The position numbers were made by a program, and so were the translations under genes. Under the pieces are notes generated by a model that worked only from the letters and a program-made list of their open reading frames with translations, searched no databases and was not told the DNA's origin. Shown here one piece after another: positions 1 through 64,000 of a stretch of DNA of 64,000 nucleotides; the first letter of the stretch is position 1; each line of letters begins with the position of its first letter. Where the stretch lies: assembly GCA_941918925.1 (NCBI GenBank), contig OW799237.1, forward strand, positions 96,321,015 to 96,385,014, read 5' to 3'. This DNA is from Phyto melanocephala. Lineage: Eukaryota; Arthropoda; Insecta; Diptera; Rhinophoridae.

Positions 1-364
1 TGGTCGTTTTACTGTAATACTATTTGATTAAGAAAAAGATATATGTTTGTGAAATCTATGATAAAGGACATATTAAAAAATAAAGATACAAAAACAAAAG
101 CAACAAAAATAATTAATACGAAAAAAAGAAATCAAACTTTTCATCTCTAAGCCAAGGCTCTAAGCATAAAACTAAAATAAAGGCGAATTCAAAAATGTTG
201 GTCATTAGGCTTTTTGATCAGCTGCTTTTAGACTACCTTGTGAATGTCTTACGCTTTTGTTTTTAGACAAATTTTAAACAAACAGTACTGCACTTAGTCC
301 ATGCATTTAAAACAAAAAAAATTAAATTCTTTTATTAACTTTGTTTAAATAAAACTTGAAACAT
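1..364. other. AT-rich non-coding stretch
   Basis: No coding signal. Around 180-195 there is a short match to the end of the hAT-type miniature element described at 15063 (AGGCGAATTC followed by A/T), without a partner end, so it is at most a decayed fragment. Confidence 0.5.
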
Positions 365-367
365 TAA

Positions 368-484
368 GGGCCGTATTCATAAAAAATATTTTAGGTTTAT
401 TGAAGGCTTATTTGAAAAATTTCTCTACAAAATCTGTCAAATAAGCCTTTAATAAACTAAAAATATTTTTTATGAATACGGCCC
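368..484. mobile_element. Palindromic MITE (family A), PIF/Harbinger-type TAA duplication
   Basis: A 117-bp element that is almost entirely one inverted repeat. It begins GGGCCGTATTCATAAAAAAT and ends with the complement. It is flanked by TAA at 365-367 and 485-487, the 3-bp target preference of PIF/Harbinger transposons. The inner arms share AAGGCTTATTTGA. A second full copy lies at 55614-55730, also flanked by TAA, and decayed copies lie near 5164, 25033 and 56997. It is non-coding and would depend on a transposase encoded elsewhere. Family placement rests only on the duplication length and sequence. Confidence 0.75.
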
Positions 485-507
485 TAATGATTTTATTTGA
501 AAATAAA

Positions 508-1834
508 ACAAGTAAGAGCACTATATTCGGCTGTGCCGAATCTTTTATACCCACCACCAATTTTGTGTACATTAAAAGTACAGTATTTATTTTTTTGTTA
601 ATCGCTATGGAATAATATCTTTATAATAAAATATATTTCACTTTCTTTGTAGAGGGTGGTTAAATTTTAAGGGCCCATGTGGAAGGTGAACTACAACTAG
701 TCTTTAGATTTGTTTTCTGCATTTCATTTGACATTTCTCAATCTCAAACTTACTCAATTTGATCCGTGGAAAGATACGCAAATGAGCAACGCCTTAAAGA
801 TATTCAGGTTTTTTATTGAAATGGGCGTTCAAATCAAAATGCATTTTGTGCACTTCGTAATTCTTTTGATCAACATAATCGTTCAAATTCATTCACAATC
901 GGGAGAATTGTAAAAAATATTTAAATTTCTGCAAAATAGGTCTGTATAAAGTGTTAGAAAATCTGTGAATGCCTTCTTAGTTCGTTGAATGGGAACAATT
1001 GCTGGTTTTTGCGATAGTGTGGTAAAAGAGCAGTCAACCTCGACTCATCATCATGCCCAACAATCGAGCATCAACATTTTCATTAAAAATTTGGAACATC
1101 AGATAGAGGAGTGGCGCCAACGATGGGGGGAGGGGTCCATTTATTATTCCAAAATCTTTATTAATAGAGAAATTATATGAATTTTAGGTAAAACGTTATA
1201 TGGGAGGTGGGCGTAAAAGTGGGCGTGGCACATTGATTTTCCGTTACAATAAAGCGTCTCACCAAAAACCAAAGTGTGCAAAATTTCAGAGTCGTACATC
1301 AAACTTTGTTGCTTTTATGACATTTTTGTTTTTAAATATACCGAAAAATTCTCTGTGCGGTATAAATTTTCGTACATTTTGATCGATAACTCCTCTCCTA
1401 ATGCATAGATTTAAATGATTTTCGGGGAAGAATATTGTTTTTACTCAGGAAATATATATTCGAAGTTTCATTAGTCTAAATTAATGCATTTGGACACAAT
1501 TCCATTTTATTCGATGTTCGAAGGACACGGTTTGTTCGACCTTCTCTTGCTTCCTCTCTTCCTAATATTCCGATTTAGCCCATTTTCAATACCAAACAAA
1601 CCTTGTCTATAACAAAGATTCTGGCAAAATTAGAGCCCCTAGCTTTTTCGGTGCGACCTCTATCGTGCTTTCAACAGACGGACAGACGGACGGACATAGC
1701 TAGATCGTCATAAAATCAAACCCTGATTCAGAATATATATACTTTATGGGGTCTAAGATAGATATTTTGATGTGTTACAAACGGAATGACAAAATGAATA
1801 TACCCCCACCATTTTTTTGGTGGCGGGTATAAAA
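508..1834 (+). repeat. mini-me/DINE-1-like composite repeat, copy 1 (deleted form)
   Basis: Starts ACAAGTAAGAGCACTATATT, then a small hairpin ATTCGGC-TGT-GCCGAAT and TATACCCACCACC. It ends GGTGGCGGGTATAAAA, complementary to the start. The (GGACAGAC)n proto-microsatellite at about 1674-1695 and the AATATATATACTTTATGGGG block are the landmarks of mini-me/DINE-1 (Helitron/Helentron-related) elements of flies. It carries a nested mariner-like segment (652-1140). Compared with the copy at 39291-41705 it lacks most of the internal 288-bp tandem units. No helicase or Rep coding sequence is present, so it is non-autonomous. Confidence 0.75.
652..1140 (+). pseudogene. Mariner-like (DUF4817-type) transposon fragment nested in the DINE-like copy
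   Basis: The left end (AGGGTGGTTAAATTTTAAGG) matches the terminal repeat of the elements at 30096 and 39438. The + strand at about 835-925 reads as a decayed helix-turn-helix block comparable to the one at 10380 (DSFGQHNRSNSSTIGKIV in the better copy). The right end is lost: after the poly-G at 1125-1137 the sequence jumps straight into the host repeat. No usable transposase remains. Confidence 0.6.
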
Positions 1835-3800
1835 GGTTCGACATATTTTAGTGGGAGCATTTTGCAAAAATCTGCTAAATATTTTATTTTGTAAATTTTT
1901 TTTAAATAATTCAGTGTAAAAGTGTAACATTTTTCTTTAAGATTTTATTCACAGATATTGGCAGCATGTTTTCTAAATGAAGTCATTTTGTTTTGTTCTG
2001 CCAGAGACCAAATTTTTCACTTTGCCGAAAACAACAAGGCAACACAGAAAATTAAAAGCAAAAACCTTAAAAATTCGTTATAACAAACTTTGAAGTTATA
2101 AAACATTACCGCAAAATTAGTACAACTTTTTAGTTGTTGTTGTTTTAGTTTTTTTTTGTGTTTGTTTTTCCATCTCTTTGTTGCTGTTGTACTTAGTTAG
2201 TTGTTTCTTTTTCACTTAAGATGTGCCATAAATAATGTTGTCTTAACACTTTAAATGTGTTAGGGAAACCAAAAACAAGTTATTTGTTGCCATTTCTAAC
2301 GATATGGTTGTTTTTTTTTTCTCTTAAGTTTAATGCCAACAAATTTTAATAAAAGTAAGAATGAAAAAAAAGACAAGCCAAATAGAAAAAGTTCTTTTTT
2401 CGTTTTTACAAAAAAAAACAAAAATAATAAAAAAACATTTGATTATTTACCACTGCATATTAGATTTTATTTAATTTAAAAGTTGAATAAACTTATTACT
2501 CGTCATACATACACATGTTTTATACATATTAAACAAAGAAAAACAACATGAAATGTCTTATATGAACACCAACATACATAATCATTTATACATCCAAGAA
2601 TGTATATATATAGACGACCAATCCAATATGATTTACTTCAGCAATTTCTCTTCTTCATAGAGCAAATCTTTATAATTATTTACATGTGTATGTACATGTG
2701 TATGTTTTCATGTGTGTGTGTGTGTTTTGTGATTATGTGGATTTATATTTCAATTTGTGAGAATAAATGTAATATTTTTGTTGTTATTCTTGCCAGTGTT
2801 GGTCGTACTTAAGTAATAAATCATAAGAGTGAATAAATCATAAAGGCAACATTTTCAATTGACATTAAAATGACACAATCCCAGATACATAAACCCTAAC
2901 ATATATAAAGACATTTATATGTGTGTTTATAAGTATGAAGGTGGGTGATCGAACAACCAATTAGAAATTAAAAAGTCTTTAGTTTAAGCTGCCTTAGACA
3001 TATATAATAACTTCACAGAAACATTGACTTATTTTCAAAGCAATTGAAAATATCTCAAAGGTTTAGTCCAGACATAATAAATAATTGAAAATTTTATGCA
3101 AATCCTGTAATACCCAATAATTACTAACCTAGTAAAATAAATAAAATAAATTGTTTTTTTATATTCTTTAATAAAAATCCAATAAAAACAAACCTCATCC
3201 CAGCAAATGGTGCCTCCCTAATACACATGTATTTATACATCTACTTATTTCTATTATAAAACATATACTAAACACTATAAGTATTGTATTTAAATTTCTG
3301 TGTGTACTTAAGTTGTTGTATCAGAATTGATATCAACATCATTTATAATGATTTCGTTGCTGATAATGATAACGCTGACGATAATGACGATGATTATTAT
3401 CACAATACTAATAACAATAACGATGATGATAAAAATAATGGCATGAAAATTGACAGTATTATTGTCATGTTTATGCCGTCTAAATACGAGGCAACTTAAG
3501 TTGTGTGCAGGCTGTCAGTAATGTTTTATTAAAATGTTGTATTGAAAAATGTATATGCTTCTGCTACTACTTGTTGGCTGGAAATTTAGGTGAAGTATTC
3601 CCATTATACATACGCAGACTCATATGTTGTGGACAATATTTCAACTGTTATATATCGATCATTTAATTTCTGTTTAAAATAATGTTAGGTATAGACGTTA
3701 TAGAGCAGAAGATATAAAATGAAACTTGACAGCTCTTCTGAAATAGTCCAACATATAATCCTTAAATTTATGAATATTTTTTTTTAATTTCTAAAATGAT
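1835..3800. other. Gene-free AT-rich region with simple repeats
   Basis: No supported gene. There are poly-T tracts around 2290-2410, a (TG)n run at about 2712-2728, and a GAT/AAT-rich stretch at 3340-3440 that encodes only Asp/Asn low complexity in one frame. CCCAGCAAATGG at about 3198 resembles the end of other repeats here but has no partner. Confidence 0.5.
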
Positions 3801-3814
3801 AATTTTGCTCGAAC

Positions 3815-4140
3815 ATAAGATAAATTTGAGATAATAACTCTATTGCAATTTCGCAACTTAAAAAACTATCCTTAAGAAAATTTTGAAAAATAATGAATAA
3901 CTATACAGAAAATTATAGCGTTAAAACATATTGCCTCCATTTTTTCAAAGAATATCATTTGGAGTAATAACTTATTTTACCAGAATTTACACGAAAAAAA
4001 TATTATCTTTAATTATTATTATTAAACAAAATCAATTTATGAAAATCAAGTCAAAAACGTAAAAGGGGTTTCCTGAAAAACAACAAAAACAGACATAAGC
4101 AATTTTCGCTTAATACCAAAGGTTTATTTACGATCACTGT
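3815..4140. repeat. Dispersed repeat, copy 1 (partner at 54700-55075)
   Basis: Shares ordered blocks with 54700-55075: TTGAGATAATAAC, GCTATAGCGTAAAGAC-like, AATATCATTTGGA, TTTCCTGAAAAAC and AAACAGACATAAGCA, with similar spacing. Both copies are non-coding. The order of blocks indicates common descent rather than chance AT-richness. The last block also resembles sequence near 23640. Class is unknown. Confidence 0.5.
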
Positions 4141-4393
4141 CGTGTCTTTTGATTTGGGGTCAAACTTTAAATTGTGTGCCAAACATAGACATGCGACACT
4201 ATGCTTTGCTTTAAGGACAACAATTTTATTTAAAGCACATGCTTCAGTGCTAAATTATATTTTGTATTTTTAATTAAACAAAGATTACATCGAGAGCCAA
4301 TGTTTTCTTGTCTAGCTTTTTTTACAACGCTAGAGGTCGCTACATTTCTTAAGTATTATATTTTAAGAATTATTTCTTTTTTTTTTAATTTAA

Positions 4394-5164
4394 CCCTGCA
4401 TGCTTAATGTTAGTCGTTTCGACTAACATTGTTACTTTTTCTCTTCATAACTTTTTTTGCTCTTATTTGATCATTCTCATTTTTAGTGTTGAATGAGTTG
4501 ATTTAGTTACAAAGCTACCGCCGATTATTACTGATGTGTTGTGTGACTCATTTAAATGGTATGTATTGGTTTGCAAAAACTACTTAGTCGTAACGACTAA
4601 CTTTGGTTTTATTGCAATTTTTTTTTAGTAAACAAAATGACTGTTAAGAAAATAACCGACGATAAACGAGTCTCAAAACACGTATATTGATAACACAGCA
4701 CCAAAAAAATAATAATAATAAAATAAAAATTTGTGCATTTTGTACCTACCAAAGACAACGCATGACAAAGGCTGTATGCATAAAATGCAAAAAAAATATA
4801 TGTGGCGAGCACAAAGTTGAACTTTGCGTCTCTTGTGGAAATAATTAAAGTACAATTTTTTTTTAGTTTAAGTATTTAAGACAAAGCCTTAGCTTTATAA
4901 TGGCAAGAAGCCTTTTTTAAGTTTTTGAATTTTTTTAAATAAATTTTATATTTAAAATTTTTAAATCTGATGTACCTTAGACTGATGAAGAACAGTAATT
5001 TATTTCATTATAAATAAAATAGAAATCAAAACAAATGAAAATGTTTTTTGCTTTTATATACCATAAGGTATAGTATTTTAGTTTTTCAGTAACTTTTATG
5101 GATTAGGAACCCTACCCGTTCCACAGAGTTCATATTTCGGGCATGTTAATCGAATCGACTAGAC
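4394..5164 (+). mobile_element. piggyBac remnant 3 (TTAACCC end with GTTAGTCG palindromes)
   Basis: Begins CCCTGCATGC directly after TTAA at 4390-4393, as piggyBac ends do. A palindrome GTTAGTCG-TTT-CGACTAAC lies at 4409-4427 and a near-copy CTTAGTCG-TAA-CGACTAAC at 4583-4601. A degenerate third copy, GTTAATCG-AAT-CGACTAGAC, at 5145-5164 may mark the right end, but no clean right TTAA is visible. Between them is a transposase fragment (4637-4848) that keeps the C-terminal cysteine-rich domain. This arrangement parallels the intact element at 18743-21067. The left boundary is firm; the right boundary is a guess. Confidence 0.6.
4637..4848 (+). pseudogene. piggyBac transposase remnant, C-terminal cysteine-rich domain
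   Basis: The last 38 codons (4732-4848, stop TAA) form a cysteine-rich domain: CAFC at the start, CIKCKKNICGEHK in the middle and CVSC near the end. The same layout ends the intact transposase at 19230-20945 (CYMC, CQICKNNVCNEH, CKEC). A possible N-terminal start lies at 4637, but its frame differs and stops soon, so the core DDD domain has been deleted and the joins are frameshifted. In active family members this domain helps bind the transposon ends; here it is only a fossil. Confidence 0.7.
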
Positions 5165-5240
5165 TTATTTGACAGAATTTGTACAGAAATTTGTCAAATA
5201 AGCCTTCAATAAATCCAAAACATTTTTTATGAATATGTCA
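5165..5240. mobile_element. Decayed half of palindromic MITE family A
   Basis: ACTTATTTGACAGAATTTG, TTTGTCAAATAAGCCTTCAA and the TTTTTTATGAATA block match the right arm of the elements at 368-484 and 55614-55730. The outer left arm is missing and no flanking TAA pair is present. Confidence 0.55.
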
Positions 5241-8200
5241 GTTAAATTATAAAATTTATATTTATTTCATTGTTTTTAATGCTATAAAATATTTGATTTG
5301 ACAGGAAAATTAAATTACCAAAATTGATATAAAAATTTAAAAAAAAAATTGTTGCTTTTATTGATGTTGCAACAATAAAATTCTATTTAAAAAAAAAAAT
5401 AACAAAATCAAGCAATTTATGTGTGTATGTATGTAAAAAGCCTGCAGATAATGCTGGACTATGTTGTCACTTGAAGCTAAAATAGACTGCTTACAATATG
5501 GTCCTATGTAATGCGGTGTAGTGCATCTATACTTAGTTAAGGCACTGTAGTAATATAAGACTTATGTATATTTACTCTAAGTTAAAATGGCATTGAATTG
5601 AAATTAAATTCATTTTTGTTTACAATAATTATTCTTAATAAATTAAAATTATAATTTTGTTTTGTTTATTTGGTCAGCATAAATGAACATTAAAACTTTT
5701 TGTTGTGATAGGAATAATGTAATATGATTTTTGTATTGAATGTTTGCGTATTAATTGTTTTCACGTGCATCAAATGTTTGGCAGCTAAAAGAAAAGAATT
5801 GTCAGCATTGCAAATTCCCGTGGGAACAGCCAATTCAATATTGATTTCTTGCTGTGCCATATTAATGCTGACCATACAATAAATTAGTATATAAGTTGTA
5901 AATTTTTGAAAATAAAATTAGAATTTATCGAACAGCTAAAAATTAAACAGATTTTTTTAAATTCTCAGTTAAATCGGCACTGTTGGGTGCTGAAGTCAAA
6001 CGGCTGCAGAGCTTAGTAAATACTGAACCTTACCTTCCTCCTTCAAATATAATACCATCACAGCGGTCATGAACCATATAACTTTCAAACAAAAGTTTAT
6101 AGTTAAACGACATGTGTTTCATGTTTTAACGATTAAGTATAGCTTTGCTAAGAGGTGAATAATAGTCATATAGGTTCTTTAATGAGTAGTGACAAAGAGT
6201 AGTTTTGGGACTATTCCGATTACGATATGGTCCAGCCTTAGGACATCGTAATGTTAAATCGACCATGTTATACAGTTGGGTGACCTAGTCCATTACGAAA
6301 TATAATTTATATGCGTGTATGGACTAGTCGCGTTGTCTGCAGGGTAATAGAGAAAATGTTTGAGTTTATGTCGATTATTTTATATGTTCATTCATTTGTA
6401 CGAATATATGTAATACGAAGTTTTTCGTCTGTTCACTGTACTTTTCGCGTATATAATCACACAAAGCGAAAAGGTATGTGTGTAATTAAGGGTGATAGTC
6501 AATTTTTTTTTTTTAATTTCTGAATATTCCGGCAGAAATACTGGAACACTACGGCCTATAAATCTGAACCAAATCCAACATCATTTTCTGAACGCGCATT
6601 GAGATTAAAGTTCAGATATGAGCAAATTTCATTCAAGTTTCATCGCTTTTGGTCACATAATATTATTGTGGAAGTCGCTTCTAACAAATTTCTACCACAT
6701 AAAACATCATCTACCACATGAAACATGTGTTTGGTGTACTTTGCAAGAATTTTTTTATAAATCTGCAATTTTATTTTCAAATTCCGGCAAATTCAAATTC
6801 GTCGTCCATTAAGATACTTCCAATAAGAAATGTTAAATAATATTTTAAAATTTCCCCTTCGATTCATGATCATACTTCCCTTACTTAACCAGCCTACATG
6901 TGTTTGGTCACATTCAAACTTATACACAATATATAAGTACAGACACACAACTACGCACTCATATGAACTGTTACTTAGTCTATTTAGTGTTTAATTTTAG
7001 CAGTCCCCTATAACTATCAATGATGTATTTATGTTTTATGACACCATAATAGAATAAGAGTCAAAGCGCTTATAGCAGCAGCAAATTCACGCACAAACAA
7101 AACAGTCACACAAACATTTTGGTATCTTTCTGTCTGTCTTTCTGTTTAACTGTCCATACAGAAGTATTGCATGTGTATACATGGCAGTCTGCACATCTCA
7201 ATTCAATATTTAACACAAAAATTGTTTTTTTTTTAAGATCTATAATATTATATTTATATGTCTGAGACTGTATAAAATATTAACGATATGTAGTATAATA
7301 TAGATTTGATTATTGCGGAAATGTGTCAAGTGATCTTTGTAGCGACATTTGAAACTCCTAATAAATATCAATACATCTCCAAATGCAGTTATCTCAATTA
7401 CCATAATATAACCATTTGTTCTTTGCTGTTGATAGAACATTCGTGTTGAATTAACATTTATATTAGTGAGTAAACTTTGCTACAACAACAACACCAGCAG
7501 TACACTTTTATGCATATTTCAAGACTTAAGAATAATTTGCAGCATTTAATTTCTAAATTTTGTTATTAAACATATATGTTGGTAGGAAGAAAATTTAAGT
7601 ATATTTCTTTATAGTTACATACACATGTGCATTTTAAATATATAATTTTATACATACCTATAACGGAAATAAATCATACACAATGAATACATATGTGTGT
7701 TTGTGTATATGCAATTATTTATGAAGGTAATTTTTTTTCTCATTCAACATGTGTGTGTGTGTGTGTTTATCTTATGTATAGACATAAGTTTAATTTCTGT
7801 GACAATTTTATTGCTTATGGCCTTAAGAAATTTTTTGATTTGTTTAATAATTTCCATCTTATCAGTTGAAATTTATGACTTTCTCATTTATTTAGTTTTG
7901 AAAAAATCATCTATAATATTTCTACAAGAAGCTAGTAATATTTTAAGGAAAATTAATGTATAAAAAAATATCCGAAAGGAAACTAAAATAAACTCGAAAG
8001 CATACATATAGACGTATGTATATTTAATTCATATTGTTTTTATTAATCTATTTATTTTTTTATAAATATGACATATGGTAAAGAGAGCAAAGGATGCAAG
8101 ATTGTACATAAGAGTAAGTTGTCAAACCCGGTTTCCAAGTAATTAGAAAATCCGTATTTTTATATTTTTTTTTAACATTTTTCGGTTTTCGAAATATTCA

Positions 8201-8249
8201 AGAAAACAGTTTTTATTTCCCGAATCATTCGACAATAGTGTGGAAAAAC
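5241..8249. other. Gene-free AT-rich region
   Basis: Open frames are short, without recognisable domains or codon bias. A (TG)8 microsatellite lies at about 7750-7765. No terminal repeats, RNA genes or splice-linked exons were recognised. Confidence 0.5.
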
Positions 8250-9006
8250 TCTCATTACAAAATAATAAGTTAAATGTACTATTAAACATTTCTTCACTAC
8301 TTACAATTTGGCACTTAAACCCATTATTTTCACACGGCGATGTCATTAGATGCAAGTACTTACCACGCTCGCTTATAAAAGGGACTTAAATAAGTATTTT
8401 TTACGTTTGCTTATAAACAAGACTTAAATAAAAACTAACTTTCATAGCAATAAATAATAGCTTGATTTTAATAAATAAAATAAGCCATTAATATTTATTA
8501 TGGACTTACAGAAGTCATCCGTTTCTTTTGAGAACAAACATTTTGGTTTATTATTTGTGAAAATTTATAAGTCATCCTTTTGTTAATGAAATAATTTTCC
8601 CCTCTTCACAAAATTATTATTATTTATACCCTAAGAGTGTTAAATAAAATGAGAACTATAAAAGTTCATGTATTTTATTGGTTATTAGCAAATTTCACAA
8701 CAAGAAATTGTATTGTGTGTGTATCTAAGCAAATGTCCGAATGAAGTACTTACGTATCACATTATAAATCAAATCATTACTAAAATACATCTTAGTAGGA
8801 CAGATGATATGTAATAGTCATTGAAAAGTATATTGTTTAGTAAAAGCAAGTCATTCGCCTGTGTTCTGTATTCCGAGTGAAATTAAATAACTCGGAATTG
8901 CCATTATAGTGTTATTGTTTATAACAACAATGCAATTTCAATTCCGAATGATATAATATCACTCGGAATACAGAACACAGACGACATACCTAGTTTTTGC
9001 TGGGTA
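8250..9006 (+). repeat. Dispersed repeat B, copy without LINE (empty-site paralogue)
   Basis: Matches 31313-34750 on both sides of the LINE insertion there: CTTACAATTTGGCAC, the CTCGCTTATAAA and GGGACT blocks, AGAGTGTTAAATAAAATGAGA, ACAAATTGTATTG-like and the end CTAGTTTTTGCTGGGTA. It therefore shows the repeat before LINE insertion. It has its own nested palindromic element at 8859-8980. The end (GCTGGGTA, with TACCCA at the other end of the 31 kb copy) suggests a terminal-repeat DNA element, but the class is not established. Confidence 0.6.
8859..8980. mobile_element. Palindromic MITE (family B) nested in repeat B
   Basis: A 122-bp near-perfect inverted repeat: CTGTGTTCTGTATTCCGAGT at the left and its complement at the right, with inner arms containing CGGAATT and a loop around ATTGTTTATAAC. 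The LINE-bearing paralogue near 34720 lacks it, so it inserted after the two copies separated. No coding capacity; the target duplication is not clear. Confidence 0.65.
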
Positions 9007-9159
9007 CAATATAGATACGCTGTGTCAATATAGAACGATTTTTTTAAATATTTTTTAACTCTATTTAGAAATTACTTTCATCTTCAACACACTAGATATT
9101 TACGAAACTTTTTGCTCATTGTTTTTGATTTTATAACCTGAAAAATATAAATATCTGTA

Positions 9160-9370
9160 TGAAAAGGATGGTTGACTGAGCAATGCCTGTCTGTCGGAAT
9201 GTTGACTTAAATACACTTTTAGAGACCCCAACATATTGTGCCTACCTGTATATAGTACCAATCTTTCGAAAATGTTGGGGAATTAATCGCTATTGAAATC
9301 CAGCTTCAACGCTCAATAACTTTCTAAAATATGAGCACTTAAACCAAACTGCCTCTGTTTTATTTTAATA
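9160..9370 (-). repeat. mini-me/DINE-like fragment (reverse)
   Basis: On the reverse strand it carries the blocks found inside the fuller copies at 9576 and 61933: CTCATAT near AAAGTTAT, ATTTCAATAGCGATT, a TTGGTACTATAT block, and a decayed GACAGAC region. Ends are missing. Confidence 0.5.
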
Positions 9371-9575
9371 TTTTTATCACAAAAATTATTATAAAATTAA
9401 AAAAAAAAATACAAAAAAGCTTTCCGATACATACACATAATGAAATTTAAATTTTTTTTTTTTTTGTTGTCAAGTTGTTATAAAGTGACAATTAGTAGCA
9501 ATCGTAGGCAACAAAACTTGTAAAATAAGTAAAAATATCACCAAAAATTTTGCAAATTCAAAATTTAAAGAATAA

Positions 9576-10360
9576 ACAAGTAACAGTGCTATATTCGGCC
9601 GTGCCGAATCTTATATACCCTTCACAACGTGTAGTCATGTAATAACAATTGTTTGTATCACCATTCATCCCATATAAAATACGTGCATATGTACACGTTA
9701 GAATAAATGTGGCATCGAATCCCAGCTGAGCCAAAAAAATTTTATTTTATTTTATTTAATATATTATTTATATTTTATTATTTTTTTTATATTTTTTTAA
9801 AATTTTTTTAAAAAATTTTTTTAGAAAAATTTTTAAAAAATTTTTTAAAATTTTTTTTTAAATTTTTTTTTTGTAGTTTTTTTATTATTATACCCTTCAT
9901 TTTTTTCTTATTTTTAATATTTTTTTTTTGTAATTTTTTTTGTTTGGTACGTTTTTTACATGTATGTATGTATGTATGTTGTTGTTGTAATTGTGAAAAA
10001 AACGAGGTGGTCGTGGTTTTTTGCTCATATCTCAGAAAGTTATGGGGCGATTGTGCTGAATTTCAATAGCGATTCATTCCTGGATATTTTCAAGAGATTG
10101 ATACCATATACAGATCTGAGGAACATATAGTTGCTTCTAAAAGTTGATTTCAACCAACACACGGACAGACGGGCAGACGGACAGACGGATAGACGGACAG
10201 ACGGACAGACGGACAGACGGTCAGGGCTTAGTCGACTCCTCTATTCATAAGCTTTCAGAAAATATATACTTTATGGGGTCGGAAATGAAAATTGTAGAAA
10301 TTACAAACGGAATGACAACACTATATATACCCTTGTGCACCACAGGTGAAGGGTATAAAA
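9576..10360 (+). repeat. mini-me/DINE-1-like repeat, copy 2
   Basis: Starts ACAAGTAACAGTGCTATATT with the hairpin ATTCGGC-CG-TGCCGAAT and TATACCCTTCAC. It ends GGTGAAGGGTATAAAA, complementary to TTTATACCCTTCACC-like sequence at the start. Inside are a T/A-only stretch (about 9735-9950), a (TGTA)n run near 9961, and a (GGACAGAC)n microsatellite at 10161-10220. The closest relatives in the window are the reverse copy at 22431-23025 and the copy at 61933-62900. The open frame across the microsatellite (from 10144) is not a gene. Confidence 0.75.
10161..10220 (+). repeat. (GGACAGAC)n proto-microsatellite
   Basis: Imperfect tandem 8-mers of GGACAGAC/GGATAGAC. It is the (GTCY)n region seen from the other strand and is characteristic of mini-me elements. 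The same tract sits at the same place in the copies at 508, 39291 and 61933. Confidence 0.85.
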
Positions 10361-10361
10361 A

Positions 10362-11577
10362 TGGGCATTCAAATCAAAAGGCATTTCGTGCACTTCGTGA
10401 TTCTTTTGGTCAACATAATCGTTCAAATTCGTCCACAATCGGGAAAATTGTAAAAAATATTTAAATTTCTGCAAAACAGGTCTGTATGAAATGTTAGAAA
10501 ATCTGTGAATGCCTTTTTAGTTCGTGGAATGGGAACCATTGCTGTTTTTCGCGATAGTGTGTCAAAATAGCATACGCAAAGAAAAAATATGGTTGTGGTA
10601 ACCATAATCGAAGAGCAACATACTATGATTGAATTGTATGATAATGGTTTTCATTATGATTATAATTAAAACATTTAATGGTTACCAGTTATCATTATAA
10701 TGTTTAATTAAATTTTCATTTAATAATCATATATGACTACAATTGAAATCGACAATGTTCACTTTTTTACGGCAAATTATTGTCTTTTGCTGTAACATAC
10801 ACATATTGGTTGTACTTACCAATTAAATTGCAATTTTTATACCAAATTTGTTTTTAATTTTCTCGTTTATTTGTAAATTTTCTTAAATTTTTCGAAATTT
10901 TTGGTCATATTTTTGACATCGCAAGCTTTTAAAATAATAAAAATTTATTCAGCAGGAAGAAAAAAAGAGAAAAGAATAAAATCAAATCAGTATTAAAAAA
11001 AATCATAGCCTGATTAATTTAGAATCATACTGTGGTCTCACCTATTATTAAACGATTATTTGTAGTTTTAAATGCTTTTAAAAATAATATTATTTTTGTC
11101 AAATTAATTTTTGTAAATCAAACTATTTTTAAATGATAACCATTTTGAAATTTTTACTAAAAGTAAACATTAAATTATACAATTCAAACAAATGCTTGAT
11201 TATCGTGACAAAATATATGATGAAATGAAACAAAAATACTTATAACTTGTTTTCGACAACCAAATATTGTTATAGAAACTATAATATGACCGTCGTGAGC
11301 ATGTCGTAACCATGGTTTTTCTTTGCGTGCAGTCAACCTCGACTTATCATCGTGCTCAACAATTGAACATCAAGATTGTTATTGACAATTTGGACCATCG
11401 AATGGAGGTGTGCCGCCAACGTTGCAGCGGCCATTTGGCCTATATTTTGTTCCATACATAATTGCACCATACCAGTACTATCATAATAAAAATAAATGAC
11501 AAAAATATTCTAAATAATTTATGTTTTATTCAAAATCAACATCGGCTTTTAAAATTTAACCACCCTTTAGTTAAATG
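10362..11577 (+). pseudogene. Mariner-like (DUF4817-type) element, left-truncated, with a nested MITE
   Basis: The left part reads RALRDSFGQHNRSNSS then TIGKIVKNI, the helix-turn-helix start typical of DUF4817-type Tc1/mariner transposases (consensus YGxHNRPxxxTIxxIV). The right end is the terminal repeat ATCGGCTTTTAAAATTTAAC then CACCCTT, followed by TA at 11578-11579. The left end is missing, because it abuts the DINE-like copy at 10360. A 756-bp element (10573-11328) splits the body. The downstream part includes VNLDLSSCSTIEHQ-like decayed codons. It is non-functional. Confidence 0.65.
10573..11328. mobile_element. Nested 756-bp element with ACGCAAAGAAAAA ends and GCA duplication
   Basis: Left end TACGCAAAGAAAAAATATGG; right end the complement of ACGCAAAGAAAAACCATGG. 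It is flanked by GCA at 10570-10572 and 11329-11331. The interrupted mariner-like sequence reads uninterrupted as GTGTGGCAAAAGAGCAGTCA in the copy near 39800, confirming both boundaries. The interior is AT-rich with no coding capacity. A 3-bp duplication could be PIF/Harbinger or another 3-bp family, but GCA is not the usual TWA target, so the superfamily is open. Confidence 0.7.
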
Positions 11578-11579
11578 CC

Positions 11580-14500
11580 TACAATAAATCACTTGTGAGC
11601 AGTCTGCAAAAATCGATTTGATTACCCCTCATTAGAATTGTATAGAACCAAATGCTGTAAATATCACATAAGCATTAAGTATTATCTCAAGAAATAAAAT
11701 TCGTTCTCATATTTTAAATTATTGCCTTATTTGTTTTCTGTGTAACTCGCTTTTCTTCACTTAAAAATTTTAGTTTTGCTCAAAAGCCAGTATATAATTG
11801 ATTTTTTATTTTAAAATAATCTAACAAAATACTTTTTGAATAAACAACATTCACTTGCAATAATAATTTTCTGAGTGAATGTAAAAAATTATACCGTGTT
11901 TCAGCTAAAAACTGTTTGTTCTTAATAAAGTCTCCTTTGAATTTTTTTTTTTTAATTAAATAAGCATAATCTAGTAATAAAGATAAAATATTATTTTTTG
12001 AAATTGCGTTGAAAAGAAGCTTTATACTCGAAGGTAAGTGACGAGGTTTTTTGCCTTATTGTATTTGTACTTATTGTCGTATACTGTCGACTATTTTGTT
12101 GTAAACCAAGTCGCATGATGTTATTCTCTATTTATCCAAATTGCAAATATATAGTTAGTAGCAACCTATTCATACGACTTTTACTTTAAATATCAGTATG
12201 TCCTTATATTCGCTTTCCTTTATTCAAACTTCATATTTTTTAAAATTTAAATTATATAATTTTGTTACCGAAAACCCCAATAAAAGTTGTGTTATTAAGT
12301 ATTTTTCTTTAGCATAAAAGAATTTGTTCATAATTCTTTATGTTGTTTGCTGATTTTAAAGAGTTCATAACTTGTTCACAACAAGAGAAAAAAATAGCAA
12401 ATTGCCTGTTGCCCGCTCCCTTGTCACCCGGAGACTCAGGTGTTTTTGTTAAACACCGCTGGGATTTGTTTTCTTGTACAAAATATGGTTACAAGTTTCG
12501 CAGTTAATTATACCATAATGCCACTAACCATTTTCATTTTATAGCAACAACTTTAGTCTTTTCATCTTCCTCTCTTTACTTTGCATGGATGTATCTACAT
12601 ACTTACATATAAGTTTGAGTGAGTGTAAGTATGTGCATGGGAATGCAAAAGTACTAAAACTTACTTACTTACCTTCTTATATTTTTGTATATTTTGTTAT
12701 TTAGAAACCAAAAGGTTTTGTATGTGTTGTTTTACACGTGTAAATTTCCATGGATGTATGTGTTGTATGCGCGTGCAAATGTTTCTATGTGCGTAAGTGT
12801 GTGTGTGTGTGTTCTGTGTGGTCTTAAGAAAATAATGTTAACTTAAAATTTTATATGAAAAGGTATTAAAGAAAATGTTTTTGCAACATGTGGTCTCTTT
12901 AGTAAGTTGTGCTTAGAAAAGTTCTAAAAGAGATGAAATTGTTGCGTGGTTGTGTATGTGTGGTTTGTGTACTTAAGAAATTTTGAAATTTTAAGAATTT
13001 AAGTAAACTTTTTAAACAAATTAGTAGACAGAATATCGAGTGGGATATAAAATATTTTCTTAAAAAGTATTGTTTGAATATTTAAGTTTTGGCAGCAATA
13101 AAATATGTGTAATCGAAGGAAGTTATTGAATCGGATACCTAAATAACAAGCTTAATTATTTCGGAACTACTAAGTGTCTCAGCAAATTTTAAACCTTTCT
13201 TGTTCCTTTATTTTTAGTGTAGTTTACTGTAGGCGTAATCACGCCTATTGACAATAAGTTTTATAACATCGGTGAAATTTGAACAGCTCCGATCGAGAAT
13301 TTGCTGAAAGCCTCTGTTTTTCGTAAATAAGTGTTTGTGTATGCATTTACGTGGAAATAATTGTCTGAACACATATTTTATATTTGAAAGAAAAAAAACC
13401 TCACGTGTAAAGAACTGGGGAGTTCAAATTAATATATAACGAGCTACATTCTGTTTTGTTGGATAACTTTGATTAGTCGTACGAACTCAAAGCGAAACTT
13501 AACCGATTCGTATAAAATTCCTGAATTTTTAGGCGTTTCATTGATTATGAATTATTTTTGAAAAAGAAACCAATCAATATATTATACAGTTATAAAAAAA
13601 ATCGAACAAGAAAAAGTCTACTTGAGATGACAAAGCTTTAAAATCACTGTTGCAGAACACCAATGTGTTATAAAAGTTGATTACTATCGCCCTATAGTAC
13701 AATAACCGAGATGGCCATGGGCATAATAAGACAATTCTAGGGTGGAGAGACGTAATTGCATCGCCGAGTTTTTGTATAAAAAAAAAATATTGAAAAAAAA
13801 CTATTAACATTTAATATAAATTTAAATTTACTCAGTTCACGATTCTGAACTTCCCCAGAAACAAATATTTAAGCGTTTTCCACTCCAAAAAAAATTGTAA
13901 CCTGGCTAATAGTGATAGAAAAAGTAAATTCATATCAAACACTGAATTTTCTGGATGAATTGGATGCTTTTGGGCCACATGTGGATAAGTATCGCCCTAA
14001 ACTCGAAGATTTTTTTTGCCACTTATGTATGCCTTAATACCGAAGGTGATCTTTTGTTCAATCTTATTTATTTTCCAACTGCCCCATGGCCTTTTCAGCG
14101 AATACACGTCATTTTCTATGGTCGTTGGTTTTCAAATATCGGTTAAGTTAAATTTTTTATGAGTACATATTCAATTCAATTTGCCAAACTGTATTCTGTC
14201 AGAGGACAAGTTCCGCTAACCGACACGAAATTAACTGCCACCGATCATCTATCGTACTAGCTACGTAGATACGTCCACATACTCAACCAACCTTCGAAAA
14301 TACTATCGAAATCGATATTATTATTAAAAATTATTTAAATACCAATTCAAGTCAACGACACTTATAAACACTAAATCGTTGACTTTAAGCATTAAAGTTG
14401 CCCTCTTATGAAATATGAAGCCATCACTAACTAATTGTACCGACAAGCAAAATCATAACACTAACAAATTAAACAAATTCCTTTGTGTTTTGCTACAATA

Positions 14501-14680
14501 AAAATGCCAACGATTGCACAGTATTGCCTTTAAAATAAAAATAACTACAACCATGGATATTGATTTAACTACTCAATATTAATGTTTTTACGATTGCTCA
14601 ATATAATTTTATGATTGTTCAAATGAATTTTTGCTTATTATTACAAAATCTAAATTCAGAAGTTTGGCATAAAAAGTAAG
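11580..14680. other. Gene-free AT-rich region
   Basis: No gene, RNA or transposon ends recognised. A (TG)n run lies at 12797-12812. Open frames at 13574-13810 and 13955-14146 have no recognisable domains and no splice-linked partner. Confidence 0.5.
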
Positions 14681-14683
14681 TAA

Positions 14684-15038
14684 GTCCCCGTTTAGACAGG
14701 GAAACATTTCGAAGGGAAACATTTTGTTTGGAAGAGACGGACGGGTGGTGAAGAGAATATGAAATTTGTTTCCCGTTCTCGGAAGCACGCTTTGTGCTTT
14801 CATCCTTATTGTTAACATTTTCTATGCTTTTTGACATTTGCTTTGTTCTCTATGTTTTATATTTGACTTTGTGTGAATAAAACTAAAAAAAATAAAAAAT
14901 TAACTAAATAAGATTAAAAATTAAATTATAAACTGGATTGTTTTCGACAACAATGTTTCCCTGTATGACCGCGAAGGAAAATACAAAAGAGAATTTCACA
15001 TGTTTCCCTTCGAAATATTTCCCTGTCTAAACGGGGAC
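14684..15038. mobile_element. MITE (family C), TAA-flanked, GTCCCCGTTTAGAC ends
   Basis: A 355-bp element. Its left end GTCCCCGTTTAGACAGGG recurs at the right end as the exact complement, and the repeat continues inward to about 40 bp (GAAACATTTCGAAGGGAAAC against GAAATATTTCGAAGGGAAAC). It is flanked by TAA at 14681-14683 and 15039-15041. The interior is AT-rich without a transposase. The TAA duplication points to PIF/Harbinger mobilisation. The near identity of the ends suggests relatively recent activity. Confidence 0.85.
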
Positions 15039-15062
15039 TAAGAAATTTTTTAAAGTTTAGTT

Positions 15063-15253
15063 CAAGGCGAATTCAATAAGGTGAACTCGTCCCTAAAACA
15101 ACTACAAAGTGAAAAAATACAAACGTGTATTTTGTTAGTGTAAAACAAAACGATATGTCAAAAATACACAAAAATTTGACAATTGGTCCCTAGAAGTAGT
15201 CAACAGCTGATGAGCAGCTGATATAATAAGTTCACCTTATTGAATTCGCCTTG
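15063..15253. mobile_element. hAT-type MITE (family D) with 8-bp duplication
   Basis: A 191-bp element with ends CAAGGCGAATTCAATAAGG and its exact complement, continuing through GTGAACT. It is flanked by GTTTAGTT at 15055-15062 and GTTTAGTT at 15254-15261, an 8-bp direct duplication that is the signature of hAT transposition. No coding capacity. A shorter relative lies at 50801-50881. It sits 24 bp from the TAA-flanked element at 14684-15038. Confidence 0.88.
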
Positions 15254-15959
15254 GTTTAGTTTTAAGGCAAAAGTCAAGACAGAAAGAATAAAAAATAAAA
15301 AATTTCTTAAGAAATTACTTTTTGTGAAAAGTCTTCTTATTAACCATAACTCACTCTAAGGAAAACGGAGACGATATTTACTGTAGACCTTGCGTTTCAT
15401 AACCAATAGAATTAAATGTATTAACCATATTGTGAATATTACTCTCGGTATGGCAGTTACGTAAACTGCGAAATAGGCGAAGTTGGCAAAACATTGCCCA
15501 AACAGCTTGATAAAATATGTTTATCATTAGTGCATGTTGTTGAACTTTATATCTATCTATGGTGATTAAAAAAAACACAATAATAATCACAACCAATTTC
15601 ACACACGTAAATTAAAAAAAAAAAAAAAAAACAAATAGCCGCTATCAACTAATTTAGTTCGAGCAACTCTATTCGAAGACAATTTCTAAGTTACAGAATT
15701 ACTCACATCAAATTTAAACATCATTGCTAAGATCGTTTCCTACAGGTAAAAAATTTTATAATTTATTCGAATGACAGATGTCAAGCCCACTTGCCATGAG
15801 ATAAGCGTTATTTTTTAGGCTTAAGTTCTAAAAACCGATATTAGCCGACTGTAAAGCATTATTGAAACCAGCTTCGATTTCATAATCAGCACTGTCGTGA
15901 TCATTAATTATTAGTCGTTTTTTTTCTTTCTTTTTTTAGGATAGACTGAAATTTTATTT

Positions 15960-16442
15960 ATAAAAAAAATTTATTAGTTATGTTCGATGATATTGATTAT
16001 GCAGATGACGTCTGTCTTCTATCCCACCGCTTCTCTAGCATGAAATCCAAGATTCAAGTCTTTGCTACACATGCTGCCAAAGCGGGATTGCAAATTAATA
16101 TCGACACAACTAAACCAATGCGCATAAACTCCTCATGCAATATGAACTTTCAGCTTTCGGGTCAACACATTGACGATGTTGAAAACTTTTGCTATCTGGG
16201 AAGTATAATTTTAAAAAAGCGGGGGCAGCAAAGAAGATATATAGAATAGACTGTGTAAGGCGAAACAAGCATTTGGCACGCTTAATAAATTCTGTAGATC
16301 GCAAAATATCTCAATTTAAACCAAACTTAAAGTTTTTAATAGCAACGTGAAATCTGTGCTTCTGTATGGCTGTGAAACCTGGAATATTTCGATTCGGGAA
16401 ATGATTTGGGGAATTTTAAATGTTGTTAAATGAAATTGAAAT

Positions 16443-16485
<43 letters not shown>

Positions 16486-16745
16486 GTATGCAAGCTTTTG
16501 TAAACCGCTGCCTCAGGCGAATACACAGGATATTCTGGCCTGTCACAATATCATATCAGGACTTGTGGAACTAAACAAATCAGGTCCCTTTAAACATAAG
16601 TATCCGATTGCATAAATTTAGCTGGCTCTCGACAGTCCGTTGAATATAACCCCCAATTATCCAGAAGACCTGGCAGACCTGCGAATACTTGGAGACGCCA
16701 AATTGAGAACGAGTTAAACTACTTTACTAGAGACTCGTTTGCTTA
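15960..16745 (+). pseudogene. RTE-like non-LTR retrotransposon reverse transcriptase fragment
   Basis: The frame at 15980-16249 begins in the RT catalytic region with DYADDVCLLSH, followed by KAGLQINIDTTKPMRIN and VENFCYLGSII, an order typical of the palm and following region of RTE/BovB-like LINE reverse transcriptases. Beyond a frameshift, KSVLLYGCETWNIS-like codons near 16345-16390, CLRRIHRIFWPVTIS at about 16510-16555 and a WQTCEYLETPN block at about 16670 continue the C-terminal part in several frames with stops. The upstream half is missing. Clade assignment is from motif memory. Confidence 0.7.
16448..16482 (+). repeat. Poly-A tract (35 A) inside the RTE-like fragment
   Basis: An uninterrupted run of A between two parts of the same decayed LINE. 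It could be an expanded A-run, a scar of a nested retroposed insert (the sequence just before it, 16395-16447, does not fit the LINE reading), or assembly slippage. Confidence 0.6.
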
Positions 16746-16759
16746 TAAGGAAATTGAGA

Positions 16760-17514
16760 ACTTCTTTATGTCAATATATTCACTTTTTAATGTTTTAGTG
16801 GATTTAATAAAATTAATCTTCATGTTGTATTATTACGAAATTTATAACATTATCATTTTTTGTAATATAATAAATCAAATTGAAATTCTGTCCAACGGTA
16901 TTTTATCCATATTATGTTTAATAGACAATAACAAATCAACAATTGACTTGAACCTTACACTCTCATGTACTACTAATTGAATTAAATACCAACAACAACA
17001 ACAACAATCACAGTACGTACAACATATTATCATCAGCATTAACAGCAGTAACATCAACAACCACAGCATCACCCCAACAGTTGAAATAAAAAATTAAAAA
17101 AAAGCAGAGATATAATTTCAAGCATTATTGCATACAATTGATTAAACAACAATTGAAATGTTTCAGTAGTCCAACAACGGTTGGCAAATACAGTGCGTTG
17201 TTATTCTTTTTTTTTCTATTTTTCGATTTAAATTTTTTCAAATTTCATGCAATCAGGGTGTAAGTTTATAATAAATATTAAAGTTTGTACAACTTTTCTA
17301 AAACACAACATAAATACAAATAAATATACTCTGAAGCTTTTGTACTTACAACGCATATTAAAAATGAACTAATAAAATTATACAAAAAAATACTGAGAAC
17401 GAAAAACATGTTTTGAATTGAAATACCGAATAAATATTGTAAAAACTGTGGAGGGGAAAGTTGGAAGAAAGAAACAAAAAAAAACGTTGTAATAATCGAA
17501 AAATTAAAATCAAA
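16760..17514. promoter_or_regulatory. Upstream region and probable 5' UTR of the insect-allergen-like gene
   Basis: An AT-rich stretch with CAA repeats (16987-17012) ahead of the start codon at 17515. No convincing TATA box or initiator can be named. The coding frame is open upstream to a TTG at 17461, but the first ATG in a good context is at 17515. Confidence 0.35.
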
Positions 17515-18565
17515 ATGGTGGAAAATCGAAAATTGTTTTATGCAATTAGTTTGATGTTATTGACTGGCTGTCAAATTATAACAATGTTGCCACACAATAT
17601 TGGCAGCAGTGAGAGCAGTAGTATAACAACAAAAACAACTATTAAAAGTAGTAGTAACAATAGTAAAAATATTGAAATTTTATTGGAGAAAGACAGTAGC
17701 AACAACAAAAACAACGACAACAACAACAGCAACAAAAATAACAATGACGATAGTGATTTTTTAATAATAGCGGCGGAAAGAATTCAAACAAAGCACAAAA
17801 TAGTTTCAAGTGAGGATGTATGGGAAAACGAGGAAAATAATTCTAGACCAACAGACAATATTGATGATTTGATTTTTCTCGACAAACGACCAATTAACCA
17901 ACATCTGAAACATCATCATCATCATCATTCTCTTCAACAGCAGCAGGCAAATGAACAAAATAATTTCGAATTCCGTCATGTAACCATGGACAATAGTGAG
18001 GGCAACACCAATAGCAACAGCAATGAAGAAACAGATTCATTAACAGATACAACCTACTCATCAATGATGGTTGTCGTTGAGGATGCCGATGGTGCTGATG
18101 AGGATGTAGCCGATGATGGTATACCGCATGAAATTGAATTACAGCCAGATAGCAACGATGATGAGGTCACTCCTCTTAATGTAACACCCTTAGATTTAAG
18201 TGATTTTCTAGCATTAATACCCGCTGTTAGAGTTAAAACAATTGTTAACCGTTATTACCACAACGATCCGGAAGTTCAGCGTGCCCACGCCTTTATGTCT
18301 AGTCGCGATTTTGCAATACTCAAACAGCAAATAATTGCCATACCGGAAATGTCAGCATTTTTACGTTATTTAAATAATAGTGGTTTAGATTTAGTCAAAT
18401 TTGTCACAGCTTTAACAAGTCTAACCTCATACGAACGTATGAACGTCGACAGCGTCAAAACAATGAATCTAATGACAGATCATACCTTAACAACAGCTGC
18501 AGCAGATGAAGCAACTGCAGCACCAGCCATAAAACAAACAACGACAAATATTGCGGAAGCAAATG
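17515..18565 (+). CDS. Insect-allergen-related (G12-like) secreted protein, exon 1
   Basis: The ATG at 17515 (context CAAAATGG) opens a signal-peptide-like segment: a basic start, then LFYAISLMLLTGCQIITML. The next 200 or so residues are low complexity (Ser/Thr, Asn/Lys, a His run, Asp/Glu). The C-terminal third is folded-domain-like: DFLALIPAVRVKTIVNRYY, then DPEVQRAHAFMSS, then SAFLRYLNNSGLDLVKFV. This is the pattern of the insect-allergen-related repeat (cockroach Bla g 1 and mosquito G12 family), helical secreted midgut or lipid-binding proteins. The exon ends AATG with donor GTAAGT at 18566, phase 1. The long acidic and Asn-rich N-terminal region is unusual for the family. The true function in this fly is unknown. 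Confidence 0.85.
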
Positions 18566-18738
18566 GTAAGTGAAAGTAAAATATAAAATTTAAATATTTT
18601 TTTTGTGAGTAATAAATCATTTAAGTAAAATAAATTTGTAGTTGTTGTTTAGTTTGCTTTAGAAGTATTTATTAGAAAAAAATAAGTAGAGGCCTTTATA
18701 GTTTAATAAAAATTCTTGTAATGTGCTAAGGTTTAGAT

Positions 18739-18742
18739 TTAA
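18739..18742. repeat. piggyBac target duplication TTAA (left)
   Basis: TTAA immediately before the left terminal repeat CCCTAATCTTACCAACAT. Its pair is at 21068-21071. Confidence 0.85.
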
Positions 18743-18759
18743 CCCTAATCTTACCAACA

Positions 18760-18776
18760 TGTGTCTGTGAGACACA
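18760..18776. promoter_or_regulatory. piggyBac subterminal palindrome, left 1
   Basis: TGTGTCT-GTG-AGACACA preceded by CCAACA. A likely transposase or host-factor binding site, by position and symmetry only. Confidence 0.6.
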
Positions 18777-18949
18777 TTTTGATGTTTGATTCAATAAAAC
18801 AACGAAACTTTGTTACATATTGACACCAAATTTTATGACTTTTATTTTACATCTGTTTTGTATAATTTCACAAAACAAAGTTGATAAATATTAAATTCCT
18901 CTATTTTTTATAAGCCAAAATAAAAAAAATGTAACATAAACTACCAACA

Positions 18950-18966
18950 TGTGTCTCAGAGACACA
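18950..18966. promoter_or_regulatory. piggyBac subterminal palindrome, left 2
   Basis: TGTGTCT-CAG-AGACACA preceded by CTACCAACA, 190 bp inside the first copy. The extended flank matches the right-end copy better than the first left copy does. Confidence 0.6.
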
Positions 18967-19229
18967 TACAAAGAATTTAGTAGAATGCGCAAATTTAGAA
19001 CAAAAGCAACTATCTGTCATATATGTTACAGAATTTATATTTGTTTAGCAGCAACTATCTTTCATATATATTTATACAAATTGCATATTTTCATATCACT
19101 TTATTAAATTTGGGGAATTCCCTTTTATTGAAATCAATAATCACCTGATACTGAATGTTGAAAAACAACAAATTAGTTGCGGTTAGATTTTGTAGAGTAT
19201 TGATGTGCAAGTTCATTTTATAAAAAAAT

Positions 19230-20945
19230 ATGCCAAAGCGACTTACAGAAGAGGAAATCCGACTAGCCGCGGAAGAAATTGATGAAGATATGGTTGATGA
19301 TATAGAAGACGAGGATATGTTTTTGCAATCTGATATCGAAGATAGTCAAAATAATGAAAATATTGAAGATGATGCTTCCGAGATGTCTGATACTATTTCG
19401 GATATTGAGGAAGATGCAGGTGAGGAATATGGTGAAATATTTGTTGGTAAGGACGGAACTCAGTGGTATTCTATTCCAAAACCTCAAAGGCGTTTTCCTG
19501 CTCGAAATATAATTCGGTGCGCATTGAACAAAGTTAACTTGCCACCAGGAAAACAAATTGAAGACCCTTTAGAGGCAATCGAGCTATATTTGAATGACGA
19601 AATTTTTGATTCAATTGTAAAATTTACCAATTTGTATGCAGTGACTACAAATCAGAATGCCTGGCGTCCAACAAATGTAACAGAAATAAGAGCCTATGTT
19701 GGACTTTTGATTACAGCGGGGACAAAAAAAGAAGCAAACACAGAGATTGCTGAGTTTTGGAGTTCGCGATATGGTTGCCCAATTTTTCGGGCTACTATGA
19801 GTCGAAATCGTTTTATGGAAATTTCCAAAAATTTGCGGTTTGACGACAAAAGCACTAGAAGCATTCGACAGCAAAAGGATAAACTGGCACCTGTAAGGGA
19901 TTTATTTGAAATTGTCAATAAAAATCTAAAAAAATTTTACACTCCTGGTGACAACCTTACTGTCGATGAGCAGCTTGTTCCGTTTCGTGGAAGGTGTTCT
20001 TTCCGCCAATATATGCCTAGTAAACCAGATAAGTATGGACTAAAAATTTGGTGGGTATGTGACAGCAAAACAGCCTACCCACTCAACGCAATACCTTACT
20101 TAGGCAAAATAAACAACCAGAGGGGTTTTGGTTTGGGCCAAAGAGTTGTGGAGGAGTTAGTTCAACCCTATGAAAACACAGGCCGAAATATAACATGTGA
20201 TAATTATTTTACGAGTTTGGAACTTGCGAATAACTTATTGGCTAAAGGTTTGACAATAACGGGCACTCTAAAGAAAAATAAGCGCTGTGTTCCTTCATCA
20301 TTTTTGCCAAACAGAAAAAGGCAAGTTGAAACAAATTTGTTTGGTTTTACCAATAATAAAACTTTGGTATCTTATGTCCCTAAACCGAATAGAGCAGTTC
20401 TTTTACTCTCTACAATGCACTATGACACCCACTGCGACTCACAAAATAAGAACAAATCGGAGGTAAATTTACATTACAATCGAACTAAAGGAGCAGTTGA
20501 CACTTTGGACCAACTTTCACATAGTTTTACTTGCCGGAGAAAATCAAACAGGTGGCCATTTACGTTCTTTTCCAATTTAATTGATGTTTGTGCAATTGCA
20601 GCATATATTATTTGGAAAAATTTACATCCATCATGGAAAGCAACACAAGCAAAAAAAGCTCGAAAACTCTTTTTACGAGAAGTTGCCGAAGGACTTATTG
20701 CCCCCCAAATACATCAAAGGTCAAGAAATAAATTACAACGTCCTATAGTTCAATGCATGGAAAAAGTTCTTCAAGAAGGAAATACACCAAGTACAACCAC
20801 TTCTACAACAAATAAACGTAAAAGATGCTATATGTGCGATCCAAAAATAAGTCGTATAATAAAGCAATGCTGCCAAATATGTAAAAATAATGTCTGCAAT
20901 GAGCATGCTACAAAAGTTATAAATTGTAAAGAATGTATTCAATAA
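19230..20945 (+). CDS. piggyBac transposase (571 aa, intact)
   Basis: A DDD-type transposase that excises and inserts DNA precisely at TTAA. The N-terminal 75 residues are acidic and probably disordered. The catalytic core shows TVDEQLVPFRGR with Asp246, ITCDNYFTS with Asp324 and GAVDTLDQL with Asp424. The spacings (78 and 100) match the catalytic triad of the founding moth element (78 and 101). The C-terminal 40 residues form a cysteine-rich zinc-binding domain (CYMC, CQICKNNVCNEH, CKEC) that in relatives binds the transposon ends. The length is normal, there is no internal stop, and the ATG at 19230 is the first in frame. AATAAA at 20941-20946 overlaps the stop codon. It has the orientation of the host gene. 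Confidence 0.95.
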   Translation: MPKRLTEEEIRLAAEEIDEDMVDDIEDEDMFLQSDIEDSQNNENIEDDASEMSDTISDIEEDAGEEYGEIFVGKDGTQWYSIPKPQRRFPARNIIRCALNKVNLPPGKQIEDPLEAIELYLNDEIFDSIVKFTNLYAVTTNQNAWRPTNVTEIRAYVGLLITAGTKKEANTEIAEFWSSRYGCPIFRATMSRNRFMEISKNLRFDDKSTRSIRQQKDKLAPVRDLFEIVNKNLKKFYTPGDNLTVDEQLVPFRGRCSFRQYMPSKPDKYGLKIWWVCDSKTAYPLNAIPYLGKINNQRGFGLGQRVVEELVQPYENTGRNITCDNYFTSLELANNLLAKGLTITGTLKKNKRCVPSSFLPNRKRQVETNLFGFTNNKTLVSYVPKPNRAVLLLSTMHYDTHCDSQNKNKSEVNLHYNRTKGAVDTLDQLSHSFTCRRKSNRWPFTFFSNLIDVCAIAAYIIWKNLHPSWKATQAKKARKLFLREVAEGLIAPQIHQRSRNKLQRPIVQCMEKVLQEGNTPSTTTSTTNKRKRCYMCDPKISRIIKQCCQICKNNVCNEHATKVINCKECIQ

Positions 20946-21008
20946 AAAATTACTTAACATAAACTAATTTGTAATTGTCTTATGCTTTTTTCTTTTAATT
21001 TGTATGTA

Positions 21009-21025
21009 TGTGTCTTAAAGACACA
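21009..21025. promoter_or_regulatory. piggyBac subterminal palindrome, right
   Basis: TGTGTCT-TAA-AGACACA followed by TGTTGGTAG, the complement of the left flank CTACCAACA. It lies 64 bp downstream of the transposase stop and 42 bp inside the right end. Confidence 0.6.
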
Positions 21026-21067
21026 TGTTGGTAGGATTTGTAAGTTTTTATGTCGGTATGATGAGGT

Positions 21068-21071
21068 TTAA
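21068..21071. repeat. piggyBac target duplication TTAA (right)
   Basis: TTAA directly after the right terminal repeat, pairing with 18739-18742. Confidence 0.85.
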
Positions 21072-22430
21072 AACACTCTACAATAATATAATAAGTGGAT
21101 AAGAGTAAATGGGTTTCCCGAGACTTTAATTAAACTCTATAAATTACAGAAACGTCCTTACGCTAAAGAAGGTGTTGCCGATTACGAACACTAAAGCCAG
21201 TTTACTTAAAAAAAATACTTCAAGGGATTTTGTTACACACTTTAAGAAAACAAATCTAATGGTTTTATCGAAACTTAAATAAACTTAAACTTGGAAATTA
21301 AAAAAAAAATTATTAAAAACAGCTGTTCTTTTGGTATTTATTTAAATTCAGTTTAAAACTTATTTTTCATTATCGTTCAGCAAGTCTTGAAACTTTAACC
21401 AATAAAACAGCTCCAAAAATGAATGCAATATCATGCAAAATATCTTAAACAATTCATGTAAAAAAACAAATTCAACTCATGAAACATCCGATGCTTTGCA
21501 CCAAATATGCATGAGTTCTGTGTACTTGTCAAAATAAAGTACAATTTATTAAAATATTCATGTAAACACATGATCTTCAATGACACGCTTATGTTAAAAT
21601 CATTAGTGTTTTCACCTAAATTTAATCACTTCGTCACAAGTTTAACCCCTTTATTTTTTTCGTTATAGATTTTCTTGCTGGGGTTCTAGCTGTTCTTTAA
21701 TACTAGTTATGTTCCTGATATTAATAAAAGTTTGATAGAAGAGATTAAAAGTTTTAAAATTTGATTTCAATACACTGATCAAAGAATAGATGTTGAAACA
21801 AATGACCTTTGATATTTCTGGCATTTTATTGATATTTTTCTCTTCGCATGAAATTATTTTCACAGTGGTCTACTGGTTCGAGGCAAATATCTTACGGTTG
21901 CTTCAGATACGAAATCCTGACATTAAAATCCCGACCATATGCTCTATATGTTCAGCTATTTGTTCGTTGATTTGAATAAGAAAACTATATTGTTCTGTTT
22001 ATTTATTCTCTCTATGTGTAATTTCTCTAGATATTATTTAAATAATCTAGAAAAAAAAAATTAAATAAATTTATAAATGAAAATGTTTTCAAATTTGTAA
22101 ACTGGCTACTTTTGCCCCACCCTATATAGAAATGCAATTTACTAAAGACAATGTATGTTTTAATAATCTAGCTTTTATTACGATAGAAACTAATTAAATT
22201 TTTTAAGACTACTTCGCCAAAGATATACCTTATGTAAACATATCTTGACTAAAGTAATTTAAATATATATTAAGGAGCTCTGAAAGTTGTTACAAAATAG
22301 CAATATTTTCTTATCTATAAACAATCTACCAAAATATATATTAAATAATAGGGTGTTAGGAAGAGTACAAAATAATGAGGAAATGCATGTAATTCTTCAC
22401 ATGAAATGTCTTCATCCTTTACTTTAATAT
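21072..22430. other. Intronic AT-rich stretch
   Basis: Part of intron 1. Short open frames only; no domains, terminal repeats or RNA genes seen. Confidence 0.5.
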
Positions 22431-23025
22431 ACTTTTTACACTCACCCTTCACACAGTGAAAAAGGTCCGCGTGTGTGTTGAAATCAACTTTTAGAAGCAC
22501 CACGACATCTCCTAGACCCGGGATCGGATTGTTATTGAAAATCAGAAAAATCGGTACATATAAGATATGAGAAAAAACCACGACCACCTCGTTGTTTTCA
22601 CATCAACAACATACATACAAACGTGTATACTGGTTAGAGTAAACGTGGCATCGAATCCCAGCTAAGCCAAAAAAAAAATTTTTTTATAATTATTATTTAA
22701 TTTTTATTTTATATATTATTTATATTTTTATTATTTATTTTATTTTTTTTTAATTTTTTTTTACTTCTTTTTATTTTTTTTTTAATTTTTTTATATTTTT
22801 TTTAAATTTTTTTATATTTTTTTTTTAATTTTTTTTAATCTTTTATTTTTGAAACACATACGTAAACTCAATTTATAATTTTACAAAGGGATTTTTGTTA
22901 TATGTATGTAGTACGTATTTCATCTGAGATGAATGGTGATAACTACAAACAATTGTTATTGCATGACTACACGTTGTGAAGGGTATATAAGATTCGGCAC
23001 GGCCGAATATAGCACTGTTACTTGT
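22431..23025 (-). repeat. mini-me/DINE-1-like repeat, copy 3 (reverse)
   Basis: Read on the reverse strand it starts ACAAGTAACAGTGCTATATT with the ATTCGGCCGTGCCGAATC hairpin and TATACCCTTCACAACGTG. It passes through the T/A-only tract and a CGAGGTGGTCGTGGTTTTTT block shared with 9995-10020, and ends near the ACCCTTCACACAGTG block at 22444. It closely parallels copy 2 at 9576 but lacks the (GGACAGAC)n array, where only GGGTCTAGGAG-like sequence remains. Confidence 0.7.
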
Positions 23026-23855
23026 TTATTATTAATTATATGGTTAATATACAGTAAAAGCCACCTACATTTTTAAATTTAGTTGAGCCGTTCTTATTTA
23101 GTCTAACTGAATCAAGAACACCATCCCTTTTGCCGTGACCACGGTCGGAAACATATTTTCTTTTGTAGTTCCTATAAGAAACATAAGGCAAAATCAAAGT
23201 TTTTAAAATTATCTATTTTATTTGCAATATGCTCTAGCTTACTCCAGCTGCATCATGAAATTTTATTTCAGTATTCAGCTGTCTCCTCCAAGTACGAGCA
23301 GGCCATCTAATACATCGTTATCCCTGGGTACTTTTGTTTGTTCTCTGTAAAAAATAATGTATTCAATATAATGAAATATTAAACAAAACAGCTTAGAAGC
23401 CGAGTTAATAAGAAAGAACTAATCGATTTTTTAGAGATTCTGAAAAGTAATTTTTCTTTTGATTTTTATGAACTAGATTTCCTTAAAAATATTATATTCC
23501 TACAGTATTGTATTGCTTCGATAGCATATCGCTCTTCATAAGTTAAGTAAAACTGTCCAAAAGGCAACTGGCTAACAACAATTTCAACCTGAAAATTAAA
23601 ATGATTTAGTTATCCAATTTTTGTATAAAGTTTACTTTAGCAGTTTTTCCCTTTAGCCACAGATATATGTAAATTCAAAAACATTAAAAAATATTTTAAA
23701 ATAATAATTATTTTCGTTTATTTTGAGTTTGAAATATATTTCATGTGAAAAACATTAAAATGCATTTCAAAGCCAAAGGTTACAGTTTTGCAAAAAAAAA
23801 ACTCAATAGAAAAATTTTTTATTATTTTATTCCTCAAAAATAATTCCGATTACAG
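23026..23855. other. Rest of intron 1
   Basis: No coding signal. The block near 23640 (GCAGTTTTTCCCTTTAGCCAC) resembles the end of the dispersed repeat at 54700-55075. The polypyrimidine tract and acceptor of exon 2 lie at its end. Confidence 0.45.
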
Positions 23856-24160
23856 TCATAGGGTATGCACAAAAACAAAGCCAAATAATGCCGCAAATAT
23901 CAAATATAAAAATTCAAATTACAACAACATCACCAGCAGCCACTACAGCTGCAATCATCGATGATACAGAAACAACAGCAACTACGACAATAGAACATTT
24001 AAATGGTTTACATGGCTTAGTCGATAGTGTGTTAGACGTATTGCCACAGGATCAAATACTGGCCACGTTCTTTGATAAACTCGAAGCCAGTGAACAATTT
24101 TCAAAACTAGTCGATAATATTGGCAGTCCAGAGTTTGCAAAAATACTAAACAACATGCAG
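23856..24160 (+). CDS. Insect-allergen-related protein, exon 2
   Basis: 305 bp that continue exon 1 in frame (acceptor TTACAG to 23855; donor GTGAGT at 24161, phase 0). After a Thr/Ala-rich spacer the family motif resumes: LNGLHGLVDSVLDVLPQDQI, then LATFFDKLEASEQFSKLV, then GSPEFAKILNNMQ. These match the second half of the insect-allergen-related repeat (LPxDxL, FxxKLxxSxxF, SPEF). The visible protein is 452 residues (350 whole codons in exon 1, 102 here counting the split codon). Relatives normally continue with another helical segment ending in a (D/N)xxGxD motif, so a third exon is expected, but I could not identify it downstream. The open frame continuing into the intron is not coding. 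Confidence 0.82.
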
Positions 24161-25339
24161 GTGAGTGATTTCAATATTACACGTTTCATCTTAATTGTAT
24201 TCCTTTGTCTGACCACCCCAAACCCCAGGCCATATTGTACTGCAAACAAATAACTGGCATTTGAAAAAAACAAAATAAATAAATATAAAAACAAAGTTTT
24301 ATATTTTAAAACTTTTATTTTTATTTTTTTCCCCAATAAAATACCCATACATATATTGCTAAGAAAAATAAAAAATTCACAGAAAAAAAAAACAGAAAAA
24401 TTAAATTTCGTCAGAAAGCAAAAGAAATAAAAGAGTGTAGAAAGTAAACTTTTGTTCAAAGGCAATATAGTAAAATTGCATGCTACGTGCTCCGTTGTAC
24501 AAAAGGCTTTGTATTACAACACTTTTTCCTACAGGAATTACCATTTCATTCCCCTCATTTTCATAAACTACCAGGGGGCTGGGGTGGGGGCGTACTGGAA
24601 AATAATGCAAACTAATAACACTTTCCTATATGAAATCGAATACACTTTTGACGGAAACAAAAATAAAACCTTTTTCTCTTTACAATTGTTAAATTTATAC
24701 TTTGTTTTTGGTTCTATGGAAAATATATGTGTATGAGAAGTATAAAAAAGAAAACATTAAATTATAAACAAAACAGCAGTAAGAGTCCTTTTTTAAGGTA
24801 ATAATTTGTGTTAAAAACGTGATTGAAATTTTTATTGTTGTATTTAAGTTATTTTTCCATTTTAATCTAATGTAATTTTTTTTTTTAGAATTTTTATCAA
24901 TTTTGTAAGTAGCAGTACCGTGAAAATTAATAACAGTGAGTCTGTGTAAAAGTTATAATTAATATTTTTCCCTACATTAAGATCACATATTAGCGGTAAT
25001 CATTAGGAAAATAGTAAAACTAATTGTTGTATTCATAAAGAAATATTTTGAGTTTACTAAAGGCATATTTTAGAGTTCTTAAATTTATATACAGGCTGCA
25101 GTTCATTTCGAATATTCTTTAAATTTACAAAGAATTTTTTCATTGTGATAACAAAAGAAAAATGTGAAAAATTATTTTTTGTTAATACTAGACAAGTTAT
25201 TTACATTACAGTACTATTTGATCGATATTTATTTGCTAGACTTAAGTCACCTTGTTGAGTTAATTGAATTCTGTAACTAACCACAATGAGTAAGAAAGAA
25301 GCTTACCAACAGCAGACCTTTTTTATTTATTCTTAGCCA
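24161..25339. other. Start of intron 2; nothing further recognised
   Basis: AT-rich and A-rich. Open frames at 24452-24736 and on the reverse strand have no domain signal. A weak copy of palindromic MITE family A (ATTCATAAAGAAATATTTTG) lies at about 25033-25080. Confidence 0.45.
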
Positions 25340-26365
25340 ACTCCGGCCCACGTTGCTACGCCCCTTAACGAATAAAAATGCATTCTGAATTTTAATTAAA
25401 TATCAAATGCAAGAAGCTAAAAATTATAATTTTTTTGTGGGCGTGTCACTGCTCACTTTTCAAATCTCGAAATAATAAAGTGATGACAGATCAATATGTG
25501 TGTGCAAAGTTTCAGAAAAATCGATTTATTGCAAGTAGCTAAAAATTATAAATTATTTTTTATGGGCGTGGCAGTTCCCAGTATTTCAATCACGAAACTT
25601 TATAATTAAGAGAGTTAAATATGTGTGCAAGGTTTCAGAAAAATCGATCAAGTGCATGTACCAAATTATAATAAATTATTTGTTATGGGCGCAGCCCCGC
25701 CCATTTTTTATCACCCATAAACACTCCTTGGACTGTGTAAAAAAACTTGTCAAAGTTTGGTTCCGATCGGCTTTACGGTTTCGGAATCTATAGCTAACAC
25801 ACACACACACAGAGTTTTACTTTTATATATAGACAAAAAAAGCCCGGCGCGCGTTGCTACGCCCCTCAATGAAGGAAAATTCATTCTGAATTTAAAATGA
25901 ATATCAAGTGCAAAAAGCTAAAAATGACATGACAGCTCAATATGTGTGCAAAGTTTAAGAAAAATCGGTGAAGTTCAAGTAGCTGAAAATTATAACTTTT
26001 TTTCATGGGCGTGGCCCTTCCCACTTTTCTAATCACGAAATTATGTAGTCATGAAAGCTCAATATGTGTGTGCAAAGTTTCAGAAAAATTGGTCGCCCCG
26101 CCCACTTTTCTAATCACAAATCACGAAATAACAAAGTCATGACAGCTCAATACGTGTGCAAAGTTTCAGAAAAATAGCTAAAACTGCAAGTAGCTAAAAC
26201 TGTTAAATAATTTTTTATGGGCGTGGCCCCGCTAACTTTTTGCCACCCATTAACACTCCTTGGAATGTGTACAACAACTTTAAAAAGCTTGAGTCCGATC
26301 GGTTTTACAGTTTCGGAATCTATACCTAACACACACACACATAGTTTCACTTTCATATATATGGA
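25340..26365 (+). repeat. Two head-to-tail copies of a ~510-bp dispersed repeat (CGTTGCTACGCCCC family)
   Basis: Copy 1 runs about 25340-25838 and copy 2 about 25845-26365. Each begins with CCGGCSCRCGTTGCTACGCC-like sequence (GTTGCTACGCCCCT in both) and ends AATCTATAGCTAACACACAC or the CC variant, then AGTTTYACTTTYATATATA. In between, repeated modules read GTGTGCAAAGTTTCAGAAAA, CAAGTAGCTAAAA, and TTATGGGCGTGGC. The structure suggests a non-autonomous retroposon or Helitron-type repeat. No ORF supports a class. Confidence 0.65.
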
Positions 26366-28499
26366 TTTATATTAAGCTTGAGATCACTTTTTATAAAAAT
26401 AAATCCCGCCTGTTTTGAAAAAATTTTTTCTGAAGTAATTTTAGAATTGTTAATTGGTTTAAGTTGTTTATAGTTTCCCTGGAGAAGCTACCCAATGTTG
26501 TAGCGAAATTTTAGAAAAACAAATAAAATTATTTTATTTCAAGCTTAATATAAAAAACAACTATTGATATAAACTAAAAGGATCAAAAACATTTATTTAA
26601 ATTATATTTTATTATTACATTATTATTGCTCTAACCATTGTTTAGGTAGCGATAAGAACTGATGATGCTTTCTTATTTTACAGTCAATGTTTATAAAAAA
26701 TTTTTTTTATTTTTCTTTGGCCAGTATTTTTTTTATTTTTTTATTCAGCAAAATTTAACTAGCGCTGCCTTATAGTAAAGTTAAAAAATAAAAAAAATAA
26801 TATATAGAAATTTTATAATGAATTTTATGTTTTAAACTCAATAAAATTACCAAAATTATTTTAAATCTTAAATCACAGATATAGAGAATTTAAAGAAGAC
26901 ACCTGGTTGTATGACTAATATTTATTTTACATTTATAGATTATACGACCCGTGTCGTTGAACTAATGTGGTGAATTCCAGGGCTGCCAGTATCGGGAATG
27001 TGAAAATATGTTTATAGATCTTTTAACTTTCATGGAAACAAAAAAAACTTAAAACAGGGTTAGAAAATTTTGTTGAAGCTATTAAACATATTTTTGTGGG
27101 ATTTTTAGAGTTAAAGTTTAAATAATGTGGATTTCACATTACAAATTATAATCACAAGACTTACAAAATAATAGCATAACTATAATAACTTGATGCTGAA
27201 AACAACTGGTTTTTCTTAAAGCTTTTTAGAATTTTTTAATGATTTGAATGATTAAAATAAATATATCCACCAAGTAAGACGTAATGGTAATTGTCGTAAA
27301 ATTTTACGACACACTGATACGATACTGGTACGTAAACGCACATGTTCCGAATCACCTGATTCGTTTTTCTTTACAAACTTACATGTAAATAGCTACTATT
27401 TCGTTAGCCAGATATTTCGTTGTGACCAAACATGATAAAATTTTAATTTCTTTCCGTTTTTACGTGCCAGCTATTGTTATTTTTTTGTAATCAGTAGAAT
27501 AGTTTTAAAGTAGCATTTTGATTGTTCTTTACTTTAACTAAATCTATATAGATAAGTCTTTAATATGTTTGAGGTGTATGAATATGTATGAACGCTAGTT
27601 AAAGAAAACAGATAATATTTTGTAGGGCACGTTACTGTTTATAAAACATTTATGTCTTAAAAATATTTTTGGTTTTATAAATATCCTTCACCGGATATAT
27701 TTAACTATGGGGTTCATTTCTAATGTACAATTTACTTCCTGGTACATGAAAATAAATTATTATATCTTATACCACTTTTGGGATTGAATAAACAAGTTAC
27801 TTATTTATAGTCTTATTTGGTAACTGTCAAACATTAGAGTTTTATAAATAGGAAACACATAATTTTAAATCTCTCCAAGCAACCAAATGAATATTAAAAT
27901 AAATTGCATGACATAAGTACACTCGTACTTATGCTTTTTAAATAAGTAAATTGATTTGGAGAACTTTATGGGATTTTGTGAATAATTATAAAATGTAAAA
28001 AAAATATTCTTTACATAAATATAAAATAATAATAATAATTAAAGAATACTCTGTACATTATTAAATAGTGTATCTGTAAGGGTTAAATTAATCAACTCAA
28101 GGCTGTAAAAGGCTAAAAAAAACCTGCAGTTGATTTAAACAAACTGTTGTCAAAAGGCGACATTCGCTAACTTTAAATTTAGGGAATATATTTTTCACCA
28201 TAAAATTTAAAAAAATATATTTTCCAATGATAGTATTTATTATAAATATAAACAAAAATAATTATTTTGGTATTTTGTTTGATTTTAAACTTATTTAACG
28301 CTCCAGTAAGACTATAGTATTTAATATAAAGAAATTGTACGAAGTTTTTAGATCCATATACCCTTTAGTTATTATATACGTTATTTGTGAGATCAAAAAC
28401 TGGTATATAATGCTTCGGTTTGGAGTCCTAATTGTGATATTGATATTTTCCGTATTGAGAAACTTCAAAAAGATTAATTAGTTATGCATTATACCATAA
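26366..28499. other. Gene-free AT-rich region
   Basis: No gene or element ends recognised. Low-complexity T and A runs near 26695-26760. Confidence 0.45.
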
Positions 28500-28518
28500 C
28501 AGACGACGGCATTAATTT

Positions 28519-28615
28519 GAATTATAAGTCTTAATTCATTATAAGTCTATAAGTGAATTATAAGTCTTAATTCATTATAAGTCTATAAGTGAATTATAAG
28601 TCTTTATTCAAATTA
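28519..28615 (+). repeat. 36-bp tandem repeat (about 2.7 copies)
   Basis: Units start GAATTATAAGTCTTAATTCA at 28519, 28555 and 28591, an exact 36-bp period. It lies just inside the left end of the Harbinger remnant, where subterminal repeats may bind transposase. Confidence 0.8.
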
Positions 28616-28787
28616 ACTTATGAATTATCCCCATCCCAATGTAAATGCACTAAATCATATTGAATTTATACTGAATTAAGCTGTTTCAATATGGCAACAC
28701 GGTTGGCAATCAATCAAACAATTAAACAAAAAAATGTAAAATTAAAATGGATTCAGAGTCAGCAGCGGTAAGTTGTTTTAATTTTGT

Positions 28788-29043
28788 TTAGCAAAAAAAA
28801 AAAAAAGAAATATTAAAATCAACGGTACTGCATCCCACACCAAATAAACTGTCAACAGTTTTATATTCCGCTGGTGATTCCAATGCGAAAAATTCTATTG
28901 CCACTATCTTTTTGAGTGGAATACAAAGCTTCATATTGGTAGCCGATTTTTCGATATGTTGAAATTTTTTCAAATATTTTTTGGAATGCCTTTCTGTTTA
29001 GGCGAAAGTTTTCCTTAAATCTGGTAACGTCCATCGTAAGCAC
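28788..29043 (-). pseudogene. PIF/Harbinger DDE transposase fragment
   Basis: Minus-strand frames read FKENFRLNRKAFQKIFEKIS and then, after a frameshift near 28950, IPLKKIVAIEFFALESPAEY and KTVDSLFGVGCSTVDF. This is the N-terminal region of HARBI1-like transposases (FRxxFRLSR..F, IPLKKRVAIALxxL, YRTVGNLFGVGKSTV). The catalytic DDE region is absent, so the gene is dead. The call rests on recognised motif order. Confidence 0.75.
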
Positions 29044-29489
29044 GTTACACTCCCAAAAAGTGCTGTGACGGTTCTTTTAAAAAATATCATATACATACCT
29101 ACATCTTAATAATAACCTTCTTGAAAAGATACCATTAAACTTACGAATTTCCACAATTCCCTTTCTCTTATTTCAGAGTGTCCTTCTGCCATCCCAACTT
29201 GTAGCAACATTTTAAGATTTGTGATTGCTAGTGCATTCACAATTTTTACATTATGAAGCAGTTTTAGCAAAAGTAATTTCAGCTTTATTTAAAATAAAGA
29301 GGTATTTTTCATCAACAGCATAGCTGCTATTTGTACTTTTTGCCTTCTATCAACTTGATCTCGATGTCAATGTAAAATAATAAGTTGACAAACAAACAGC
29401 TGTTTACTAAATGCAAAAACTGTAGTCTGTTACAGAAAAATTCTAATTTGCATTTGTGATATTCTAATGCATATTAACGCTGTCGTCTG

Positions 29490-29764
29490 TCTATCGTATT
29501 ACCTTACTAAAATTAAAATTATTCGCTACCAACTTAAGAAACCCGTTCCTTGCATCTTGGTATGATTAAGATCTAAAATTCAGTCCATACCGTTTTCCTT
29601 TAGCATATTAAACGATAATGTTGATATTCTTATTTCTATAAAAACTATTATTTTCTATGCCAAGCCAAATTGGGATAATTGTACCAAATTTGGTGCAACC
29701 AAAATCTTAGTAGTACACTCAAATATTTTTTTGTAAAATTTTCTTATTTTATATAAGTTTGGCC
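29490..29764. other. AT-rich spacer
   Basis: Nothing recognised between the Harbinger remnant and the SINE. Confidence 0.4.
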
Positions 29765-29767
29765 CAA

Positions 29768-29980
29768 GTCGCGGTGGACTAAGTCAGTAGTGTGCTGGTC
29801 TGCTAGTTTGGAGATTGCCGGTTCGATTCCCGCCACAGCCTCTGGACTAGTCAGCTTCTCTTTACCTTCTATTCTTATTCTTAGTGCCCCTCCTTCTCAA
29901 CCTAATTACTATTTGTTTATCTTACTACGGTCTTGAGAAAGGCTAGAATGATTTTGCTAATTTTGATATTGAAATTATTG
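29768..29980 (+). ncRNA. tRNA-derived SINE (Pol III boxes A and B)
   Basis: Box-A-like GTGGACTAAGTCAGTAG at about 29772-29788 and box B GGTTCGATTCC at 29820-29830, about 40 bp apart, as in a tRNA gene. GGTCTGCTAG between them resembles the anticodon arm of serine tRNA (GCT). The acceptor ends do not pair well and there is no long variable arm, so this is not a functional tRNA. The body after CGCCACAGCC runs through a pyrimidine-rich stretch to about 29980. The exact 3' end is uncertain. Confidence 0.65.
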
Positions 29981-30095
29981 TGGAAGTTTAAAGAAAGTTC
30001 AGACATAAATAATAAGTAACGGAAAATATTAAAAACGAACATTTACTTTTCCAATACAAAATGTTACTAGCAGATAAACATTTGTGGCCTTTGTA

Positions 30096-30579
30096 AAGGG
30101 TAGTTAAATTTTAAGGGCCGATGTTAATTTTGAATATAAATATCGGCCAAATGGTCACCGCGACCTCGGCGGCACACCTCTTTCCGATGGTCAAAATTTT
30201 CAATGATAATGTTGATGTTTAATTGTTGGGCATGATAATTAGTCAAGACTGCCTGCTCCTTTGCCACACTACCGCGAAAAACAGCAATGCTTTCCGTTCA
30301 AGGAACTAAGATGTTTTCACATTTCACACTGTTTCTGTTATGCTGAAATTGAAATATTTTTCCTAGGCTCCCGATTGTGGATGAATTTGAACGACTACGT
30401 TGATCAAAAGAATCACGAAATGCATTTTGATTTGAAAGCCCATTTTATTATTATGTATCTTTCCATGGTTCAAATTGAATTAATCTAAAATTAAAAATTT
30501 CAAATTAAAAAGAGAACAAAAACTTAACGTTTAGGTGTGGTTCTTATTCAACATCGGCCCTTAAAATTTAACCACCCTT
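30096..30579 (-). mobile_element. Non-autonomous mariner-like element with both ends and TA duplication
   Basis: A 484-bp element flanked by TA at 30094-30095 and 30580-30581. Left end AAGGGTAGTTAAATTTTAAG; right end, inverted, AAGGGTGGTTAAATTTTAAG, followed by GGCCGATGTT in both. The body, on the minus strand, carries the decayed sequence seen at 652, 10362 and 39438 (AGCATTGCTGTTTTTCGCG, GTAGTGTGGCAAAGGAGCAG). It has no transposase and probably depended on a DUF4817-type mariner transposase. Confidence 0.8.
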
Positions 30580-31312
30580 TATTTAAAAAAAAAATTGTCT
30601 TATGCATAAGTAAGCTCAAAAATTTGTCTGTTCTAATTCAAAGTATAAGAAACTAAACTAATTAATTTCAATACAATTATTCAAATCCATTATCAGTTTG
30701 TCAGTTTGCCAGAATTTTATTTACTGTTATTGTTTTAGAATACCAAGAAGATGAACATTACGAAAACAAGCACGACACAATGAATGTAGCATTCTCGCAG
30801 TGTTTCTGTAAACCTGAAACAAATATCATTCAATTACGACCCGGAAGTAGATTGTTGTATCAACCAACCCGTAATAAATAGGGAAATGACAACCATTTGT
30901 CTATATGTATACATGTACTACATTGAAAAGATTATAACTGTTTAATGTAGGTAATAATTTTGTATTACATTTTGACCATATTTTTTTTAAACCAATGTAC
31001 ATATGTAGTTGATAAGAAGTTCACTGGTTTGTCTAGTGATGAATATTTCTTTTAAAAATATATTCTTTTTAACATCCAAACTAATAGCGGAGATTCCTGC
31101 TAAGTACTCATTAGTTATGTTTTTGCTACTTTTGTTATTAATGTCATTCATTTTATCTGCAAAATTTTGGTCTATGGTACAATATTAAAATTTTCTGATA
31201 CCAACAGTGATACCAAGTAAATTGTCTCTTTGTCATAGAAATTTGCTTTTTGTTGGTTAATGTCAAAATTATGCACTAAATGGTTGGTAAATTAGATAAT
31301 TTGATTATTTGG
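30580..31312. other. AT-rich spacer
   Basis: No gene or element recognised. Confidence 0.4.
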
Positions 31313-31757
31313 TTATACCCAAAAAAATAAAATTCTTATTACAAAATATTAAGTTTAATTGACTTAAAAACAGTTCTTCATTACTTACAATTTGGCACCT
31401 TAGCAAATTGTTTTAAAACAGCGATGTAATTTTAGGCAAGTCCTTAACATGATCTCTTACAAATAGGGACTCAAGTAGGTACTTACAACACTCGCTTATA
31501 AATAGGGACTCGGATAAGTAAGGACTTAAATAAATACTTACTTTTATAGCAATAAATAATTACTTAATTCTTAATACTTAATACTTATGGAATAACAGAA
31601 CTCCTTTAAGGGCAAAAATTCAGTTTGATTATTCTGCGATGCGATAATTTTAAATTTAAAAATCAGTGAAAATCCATAATTCATTAGTTCTCTTATAAAC
31701 TTTTTTGCTGCTCTTGTTAAAAACATTATTACTTATGTATTAAGAGTATTAAACTAA

Positions 31758-34388
31758 ATGAGAATTATAAAAGTTATTTATTTAAATGGCTTTCAGCAAA
31801 TGAATTATGCTGGAGGCGTTGCTATATATATGAAAAATAATTTAACTTGCAAAGTTGTATGCACGTCGAATGATAAAAAGGCATTGACTGATGCTCATTC
31901 TGGTTATAGTGACCTCAATGAAGCCAATCTGGTTGAATATATATTCACTGAGTTAACCACAGAGGGAAGACGACTATTAATTGGTTGTGTATACAGGCCT
32001 AATGCGCGTATTGGTTTTGATAATTTTATGAACACGCTGGAAATCATTACAACATCTTATGATAGCGTAATTATTGCCGGAGATTTCAACTCAAATATTT
32101 TAAATGAATCGCGTTTCACCAACAGCATGAAAACATTAGGACTTTTTCCAACAAACACTAGTATGCCTACTCATTTTACTTCTACATGCAGTACATTACT
32201 TGATCTCTTTTTTATCTCTGACGAAACCAAATTATTAATATATGACCAATTATCTGCACCTTGTTTTTCAAATCATGATCTCATCTTTATGATATATGAC
32301 TTCCAAGTACAAACTTCACCGCAAACTATTAGCTTTCGTGATTTTAAAAATATAAATCTTTCAACCCTGCAGGAGGAATTTCTGAGAATTGACTGGAGCC
32401 GCATCTATTTTATGGTTTCTATAGATGAACAGTTAGATTTTCTTGAACAACATCTTACAAGTCTGTTTAATATAATGGTGCCTGTGAGAATTAGGAAAAT
32501 CAGCTCCAAGCAGAAATATTGGTTTACTCAGGAAATAAGTAATCTTATAGTTGAGCGTGACCGTGCGTATAAAAGATGGAAGCGCTATAAAACCACAGAG
32601 CTTCGTGAACTATTTCGTTCAACTCGAAACAAAGTTACGAAAAAGATAAGAGAAACCAAATCTAAGTTTTATGCTGAGAAATTTGCTAACTCTGTCAAAA
32701 CTCAACAAACTTGGAAATATATTCGCGAGATTGGAATTTCTAAAAGCGACAATAATAGTGGCAGGCAAATTACAAATGTCAATGAACTTAATGAAAAATT
32801 CGTAAACTTTGCAATGCAGCCCTCCGACTCAAGCTTTTATGATGACTATCAACCAAGTCATTCTTCGTTCAATCGTTTCTCTTTTACTTGCCTTAGTCAA
32901 GATGAAGTTATTTTAAGTTTTTCGTCTATCAAGTCGAATGCAACTGGAGTTGATGGTATTCATCCTAAGTTTGTTAAATTGTTGCTCCCGTCACTTTTAC
33001 CAATTGTATGTCATATTTTCAATAAAATTATTACTACCAGCCAATTTCCTTCAAGATGGAAACAAGCAAAGGTACTACCAATACCTAAGGCAAATGGCGA
33101 ATTTAGACCAATAGCAATTCTTCCCTATTTTTCAAAGGTCTTTGAGAGGGCCCTGCATAATCAAATGACATCATACCTTACCGAAAATAGATTATTCACC
33201 GAACAACAGTCTGGTTTTCGTGCGAAACACAGCTGTATAACTGCTTTGGCCGATGTTTCTGAGGATTTAAGGGGTGAAATAGATGATGGTCATTTAACTA
33301 TGTTAGTTCTGTTAGACCACTCAAAAGCGTTTGATTCTGTTGATCATAGTATTCTTAAAATGAAACTTGATAAATTTATGAGCTTTTCACCAACTGCCAT
33401 TAAACTAGTATCCTCCTATCTTGAAGATCGCATGCAGTGTGTTGAAAGCAATAATACATTGTCATCATTTCTTCCTATACTAAGAGGGGTTCCGCAGGGA
33501 TCAATTTTAGGCCCGCTATTATTTTCTATATATGCTAATGATCTACCTGTGCAGCTGCTACACTCTAAAATACGCCTATATGCTGATGATGCACAATTAT
33601 ACATAAGTAGCAGGAATGATAGGACAATAGAAGCCTGTGTAGAAAAACTTAATAGTGACTTAGACCGTGTTTTTGTATGGGCTACAGCAAATGGTCTCAG
33701 TTTAAATCCTAGGAAATCAAAGTGCATTATACTACGAAAGAGAACTAGTAAGGTAATAATACAGCCTAATATTTTTATAAATAACCAACCGATTGCCATC
33801 GTTGAAACTGCAAAAAACCTTGGCATAATATTCAATAGTACGCTAACTTGGAGTGATCATGTTATATATATCTGTGGTAAGACATACTCTATGTTAAGAA
33901 CCCTTTTGTCAACTCAACATTGCACACCAGTGAGGATACGACTGCTGCTTGCTAAAACTTATCTAATGCCTATTTTATTGTATGGATGCGAAATTTATTC
34001 CTGCTGTGATGCAGAGTCTACACGCAAATTAAATGTATTATTTAATAATATCGCGAGATATGTGTTCTCGCGTCGTAGATTTGATAGTATATCGATCTAT
34101 GCTAAGAAGCTATATGGTGTTAAATTTGATGACCTTTTGAAAATAAAGACCGTGTTATTCCTCCATAAAATTATTACTTCGAAAATGCCTGGATATTTAT
34201 TTGTAAGGCTAAAGTTTGGCAGATCTAATCGCACTAAGAATCTAATTCCCATCAGATATCGAAGTCTTATATCAGAATGGCAATTTTATGTTTATGCTAT
34301 TCGACTCTGGAACAATTTACCAACAACAATCAGAAATATAAGCAACGCTGCACGTTTTAAAACTTCAATTTTTGAACATTTTGCTTAA
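31758..34388 (+). CDS. Endonuclease-reverse transcriptase ORF2 of LINE (chimeric start)
   Basis: 876 codons, of which the first 14 (31758-31799) come from the flanking repeat; LINE-derived codons begin at about 31800. The endonuclease (EEP) part shows GGVAIYMKNNL, GDFNSNI (about residue 108) and the terminal SNHD (about 171), where most relatives have SDH. The reverse transcriptase follows: ATGVDGIHPKF, LLDHSKAFDSVDHSIL (about 516), GVPQGSILGPLLFSIYAN (about 577) and catalytic YADDAQLY (about 608). It then runs to the usual C-terminal thumb with RLWNNLP. No RNase H. The start of the endonuclease is lost, so the protein cannot be fully active although the frame is intact. Confidence 0.88.
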   Translation: MRIIKVIYLNGFQQMNYAGGVAIYMKNNLTCKVVCTSNDKKALTDAHSGYSDLNEANLVEYIFTELTTEGRRLLIGCVYRPNARIGFDNFMNTLEIITTSYDSVIIAGDFNSNILNESRFTNSMKTLGLFPTNTSMPTHFTSTCSTLLDLFFISDETKLLIYDQLSAPCFSNHDLIFMIYDFQVQTSPQTISFRDFKNINLSTLQEEFLRIDWSRIYFMVSIDEQLDFLEQHLTSLFNIMVPVRIRKISSKQKYWFTQEISNLIVERDRAYKRWKRYKTTELRELFRSTRNKVTKKIRETKSKFYAEKFANSVKTQQTWKYIREIGISKSDNNSGRQITNVNELNEKFVNFAMQPSDSSFYDDYQPSHSSFNRFSFTCLSQDEVILSFSSIKSNATGVDGIHPKFVKLLLPSLLPIVCHIFNKIITTSQFPSRWKQAKVLPIPKANGEFRPIAILPYFSKVFERALHNQMTSYLTENRLFTEQQSGFRAKHSCITALADVSEDLRGEIDDGHLTMLVLLDHSKAFDSVDHSILKMKLDKFMSFSPTAIKLVSSYLEDRMQCVESNNTLSSFLPILRGVPQGSILGPLLFSIYANDLPVQLLHSKIRLYADDAQLYISSRNDRTIEACVEKLNSDLDRVFVWATANGLSLNPRKSKCIILRKRTSKVIIQPNIFINNQPIAIVETAKNLGIIFNSTLTWSDHVIYICGKTYSMLRTLLSTQHCTPVRIRLLLAKTYLMPILLYGCEIYSCCDAESTRKLNVLFNNIARYVFSRRRFDSISIYAKKLYGVKFDDLLKIKTVLFLHKIITSKMPGYLFVRLKFGRSNRTKNLIPIRYRSLISEWQFYVYAIRLWNNLPTTIRNISNAARFKTSIFEHFA

Positions 34389-34598
34389 CGACTTTTTTTT
34401 TTTTTTTTTTTTTTTTTCTCTTTCTTAAATAAAATATTCTCATTATATTATATTATATTCGTTCATTAATGATATCTAGTAAATGTAAAATGTAAACAGT
34501 TTTCTTTAATTTTAACAATATGTAACCCTGTGTTGTTTTAAGATATTAATCTTGTTATGCAGGATATCAAATAAATAAATAAATAAATAAATAAATAA
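31803..34598 (+). mobile_element. 5'-truncated non-LTR retrotransposon (EN+RT LINE)
   Basis: Inserted in repeat B with a short duplication AAATG at 31798-31802 and 34599-34603. The 5' end starts inside the endonuclease. The 3' end is a (TAAA)n tail at about 34570-34598, after a poly-T tract (34394-34418) and a short 3' UTR. The ORF has no stop codons or frameshifts, which implies a young insertion. RT motifs place it in the broad CR1/Jockey-like group; the exact clade is uncertain. Confidence 0.85.
34394..34418 (+). repeat. Poly-T tract in the LINE 3' UTR
   Basis: An uninterrupted run of T a few bases after the stop codon of the LINE ORF. Possible transcription or assembly artefact site. Confidence 0.7.
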
Positions 34599-34750
34599 AA
34601 ATGTCGCAATAACAAATTGTATTGCGTGAGAATGTCTTATAAATTGGCACTTACATATCAAATTATAAAACAAGCCATTGCAAAAACACTTCTTAGTAAG
34701 ACAGACGATATATAATATTCATTTAAAGTCATTACCTAGTTATGCTGGGT

Positions 34751-36050
34751 ATTAATTTATTAAAAAATTTAATTTTGTTGGATTTTAATGCATTAAAAAG
34801 GAGTTTAAAAAATTTATTTTTAATAAATTTAAATTAATGCTATTTTTTACTTATCGTTATATAGAAATTGTTTTCTAATAATTTATATATTTAAATACAT
34901 TTATGTTTTATTTTTCATTAGTCCGTAAGCAATAAAATTCTTTAGCCTATAGTATATAAATAAAAAAAATAAATTAGTAATTATATTAACAAATAATGTA
35001 TTGACATTCCCCTCTTTTTGCAGAATTCAATGCCTCTTAAAAATCTAATATTTACACTGCATAATAATGGCATCTATGTCATACGAATTGTCGACTCTTT
35101 AAAATCGTATTTTTTCCTTGGAGGATTTTGAATGACAAATAAACAAACGAGTAAAAAAAAAGACAATAAAATTTACAAAGGATTTTTTGGGATACAGGAA
35201 AAGGAGAAATATAAATTCAAGGGGCACTAAAAAATATTATAAATGTATCATAAAATAACTCAAGTCGATAAAAGGTCAAATGTAAGGCAGTAACTATAAG
35301 CATTAAAATCCACAGATACACATACATACATATGTGTATGCATTCAAAAGTACATATATATATGCGCACTCAACAGAGTATTAGCGTGCACGAATACAAT
35401 AGCAACAGTAATAAAAATAAACACATCGAAAATTTCATTTATATATTATGTATGAATAGTTTATTTATTATTATTTTTTTATAACTTTCAAACAAAAAAA
35501 AATTCAAAACGAATATAAACCCAATAAACAGAGCTGGAATGAAAGAGCAAGAACATTTTTATTAGTATAAGAATAAATAAACATTTTTAGCCATTGCAAA
35601 ATCTTTTATAAGAAATATGTATAAACTTTTTTTAAGAAATTTTTTTTTTTAATTTTAAATAAAATTTTAATTAATATGGTGGTGACTTTTGTTTATTCAC
35701 TATTTTCGATTTTAATTGCAGCATTCCCGTACATTTGCTTTAAAAATGTTCTTCATATTTGAAACCACCTACGCTTTCATCATTAGCACTCTTTAGTCGA
35801 GAGCTAAAGTAAGAGAAAAAAATTGACTGCTGGCAAATCAAGATTACCTGAAGACCACAAACGCTTTTGGAGTATAGCGGAAGGATTAAAGAAATTAAAT
35901 TGAGTTTCTACAACGCATCTGAATTTAAACAAAACTCCTCTTACAGATTAATTTTAGTGTCTAGGTATTTTTTATTTCTCACAAGAGTGTGCTCATGAAT
36001 TTATCTCCGTACTTATCGAGACGAAAGGTAGCCTATTTTTATCATAATTC
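34751..36050. other. Gene-free AT-rich region
   Basis: No coding signal, element ends or RNA genes recognised. Confidence 0.45.
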
Positions 36051-36261
36051 AGGGGGCTAATTCTCGCATTCGTTTTCGAAATATAACTCGTATTGAAATT
36101 AATTTCGATAGCGTACAATTTTCTAATGATGTTACTCGATACGAAACGAATCGAGTTTTTAGTTCAGTTTTGTACAGAACTTATTTTTTTTAATATATTT
36201 TTAAATTAAGAAAAATTAAAGCCTATAAAAGTTTTATGTACATAGCGATTTATTGCTATTC

Positions 36262-37001
36262 TTATTGCATTTCGATACCCATATTAAGTGTTTCTAACTC
36301 CTTTCTTCGTATTTGCAACTTTATGTCTTTAATTTGTTTGTCTAAGTATTGCTCCTCTTCCTTAATTTGTAGGCTTTTCTTCTTCACTTCAATTAACTGA
36401 ATATTCAGTTTGACATTCTTTTGTTTTAATTCGAGGTCTTGTTTTTTATTTCTATAAGGGAATCTAATCATTTTAGCATCTCTTTCTGGTAGTTCTTGGT
36501 AGTCATCATATTTTTTTTTAGCAAAGTAGTTTTTGTTTCCCTTTTCTTTACGCTATTTTTTTATGTCTCCGTATTATTATTTTTTCTGGCGCAAATTCTT
36601 CTAAATCGTCATCTTCTATACATGAGGAGTGGTTACTGTCCGAGACTAAGGACAAAGAAGTGCATGGCAAGTCATTATTATGATCTTCAGGTGTAGGTTT
36701 GACTTTGGATCTGTTTGTGTTTTTAAAACTGATCCAAAGCTGTGCACAGCCTTCAGACCCTCAACAGCGACTTCTATGCCAGCAGCAGCCAAGATTTGTT
36801 CCTCTACTTGATTTAAAATTGTTTCTTCATACGGGCCACCACCGGTTCTTTTCTTCGAAGATGTATTAAAAGAAAACTTCTTTTTTACATGTTGTTTTTG
36901 ATCCGCGTATACCTAAACAAAAAAATCATAACTAAAAGTAAAACAATTTTTTCTTGTTATATTACCTTCCGCCACGTTTTCAAATCTGTGTGCTTTGCCA
37001 T
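36262..37001 (-). pseudogene. Myb/SANT-like DNA-binding protein remnant (Harbinger ORF1 type or zeste-like)
   Basis: Minus strand. The first exon-like piece from ATG at 37001 reads MAKHTDLKTWRKV across a 53-bp GT-AG intron (36913-36965). It continues ADQKQHVKKKFSF, KKRTGGGPYEETILNQVEEQ and ILAAAGIEVAVEGLKAV, the basic linker and TGGGP region that follows the Myb/SANT helices in insect zeste-like and Harbinger accessory proteins. A single-base shift near 36710 moves the frame into an acidic region (SSCIEDDDLEEFAPEK). The end is a Lys/Glu-rich coiled coil (36471-36262, ending GIEMQ). The N-terminal helices appear incomplete. Confidence 0.6.
36913..36965 (-). other. 53-bp GT-AG intron in the Myb/SANT-like gene
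   Basis: Donor GGAAG then GTAATATAAC, acceptor TTTGTTTAG then GTATACGC, on the minus strand. Size and sites fit typical short fly introns, and removing it restores the frame. Confidence 0.6.
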
Positions 37002-37247
37002 AAAATTCGCAAAGAACTAGGTTTGTTAGCTTTGACCTAGAAATATAACAATTTACTTAAAAAAAAAACATACATTTTTAACTTACATTTTCTTTTCTGT
37101 TCACTTTTATACTCTAAAACGTTAACTCGAATGATTTTTTGCTAACGAGTTTATACTCGCAAGTTTACATTCGAAATGTAGCTCGTTATCGAATGCCATC
37201 ATTAGAAATTTCGATAGTCAATACTCGATATCGAATGAGAGAATCCC

Positions 37248-38696
37248 AAAAATAAGAAAACTCGCACGTTCGAATATAATTTCGCTCGTATACAGATGCG
37301 GGATTCAGCGCCCAGATTTTTATTTTTCTGCATAACAAATACATTCATGTTTATAATATTGGGATAATAGGACTTAAAAGCAAATATTTTGAACGAAATA
37401 ATTTAATAGTACATGTTAACTTTGAATACTCGAAGCTATTGAACAACCGTTTAACTTAGTACAAAATAAATATTTATTTCATGTTTTCGTGAATTCCCTT
37501 GACTGTCGCGATAAAGGGTGGGCTATTTGTTAATCTAGGTTGTTGTCTATCGGTGTACCAAATTTTATTTAGTTCCGTTCAGAGATTTTTGCGTAATTAA
37601 GTAACAAGCATCTAAACATCCAAACATACAAACCTTTACAGTTATTCTATGAGTAGGATTACATGATATTTTAATGCATGTAGCAATCTTTGATGCCAGC
37701 ACACTCATTAACGAAACTCATAAAATGACAGATTGTTTGCAAAGCGCCGATTCCAAACAAAAGGTATAAATAAGCAATGTAATAGCAATATATTCGATAC
37801 CATCGAAAGTAGTGAAATATATCATCATCTGCTTAAGATATACATTTAGGGGGGATACCGTAGCAGACCTGCTCCATAAACGGGTTCCGTTTGGACCGCC
37901 TTCTTTTTCGAAGTGATTATAAAAAAACCAAATATGTATCATCGGCCTCATTAAGCCCTATGCCGCCACAGTGGTTTACTCTAGACTACTATGACTTTAT
38001 ATTTATTTTATACTAAATATTGAAGTATATGATAAGTCATCATCTGCCTAATATAAATCTGTAGGGGGATATTAAAGCAGACTTCTTCCATAGATAAGTC
38101 CATTTTAGTTTTCCTTCATTCCTCAGTGATTACAAGGATACCGAATAGGTATCACCGTCCTCATGTAGTCCCATGCAACCACAGGCATTTGTGCTATGAT
38201 GACTTCACACTCTAGACTGATAAATATCTACAATTCTCACGACAGCGTTCTTCGCAATCGCCAGCATTTGTTTCAGACTTATTTCCTCCATAGCACTCAC
38301 ATCTAATGTGTGCCTGCCGGTGGTACTAAGTCTGCTGCCAGCCATTGCCGTCTACTCGCGTTGCCATCTCAGAATTCTCAAGTCTTATTCTACAAACATT
38401 ATCCTCCACATCTGCCTTAATACACGCAAACAAGAACCATGGGTACGAAATGATATTTGATAGTTGTTTATCAAAAACAACATCTAGTTACTTTAATTTT
38501 GTTTAATCATTTATTTTGTCACGTAATAAAGCTTCTGTTTAAACAAACTTCTGTTTAATACAAGCTTAAATAAAACATAAAAAAAATCGAATTCAATTCA
38601 ATATATGCACAACGTTATCTTCTGTTTATCATTTCACGTTTGCTTTTAACGATAATTTCGATATAATTATTCCTTAAAAATAGGGCGATTTAAAAA
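37248..38696. other. Gene-free region with repeat fragments
   Basis: At 37550-37665 the sequence GTACCAAATTTTATTTAG, then TAAGTAACAAGCATC and TAAACATCCAAACATAC, resembles the 3' end of RTE-type LINEs and their SINEs. At 37800-38230 two diverged head-to-tail copies of about 215 bp share ATCATCTGCYTAA, TAGGGGGATA and the AGCAGAC and CCGYCCTCAT blocks. The GC-richer stretch 38230-38420 was not recognised. Confidence 0.45.
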
Positions 38697-39106
38697 TAAG
38701 TAAGAGCGCTATATTCGGCCGTTCCGAATCTGATGATATCCTTCACCGTCATGTAGAGAGGAATAATGACCACATCATAGCTTGGCTTGGATTTTATATT
38801 TCATGCAATACACCATTTTTCTATATTACTTCCGACGACATCTTTGAGTTTAAATATTTACATAGTTAGTGTATTCTACTAGTCAAGCCCTTTCATTTGA
38901 TACCCATATTGTTTGGGTTGAAAAAATTTGCTCCGCCATTTTGTTTCAGGTGCCATCTTGGATTTTACACTTTTTTATAGTTTACGACATTGTTTTGGTC
39001 GAGCACTTTTTTTAAATTATATTTTATTGATTGATATTGTATAAATTTTACACGAAATTACAAAACCATATATACCCTCTTACACTGTCGTTTGAAGGGT
39101 ATAAAA
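38697..39106 (+). repeat. mini-me/DINE-like repeat, copy 4 (short)
   Basis: Starts AAGTAAGAGCGCTATATTCG with a damaged hairpin (ATTCGGCCGTTCCGAAT) and a TATCCTTCACCGTCATGTAG block; ends TTTGAAGGGTATAAAA. It lacks the (GGACAGAC)n tract. CGCCATTTTG and GCCATCTTGGATTTTA blocks are shared with 62150-62200. Confidence 0.65.
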
Positions 39107-39437
39107 AATAATTGGAAATAACCATTTAATGTAAGAGTCAAAAACAATATTATCACCAGGTAATAAAGTTTTTTTTTAAATAATAACTTGGTTTCAACTG
39201 TTCTTCTTCTCGCTTAAAAAGTTTTTATTATTTAAAAAGATTGACATTTGAACAAAATGTACAAAAAATTTTTAAAAATATAAATATGAAACAAGTAAGA
39301 GCACTATATTCGGCTGTGCCGAATCTTTTATACCCACCACCAATTTTGTGTACATTTAAAGCACAATATTTATTATTTTGTTAATCATTATGGAATAATC
39401 TCTTTATAATAAAATATGTATCACTTTATTTGTAGAA

Positions 39438-40037
39438 GGTGGTTAAATTTTAAGGGCCCATGTTGAAAGTGAACTACACCTAGTCTTTAAGTTTGTTTTC
39501 TGCATTTCACTTGACATTTCTCAATCTCAAACTTACTCATTTTGATCCGTGGAAAGATACGCAAATGAGCAACGCTTTAAAGTTATTCAGGTTTCTTATA
39601 AAAATGGGCGTTCAAATCAAAATGCATTTTGTGCACTTCGTAATTCTTTTGATCAACATAATCGTTCAAATTCGTCCACAATCGGGAGAATTGTAAAAAA
39701 TATTTAAATTTCTGCAAAACAGGTCTGCATAAAATGTTAGAAAATCTGTGAATGCCTTCTTAGTTTGTTGAATGGGAACTATTGCTGTTTTTTGCGATAG
39801 TGTGGCAAAAGAGCAGTCAACCTCGACTCATCATCATGCCCAATAATTGAGCATCAACATTGTCATTGAAAATTTGGACCATCAGATAGAGGAGTGGCGC
39901 CAAGGATGGGGGGGGGGGTCATTTGGCCGATATTTTGTTAAATACATAATTGAACCATACAAATATTATCATTATAAAAAGAAATAATAATATCCTAAGT
40001 AATTTGTGTTTTATTTAAATACAACATCGGTCCTTAA
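39438..40037 (+). pseudogene. Mariner-like insert in DINE-like copy 5
   Basis: Left end AAGGTGGTTAAATTTTAAGG and right end ACATCGGTCCTTAAA, the latter cut short of the usual CACCCTT. The body reads the decayed DUF4817-type helix-turn-helix region (GGGCGTTCAAATC, then CAACATAATCGTTCAAATTC). At 39780-39830 it gives the uninterrupted reference for the target site of the element at 10573-11328. Confidence 0.65.
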
Positions 40038-40094
40038 ATGAAATGAAATTCAATGAAAGTGTGTTAAAGTAGCTGTGTCAATAAAGTTTCTACT

Positions 40095-41095
40095 AATAAA
40101 TACAACTTAAATATTTCAATATAGCCCTTTATTTTCCCAAAAACTTTGTCAATAGTGAAATTACATGAATTTAAGATAAACCGTTGTATGGGAGGTAGGC
40201 GTTAAAGTGGCCGTGTCACCTAAACTTTTTGGCACAACAATAACATTGATTAGAAGGATATACACAGCAAATTTGATCATCATACCTCTAATTTTGGCGG
40301 TTTTATGAGCTTTTAAATTTCAATAACGGTAGATTACGTGAAAAGTGGGCGTTATAGTAGGCGTGTCAAAGTTGTTTTGGCGAATGAGTACAACTTAGGT
40401 GTTTCAATATAGTCCTTTATTATTCCAAAATCTTTATTAATAGAGGAATTATATGAATTTTAAGTAAAACGTTATATGGGAGGTGGGCGTAAAAGTGGGC
40501 GTGGCGCCTTAATTTTCTGGCGCAGTAATGACATTGCCTAGGGGGATATACGTAGCAAATTTTATCATCATACCTCTTATTTTGGCGGTTTTATGAGCTT
40601 TTAAATTTCATTAACGGTATATAACGTGAAAAGTGGGCGTTATAGTAGGCGTGTCAAAGTTATTTTTGCGAATGAGTACAACTTAGGTGTTTCAATATAG
40701 TCCTTTATTATTCTAAAATCTTTATTAATAGAGGAATTATATGAATTTTAAGTAAAACGTTATATGGGAGGTGGGCGTAAAAAAGGGCGTGGCGCCTTAA
40801 TTTTCTGGCGCAGTAATGACATTGCCTAAAAGGATATACGTAGCGAATTTGATCATCATACCTCTAATTTTGACGGTTTTATGAGCTTTTAAATTTCATT
40901 AACGGTATATAACGTGAAAAGTGGGCGTTATAGTGGGCGTGTCAAAAATGTATTTTCGAATGAGTACAACTGAGATGTTTCAGTATAGCCCTTTATTATT
41001 CCAAAATCTACATAAATTGAGAAATTATATGAATTTGGGGTAAAACGTTATATGGGAGGTGGGCGTAAAAGTGGGCGTGGCACATTGATTTTCCG
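40095..41095 (+). repeat. 288-bp tandem array (three full units plus a partial)
   Basis: The anchor AATGAGTACAACTTAGGTGT (or close variants) lies at 40095, 40383, 40671 and 40959, exactly 288 bp apart each time. Each unit holds TTATATGGGAGGTGGGCGT and GCGTTATAGTAGGCGTGTC. Units 2 and 3 are nearly identical while unit 1 is more diverged. The fourth is cut after about 137 bp by the shared downstream region. Confidence 0.9.
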
Positions 41096-41705
41096 TTACA
41101 AAAAAGCGTCTCACCAATAAGCAAAGTGTGCAAAATTTCAGAGTCGTACATCCAATTTTGTTGCTTTTATGACGTTTTTGTTTTTAAATATACCGAAAAA
41201 TACACTGTGCGGTATAAATTTTCGTACATTTTGATCGATAACTCCTCTCCTAATGCATAGATTTAGATAATTTTCAGCGAAAAATATTGTTTTTACTCAC
41301 GAAATATATTTTCGAAGTTTCATGAGTCTACGTTAATGCGTTTGGACACAATTCCATTTTATTCGATGTTTGAAGGACACGGTTTTTTCGACCTACTCTT
41401 GCTTTTCGATCTATAACTCTCTTCCTAATATTCCGACTTAGCCCATTTTCAATACCAAACAAACCTTGTCTATAAGAAAGATTCTGGCAAAATTTGAGCC
41501 CCCTAGCTTTTTCGGTGCGACCTCTATCGTGCTTTCAACAGACGGACAGACGGACAGACGGACGGACATAGCTAGATCGTCATAAAATCAAACCACGATT
41601 TAGAATATATATACTTTATGGGGTCTAAAATGGATATTTCGATGTGTTACAAACGGAATGACAAAATGAGTATACCCCCACCATTTTTTTGGTGGCGGGT
41701 ATAAA

Positions 41706-42226
41706 AACTGATAAAATGCAAAAGATATATTGGTAAACAAAATTTTACATAAAAAGGTAAGTATAATTAATATGATAAATAGTAAAAAAACAATAATTTG
41801 CTGTAGAAAAGAGCAAACAGTGTCCAATTTATTTGTAATCATGACATGATTATTGCATGATACTTAAACTAAACACAATAATGATTGCTTACAACAATAA
41901 TATATTTTAACCGCATTTGTACAATCACAGAATGTTGCTCTTAAATTATGATTACCACAATCATGTTTTTTCTTTGCTTTTAGTTGGCGTTCATAAGTTT
42001 AAAAAGTAGTCGACAAACTTTGCTTGGTTGCTATTAAGAAAGAATGGTTTAATGCAAAAGACAGTGTAAAATTCTCAATACAAAACTCCGATAGCAATCA
42101 ACTGTTTTAACCAGCATTCTTGAAAAACTAGATTTGAATATTCAATTCAATTGACGTAGGACAAGCTAAAATTGCTTGTTGGGCTGAATACATCATTACA
42201 TATGAGATGGAGAAAAATTTTTGAAT
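41706..42226. other. AT-rich spacer with a MITE end
   Basis: At about 41957-41985, GATTACCACAATCATG followed by TTTTTTCTTTGC resembles the right end of the nested element at 10573-11328 (TAACCATGG, TTTTTCTTTGCGT). No matching left end is clear. Confidence 0.4.
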
Positions 42227-42361
42227 TTAACCTATTACCGCCTGCACATAGATCGGCTGGTATGATTTTTATGAAATTTGGATATGTGTGCCTGGAAGCC
42301 CATAGAAGTTGATTAAAAAAAAAAATTTTTTTTACCCGAGCTCCGATCTGAGAAATGGCAT

Positions 42362-42377
42362 GGGTATTTAAATACCC
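42362..42377. promoter_or_regulatory. piggyBac 2 subterminal palindrome (left)
   Basis: GGGTATTTAAATACCC, perfect 16-bp palindrome 131 bp inside the left end. Followed by GACAGGCA, which partly repeats the terminal GGCAGG motif. Confidence 0.65.
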
Positions 42378-42607
42378 GACAGGCATTCGTGTGAAGTATT
42401 TACTTTCACCTTATCATTACATTTTACAAACATTTTTATTGTATAATTACAAGGCACATTGAATCAGGTGTATGCACATAAGAACAAACTTTTGACAATT
42501 ATAAAGAAAAGCACAGCTGATCATCAGTTGTTGGTTTGCAATCACCTAAGTAAATATGCATTGGTAAATTTATAAATAAAGTCTAATACGGAATTTTGGG
42601 ATTCAAA

Positions 42608-43402
42608 ATGATTCGTCGACATAAAATTCTAACTGCTGTCGAGTTGCAAGCTCTTTTTGATAGTTGTTTTGATGAGGACAGTGATGGAGAGGAGAACTCT
42701 ATCCAACACGCAGACACCGTTGATGTCATCATAACGCCACCCGATGACGTCGATAATGTTAGTGACAATGAAGAATTGGACGAAAATGTTCAACTGTTGC
42801 GCGATGAGCCGGAGCTGCCTAATGAGATTGCTGAAAAATTCGAAATCGAATGTGTTTACAATGACACCAACCAGTACATGCCATCAGGTGGTGATAATGA
42901 AACGGTAAGTAATGAAGGCGAAGAAGAAGAAGATGATACACCGGTAGCCTCAGCATCTAGTGGTCGTAAATCAACATTGAAGTCAAAAAAGGCACCGAAG
43001 CGTCCTAGAATCAATGAAGGAGTTAAAGCAAAATGGTCTCGGTCACATAACTATCGATTCGGTAAGACTCCATTCGATGATACGGCCAATTCATACAAAG
43101 CGATGTATGAACAAATTGGTGCCATGAATCCAGTGCAGCTTTGGGAGATGTTTATCGATGAGGAGGTGTTAAATTTGTTGGTTACTTCAACCAACCATTA
43201 CGCTGCGACCAACAATTGTCCATCGTTCATGACATCAACTAGCGAAATGAAAACATTTTTGAGCTTGTTGTATATCACAGGCTACCATACTTTGCCGCAA
43301 ATACATATCTATTGGTCAAATCGAGTATCATTGGGATGTGCACTAATAAAAGAATTTATTTCAAGGGTCAAGTGTTGCACCAGATCAGAAGAAGATTGCT
43401 AA
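42608..43402 (+). CDS. piggyBac transposase N-terminal fragment (264 aa)
   Basis: Starts at the ATG at 42608 in a good context (CAAAATG). Acidic N-terminal segment (FDSCFDEDSDGEENS), a basic patch (KSKKAPKRPR, likely nuclear localisation), then the conserved start of the DDE_Tnp_1_7 domain: PVQLWEMFIDEEVLNLLV, TNHYAATNN, FLSLLYITGYHTLPQ and IYWSNR. The frame then leaves homology after residue 245 or so and ends in an unrelated cysteine-containing tail (VKCCTRSEEDC). The three catalytic aspartates and the genuine C-terminal domain are missing. The open frame up to the deletion suggests recent loss or retained use. Confidence 0.85.
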   Translation: MIRRHKILTAVELQALFDSCFDEDSDGEENSIQHADTVDVIITPPDDVDNVSDNEELDENVQLLRDEPELPNEIAEKFEIECVYNDTNQYMPSGGDNETVSNEGEEEEDDTPVASASSGRKSTLKSKKAPKRPRINEGVKAKWSRSHNYRFGKTPFDDTANSYKAMYEQIGAMNPVQLWEMFIDEEVLNLLVTSTNHYAATNNCPSFMTSTSEMKTFLSLLYITGYHTLPQIHIYWSNRVSLGCALIKEFISRVKCCTRSEEDC

Positions 43403-43532
43403 GGCTAAGTGATTTATTTCATGTTTTTTTAATAAATTTACAAAATATTCAATTTATATATGATTTTTATTCATTTAAAAAAAATTTTTTTTAGTAAAAC
43501 AAAAGTATGAATTTTTAGTACTATGGACTGTC

Positions 43533-43548
43533 GGGTATTTAAATACCC
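43533..43548. promoter_or_regulatory. piggyBac 2 subterminal palindrome (right, inner)
   Basis: GGGTATTTAAATACCC, identical to the copies at 42362 and 43883; 131 bp downstream of the ORF stop. Confidence 0.65.
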
Positions 43549-43882
43549 ATTTCCATTTGACCAGATATGACAGCCAAATGTATTGACATATGCCTACTAT
43601 ATTGTTTTTATTGCATAGTATACAACTTAAGCTATTCGCTAAAAGTGGACGTTTTTAATTTGTCCCATTTTCCAATGTTTGGCAGCACTTTTCCGAAGCA
43701 TTTTCAGACTAAGAAAAATCTTCGATTTTTGTCCGTGAAAAACAAAAGGTAAACTAAATTAAAACAAAATCTGCTAAGCAGTTTAATTTAGTCCAAACTT
43801 TCGTCCTTTTTATAAAACAAAAAGCATAGCGATATTTTTCACCTGGCCCGTGCTACAATTTTTTATATATCAACATTCTCTT

Positions 43883-43898
43883 GGGTATTTAAATACCC
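43883..43898. promoter_or_regulatory. piggyBac 2 subterminal palindrome (right, outer)
   Basis: GGGTATTTAAATACCC, 16 bp inside the right end, followed by ATTAGGCAGG. Confidence 0.65.
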
Positions 43899-43918
43899 AT
43901 TAGGCAGGAATGGGTTAA

Positions 43919-45865
43919 CCCACAAATACAAACAATAGTAGGAAAGAAATAAAAGATAATATTAGTCGTGCACAAAAAAACAACAACATTTGCCAGAATC
44001 CTGCTGCAGAACGTAAAAAAACGTTAGCAAATTGATAACAATAAGGCAAATGAATACTCAATAAAAATATTAGAAAATATGTGTTTTATTTTATTTTTCT
44101 TTCTCTCTCTCCCCCCTTTTATTGTTGCTATTGTTGTTCTATTTAGCTCGTTTAACTCTTTTTTTTATGATTTTCATACACCAAATATTTATTCTGCACA
44201 CAAATGAATAATAACAATAAGATTTTATATTTTTTGGGTAATTCTTTTATACTTTTGTTGTTATGAAATATTTAAAAGATTATATGTATTTTTGTTGTTG
44301 TTGTTGTTGTAAAATAAAAATAACAATAATAAAATAAATCCGAAAAAAGCACAACAATACCCAACCATAAATAGAAAAAAAATTGTAACATACATTACAA
44401 CAACAGGTTGTTAGGGATTTGAAGGGACAAAACTCAAGACATGAATTGACAAATTTAAGAAAAAATCGATTACGGTTCTTTTGTAGCACAATTTTGCTAT
44501 GACATTTAATAGGACTAAGAACTAAGTGTTACCATGATGATAACAGCAGTAGCCTGCGAGACAATACAAGGCGTGTTGTGGTTTTGTGCGTAAAATTAAA
44601 AAGAAAATAATTTTTGGAAAGTTTTTATACAATAAATTTTTTATAAAATAAGCAGTAGGTCTTCCATAATATCATTACTAATAAGAATTTGTTTATATGG
44701 CTAATAATTAACTTTAGGTTTACGGTACACCAAATGCGGTAATTATGCAACTAGCGAAGCAATTAAGGCAAAATTCTGTTTTGTTGGCTACAAATTGTTC
44801 AATCATTGATCTTCAGTAATGTACCGAAAATGTCGTATTCAACTTATACTTATTCCCAAATATAATTAATATCAGTTAAACTCTGTTGTAAGATTCCTGT
44901 TAATGAGTTGATGTTTCTGTATTGCTACTAAAACTCGTAGTCCTATTTCACAAAATTAATAAATTAGGCGACAGGCAGGCAAAGTTTGTTGGCGTAGCAA
45001 GTAAGAGAAAGAGTGTTTAGTGCATGATCTTATGGACTTGCTCTCTTGCTCTCGTATGTTTGGTATTTTATTAATCAACATTCGATAGCGAAAATTAAAA
45101 AAAGAAACGACAGAAAGAAAAGAATCTGTCTGCCTTCTAATTTTTCAAGTGTGAAAGCTTTATCTGCCTATCTTTTACAAACTTATTTAAATAATGAAAT
45201 TCGAACGACATGATTTTGGACGACCAGTGCTTTTAGTATCAACACTTGGTGCACTTTATTACTCTGCTCATAATCATTAGAGCCGGCTAGATATTTTGTG
45301 CCAAACATCTGATGTGTTAGCGCTAAATTTGCTTTCCTGTGATGCCTTATTTTAGCTGACCCTAAAGTGTCACCCTTCAAAATTTTTTGCTGAATAAAAA
45401 TTCAAAGATAATTTTAATTTAAAGACTTACAGTAAAGCCCAAAAAAAATAGTTTGTTGTCAAAAATTCTCAACCGAAAAACTGTAGGCGCAATACTTTGC
45501 AAATAAGAAAAAGTATTTTTGACAGAGCGTGAGGTGTTAAAACTGGCTGTACTAGTCTGCGTTTACATTGAATAAGTTTTCTTGCATAAAATATTTTTTT
45601 GTTTTCTAATTGTATGCGAGAAAAAGAGAAAATAATAAAAATTGCTTCATACTTGCATGTACTTGAACAACATATGTACTCAACAACTTAACATACAGGA
45701 GATCATATTATTCAATTTAAATTATAAAAATTAAAAATTATGTCTTCTTTGTTGCTTCTTTTAAAATATTTTTTTAGATAATATTCATTTCGATTGTAAT
45801 TTCTGCAACATACTTTTCTGACCTCATAAAGTATAAATTTATGAGGTTTATAAAGTTAATGAAAC
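43919..45865. other. Gene-free AT-rich region
   Basis: A (TTG)6-like run lies at 44291-44310. No gene, RNA or element ends recognised. Confidence 0.45.
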
Positions 45866-46310
45866 TCAACTCGATTGAGCAATATCTGTCTGTCTTTGTG
45901 GTGGCTAAGGCCAATTTTTAGAAGCAATATCATACTGCACAGACAAATATGTAGTACCAATCTTTTGAAAATATTCGGGAATAAATCGCTGTTGAAAATA
46001 ATTAAAATTTTTCAGTCCTTAAACAATTTATTGACACCTTTGTCGCTATTTTTAGATATGATATTGTTATAGAGATATTGGTGAAAAATGTTGGTCAAAT
46101 CCGTCAACAATCGGTAAAGTTATTTACAAAAAATTTATTTTTAAAAATTTACAAACGAAAATCGATTTTTTCACCTTCTAGACAATCGAGACAAAATTGA
46201 TATAAAATTTAAGGGCTAGACTACCACAATATAATGCACTGTAAAACATTAAAATCTTTGATGGCAACCTAAATAAAATGGCGGATATATGGGTTAAAAG
46301 CGGCTTTTCC
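45866..46310 (-). repeat. mini-me/DINE-like fragment (reverse)
   Basis: Reverse-strand blocks shared with the copies at 9576 and 61933: AACAGCGATTTATTCCCG, ATATTTTCAAAAGATTGGTA, ATTGCTTCTAAAAATTGGCC, a short GACAGACAG tract, and the CGCCATTTTATTTAGG region. Ends are not intact. Confidence 0.55.
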
Positions 46311-46425
46311 CTTTTTAAATCCAACAATATTAGTATGAAATGTAAGAGCTTGATTTGTAGAATATTATAAATTATTCGTTTTATTTTGTATTTCGTTTCA
46401 AATCTGGCCGCCTTAGATGCATATC

Positions 46426-46623
46426 AAGGCATATTTATTCATCAGGTAGTCTAGTTTCGTCGGCTGTAAATTTTTTTTGTTCACTTATTTTAAACTTAAA
46501 ATCATTAGATAAAAACCCATTTTCTTTCTTTCCTCATTTATTTCAAATGTCAAACTTCATACAAGGAAATTATCAACAAAAAAATATCTCTGAACTGCGA
46601 TCGCCTGATGAATAAATATGTCT
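46426..46623. mobile_element. Short inverted-repeat element (possible MITE)
   Basis: AGGCATATTTATTCATCAGG at 46427-46446 is mirrored by CCTGATGAATAAATATGTCT at 46604-46623 (one mismatch). About 198 bp in all, non-coding. No clear target duplication, so the status as a mobile element is tentative. Confidence 0.5.
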
Positions 46624-49013
46624 GGGGTGCGAATATAAAAAATATATAAATTTATCTATGTAAACGTAAAATCAAGTTATAAGAAGAAAAAAGAATTTTC
46701 TGAACTGAACTGATCTGAACTTTTTCAATGTAAACAACTATTGTTGTTTTTTTTTTTACTCTGGTAATAATTTAAAAAATACTGCCATTCTAGCTATTTT
46801 TTAATCAATCAATAGTTTTTATTTAAATTTTTGAATCAGCTTAGTGAATTTTACTAAACTAGATAAGTGAGCATTACTGTTCATTAAATAACTTTTTTAT
46901 TCTTTAAAGGCATATTTATAAATGTATGAATCGCGGCAACAAACACAACAATTAAAAAACAAATTCTTTATTTTTTTTTAATTTCAAAAATTTTTAGTAA
47001 ATATCAACGTAAAAACTTTCTATTCGCGGGCATTTTTTTTTAATTTAAATATTTAAAACAAACTGAAACTGCAAATTACTTATTGTAGAATAAAAATAAA
47101 AAAATTTACTTTAATAAATGCAGACCCTTTATTAAAAAAAAGTTGGTAAGTAAGTCTGAGAAATTGTATTTCAATATAATCATCAGATTAGGATAAGGGT
47201 AAACGACTTCGAATTTTAGAGTCTTTTGACAAAAAATTTAATCTTATATGTGATTCTTTTTAAAACATTTCTCATAGTAAGCAGCTGCTAAGTGTTAACA
47301 AAGCATCCTTAACATTTTTTTATAAGTGTGCTTGCGAATTTTCCTAACTTGGCTAATTTGCTTAGTTTTTTTATTTCCTGCCCAAATTAAGTTTCTAATA
47401 ATGAAGCAGTTTTTTTAACATTTATTTTTTTAAATAAATACTTGTCATAAATAACACCTGCAGTCCTTTGCTCTTTTAAACTTAAGTCTCAATTTATTGA
47501 AATTAAATCTTCATGTTTTTGAAAAACCCATATATATTTTACCGAAAATCTTAAGTCTAGAATTTTTCTTAATTTTTTTTCATCAGTAAAATTTATTTGC
47601 CTTTCTCCATCCATTGTTCTGTTGTATTTTATTTTTCTTGTTTTTTTTTAGCAATATTATGGTCTTGTCTAAAAACTTAAAGAATTTGAAAAATGCACGT
47701 TATCTACATTTCATGCCAAATTGCTTTGATGCCAAGTATGAGTACTAGAAATAAAATGTCTTTTATGACCATACTACATAATAAATTTTATGCTACTTAA
47801 CATACACACACCTAGACACGAACATTAATACATGCATAGGAGTATGTAGAGTCTTTAAACTTTTGCATAAAAGTTGCAACATTATACGAGGGCAGTGCTT
47901 GCTAGCAAAAGTTCAAAGTTCATTACAAAATTTATGTATCAAATATCAAAGGTGTATTAAACTAACATAAAGCAAGCTAAAATTCAAAATGAAATCAAAT
48001 AAATGAATTTAAGGAGAAACATGAAAGGTAATAGTGCTTTAATTTATTTAAATAAGAAAAATATATTTGGTTATTTTTCCACTCTTTACCTTATAAGAAC
48101 AGTAACTGTACTGGGTAGCAGTAATATTGATGATTTTCTTTATGTTACGCTGTAGATTTGCCATAACTCCAAATGAGGCAAAACCGCTTTAAAATTGTTT
48201 TTCTTCATTAATTATCAGGATAATTTAATAAATAAATTTTTATGTTTTACACAGTTATCTTAATTATAAATGTATTAGTCTGCATACAATTATTAAACCT
48301 CGTAGCAGTCTGCATACCACTTATATTAAAGTATATTTTACATACTTGTAAAAATGTTCACACATTCACATTTATATACAGACATACGTACATAGACATT
48401 TAGACATACATACATAAATGCTCAAACTTTTATTTTATTTTTTAAATTTTTAGAAGAAAAAAAAATTATCTAAAAAAAATCTGAACACAAAAAAATATCC
48501 CAGCAAACATTTTCAAACATGTTTATCATAAACATAAATTTATTTATCATAATAATACTAAGCAGTTAAAAAAAAAAGTTTTTTTTCTATGCTGTTGTTG
48601 TTTGTTTTATTAAAACAAACACTATTTGAAAGTCACATTTTAAATCAATGCTGTAGATATACCCTGCCGAAATCGGTTCAGCATTTTTTGTTTTAGGCGT
48701 TAAGCAAAAAATATACAGAAAATATATGTGTGTGTGTAAATTATCTCTGTACAAATGAAAAAGAAAATCATCCTAATTAAAAGTGGATTTTTAATACTCT
48801 GGTCTATTAAATTGCTCATAGTGTAAGAGTGAGAGAATCGAGAAACCACGTAAGTTATGAGTTTAATATGTGTTAAAGATATCCCCGAAAATAGATTGAT
48901 GAAAGTCAAGGCGATTTTAACAAACAATATAAATCGTAAGTCACAATATGAGCGATATTATCACGTATATTGTCGCTGATAATATAGACGACAATGTACA
49001 CAAAAATATCGCT
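46624..49013. other. Gene-free AT-rich region
   Basis: Nothing coding recognised. CCCAGCAAACATTTTCAAAC at about 48500 resembles other repeat ends but has no partner. Confidence 0.45.
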
Positions 49014-49249
49014 TACACAAAAAAAACAGAAAATCATATTCATTGACAATCGAATAATTCAGTTCCTGCAATCGAACTTGTGATTATAAAATTTCTATTA
49101 CAAGAAACATAATTAAGTAATGCTGACTACATATTTGTATTCCGAAACAAAATTCCATAGATATAACCGTAAAATTCTACTTTCAAAACTAAACTCTGCG
49201 ATTGGCAACAATTGCGGTACTCACAACCGATACTGTTTTCTCTGTGTAC
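49014..49249. mobile_element. Small inverted-repeat element, ACACARARAAAACAG ends
   Basis: Left ACACAAAAAAAACAGAAAAT and right, inverted, ACACAGAGAAAACAGTATCG: 15 of 20 positions match. Non-coding. The ends loosely resemble those of the nested element at 10573-11328 (ACGCAAAGAAAAA). No clear target duplication. Confidence 0.45.
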
Positions 49250-50798
49250 GATCATGTGGACCTATTTTTAATATAAAATTATTTAGAAATGTATGACATT
49301 CATGATGACAAAAGGTTTAATTCTTTAAAACACTTACAACCAAATTAATATAATTATTTTTATAGTTGTCCTCCATAAAGTCTTAATGAAGGGAAGATAT
49401 GAACAATGTTGATAATAAGGTCGTCAATAACATTTTAAAAACGACCAAATTCAAGCAGTTACCCACGACAAAACAAACTTCTTGTTATATAAATTTGTCC
49501 ATAACTATAATTTACAGACAACAAATTTAAAACCATGCTGGCCAACTGAAAAGAGAAATGTTTCAAAACATGTTCAAACGCATCTTCTTGGTGTATTTTA
49601 GTTTATATTTTTCTTTAATAAAAATTGAATGTCGTAAAGTTGGCAATAGCTTTACTTTAGAATGGTCGTTATTATTTTGGTAATTTTGTTTTTAAAAGTT
49701 TTACAATAACCCACTTTTTTATTTAATTTAAAATCGTTAAACGGTTGGACCGATTTGTCAAAATTTGTTTGATAATCTGTCAAGCTTAAGAGTGGCTCTT
49801 ATAAAAATTTTCTCTGAAAATTTTCATTAGATGTAGCACCCAACTTCTATGCAATGCATAGAGTTTTTTCACTTATCCACAGTACTGTAATATCTTTGTT
49901 GGTTGAATTTGAGCTGCAAAAAAACAATGGGCATGGTCCTTCCGTAAGAAAAACATTTTATGAGGTATCTTGTATCATTATAATATCTCTAGTGTTTAAA
50001 CTTTATGTGTTTTGTATACCAATCGATAATAATCAATGCAGGGAAAATGATACCCTCATACAAAATACTAATATGATTTTCAATCATGGTATTTGACATT
50101 CAAATACTAAAAATTCAAATGATGGGGCGAGATACCTTCCGTACGAGGAAAAAATGTTTATTTTCGTATCTGCAGAACTATAATTCTTATAGGCTTTTAA
50201 TTCTGTGTAATTGGCTACGATATTAATTTTTTCTGTCGAGCTTGAATTCGGTAGGATCAGAACAACCCTCGACTAAAAAAATATAAAACATCGTTATAAA
50301 GTTTTCATCTTTATTTGATTTAAACTTACTACCAACTAATTTTGATAAAAATGGTCCAATTAAATCTAAAAATGGTTAGGATGATAGAACGGAAAGTGAT
50401 ACCCTCATAACATTGAAAGACTATTTATAATAATAATTTTTAAAACATATCTTTTAATCAATACAATGCAAAAAGTTCGTTGGGACCGTAAAAGCGCTTC
50501 GGATTCCGACAGTAAATAAATATATACTTAAATTGTGGTAGTGTTGGTGAGCGAGTAAGAGAGATTTAAGTAAACAGAAAAAGATTATCATTTATAAATT
50601 TATTGCAAGTATAGGAAAGTTGAAGTACAAGCTACAAATTTGTTGACAATATTGAAATCTCAAATCAAAGAGAAATTTCTTTTTTTGACTACAAAATTTC
50701 TTTCTATATTTCCACTAAAATCTTTAAATAATAATATTAAAAATATATTGGCTTTTAATCAATAAATTTTCTTGCTTTCCGTTAAAACATCATATAGT
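49250..50798. other. Gene-free AT-rich region
   Basis: No coding signal beyond short open frames; no element ends recognised. Confidence 0.45.
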
Positions 50799-50800
50799 TC

Positions 50801-50881
50801 AAGGCGAATTCATACAGGTGAAATTATCAGCCCAGCTGATTGTGAAACATTTTGTCAAAATTGGTTGAATTCGCTTTGATT
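50801..50881. mobile_element. hAT-type MITE (family D), short copy
   Basis: Begins TCAAGGCGAATTCATACAGG and ends TTGAATTCGCTTTGA, matching the ends of the 15063-15253 element, with CAGCTGAT inside both. Only about 80 bp remain, so it is internally deleted. No matching 8-bp duplication is visible. Confidence 0.6.
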
Positions 50882-53230
50882 TCATTTATTAATGCAGGGA
50901 TAGGAAATGTGATTTTGGTTTCGGTATTAAACAATTAACTTGAGTGTACTTTTTTGACAATAAATGTGCTTAATTTATGTATATTTTTTGCTTTTTCGTC
51001 ATTAATAATGTGTTTAAAAAATTAATATTCTGTTTTTAATCAAATTTTATTATATTTAATATGTAAAAACAACTTTTCCATCCCTGATATACGAATTGGC
51101 CTTGACATAAAACATCCCATGAAAAGTTGCTTTGTTGTATCAATTCGCCGTTGCATATACCTTATGGATATGCCTTGATATAGTTTATCAAAAGGTGAGA
51201 CGACGTGCCGGAAGGCAGATAAAGTTAGCATTGCAATTAAGTCGTGTGGCATAGTTTTCTAATGTCGAAAGACTTTGCTACAAATATGTCGCGTTGAAAA
51301 AATTTCTGGATATTATCGTTATGAAAAATCGCACCTACAAATGTTGGCAGGGTTAAGAGAAGTGTATATTTGAAAATATAAGTATGTATATAGAGTAGGT
51401 AAATAAAATGACCAGTGTGCTTACAGAATTGAAGATAACATTTTTACAGCATGCTTTTAGGCGATTTTTGCAATGCAAATGAAAAAAACAAACTTAAACG
51501 TGAATACAAATACATTCATAAATATATACACACATACATATGTATGCACATATTTTGTATTCTCTCTTATTCATATGTGTGAATATTTTGCAATCGCAAA
51601 ACAAGCCAAGGCGTGTTGAAAACAACTAACCGCAAGGCTGTAAAAATTGAAAAAATTCCGTTGTTATAAATTTCGTTTAATTTTATTTTTGACATTTTTT
51701 ATAAATTCTATTCCTTGGGAGGAAAAAAATAGCAACTAATGCTGTTAAACAAATACAGAAAAAATTACAAAAATTTGTTAAATTGTTGTTATTTATGACC
51801 AAGCGCAAAAATGAAACGGGGAAGAATGTATTTTCAGAAGGTTGCAAAATTCCTTATCAAACAATTTTTTCTTTTCTGCCAAAAATATTTAGCAGTCCTA
51901 AATTGAAAAAAATGTAACATTTGTTAAATAAATGTAATATTTTCTAGACTCTCCTCCTTTTTTTGTTTTTTGCTTTTGCTAACCAAATTAAATCTTTGCA
52001 TTATTACAAACATTTACAGCATTTGATTGTAGCTAAATGCAACCCCATAATTATTTACAGTCACTCCTATTTTTCCATGTTTTTACTGTCTTTGTTTGAA
52101 ATGTAATTGTACGTGAATTTACCAAACGCCCCCTTTGACATATACGTCATGTTGCAAGCTGTATATAATATCAATGTTATTAACCAAGAAGATAACAATA
52201 ACGCGAAGTTTTTGTGTAAATATGTATGTGTGCACTTGTAATTTGTTAAAGTTCTAATAAATTTTCATTTGTTTATGTTTGTCTGTATAAAAAAAAGAAG
52301 ACTTTCATACAATCACAAATTAGAAATTATTACATTTTCAGCGTCTAGTTCATAAATTTAAGTTTCTTACTCGTACACTTCTTATTAGTGTTAGTTTAAC
52401 GGTTTTTATAAAACTATACCAACAGAGGGGTCAACTAGATAAAGAAGAGTGGGTGTAACACAATTTTACTTTTGGAAAAAACTAATAATATATTGAAAAT
52501 TTAATTTATGGTTGTTTATAATTGATAATAGTTGTAACTGATAAAGAATTATTAATAAAATTGTTTCTACTTTTTTCAAGGACACTCTTTAACACGGATT
52601 TTAAATTTTCTTAGTCGAAGTTGTTTTAAAATTTTTTTAAAAAATCATAAATATTGTATATAAGTTAGTTCAGAAGTATTTCTATAAATTTTTTTTCAAT
52701 CGATCTCTTATTTATTACCCGACTTTATTGAACACGAGTAAATATTATCGGTTACTTTTATACAATTCAGTTGACCTATGAAATGGTTTTTCATAGACTA
52801 AGGAATAGAGGAACCAACTCTACATGTAGTTTGTTATTAGAAAACTAATCTTATTGAAAAGATTTATTTTTTTAATAACTTTTTTTAATGCCTCGATTCA
52901 AGCTTTCCCAAAAAATTGTATCTGACCAATGCTTATCGATAAATATTTTGAGAAGCAAATTGGCCTGAATTGTTTAAATATTTTTATAAAAGGGTATGCT
53001 TTAGAAGAATAGAAATTTGTTTTTTTTATAAAACAACAGATTCAATGCAATAACCCGGGTTTTGTCTTTAAATATTATCTCAAAGATGCAATTTAATATT
53101 TATAAATAATAATTTCTGGCGTATGGTCTTTGCTAATGCGCCTAGTTCTGGTGTAAGTCTTCACACGATGATTTTCCTATGTATCTCGTATAATGACAAA
53201 AAGTCTTATGCACTACATTACTATGACAGA
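50882..53230. other. Gene-free AT-rich region
   Basis: No gene, RNA or element ends recognised. Confidence 0.45.
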
Positions 53231-53232
53231 TA

Positions 53233-54481
53233 AAGGGTGTCCCAACTAGAATGCAATTTTTAAATTTGGCACCATTCGAAGTGTCATTGTTTGACAATTG
53301 AATAATTGTTATTGTTCGCTAGTAGAAGGTACGAGGTTAGTAAAAATGGAGCGCTACACGAATGAACAACGCATTCTCATTGTGAAATTGTTTTACCAAA
53401 ATGCGATCAATTTGGGGCCACAATAATGCTCTAAAAGAGTCAACTGTATAGAGATTAATGGATAAATTTGCAGAAGCTGGATCTGTTAGCGATGTAAAGA
53501 CAACATCGCGCCTTCGACCAGGTCGATCGACCGAAAACGTCGCAGCTGTACGTGATGATGTCGCTCAAACTCCATCCACCTCAAGTCGACACCGAGCTCA
53601 GCAAATTGGTGTATACAAATCCACTATGCAGCGAATTTTGACGAAAGATTTGCATCTTCATGCATACAAACTTCAATTGACTTAGGAACTGAAGCCAGCT
53701 GACTATGGATAACGAACTCCCGTTAACATGAAAATGCTGATTTTGCCAATAAAATCATCTTCAGTGACGTGGCCCATTTTCATCTGGATGGCTTCGTCAA
53801 TAGGCAGAATTGTCGCATTTGGGGTCAGGAAAATCCTCAAGTGATTCACGAGAAGCAAATGCATCCTCAACGTGTAACTGTGTGGTGTGGTTTTTAGGTT
53901 GGAGGAATCATTGGACCTTTTTTTCATGAAAATGAGGCAGGTCAAGCGCAAACAGTCAATGGTGTTCGGTATCGTGAAATGATAACCAGTTTTTTCTTGC
54001 CTAGAATTGAAGAAATTAATGTGGAGGGCATGTGGTTTCAACAAGATTGCGCCACATGTCATACAGCCAGAGAAACAATTCAATTGCTGCATCAGTCATT
54101 TCTCGGTCGTGTTAATTCGTGTTTTGGAGACCAGAATTGGCCACCTAGATCGTGTGATTTAACACCTTTAGATTTTTTTTTTGGGGGTTTTTTGACGTCA
54201 ATGGCTTACGCGAATAAGCCGACGACGACTCAAGTCTTAAAAGAGGAAATTGGACGCTGTATTAATGACATAACGCAGCATTTATGCAAAAAGGTCATTG
54301 AAAATTTCATTAAAAGATCACGTGTGTGCCAGCAAAGCCGCGGCGGTCATCTGCACGATATATTGTTCCATATATAATCTCATTCTGTCTACTTTACGAT
54401 ATAATAAAGTTTCACGATTTTTTTTTAAATTTCTGTATTTTATTTAAAATTTAAAAATTGCGTTCTAGTTGTGACACCCTT
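53233..54481 (+). mobile_element. Mariner-like transposon (DUF4817 type), complete ends
   Basis: 1249 bp flanked by TA (53231-53232 and 54482-54483). Terminal repeats of about 33 bp: AAGGGTGTCCCAACTAGAAT on the left and, inverted, AAGGGTGTCACAACTAGAAC on the right, both continuing GCAATTTTTAAATTT. It contains a damaged transposase gene (53346-54377). The terminal repeats differ at only two of the first 20 positions, so the insertion is not ancient. Confidence 0.92.
53346..54377 (+). pseudogene. DUF4817-type mariner-like transposase, frameshifted
   Basis: Starts MERYTNEQRILIVKLFYQNA (53346), then an internal deletion and frameshift before MDKFAEAGSVSDVKT (53458), RAQQIGVYKSTMQRILTKDL, a stop at 53685, FSDVAHFHLDGFVNRQNC, IWGQENP, MHPQRVTVWCGF then a stop, GMWFQQDCATCHTARE, NWPPRSCDLTPLDFFFGGF and FIKRSRVCQQSRGGH with a stop at 54377. 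The order matches insect Tc1/mariner-like transposases with the DUF4817 helix-turn-helix. The catalytic Asp residues in FSD, QQD and PLDF are visible; the usual acidic residue after FSD (DEAHF) is Val. At least three breaks make it non-functional. Confidence 0.92.
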
Positions 54482-54483
54482 TA

Positions 54484-55610
54484 GTATTACATTTGTCATT
54501 CTAGAAAGTTGTATGGGTTTAATGTTAATCAAAATAACACATCATGTACCTATATGATTGTAAATTTCGCAGTGTGTAAATTAATGTTATACTCTTTGGG
54601 TACCTCTATAGGAAATTAATTCTCAATATAAAAACTACTAGCAAATCTCTTACGATTTTGGAAAATTCTTTGCTTATGAAATCTATGGCAGAAAGGAAAA
54701 ATTACTTAAATCGACAAAACTTAAAATTGAGATAATAACATCATTGCAATCCCAGAATTTAAGGCTTTACTCAGACAAACTCTTATATATTTTAGGCAAC
54801 TAAGCAGGAAGCTATAGCGTAAAGACCTCTTGCCTATATATTTTTAAAGATCAATATCATTTGGAACATTGAACTTATAATTTAACTAAATGTACTAAAA
54901 TGAATATGCTCTTTAATTTATACAGCGTAGAATTCATATAATTGTCTTTATCGTAAAGAGAATCAATTATTAAAAATCAGATTAAAAATTTTTAAATGTT
55001 TTCCTGAAAAACTATAAAAACAGACATAAGCAGTTTTTCCTTATTGCCACAGAAATATTTAAGACAAATTTCCAAGTTAGCAAAGATCGACAGACAAGTA
55101 AATTACCCACCCAGAATGAAAACTCAGACTATTTTTTGTGGACCTTTTTAAAATTGAAAGTCTACAGCAATAATCCCAAGACAGTTCAAGGGCTCAAAAA
55201 TTAACATTATCGAGGAGCTATCAACCATTAATAATTTTGGCAAAAGTCTGGCAGCCTGCTGAACCAGTAATGGGCAGGGGGTTGATTTGTTTCACTGGAT
55301 TGACATCATTTTTCATTTTAAACAAGAATATATTTTTAATAAACTGAAATAAAAATATTTTTAAATATTAAGAATTACTTTTGCTCAAGGTCTTTTTATA
55401 ATTAAAATAATATTGTTAATTTTTATTAATTCTTTCAATATTTCGCTACTCCGTTGTGTACCATCGTAAGGATAATAATATTTGTTTTGATTTTTTGCAA
55501 TATTTTTGTGTGAAAAAATAACAAATTTAATTATTAAATATTATTTTTATAAAAAGACTTTAAACTAAAATAATTCTAGTTAATATTTAAATTATAAAAG
55601 GTAAAAAAAC
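54484..55610. other. Gene-free region including dispersed repeat copy 2 (54700-55075)
   Basis: The block 54700-55075 pairs with 3815-4140 (see there). Nothing coding recognised. Confidence 0.45.
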
Positions 55611-55613
55611 TAA

Positions 55614-55730
55614 GGACCGTATTCATAAAAAATATTTTAGGTTTATTTAAAGGTTATTTGACAGATGTTGTAGAGAAATTTGTCAAATAAGGCTTCAATA
55701 CACATAAAATATTTTTTATGAATACGACCC
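55614..55730. mobile_element. Palindromic MITE (family A), copy 2, TAA-flanked
   Basis: 117 bp, the same length as the copy at 368-484; GGACCGTATTCATAAAAAAT at the left and its near complement at the right. Flanked by TAA at 55611-55613 and 55731-55733. Inner arms TTATTTGACA and TTTGTCAAATAAGG as in the first copy. Confidence 0.8.
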
Positions 55731-55764
55731 TAAATAATTATTTTATAATTTTTCATACACTTTA

Positions 55765-56421
55765 CCTGTTGTGCCCAGGGTCATTATGGGTCATTCCATT
55801 TGAAAATTTATCGATGTTAAACTTAGACTCCTCAAAGTATAAGTTTTTTAAAAGCCTGTGACCGGTGAAGTCGACTGACTTATGTTGCTGCTCTGATCTA
55901 TATTTTATATCAATATTTTGCATATATACGGGAAATGAATCGCTGTTGAAATCGAGTACGATCATCCCAATACTTTCTGAGATATTAGCAAATAAACACG
56001 ACTGCATCTGTTTTTTTGCCATATTTTTATCACAAAAATTAAATTTTTTTGCCCCCATGTTTATTTCTAAAGACGTTTTTAGCACTTACAGGTACAATAT
56101 GCCTTTAGGGAGATCCTTAATTTTGAATAAATCGGTTACTACCCGAAAAATATTTTTTAAATATACAAATTTTTAATAAACAAATAAAAATATTTAATAT
56201 TAATATATTCATTTTAAGACATGCTTAAGACAGTAGAATGCAAGCTGTAGTCTTGAAAATTATTGTCTTACTTACGAAGATATAAGCAAAAAAGGTAAAA
56301 ATTCAATGATGGCATCGGAAGTAATGTTAAAAAAATGTCACATAAAATTAGTTTTAAGTAAAGCTACGATATGGTTACTACAAACAGACTTGGCACAGCC
56401 GAATAAAGCAGTCTTACTTGT
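55765..56421 (-). repeat. mini-me/DINE-like repeat, copy 6 (reverse)
   Basis: Read on the reverse strand it starts near ACAAGTAAGACTGCTTTATT with a CGGCTGTGCC core, and includes ATTTCAACAGCGATTCATTT and GACTTCACCGGTCAC-like sequence. The (GGACAGAC)n tract is lost. The far end near 55765 is indistinct. Confidence 0.55.
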
Positions 56422-57152
56422 TTTTTTATTATTAATTAGAAAGATATCTGAAATTTAGACACCCTCTTCAACAAAGCAAAGCCAAGGATTCTTTTGTTTT
56501 TATATATATACCTGCATAGTTTAAACACTTTTTTTTAACTTTTATCCTTTAATATTAAAATTGTTTTAAAATTGTTTAAGCAAACTGCAACTGCTATTGA
56601 TTTCTTTAAAACAAAAAAAAATAAAATCTGACAGATGCAGGTAAATTGTTGACTTCCTGATTAATCTACCCCGATTCAAAATTTAAACTAATTACAAATT
56701 ATCTTTTATTTTATTTTAATTTAATTTTACTGCTACTTTGAGCTTAAACAAAGCACTGTCTTAGCCCTTGATAGATTAGGTACATCTCACAGACGTACAC
56801 CTTTTCAATTTTGTACTCTATAGCAGTCGCTTGTTTTGAGAGAAAGTTTTTATGCGCAGTATTCGTAGTCGTTGTCAGAAGCTGGATAATGGTGACTGTT
56901 TTCATGCGGTTAGTTTATATTATTTCTCAGAAATAACAAACCATACGTCTCAGTAACGTACGGTTATCTTTTATTTAATTATTTTCTTACTGCCGTATCA
57001 ATAAAAAGTATTTTAGATTTTTCAGATGCTGTAGAAATATTTGTCATATAAGACTTAAATAAACCTAAAATATTTTTTTCGAATAGAATAGTTAGACCTT
57101 ATAGGTAATTTAACGAATTTTTATTTCAAATATTTTTTGGAATAATGTAATA
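56422..57152. other. Gene-free region with a decayed MITE
   Basis: At about 56997-57085 a decayed family A MITE is visible (TATTTTAGATTTTTCAGATG, then TTTGTCATATAAGACTTAAA). Nothing else recognised. Confidence 0.45.
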
Positions 57153-57713
57153 ATGGTTTGTGTGATGAAGAAATTGTTGCTTTGTTGCAGAGTGTTTTAG
57201 ATGACTTAGTTTCATCTGAAACTGTAAGCGAAGCAGAAAATGAAATACTGGAGGATGATGATCAAAACGAAATGATACAAATTGGTCAGGCCAACGAAAA
57301 CTAATAACCCATTCAAGCTACTGCATCTGCTGGCCAAATAATAGAAACTGACAAGGTCAATGAGACTATTGAACGTATAAAACAGTTTTATCAAGCTACA
57401 TTGAGAAGTAAAAGTAGGCACTGTTTGACTACTTCAAAGGGTAAAAATACTGGTAGGACCTTGATAACAAGTATCGAACAGTACCTTGGATGCAAATAAG
57501 GCTTAAAAATGCCATTTTGTCAAAATCTTTGCGTGACCGCATTAAAAATTTAATTACTGAAATGATAGTGAAGATCAATCTGTTCCTAAAAAAGGAAGGT
57601 ATTGTGGATTTTGTCCTTCTAAAATTCGATAAATGTTAAAACTGTTATGTGTCAAACGTTAAAAACCCGTATGTGGAGAACATAAAAATCTAGTGTGCAA
57701 TAGTTGTATATAA
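57153..57713 (+). pseudogene. piggyBac remnant 4 (N-terminal and C-terminal domain pieces)
   Basis: ATG at 57153 opens GLCDEEIVALLQSVLDDLV then an acidic stretch (SEAENEILEDDDQNEM), typical of a piggyBac N-terminus; stops follow at about 57303. KFYQAT-like and LTTSKGKNTGRT blocks continue in frame pieces. The 3' end (57603-57713) is a C-terminal cysteine-rich domain: CGFC at its start, then LLCVKR, PVCGEHKNL and CNSC, with two stops inside. The DDD core is deleted. The flanks show no clear TTAA ends; a LINE has inserted 140 bp downstream. Confidence 0.7.
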
Positions 57714-57839
57714 TAATACAGTAATAAGGTTTTTTCGATTAAAAAAATTAGTTTAGTATATACTTATTTAAATGAAATTAAAACAAAGATAGTTGTTCCT
57801 TTTTTTATACATATTTTTAAGTCCTTTGAAAAAGACTGC

Positions 57840-57852
57840 TTATTTTATGTTA
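57840..57852. repeat. LINE target-site duplication, copy 1 (13 bp)
   Basis: TTATTTTATGTTA, repeated exactly at 59087-59099 on the other side of the truncated LINE. Confidence 0.85.
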
Positions 57853-59086
57853 GGTTAGGTTAGGTTAGGTTGAAAAAGAGGGGTATAAAAGCCCAAACCC
57901 ATGACAGGTATGCACTTATGCCCAGTTGGCATGTTGTGCGCTCCATATGGAAAACGGAATTCCCAAACAAAAACCATAAACATAATTTTCCATAAAAAAC
58001 GGACTAGTCCAAGAACCCAGTCCCCCCAATGTAACGCCTTATGGATCTCCAGTTCGAGTTTCCCAGGTATTCCAAGTTCGGCATAGTATCCACTGTAAAA
58101 TTTTCGCGCCTAATATGCCCAAACGCAGGACAATGACAGAGGTAGTGTACCAGAGTGTCATCCTCTTCCTCGCAAGCTCTACATGTTGTCTCCTCAGATA
58201 ATCTCATGCGAGCTAGATGAGTTCTCAACTCCGTATGACCTGTTATTACGCCGGTTAATTTCCTAAGTGTAGGTCTACTTAGTCTCAGAATCTCCTTTGA
58301 TTTCCTAAGATTTGGGTCACCCCAGAGTGTTCTTGTCACCTTACCGACATCAGTGCTTTGCCATTTTCTGACATGTTCCTCCATTGCCCAACGTTTAAGT
58401 TCATCCTTAAATCGTTTAAGGGGTTTGGCGTTCTCCAAAGTTATAGTACTCAGAAGAGCTCCCGTTTTGGACAATTTGTCGGCTTTCTCGTTTCCGATCA
58501 GCCCGTGATGGCTTGGTATCCATATTATCTCCAGATGTTCACAATTTGCATATGAGTTTATCACCCTCTTGCATAGCAAAACGTTTCGGGATTCAACTTT
58601 CTCCTTTCTCAATGTCTTAATCACTGATTGGCTATCCGTAAAGATACGAAACGGAGTTTCGCTATTCGTTTCCTTTATCCATTTAATTCCTTCCGTAATC
58701 GCCATGATCTCAGACTGAAAAATAGTGTTGTGATCTGGTAGACGGAAGTATTTGCTTCTATTTCGGCTTATGTCGTATAAGCCCATTCCAGTTTGGTCAC
58801 CAATCTTTGAACCGTCTGTGTAAAGATCGTTTCCGTGGGTGTTTCCCATCCTGATTATCTCATCCCATTCTCCCTCTTCCGGTATAATGCTGATGTAGTT
58901 AATATCCTCATATCTCATAGGGATTTTATCACATGTTAATTCCGTAATATTTCCCATCGGTAAGATATCCGTTATTCTTTGGTATCTGGTCTTATGTTCT
59001 CTTATAATCCACTCATCTATTGCTATTAATCTTGTGGCAGCCAAGGCCGCTTCATATTTTACCTGTATCTCAATAGGCCAAATGGA
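57853..59086 (-). mobile_element. 5'-truncated non-LTR retrotransposon with (AACCT)n tail
   Basis: Lies on the minus strand between 13-bp duplications (57840-57852 and 59087-59099). The 3' tail, read on the minus strand, is CAACCTAACCTAACCTAACC (57853-57872). On the + strand this is TTAGG repeats, identical to the canonical insect telomere repeat that flies lack. Coding sequence runs open from the 5' break at 59086 to 58004. Clean duplications and an open frame indicate a recent event. Confidence 0.9.
58004..59086 (-). pseudogene. LINE ORF2 C-terminal part: RNase H plus CCHC (5'-truncated)
   Basis: The frame is open from the truncation, with AALAATRLIAIDEW as the tail of the reverse transcriptase thumb. 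An RNase HI domain has all expected acidic residues: YTDGSK (Asp77, counting from the codon at 59042), FQSEIMAI (Glu112), IFTDSQS (Asp137) and GNEKADKLSK (Asp189), with HHG just before. A cysteine-histidine cluster ends the protein: CRACEEEDDTLVHYLCHC. This layout is that of I/R1/LOA-like non-LTR elements. There is no ATG of its own, and the reverse transcriptase and endonuclease are missing. Confidence 0.88.
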
Positions 59087-59099
59087 TTATTTTATGTTA
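59087..59099. repeat. LINE target-site duplication, copy 2 (13 bp)
   Basis: TTATTTTATGTTA, exact match to 57840-57852. Confidence 0.85.
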
Positions 59100-60413
59100 A
59101 GTTGTGATCTCTATTGAATTTTTCATTATTTCTTTTTATTGTTATTTTTACTTATCAAATGCTCATTTTATAAAAGAAAAAACTTAATTTAATAATTGAT
59201 CTCAATACATATGCCAATTTTTAGTTTTTTTAAGTCCTTAAAAGGATGTCAGGATATCACTCCTCTTAAAAAAATCATAACAAATTTGATTCTCAACCTT
59301 GTGCCCTCTCTTTTCGCTGCATCTGCTTTTTACTATCACAATGGCTAATGTTATCTGTGGCAAAATGAATCAGAGTGGCTAAAAAGTCATAACCACTCTT
59401 GTTATTACACATGACAGCTGCTAATCTACTTGAGAATAACAAGTAACAGCATCGCATCTACCGAAAAAACACTCAACTAATATCAGTTCAAACAGGAGAG
59501 GTAAATACAGCAGTTTGACATTAAAGAATACACAGCAACGGACAGAAACATCGACCAACACACACGATTCCTTAAAATAAACCAAGAAGGTTAAAAAAAC
59601 ACACATACATTTTTCTGTTTTTTTTCTTGGTCGCAACATTTAAAATCACCAACAACTAGAGGGTGTTAAACGAAAACGGTTAAAAAAAACACTCTTATAA
59701 CAAATGTAGTGAGATGCTGTTAGTATTGCATGTATGTATACCCCAACGTAGTATAGATGTTTGTGTTTTAGCAACCACCACCTTCGTAACTCATCACTCG
59801 GTATCTTTGAAAACAATTTACCGATTTGTTGTTTGTGCAAATATGGGGGTGAGTTAGATGTTTTTGCTGTTGCACTGCCTTATTTCTATTTAAATGTAAG
59901 TATGCACAAATTTCCTTTCCTTTGGTATAAAAAACTCATACATATATTTTTATTTATTTTTTGTGTTTTATAAGCAATATTTTGTAAATTGTAATTGACA
60001 TGCTTTTAGAGTTTGGCTACAATTTCTTTAGTTTTTTTATGATTTTTGATCTCTGAGTTTTTGTGAAAATAAATGTCCCCTGTCAATTTTTTTTGTGGTA
60101 AATTTTTCGTCGTGTGTTCTGTTTGTGCAGCATTTACCCGGGACAATTTTTAATGTGTGAGTGTAAGTGTACTTCATCTTGATTTGATTATGTAACTCTT
60201 ATTTGTTCTAAGGTTTTATTAAGTTAATTTTGAAGTACATTGTTAGTTGGGGTATAAAGCTGTTTTCAAAACTTAAAAAAGGAATACTTTTTTATGGATG
60301 AAAAAAGTTGTTGCAAATTTGAAAAAATTTAAAAAAAATTAATTTTAAATTGCCTCAAATTATAAAAAAAAAGTTTGCCGATTGCCTTTAAATGGTAATT
60401 CTCATATTGATAA
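59100..60413. other. Gene-free AT-rich region
   Basis: No coding signal supported. The short frame at 59761-59973 precedes a GTGAGT and follows a TTTTAG, so an exon is possible in principle, but the peptide shows no family motif. Confidence 0.4.
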
Positions 60414-60950
60414 CACTGCTCTACAAAAAATTATTTTTTGTCTTCCCATTAATTAATACTATATGGAATATATGGATTTTGATGCGCTGAACTCAAATCC
60501 GTTGTCGGTTTTTTATGGCTTTTTTTATTTCTAAGATAAATAGCTCTTAGAAAAAAGTTTAAAATGTTTAATAATTGCTTTATATTTTTTTAATTCCATT
60601 TTTAAACTGAAAAATATTACGAATTTGGCACGAAAAAAAATTTTTTCTCTATTAATTTTTGAATAATTCCAAAACGATAAGAGATAGAGACAAATTTTAT
60701 TTGACTTAAATAAATAAAATTTTGTTACACATCTTCTGGTGTTTTACTTTTGAAAATCGGATGACTGGTTTTTGAGTTACGATGAAATATATCTTCGTAC
60801 CTGACTAATTTAGGGGAAAAAATTTGCCACGCCCATAAAAAAAAATCCCGATCTGATGGAAAAAACCGACAATGGATTTGAGTTCAGCGCATCCAAATCC
60901 ATATAGTCCACATAGTTTTATTCAATGGAGGATTTTGCTGCTGAGCAGTG
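60414..60950. mobile_element. Foldback-type MITE (family E), long inverted repeats, TAA-flanked
   Basis: Ends CACTGCTC at 60414 and GAGCAGTG to 60950, flanked by TAA at 60411-60413 and 60951-60953 (allowing the adjacent A). Long inverted repeats of about 100 bp: TATATGGATTTTGATGCGCT and GAACTCAAATCCGTTGTCGG on the left are matched in inverted form by the right arm (CCGACAATGGATTTGAGTTC). The interior is AT-rich and non-coding, with a CCACGCCCATAAAA block. The TAA duplication suggests PIF/Harbinger, but the long arms are unusual. Confidence 0.75.
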
Positions 60951-61019
60951 TAATCAGTTGTTAAGTCCTTAAACTGTGGTGACAACGCTATAATTAAAGC
61001 TTTGTCATTCAATTTTTAA

Positions 61020-61745
61020 TTTTTCCCAAAATTTTATTTAGATCTTATAAGATATATTTTTTGGAAAGCTTATAAATTGGGAAGTCAACTGGGTAATGCC
61101 CTTTTATCTGTGTATTGTGATTGAAATCTACTTCTAGAAGCACCTGCATATTTCACAGCGCTGTATCGATCTTTTTAAAATATTTTAAAATAAATTGCTA
61201 TTAAGACCAGCTTAACCACGATATAACTTTTTGAGATATAAGCAAATAAAAATTATTACATATATTTTTTCCGTAATTTGTACTACAAAAATGAACACAT
61301 TTCAGTCCATGGATGATTTATAGACATAAATTTTACTATATGATATGCCACAAAGGCCATCGCAAAATTTTTTGAACAAATCTAAACCTAATCGGCAAAG
61401 TTATAAGCAAAAATTATTTGGAAAAATTCATATGTATATTTATAAACGTATCAAGTTTCTCAAGGTTCTAAATAATTTTGAATCACTATATTGACACCAA
61501 ATATCAATCCGTTGTTTCGAACATTTTTTTTGAAAAAAACTAACAAGTCGGTTTGAAACTAACTAAGACTTAAGTACTTAAATTTACAAGTTAAAATTGA
61601 TTTTTTTTAGCTTTTGGATAACCAACAGGGTAAATAAGTAATTATATTAAATTAATGGGTCTGAACAACAGAATATAATACACTAAAAAAAATTAAAATC
61701 CATGATGAACGTTACCGCCAAAGGATGCAAAATAAATTTACATAA
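61020..61745 (-). repeat. mini-me/DINE-like repeat, copy 7 (reverse, decayed)
   Basis: Reverse-strand blocks shared with 61933-62900 and 45866-46310: TTGCTTATATCTCAAAAAGT, AATAGCAATTTATTTTAA, GGTGCTTCTAGAAGTAGA, and, near 61700, ATCATGGATTTTAATTTT with GTGTATTATATTCTGTTG. No intact ends. Confidence 0.5.
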
Positions 61746-61932
61746 GGACGAAATTAAGTAATTAGAAATTTACTGCTTTTAACCCTTCTACAGTAGAATT
61801 AAATGAACCAATTGACCAAAAATACAGTAAACTATGAAAAAGAGTGATGTCCAGAATGGCCTTACCCTAATTAGCATGGATTTTAAACGAAAGTAGTAGC
61901 AGTAGTCGATTACATCAAAGAAAGTTAAAACT

Positions 61933-62900
61933 AACAAGTAAGAGTGCCATATTCGGCCGTGCCAAATCTAATAATACCCTTCACCATCATGTACATAGCT
62001 ATAATCTCACATCGTAGCTTAACCTATACTTCATGCTATACGCCATTTTTCTTTATTATTTCCGACGCCAGCCTCGATTTAAAATTTTAACGTAGTTATC
62101 TGTATTCGACTAGTTTCATTTAATACCCATATTGATAGGATTAAGTTAATTTGTTCCGCCATTTTGTTCTAGACGCCATATTGGATTTTATATTTTTTAA
62201 TAAATTATTTCTCAAGAAGTTACATTAAAAAAAATACCAGATTTCAATTTTAATTTTTTTAAAGTGCTTATATTGCGCTATTTAAGTCCTTCCAGATGAT
62301 ACCAATATTGACTCTCTCGGTTGTCTAAAAGATAAAAAATATATATTAGTGAGAGAATAAATTTTTTTAAAAAAATTTTTTTGCCTATAATTTTACCGAT
62401 TAGAGCTCGCTTTATCCAACATTTTTCACAAATATCTCTAGAGGCATGATATATCTACAAATATTAGCAAAGGTACCTATTAATTATTTTATGGCTGAAA
62501 ATTTTTAATTTTAGTGGTAAAAATATGGGAAAAAACAGAGGCAGTCTTGTTTATTTGCTCATATCTCTGAAAGTTATACGGCATTTGTGCTGAATTTTAA
62601 TAGCGATTCATTTCCGGATATTTCCAAAATATTGATGCCATACACAGATCTGAGGAACATATGATTGCTTCTAAAAGTTGTTTTCAACCAACACATGGAC
62701 AGACGGCAGATGGACAGACGGATAGACGGAAAGACGGACAGACGGACAGACGGACAGACGGTCAGGGCTTAATCGACTCCTCTATTCATAAGCTTTCAGA
62801 AATATATACTTTATGGGGTCAGAAATGAAAATTGTAGAAATTGCAAACGTAATGACAAAGATATATAAACTGTTGTTCACCACAGGTGAAGGGTATAAAA
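61933..62900 (+). repeat. mini-me/DINE-1-like repeat, copy 8
   Basis: Starts ACAAGTAAGAGTGCCATATT with hairpin ATTCGGCCGTGCCAAAT (one arm mutated); ends CACAGGTGAAGGGTATAAAA, as copy 2. It contains ATTTGCTCATATCTCTGAAA, AATAGCGATTCATTTCCGG, and a (GGACAGAC)n tract at about 62697-62762 followed by GGTCAGGGCTTAATCGACTC, nearly identical to 10217-10236. CGCCATTTTG and CCATATTGGATTTTAT are shared with copy 4. Confidence 0.75.
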
Positions 62901-64000
62901 ACAAAGATGGGATCGGAAATAAAACAAAATAGCTTACAACTATACATCTGGAACCCAGACTAGACAATATGATGGCAGAGGATATTACTGGATTTTGTAA
63001 AGTCCAATATATATCATTTACTTCTTAAATTTAAATATAAATTTTTGTACAAAGTTCATTTTTAAAACTATCGTGTGCCGGAGACTTCGTTTAATTAGTT
63101 ATCTCAAGGAAAGACAGCGTATGAGCATGATTAAGTAAGAAATATGCAAACATCTAAACATCCAAAACTTCATGTTTATTATATGTCTACTTACACATTA
63201 TACGTTTTGTTGTATTTTTATACTTTTTTCTCTTATTAATGAATATGAGAAATGGATAGGGGCAATGGTTTTAAAACATTTTGTTCTTCAAGTTTCTAAT
63301 AAAATTATTTATGCTCTGATAAAATGAGAAGCACATAGTGTACAATATATCGGAATTTAAATTTTCCGAGTTTTACCAGGAATTATTTAATTCTTTTTTT
63401 TTTTTCTTTACTAACCATCTGCTGAAAATTTCGAATCGAACAAAAACAATCATCCAATCGCTTTAAGCATTCTCACTTTATGCAATTATATAAACGGTTT
63501 AATTTTTGTATACACATATATCTTGAAATTAATAATGAGTTCGTTGGTAAATATGAAGTATAATACCAACTTACAATACAAATTTCGAAATTTTTTTAAG
63601 TGAACAATTTATTAAAAATATTCAGTAAATGGCTAATTTTTTAAATTTTATTAATTTTTTCCAACTATAGAAAAGAACAGAAAATGAAAACAGAAATAAA
63701 ATCAAAAGCATTTACTATTGTCTTACTCTTTTCGAGGTTAAAGTTAAATACATCATCATTTTGAACTGATTGAGTCCAGTAGAACTAATCAATTAGTTCT
63801 TAATATTTTATCTTTGAAATAAGTGGAAATCAACTTTTCTCCGTTCTAATATTTGTTAACCGTGTAATTGGTATTACATTTTATTTCATCTACATTTTTA
63901 TACCCATATTTTTATACTACAGTTTCTTTCCTTATTTGTATTTTCTTGTATCATAGTATGAATACGAAAAGTGTTTCATGGAAATTGAATTAACTTTTGA
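62901..64000. other. Gene-free AT-rich region to the window end
   Basis: Only AAACATCTAAACATCCAAAA at about 63150 resembles the RTE-type 3' end seen at 37610. Nothing coding recognised. Confidence 0.4.

Follow-up and report, generated by a model that had tools for sequence, protein, structure and literature searches.

Does the DNA between two TTAA sites at this locus of Phyto melanocephala hold a structurally complete piggyBac transposon, and could such a transposon still move? A sequence-only reading of the 64,000-nucleotide stretch of DNA analyzed here (the window) had proposed a complete and possibly active copy within a host intron. We find the reading frame, both ends, and the flanking TTAA copies all present where that reading had placed them, together with a complete Pfam transposase domain. 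The locus is very probably a young, full-length, coding-competent piggyBac element whose target was a TTAA within the first intron of a host gene of the Ins_allergen_rp type.

The transposase reading frame extends on the forward strand from an ATG to a TAA (19230..20945) and encodes 571 amino acids. PF13843 (DDE_Tnp_1_7) matches the protein over the complete profile (positions 1-349 of 349) with an E-value of 7.1e-79 and a score of 266.1 bits, against a cut-off of 22.4. When the protein was compared with PDB sequences using phmmer, Trichoplusia ni (T. ni) piggyBac (6x67) was matched over residues 8-569 with an E-value of 3.1e-97 and piggyBat (9c0f) with an E-value of 1.6e-32; at E-values of 0.001 or lower, this search returned no distinct sequence besides these two. 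Residues D246, D324, and D424 align with the catalytic aspartates D268, D346, and D447 of the T. ni transposase (numbering as in the excerpted text of PMC7351741), and in an alignment of 106 sequences, 104, 105, and 104 of the 105 rows besides the window protein have an aspartate at these three positions, respectively. The C-terminal cysteine-rich domain (20826..20936, forward strand; residues 533-569) retains eight conserved cysteine and histidine residues, C533, C536, C548, C551, C556, H559, C566, and C569. In the same alignment, each of them is shared by 90 to 96 of the 105 other sequences, and the rows that lack them contain mostly gaps there. The unbroken 571-codon frame, the three aspartates, and the intact C-terminal domain that had been read from the sequence are all borne out by these comparisons.

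Among the relatives of the transposase, 118 positions are conserved at a level of at least 85%, and the window protein departs from the conserved residue at five of these (117, 368, 412, 422, and 433). The protein P0001 has the same five departures, and because they are common to both proteins they look like features of the lineage rather than signs of decay. An AlphaFold model of the transposase has a mean pLDDT of 81.6 and is poor at residues 16-64 and 517-527. The PDB entry that matches it best is 6x67_C (E-value 3.5e-39), with TM-scores of 0.82 by target and 0.70 by query. By eye, an AATAAA at 20941-20946 overlaps the transposase stop codon. Since there is no further AATAAA or ATTAAA in 20946-21120, the transposase messenger may extend hardly beyond its stop codon.

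The element measures 2325 bp from tip to tip in forward orientation (18743..21067) and has a TTAA on either side (18739..18742 and 21068..21071), which is the target duplication of the piggyBac superfamily and agrees with what had been claimed for both flanks. Reading inward, the left end consists of a 13-bp terminal repeat, CCCTAATCTTACC (18743..18755, forward strand), followed by 3 bases and a 19-bp near-palindrome (18759..18777, forward strand; bp 17-35 from the tip), which by analogy with T. ni piggyBac (PMC7351741, in excerpt) is presumed to be a binding site for the C-terminal domain. The right end consists of its own 13-bp repeat, ACCTCATCATACC (21055..21067, reverse strand), followed by 28 bases and a 19-bp near-palindrome (21008..21026, reverse strand; bp 42-60 from the right tip). 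Terminal inverted repeats are thus present but imperfect. The two tips agree at 10 of 13 bp, a match that is near chance if taken alone, and at 14 of 18 when 18 bp are compared. They differ at base 1, as the left tip starts with CCC and the right tip with ACC. The strong match between the ends is subterminal: bp 30-60 of the right end (21008..21038, reverse strand) are identical to bp 5-35 of the left end at 28 of 31 positions. The "matched terminal repeats" described earlier therefore exist, and they are well matched in their subterminal part but not at the tips. A 23-nucleotide direct repeat (91%) lies between the left end and the transposase reading frame, at 19005-19027 and 19050-19072. 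A search of 18000-24500 against Rfam at gathering scores gave no match.

Since the left end is more similar to the inner repeat of the right end than to the right tip, we considered whether the element might end at this inner repeat, just outside 21038. This boundary was rejected, because no TTAA adjoins it and because an inner duplication is the arrangement found in T. ni piggyBac (PMC7351741). For that element, spacers of 3 and 31 bp between terminal repeat and palindrome have been reported (PMC10140906), as have minimal ends of 35 bp on the left (LE35) and 63 bp on the right (RE63; PMC7351741). The T. ni tip is given as 14 bp in PMC10140906, and we use the 13 bp that follow from LE35 and RE63; together, these spacers and ends put the T. 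ni right palindrome at bp 45-63. With spacers of 3 and 28 bp, the window element has the T. ni layout exactly on the left and 3 bp short on the right. Bp 34-63 of the T. ni right end are, moreover, almost identical to bp 7-35 of its left end (PMC7351741), and the 28 of 31 identities noted above parallel this. Judged by the spacing and by this subterminal match, the end layout of the window element is the T. ni plan carried out in another sequence.

The likeness to T. ni piggyBac (IFP2; 6x67/6x68) also includes the TTAA target, the catalytic triad, the eight aligned cysteine and histidine residues of the C-terminal domain, a single reading frame of similar length (571 residues here and 594 in T. 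ni), a left palindrome at bp 17-35, and an asymmetric right end in which an inner segment is duplicated. The two elements differ in that their proteins are only 36% identical in a structural alignment, the palindrome piece quoted for T. ni, TGACGCATG (PMC7351741), is unlike the window palindrome, and the right palindrome of the window element is 3 bp nearer the tip. The window element also has tips that differ at three of 13 bp and an additional palindrome at bp 207-225 of its left end. Furthermore, Y558, R567, and K569, which are described as crucial residues of the T. ni C-terminal domain (PMC7351741), fall, as we read the phmmer alignment, on R532, S541, and I543 of the window protein. The piggyBat element of Myotis lucifugus (9c0f) belongs to the same superfamily and resembles the window element in its catalytic core, in its weakly matched ends, and in having extra palindromes, with three in the left end of piggyBat (PMC11707139). 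Unlike the window transposase, however, which is 20-21% identical to it in a fold alignment, piggyBat is described in the excerpted text of PMC11707139 as having a C-terminal domain without structural relationship to its T. ni counterpart, and a right end without such a palindrome.

The location of the element was determined from the host gene. Using tblastn with seven orthologues (two from Lucilia and one each from Calliphora, Cochliomyia, Musca, Glossina, and Drosophila), we obtained three blocks of a single gene on the forward strand. These are the coding part of exon 1 of an Ins_allergen_rp (G12-like) gene (17515..18565), exon 2 (23856..24160), and the coding part of exon 3 up to the end of the orthologue match (35024..35128). 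GT and AG are seen by eye at all four splice sites, and parts of PF06757 are found in exons 1 and 2 (profile positions 5-93 and 87-152). The element lies within intron 1 (18566-23855) in the orientation of the gene, and the same-strand exons on both flanks confirm the intronic, co-oriented position first proposed. Identity to named orthologues from Lucilia, Calliphora, and Cochliomyia is 61-68%, with 83-95% of the exon-1 query covered, so the gene probably belongs to a calyptrate fly close to the blowflies. Public orthologues carry odd names, "probable serine/threonine-protein kinase drkD" and "phospholipase D C"; the domain that is recognized is Ins_allergen_rp.

We identified 1,301 protein relatives of the transposase at an E-value of 0.001 or lower by scoring the 7,992 candidates that shared most words with it, and the best 120 of the 1,301 are considered here. 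P0001 is 99% identical to the window protein (567 of 571 residues), and no other relative among these 120 exceeds 55% identity; within this set, the element family consists of one near-identical relative and otherwise of distant ones only. P0001 is represented by one member sequence on nine contigs, the longest of 2,639 bases, with the source tag "lgn", and it differs from the window protein at residues 21, 89, 98, and 430. In a tree of 65 rows, the window copy and P0001 sit together on a branch of 0.84 with support of 100/100. Their end branches measure 0.0069 and 0, respectively, and the window copy looks more derived than P0001. A piggyBac-derived protein of Glossina fuscipes (P0066) is 55% identical over 67% of the query, and P0002-P0010 are 48-53% identical to the window protein; all of these share a supported set of 32 rows of the tree (99/97) with the window copy.

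The four residue changes that separate the window protein from P0001 correspond to about 4-6 random substitutions. In a simulation without selection that included substitutions only and no indels, this number of substitutions left 73-79% of reading frames open. Because so many frames stay open without selection, an intact reading frame is weak evidence by itself, and what it shows is a young copy, not one under selection or active today. The occurrence of a protein with 567 of 571 identical residues on nine public contigs is a sign of youth and not of movement. Recent movement of the window copy is something that we infer.

Searches beyond these proteins added one relative. Viral contigs searched by protein and by palindrome pattern yielded no homologous DNA, and a search of viral contigs with the 32-row alignment gave five stretches that matched the pattern, none of which was confirmed. 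In genome contigs, the corresponding search matched the pattern 12 times and confirmed a single relative, L001 (JAMOUE010000120.1), a 3,084-base contig filed in a Deltaproteobacteria metagenome-assembled genome (MAG) that encodes a 41% identical transposase. L001 has a different palindrome of its own in three copies, one upstream and two downstream of the transposase match, and it is probably a eukaryotic contaminant in the MAG.

Given a young and coding-competent copy, the question becomes whether its ends still function. It may be that the transposase works in trans while the mutated right tip excises poorly, and we regard a copy crippled at its end in this way as having somewhat less than an even chance of being the true state of the locus. 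The right tip does begin with ACC where the left begins with CCC, the two differ at three of 13 positions, and excision is impaired by mutations in the two outermost base pairs according to work cited in PMC10140906. However, if divergence since P0001 is near 0.3-1%, the probability of at least three fresh mutations in a 13-bp tip is 7.6e-6 (at 0.3%) to 2.7e-4 (at 1%). Because this is so improbable, the larger part of the difference between the tips probably predates the window copy, with an old family trait as its more likely source; base 1 alone may be new. Departures of this kind also occur elsewhere: for piggyBat, four identical nucleotides are marked at the tips, where 15-bp repeats were originally reported (PMC11707139), and many bee elements start with CAC (PMC10140906), so departures from CCC are natural.

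A copy that is autonomous and currently mobile, excising with its own ends, is a possibility that we hold only tentatively. The intact reading frame, the complete catalytic and C-terminal domains, the two ends, the TTAA copies, and the near-identical sister protein would all be consistent with it. Against it stand the mismatched tips, with 10 of 13 bp in agreement and a difference at base 1, and the consideration that P0001 could be an allele or an orthologue at the same site. Were such a copy to move, homology with T. ni piggyBac suggests that the transposase core would bind the motif near each tip, a dimer of C-terminal domains would bind the 19-bp palindrome, and transposase dimers would synapse the two unequal ends. 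Excision would then proceed through hairpins, with seamless repair of the TTAA and rejoining of the element at another TTAA.

It is very improbable that the host has kept the transposase as a domesticated gene of its own. An unbroken reading frame inside a gene might suggest this, but the transposon ends and the target duplications are still there. In addition, among the best 120 of the 1,301 relatives, no named protein exceeds 55% identity (that of Glossina fuscipes, over 67% of the query), and the sole near-identical protein is P0001, with no conserved orthologue in this set.

We also determined how often ends of this kind would arise by chance. The motif CCAACATGTGTCTNNNAGACACAT, with up to three mismatches, occurs four times in the window where 0.01 occurrences are expected; the fourth is the left palindrome read on the opposite strand. 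The 19-bp palindrome alone has three matches against 0.36 expected. When the left tip was compared with 1,807 oriented sites adjacent to TTAA in the window, only the two ends of the element reached 10 of 13 matches or more, and the next-best site, of which there is one, reached 9 of 13. TTAA plus the left tip, with up to three mismatches, occurs twice in the window where 0.28 occurrences are expected, and at least two are also reached in 6 of 100 dinucleotide shuffles. Alone, the right tip is weaker evidence; what makes it convincing is that it lies 41 bp outside the right palindrome. Because the palindrome counts and the T. ni spacing join the tip match, the element boundary is secure. That a chance TTAA and chance repeats surround a decayed transposase frame, an idea to which the AT-rich window with its many TTAA sites and the shuffle result lend something, has a negligible probability and is refuted by a frame that is not decayed, by a motif and palindrome present at both ends, and by the tip counts taken together.

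The left end of this young piggyBac copy contains a second module, in which a TACCAAC motif again precedes the palindrome, here the extra one (18949..18967, forward strand) in the same tip-inward orientation (bp 200-225). The element would thereby have three presumed dimer sites. An engineered third C-terminal-domain site on the T. ni left end (LEtandem) approximately doubled integration (PMC7351741), and by analogy evolution might have given this family a three-site transpososome with naturally raised activity, able to cope with a mismatched right tip. We consider this unlikely. The module lies approximately 170 bp inside the first one, and extra palindromes also occur in piggyBat (PMC11707139), in a second remnant in the window, and in L001, so the third palindrome need not be special.

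This second, different piggyBac remnant (42231-43914) has tentative ends, with TTAA at 42227 and 43915 and tips alike at 10 of 16 positions, and it contains three copies of a palindrome with the core GGTATTTAAATACC (42363, 43534, and 43884). Its reading frame (42596-43402) matches only positions 1-79 of 349 of PF13843, and it therefore lacks the catalytic core. Two relics on the forward strand (4657-4845 and 57540-57710) resemble the C-terminal cysteine-rich domains of other piggyBac transposases, with 35-49% identity to piggyBac relatives and best E-values of 3e-6 and 8e-5. The window may thus hold traces of four piggyBac insertions. Other mobile elements are also seen. An 876-residue reading frame with endonuclease and reverse transcriptase domains marks a non-LTR retrotransposon in intron 2 of the host gene (31758-34388, forward strand), and a 346-residue frame with RNase H (58004-59044, reverse strand) is probably part of a retroelement. 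A 132-residue frame (53979-54377, forward strand) resembles by eye what we take to be the end of a mariner/Tc1-like transposase; a Pfam search of it at an E-value of 0.01 gave no match.

Intact piggyBac copies had been called uncommon at the outset. This fits bees, in which 20 of 44 piggyBac-bearing species have intact copies (PMC10140906), but not beetles, in which all 62 piggyBac-bearing species of 136 examined have them (PMC12732532). The intact beetle copies number 534 out of 645 in the text of that report, as excerpted, and its Table 1 gives 654 copies. Our literature search found no comparable count of intact copies for flies, and among the matches listed for searches by fly family or genus there was no "piggyBac-like", which is not proof of absence in print. 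Judging from titles and the starts of abstracts, the papers listed for piggyBac, Calliphoridae, and transposase mainly concern transgenesis and gene drives, and T. ni piggyBac has already been used for transformation in this fly group.

As a genome finding, an intact, young piggyBac in this fly is ordinary but useful. It adds a candidate piggyBac vector from a branch that stands isolated within the family, and its natural arrangement of three palindromes offers a place to try the published idea of an extra dimer site.
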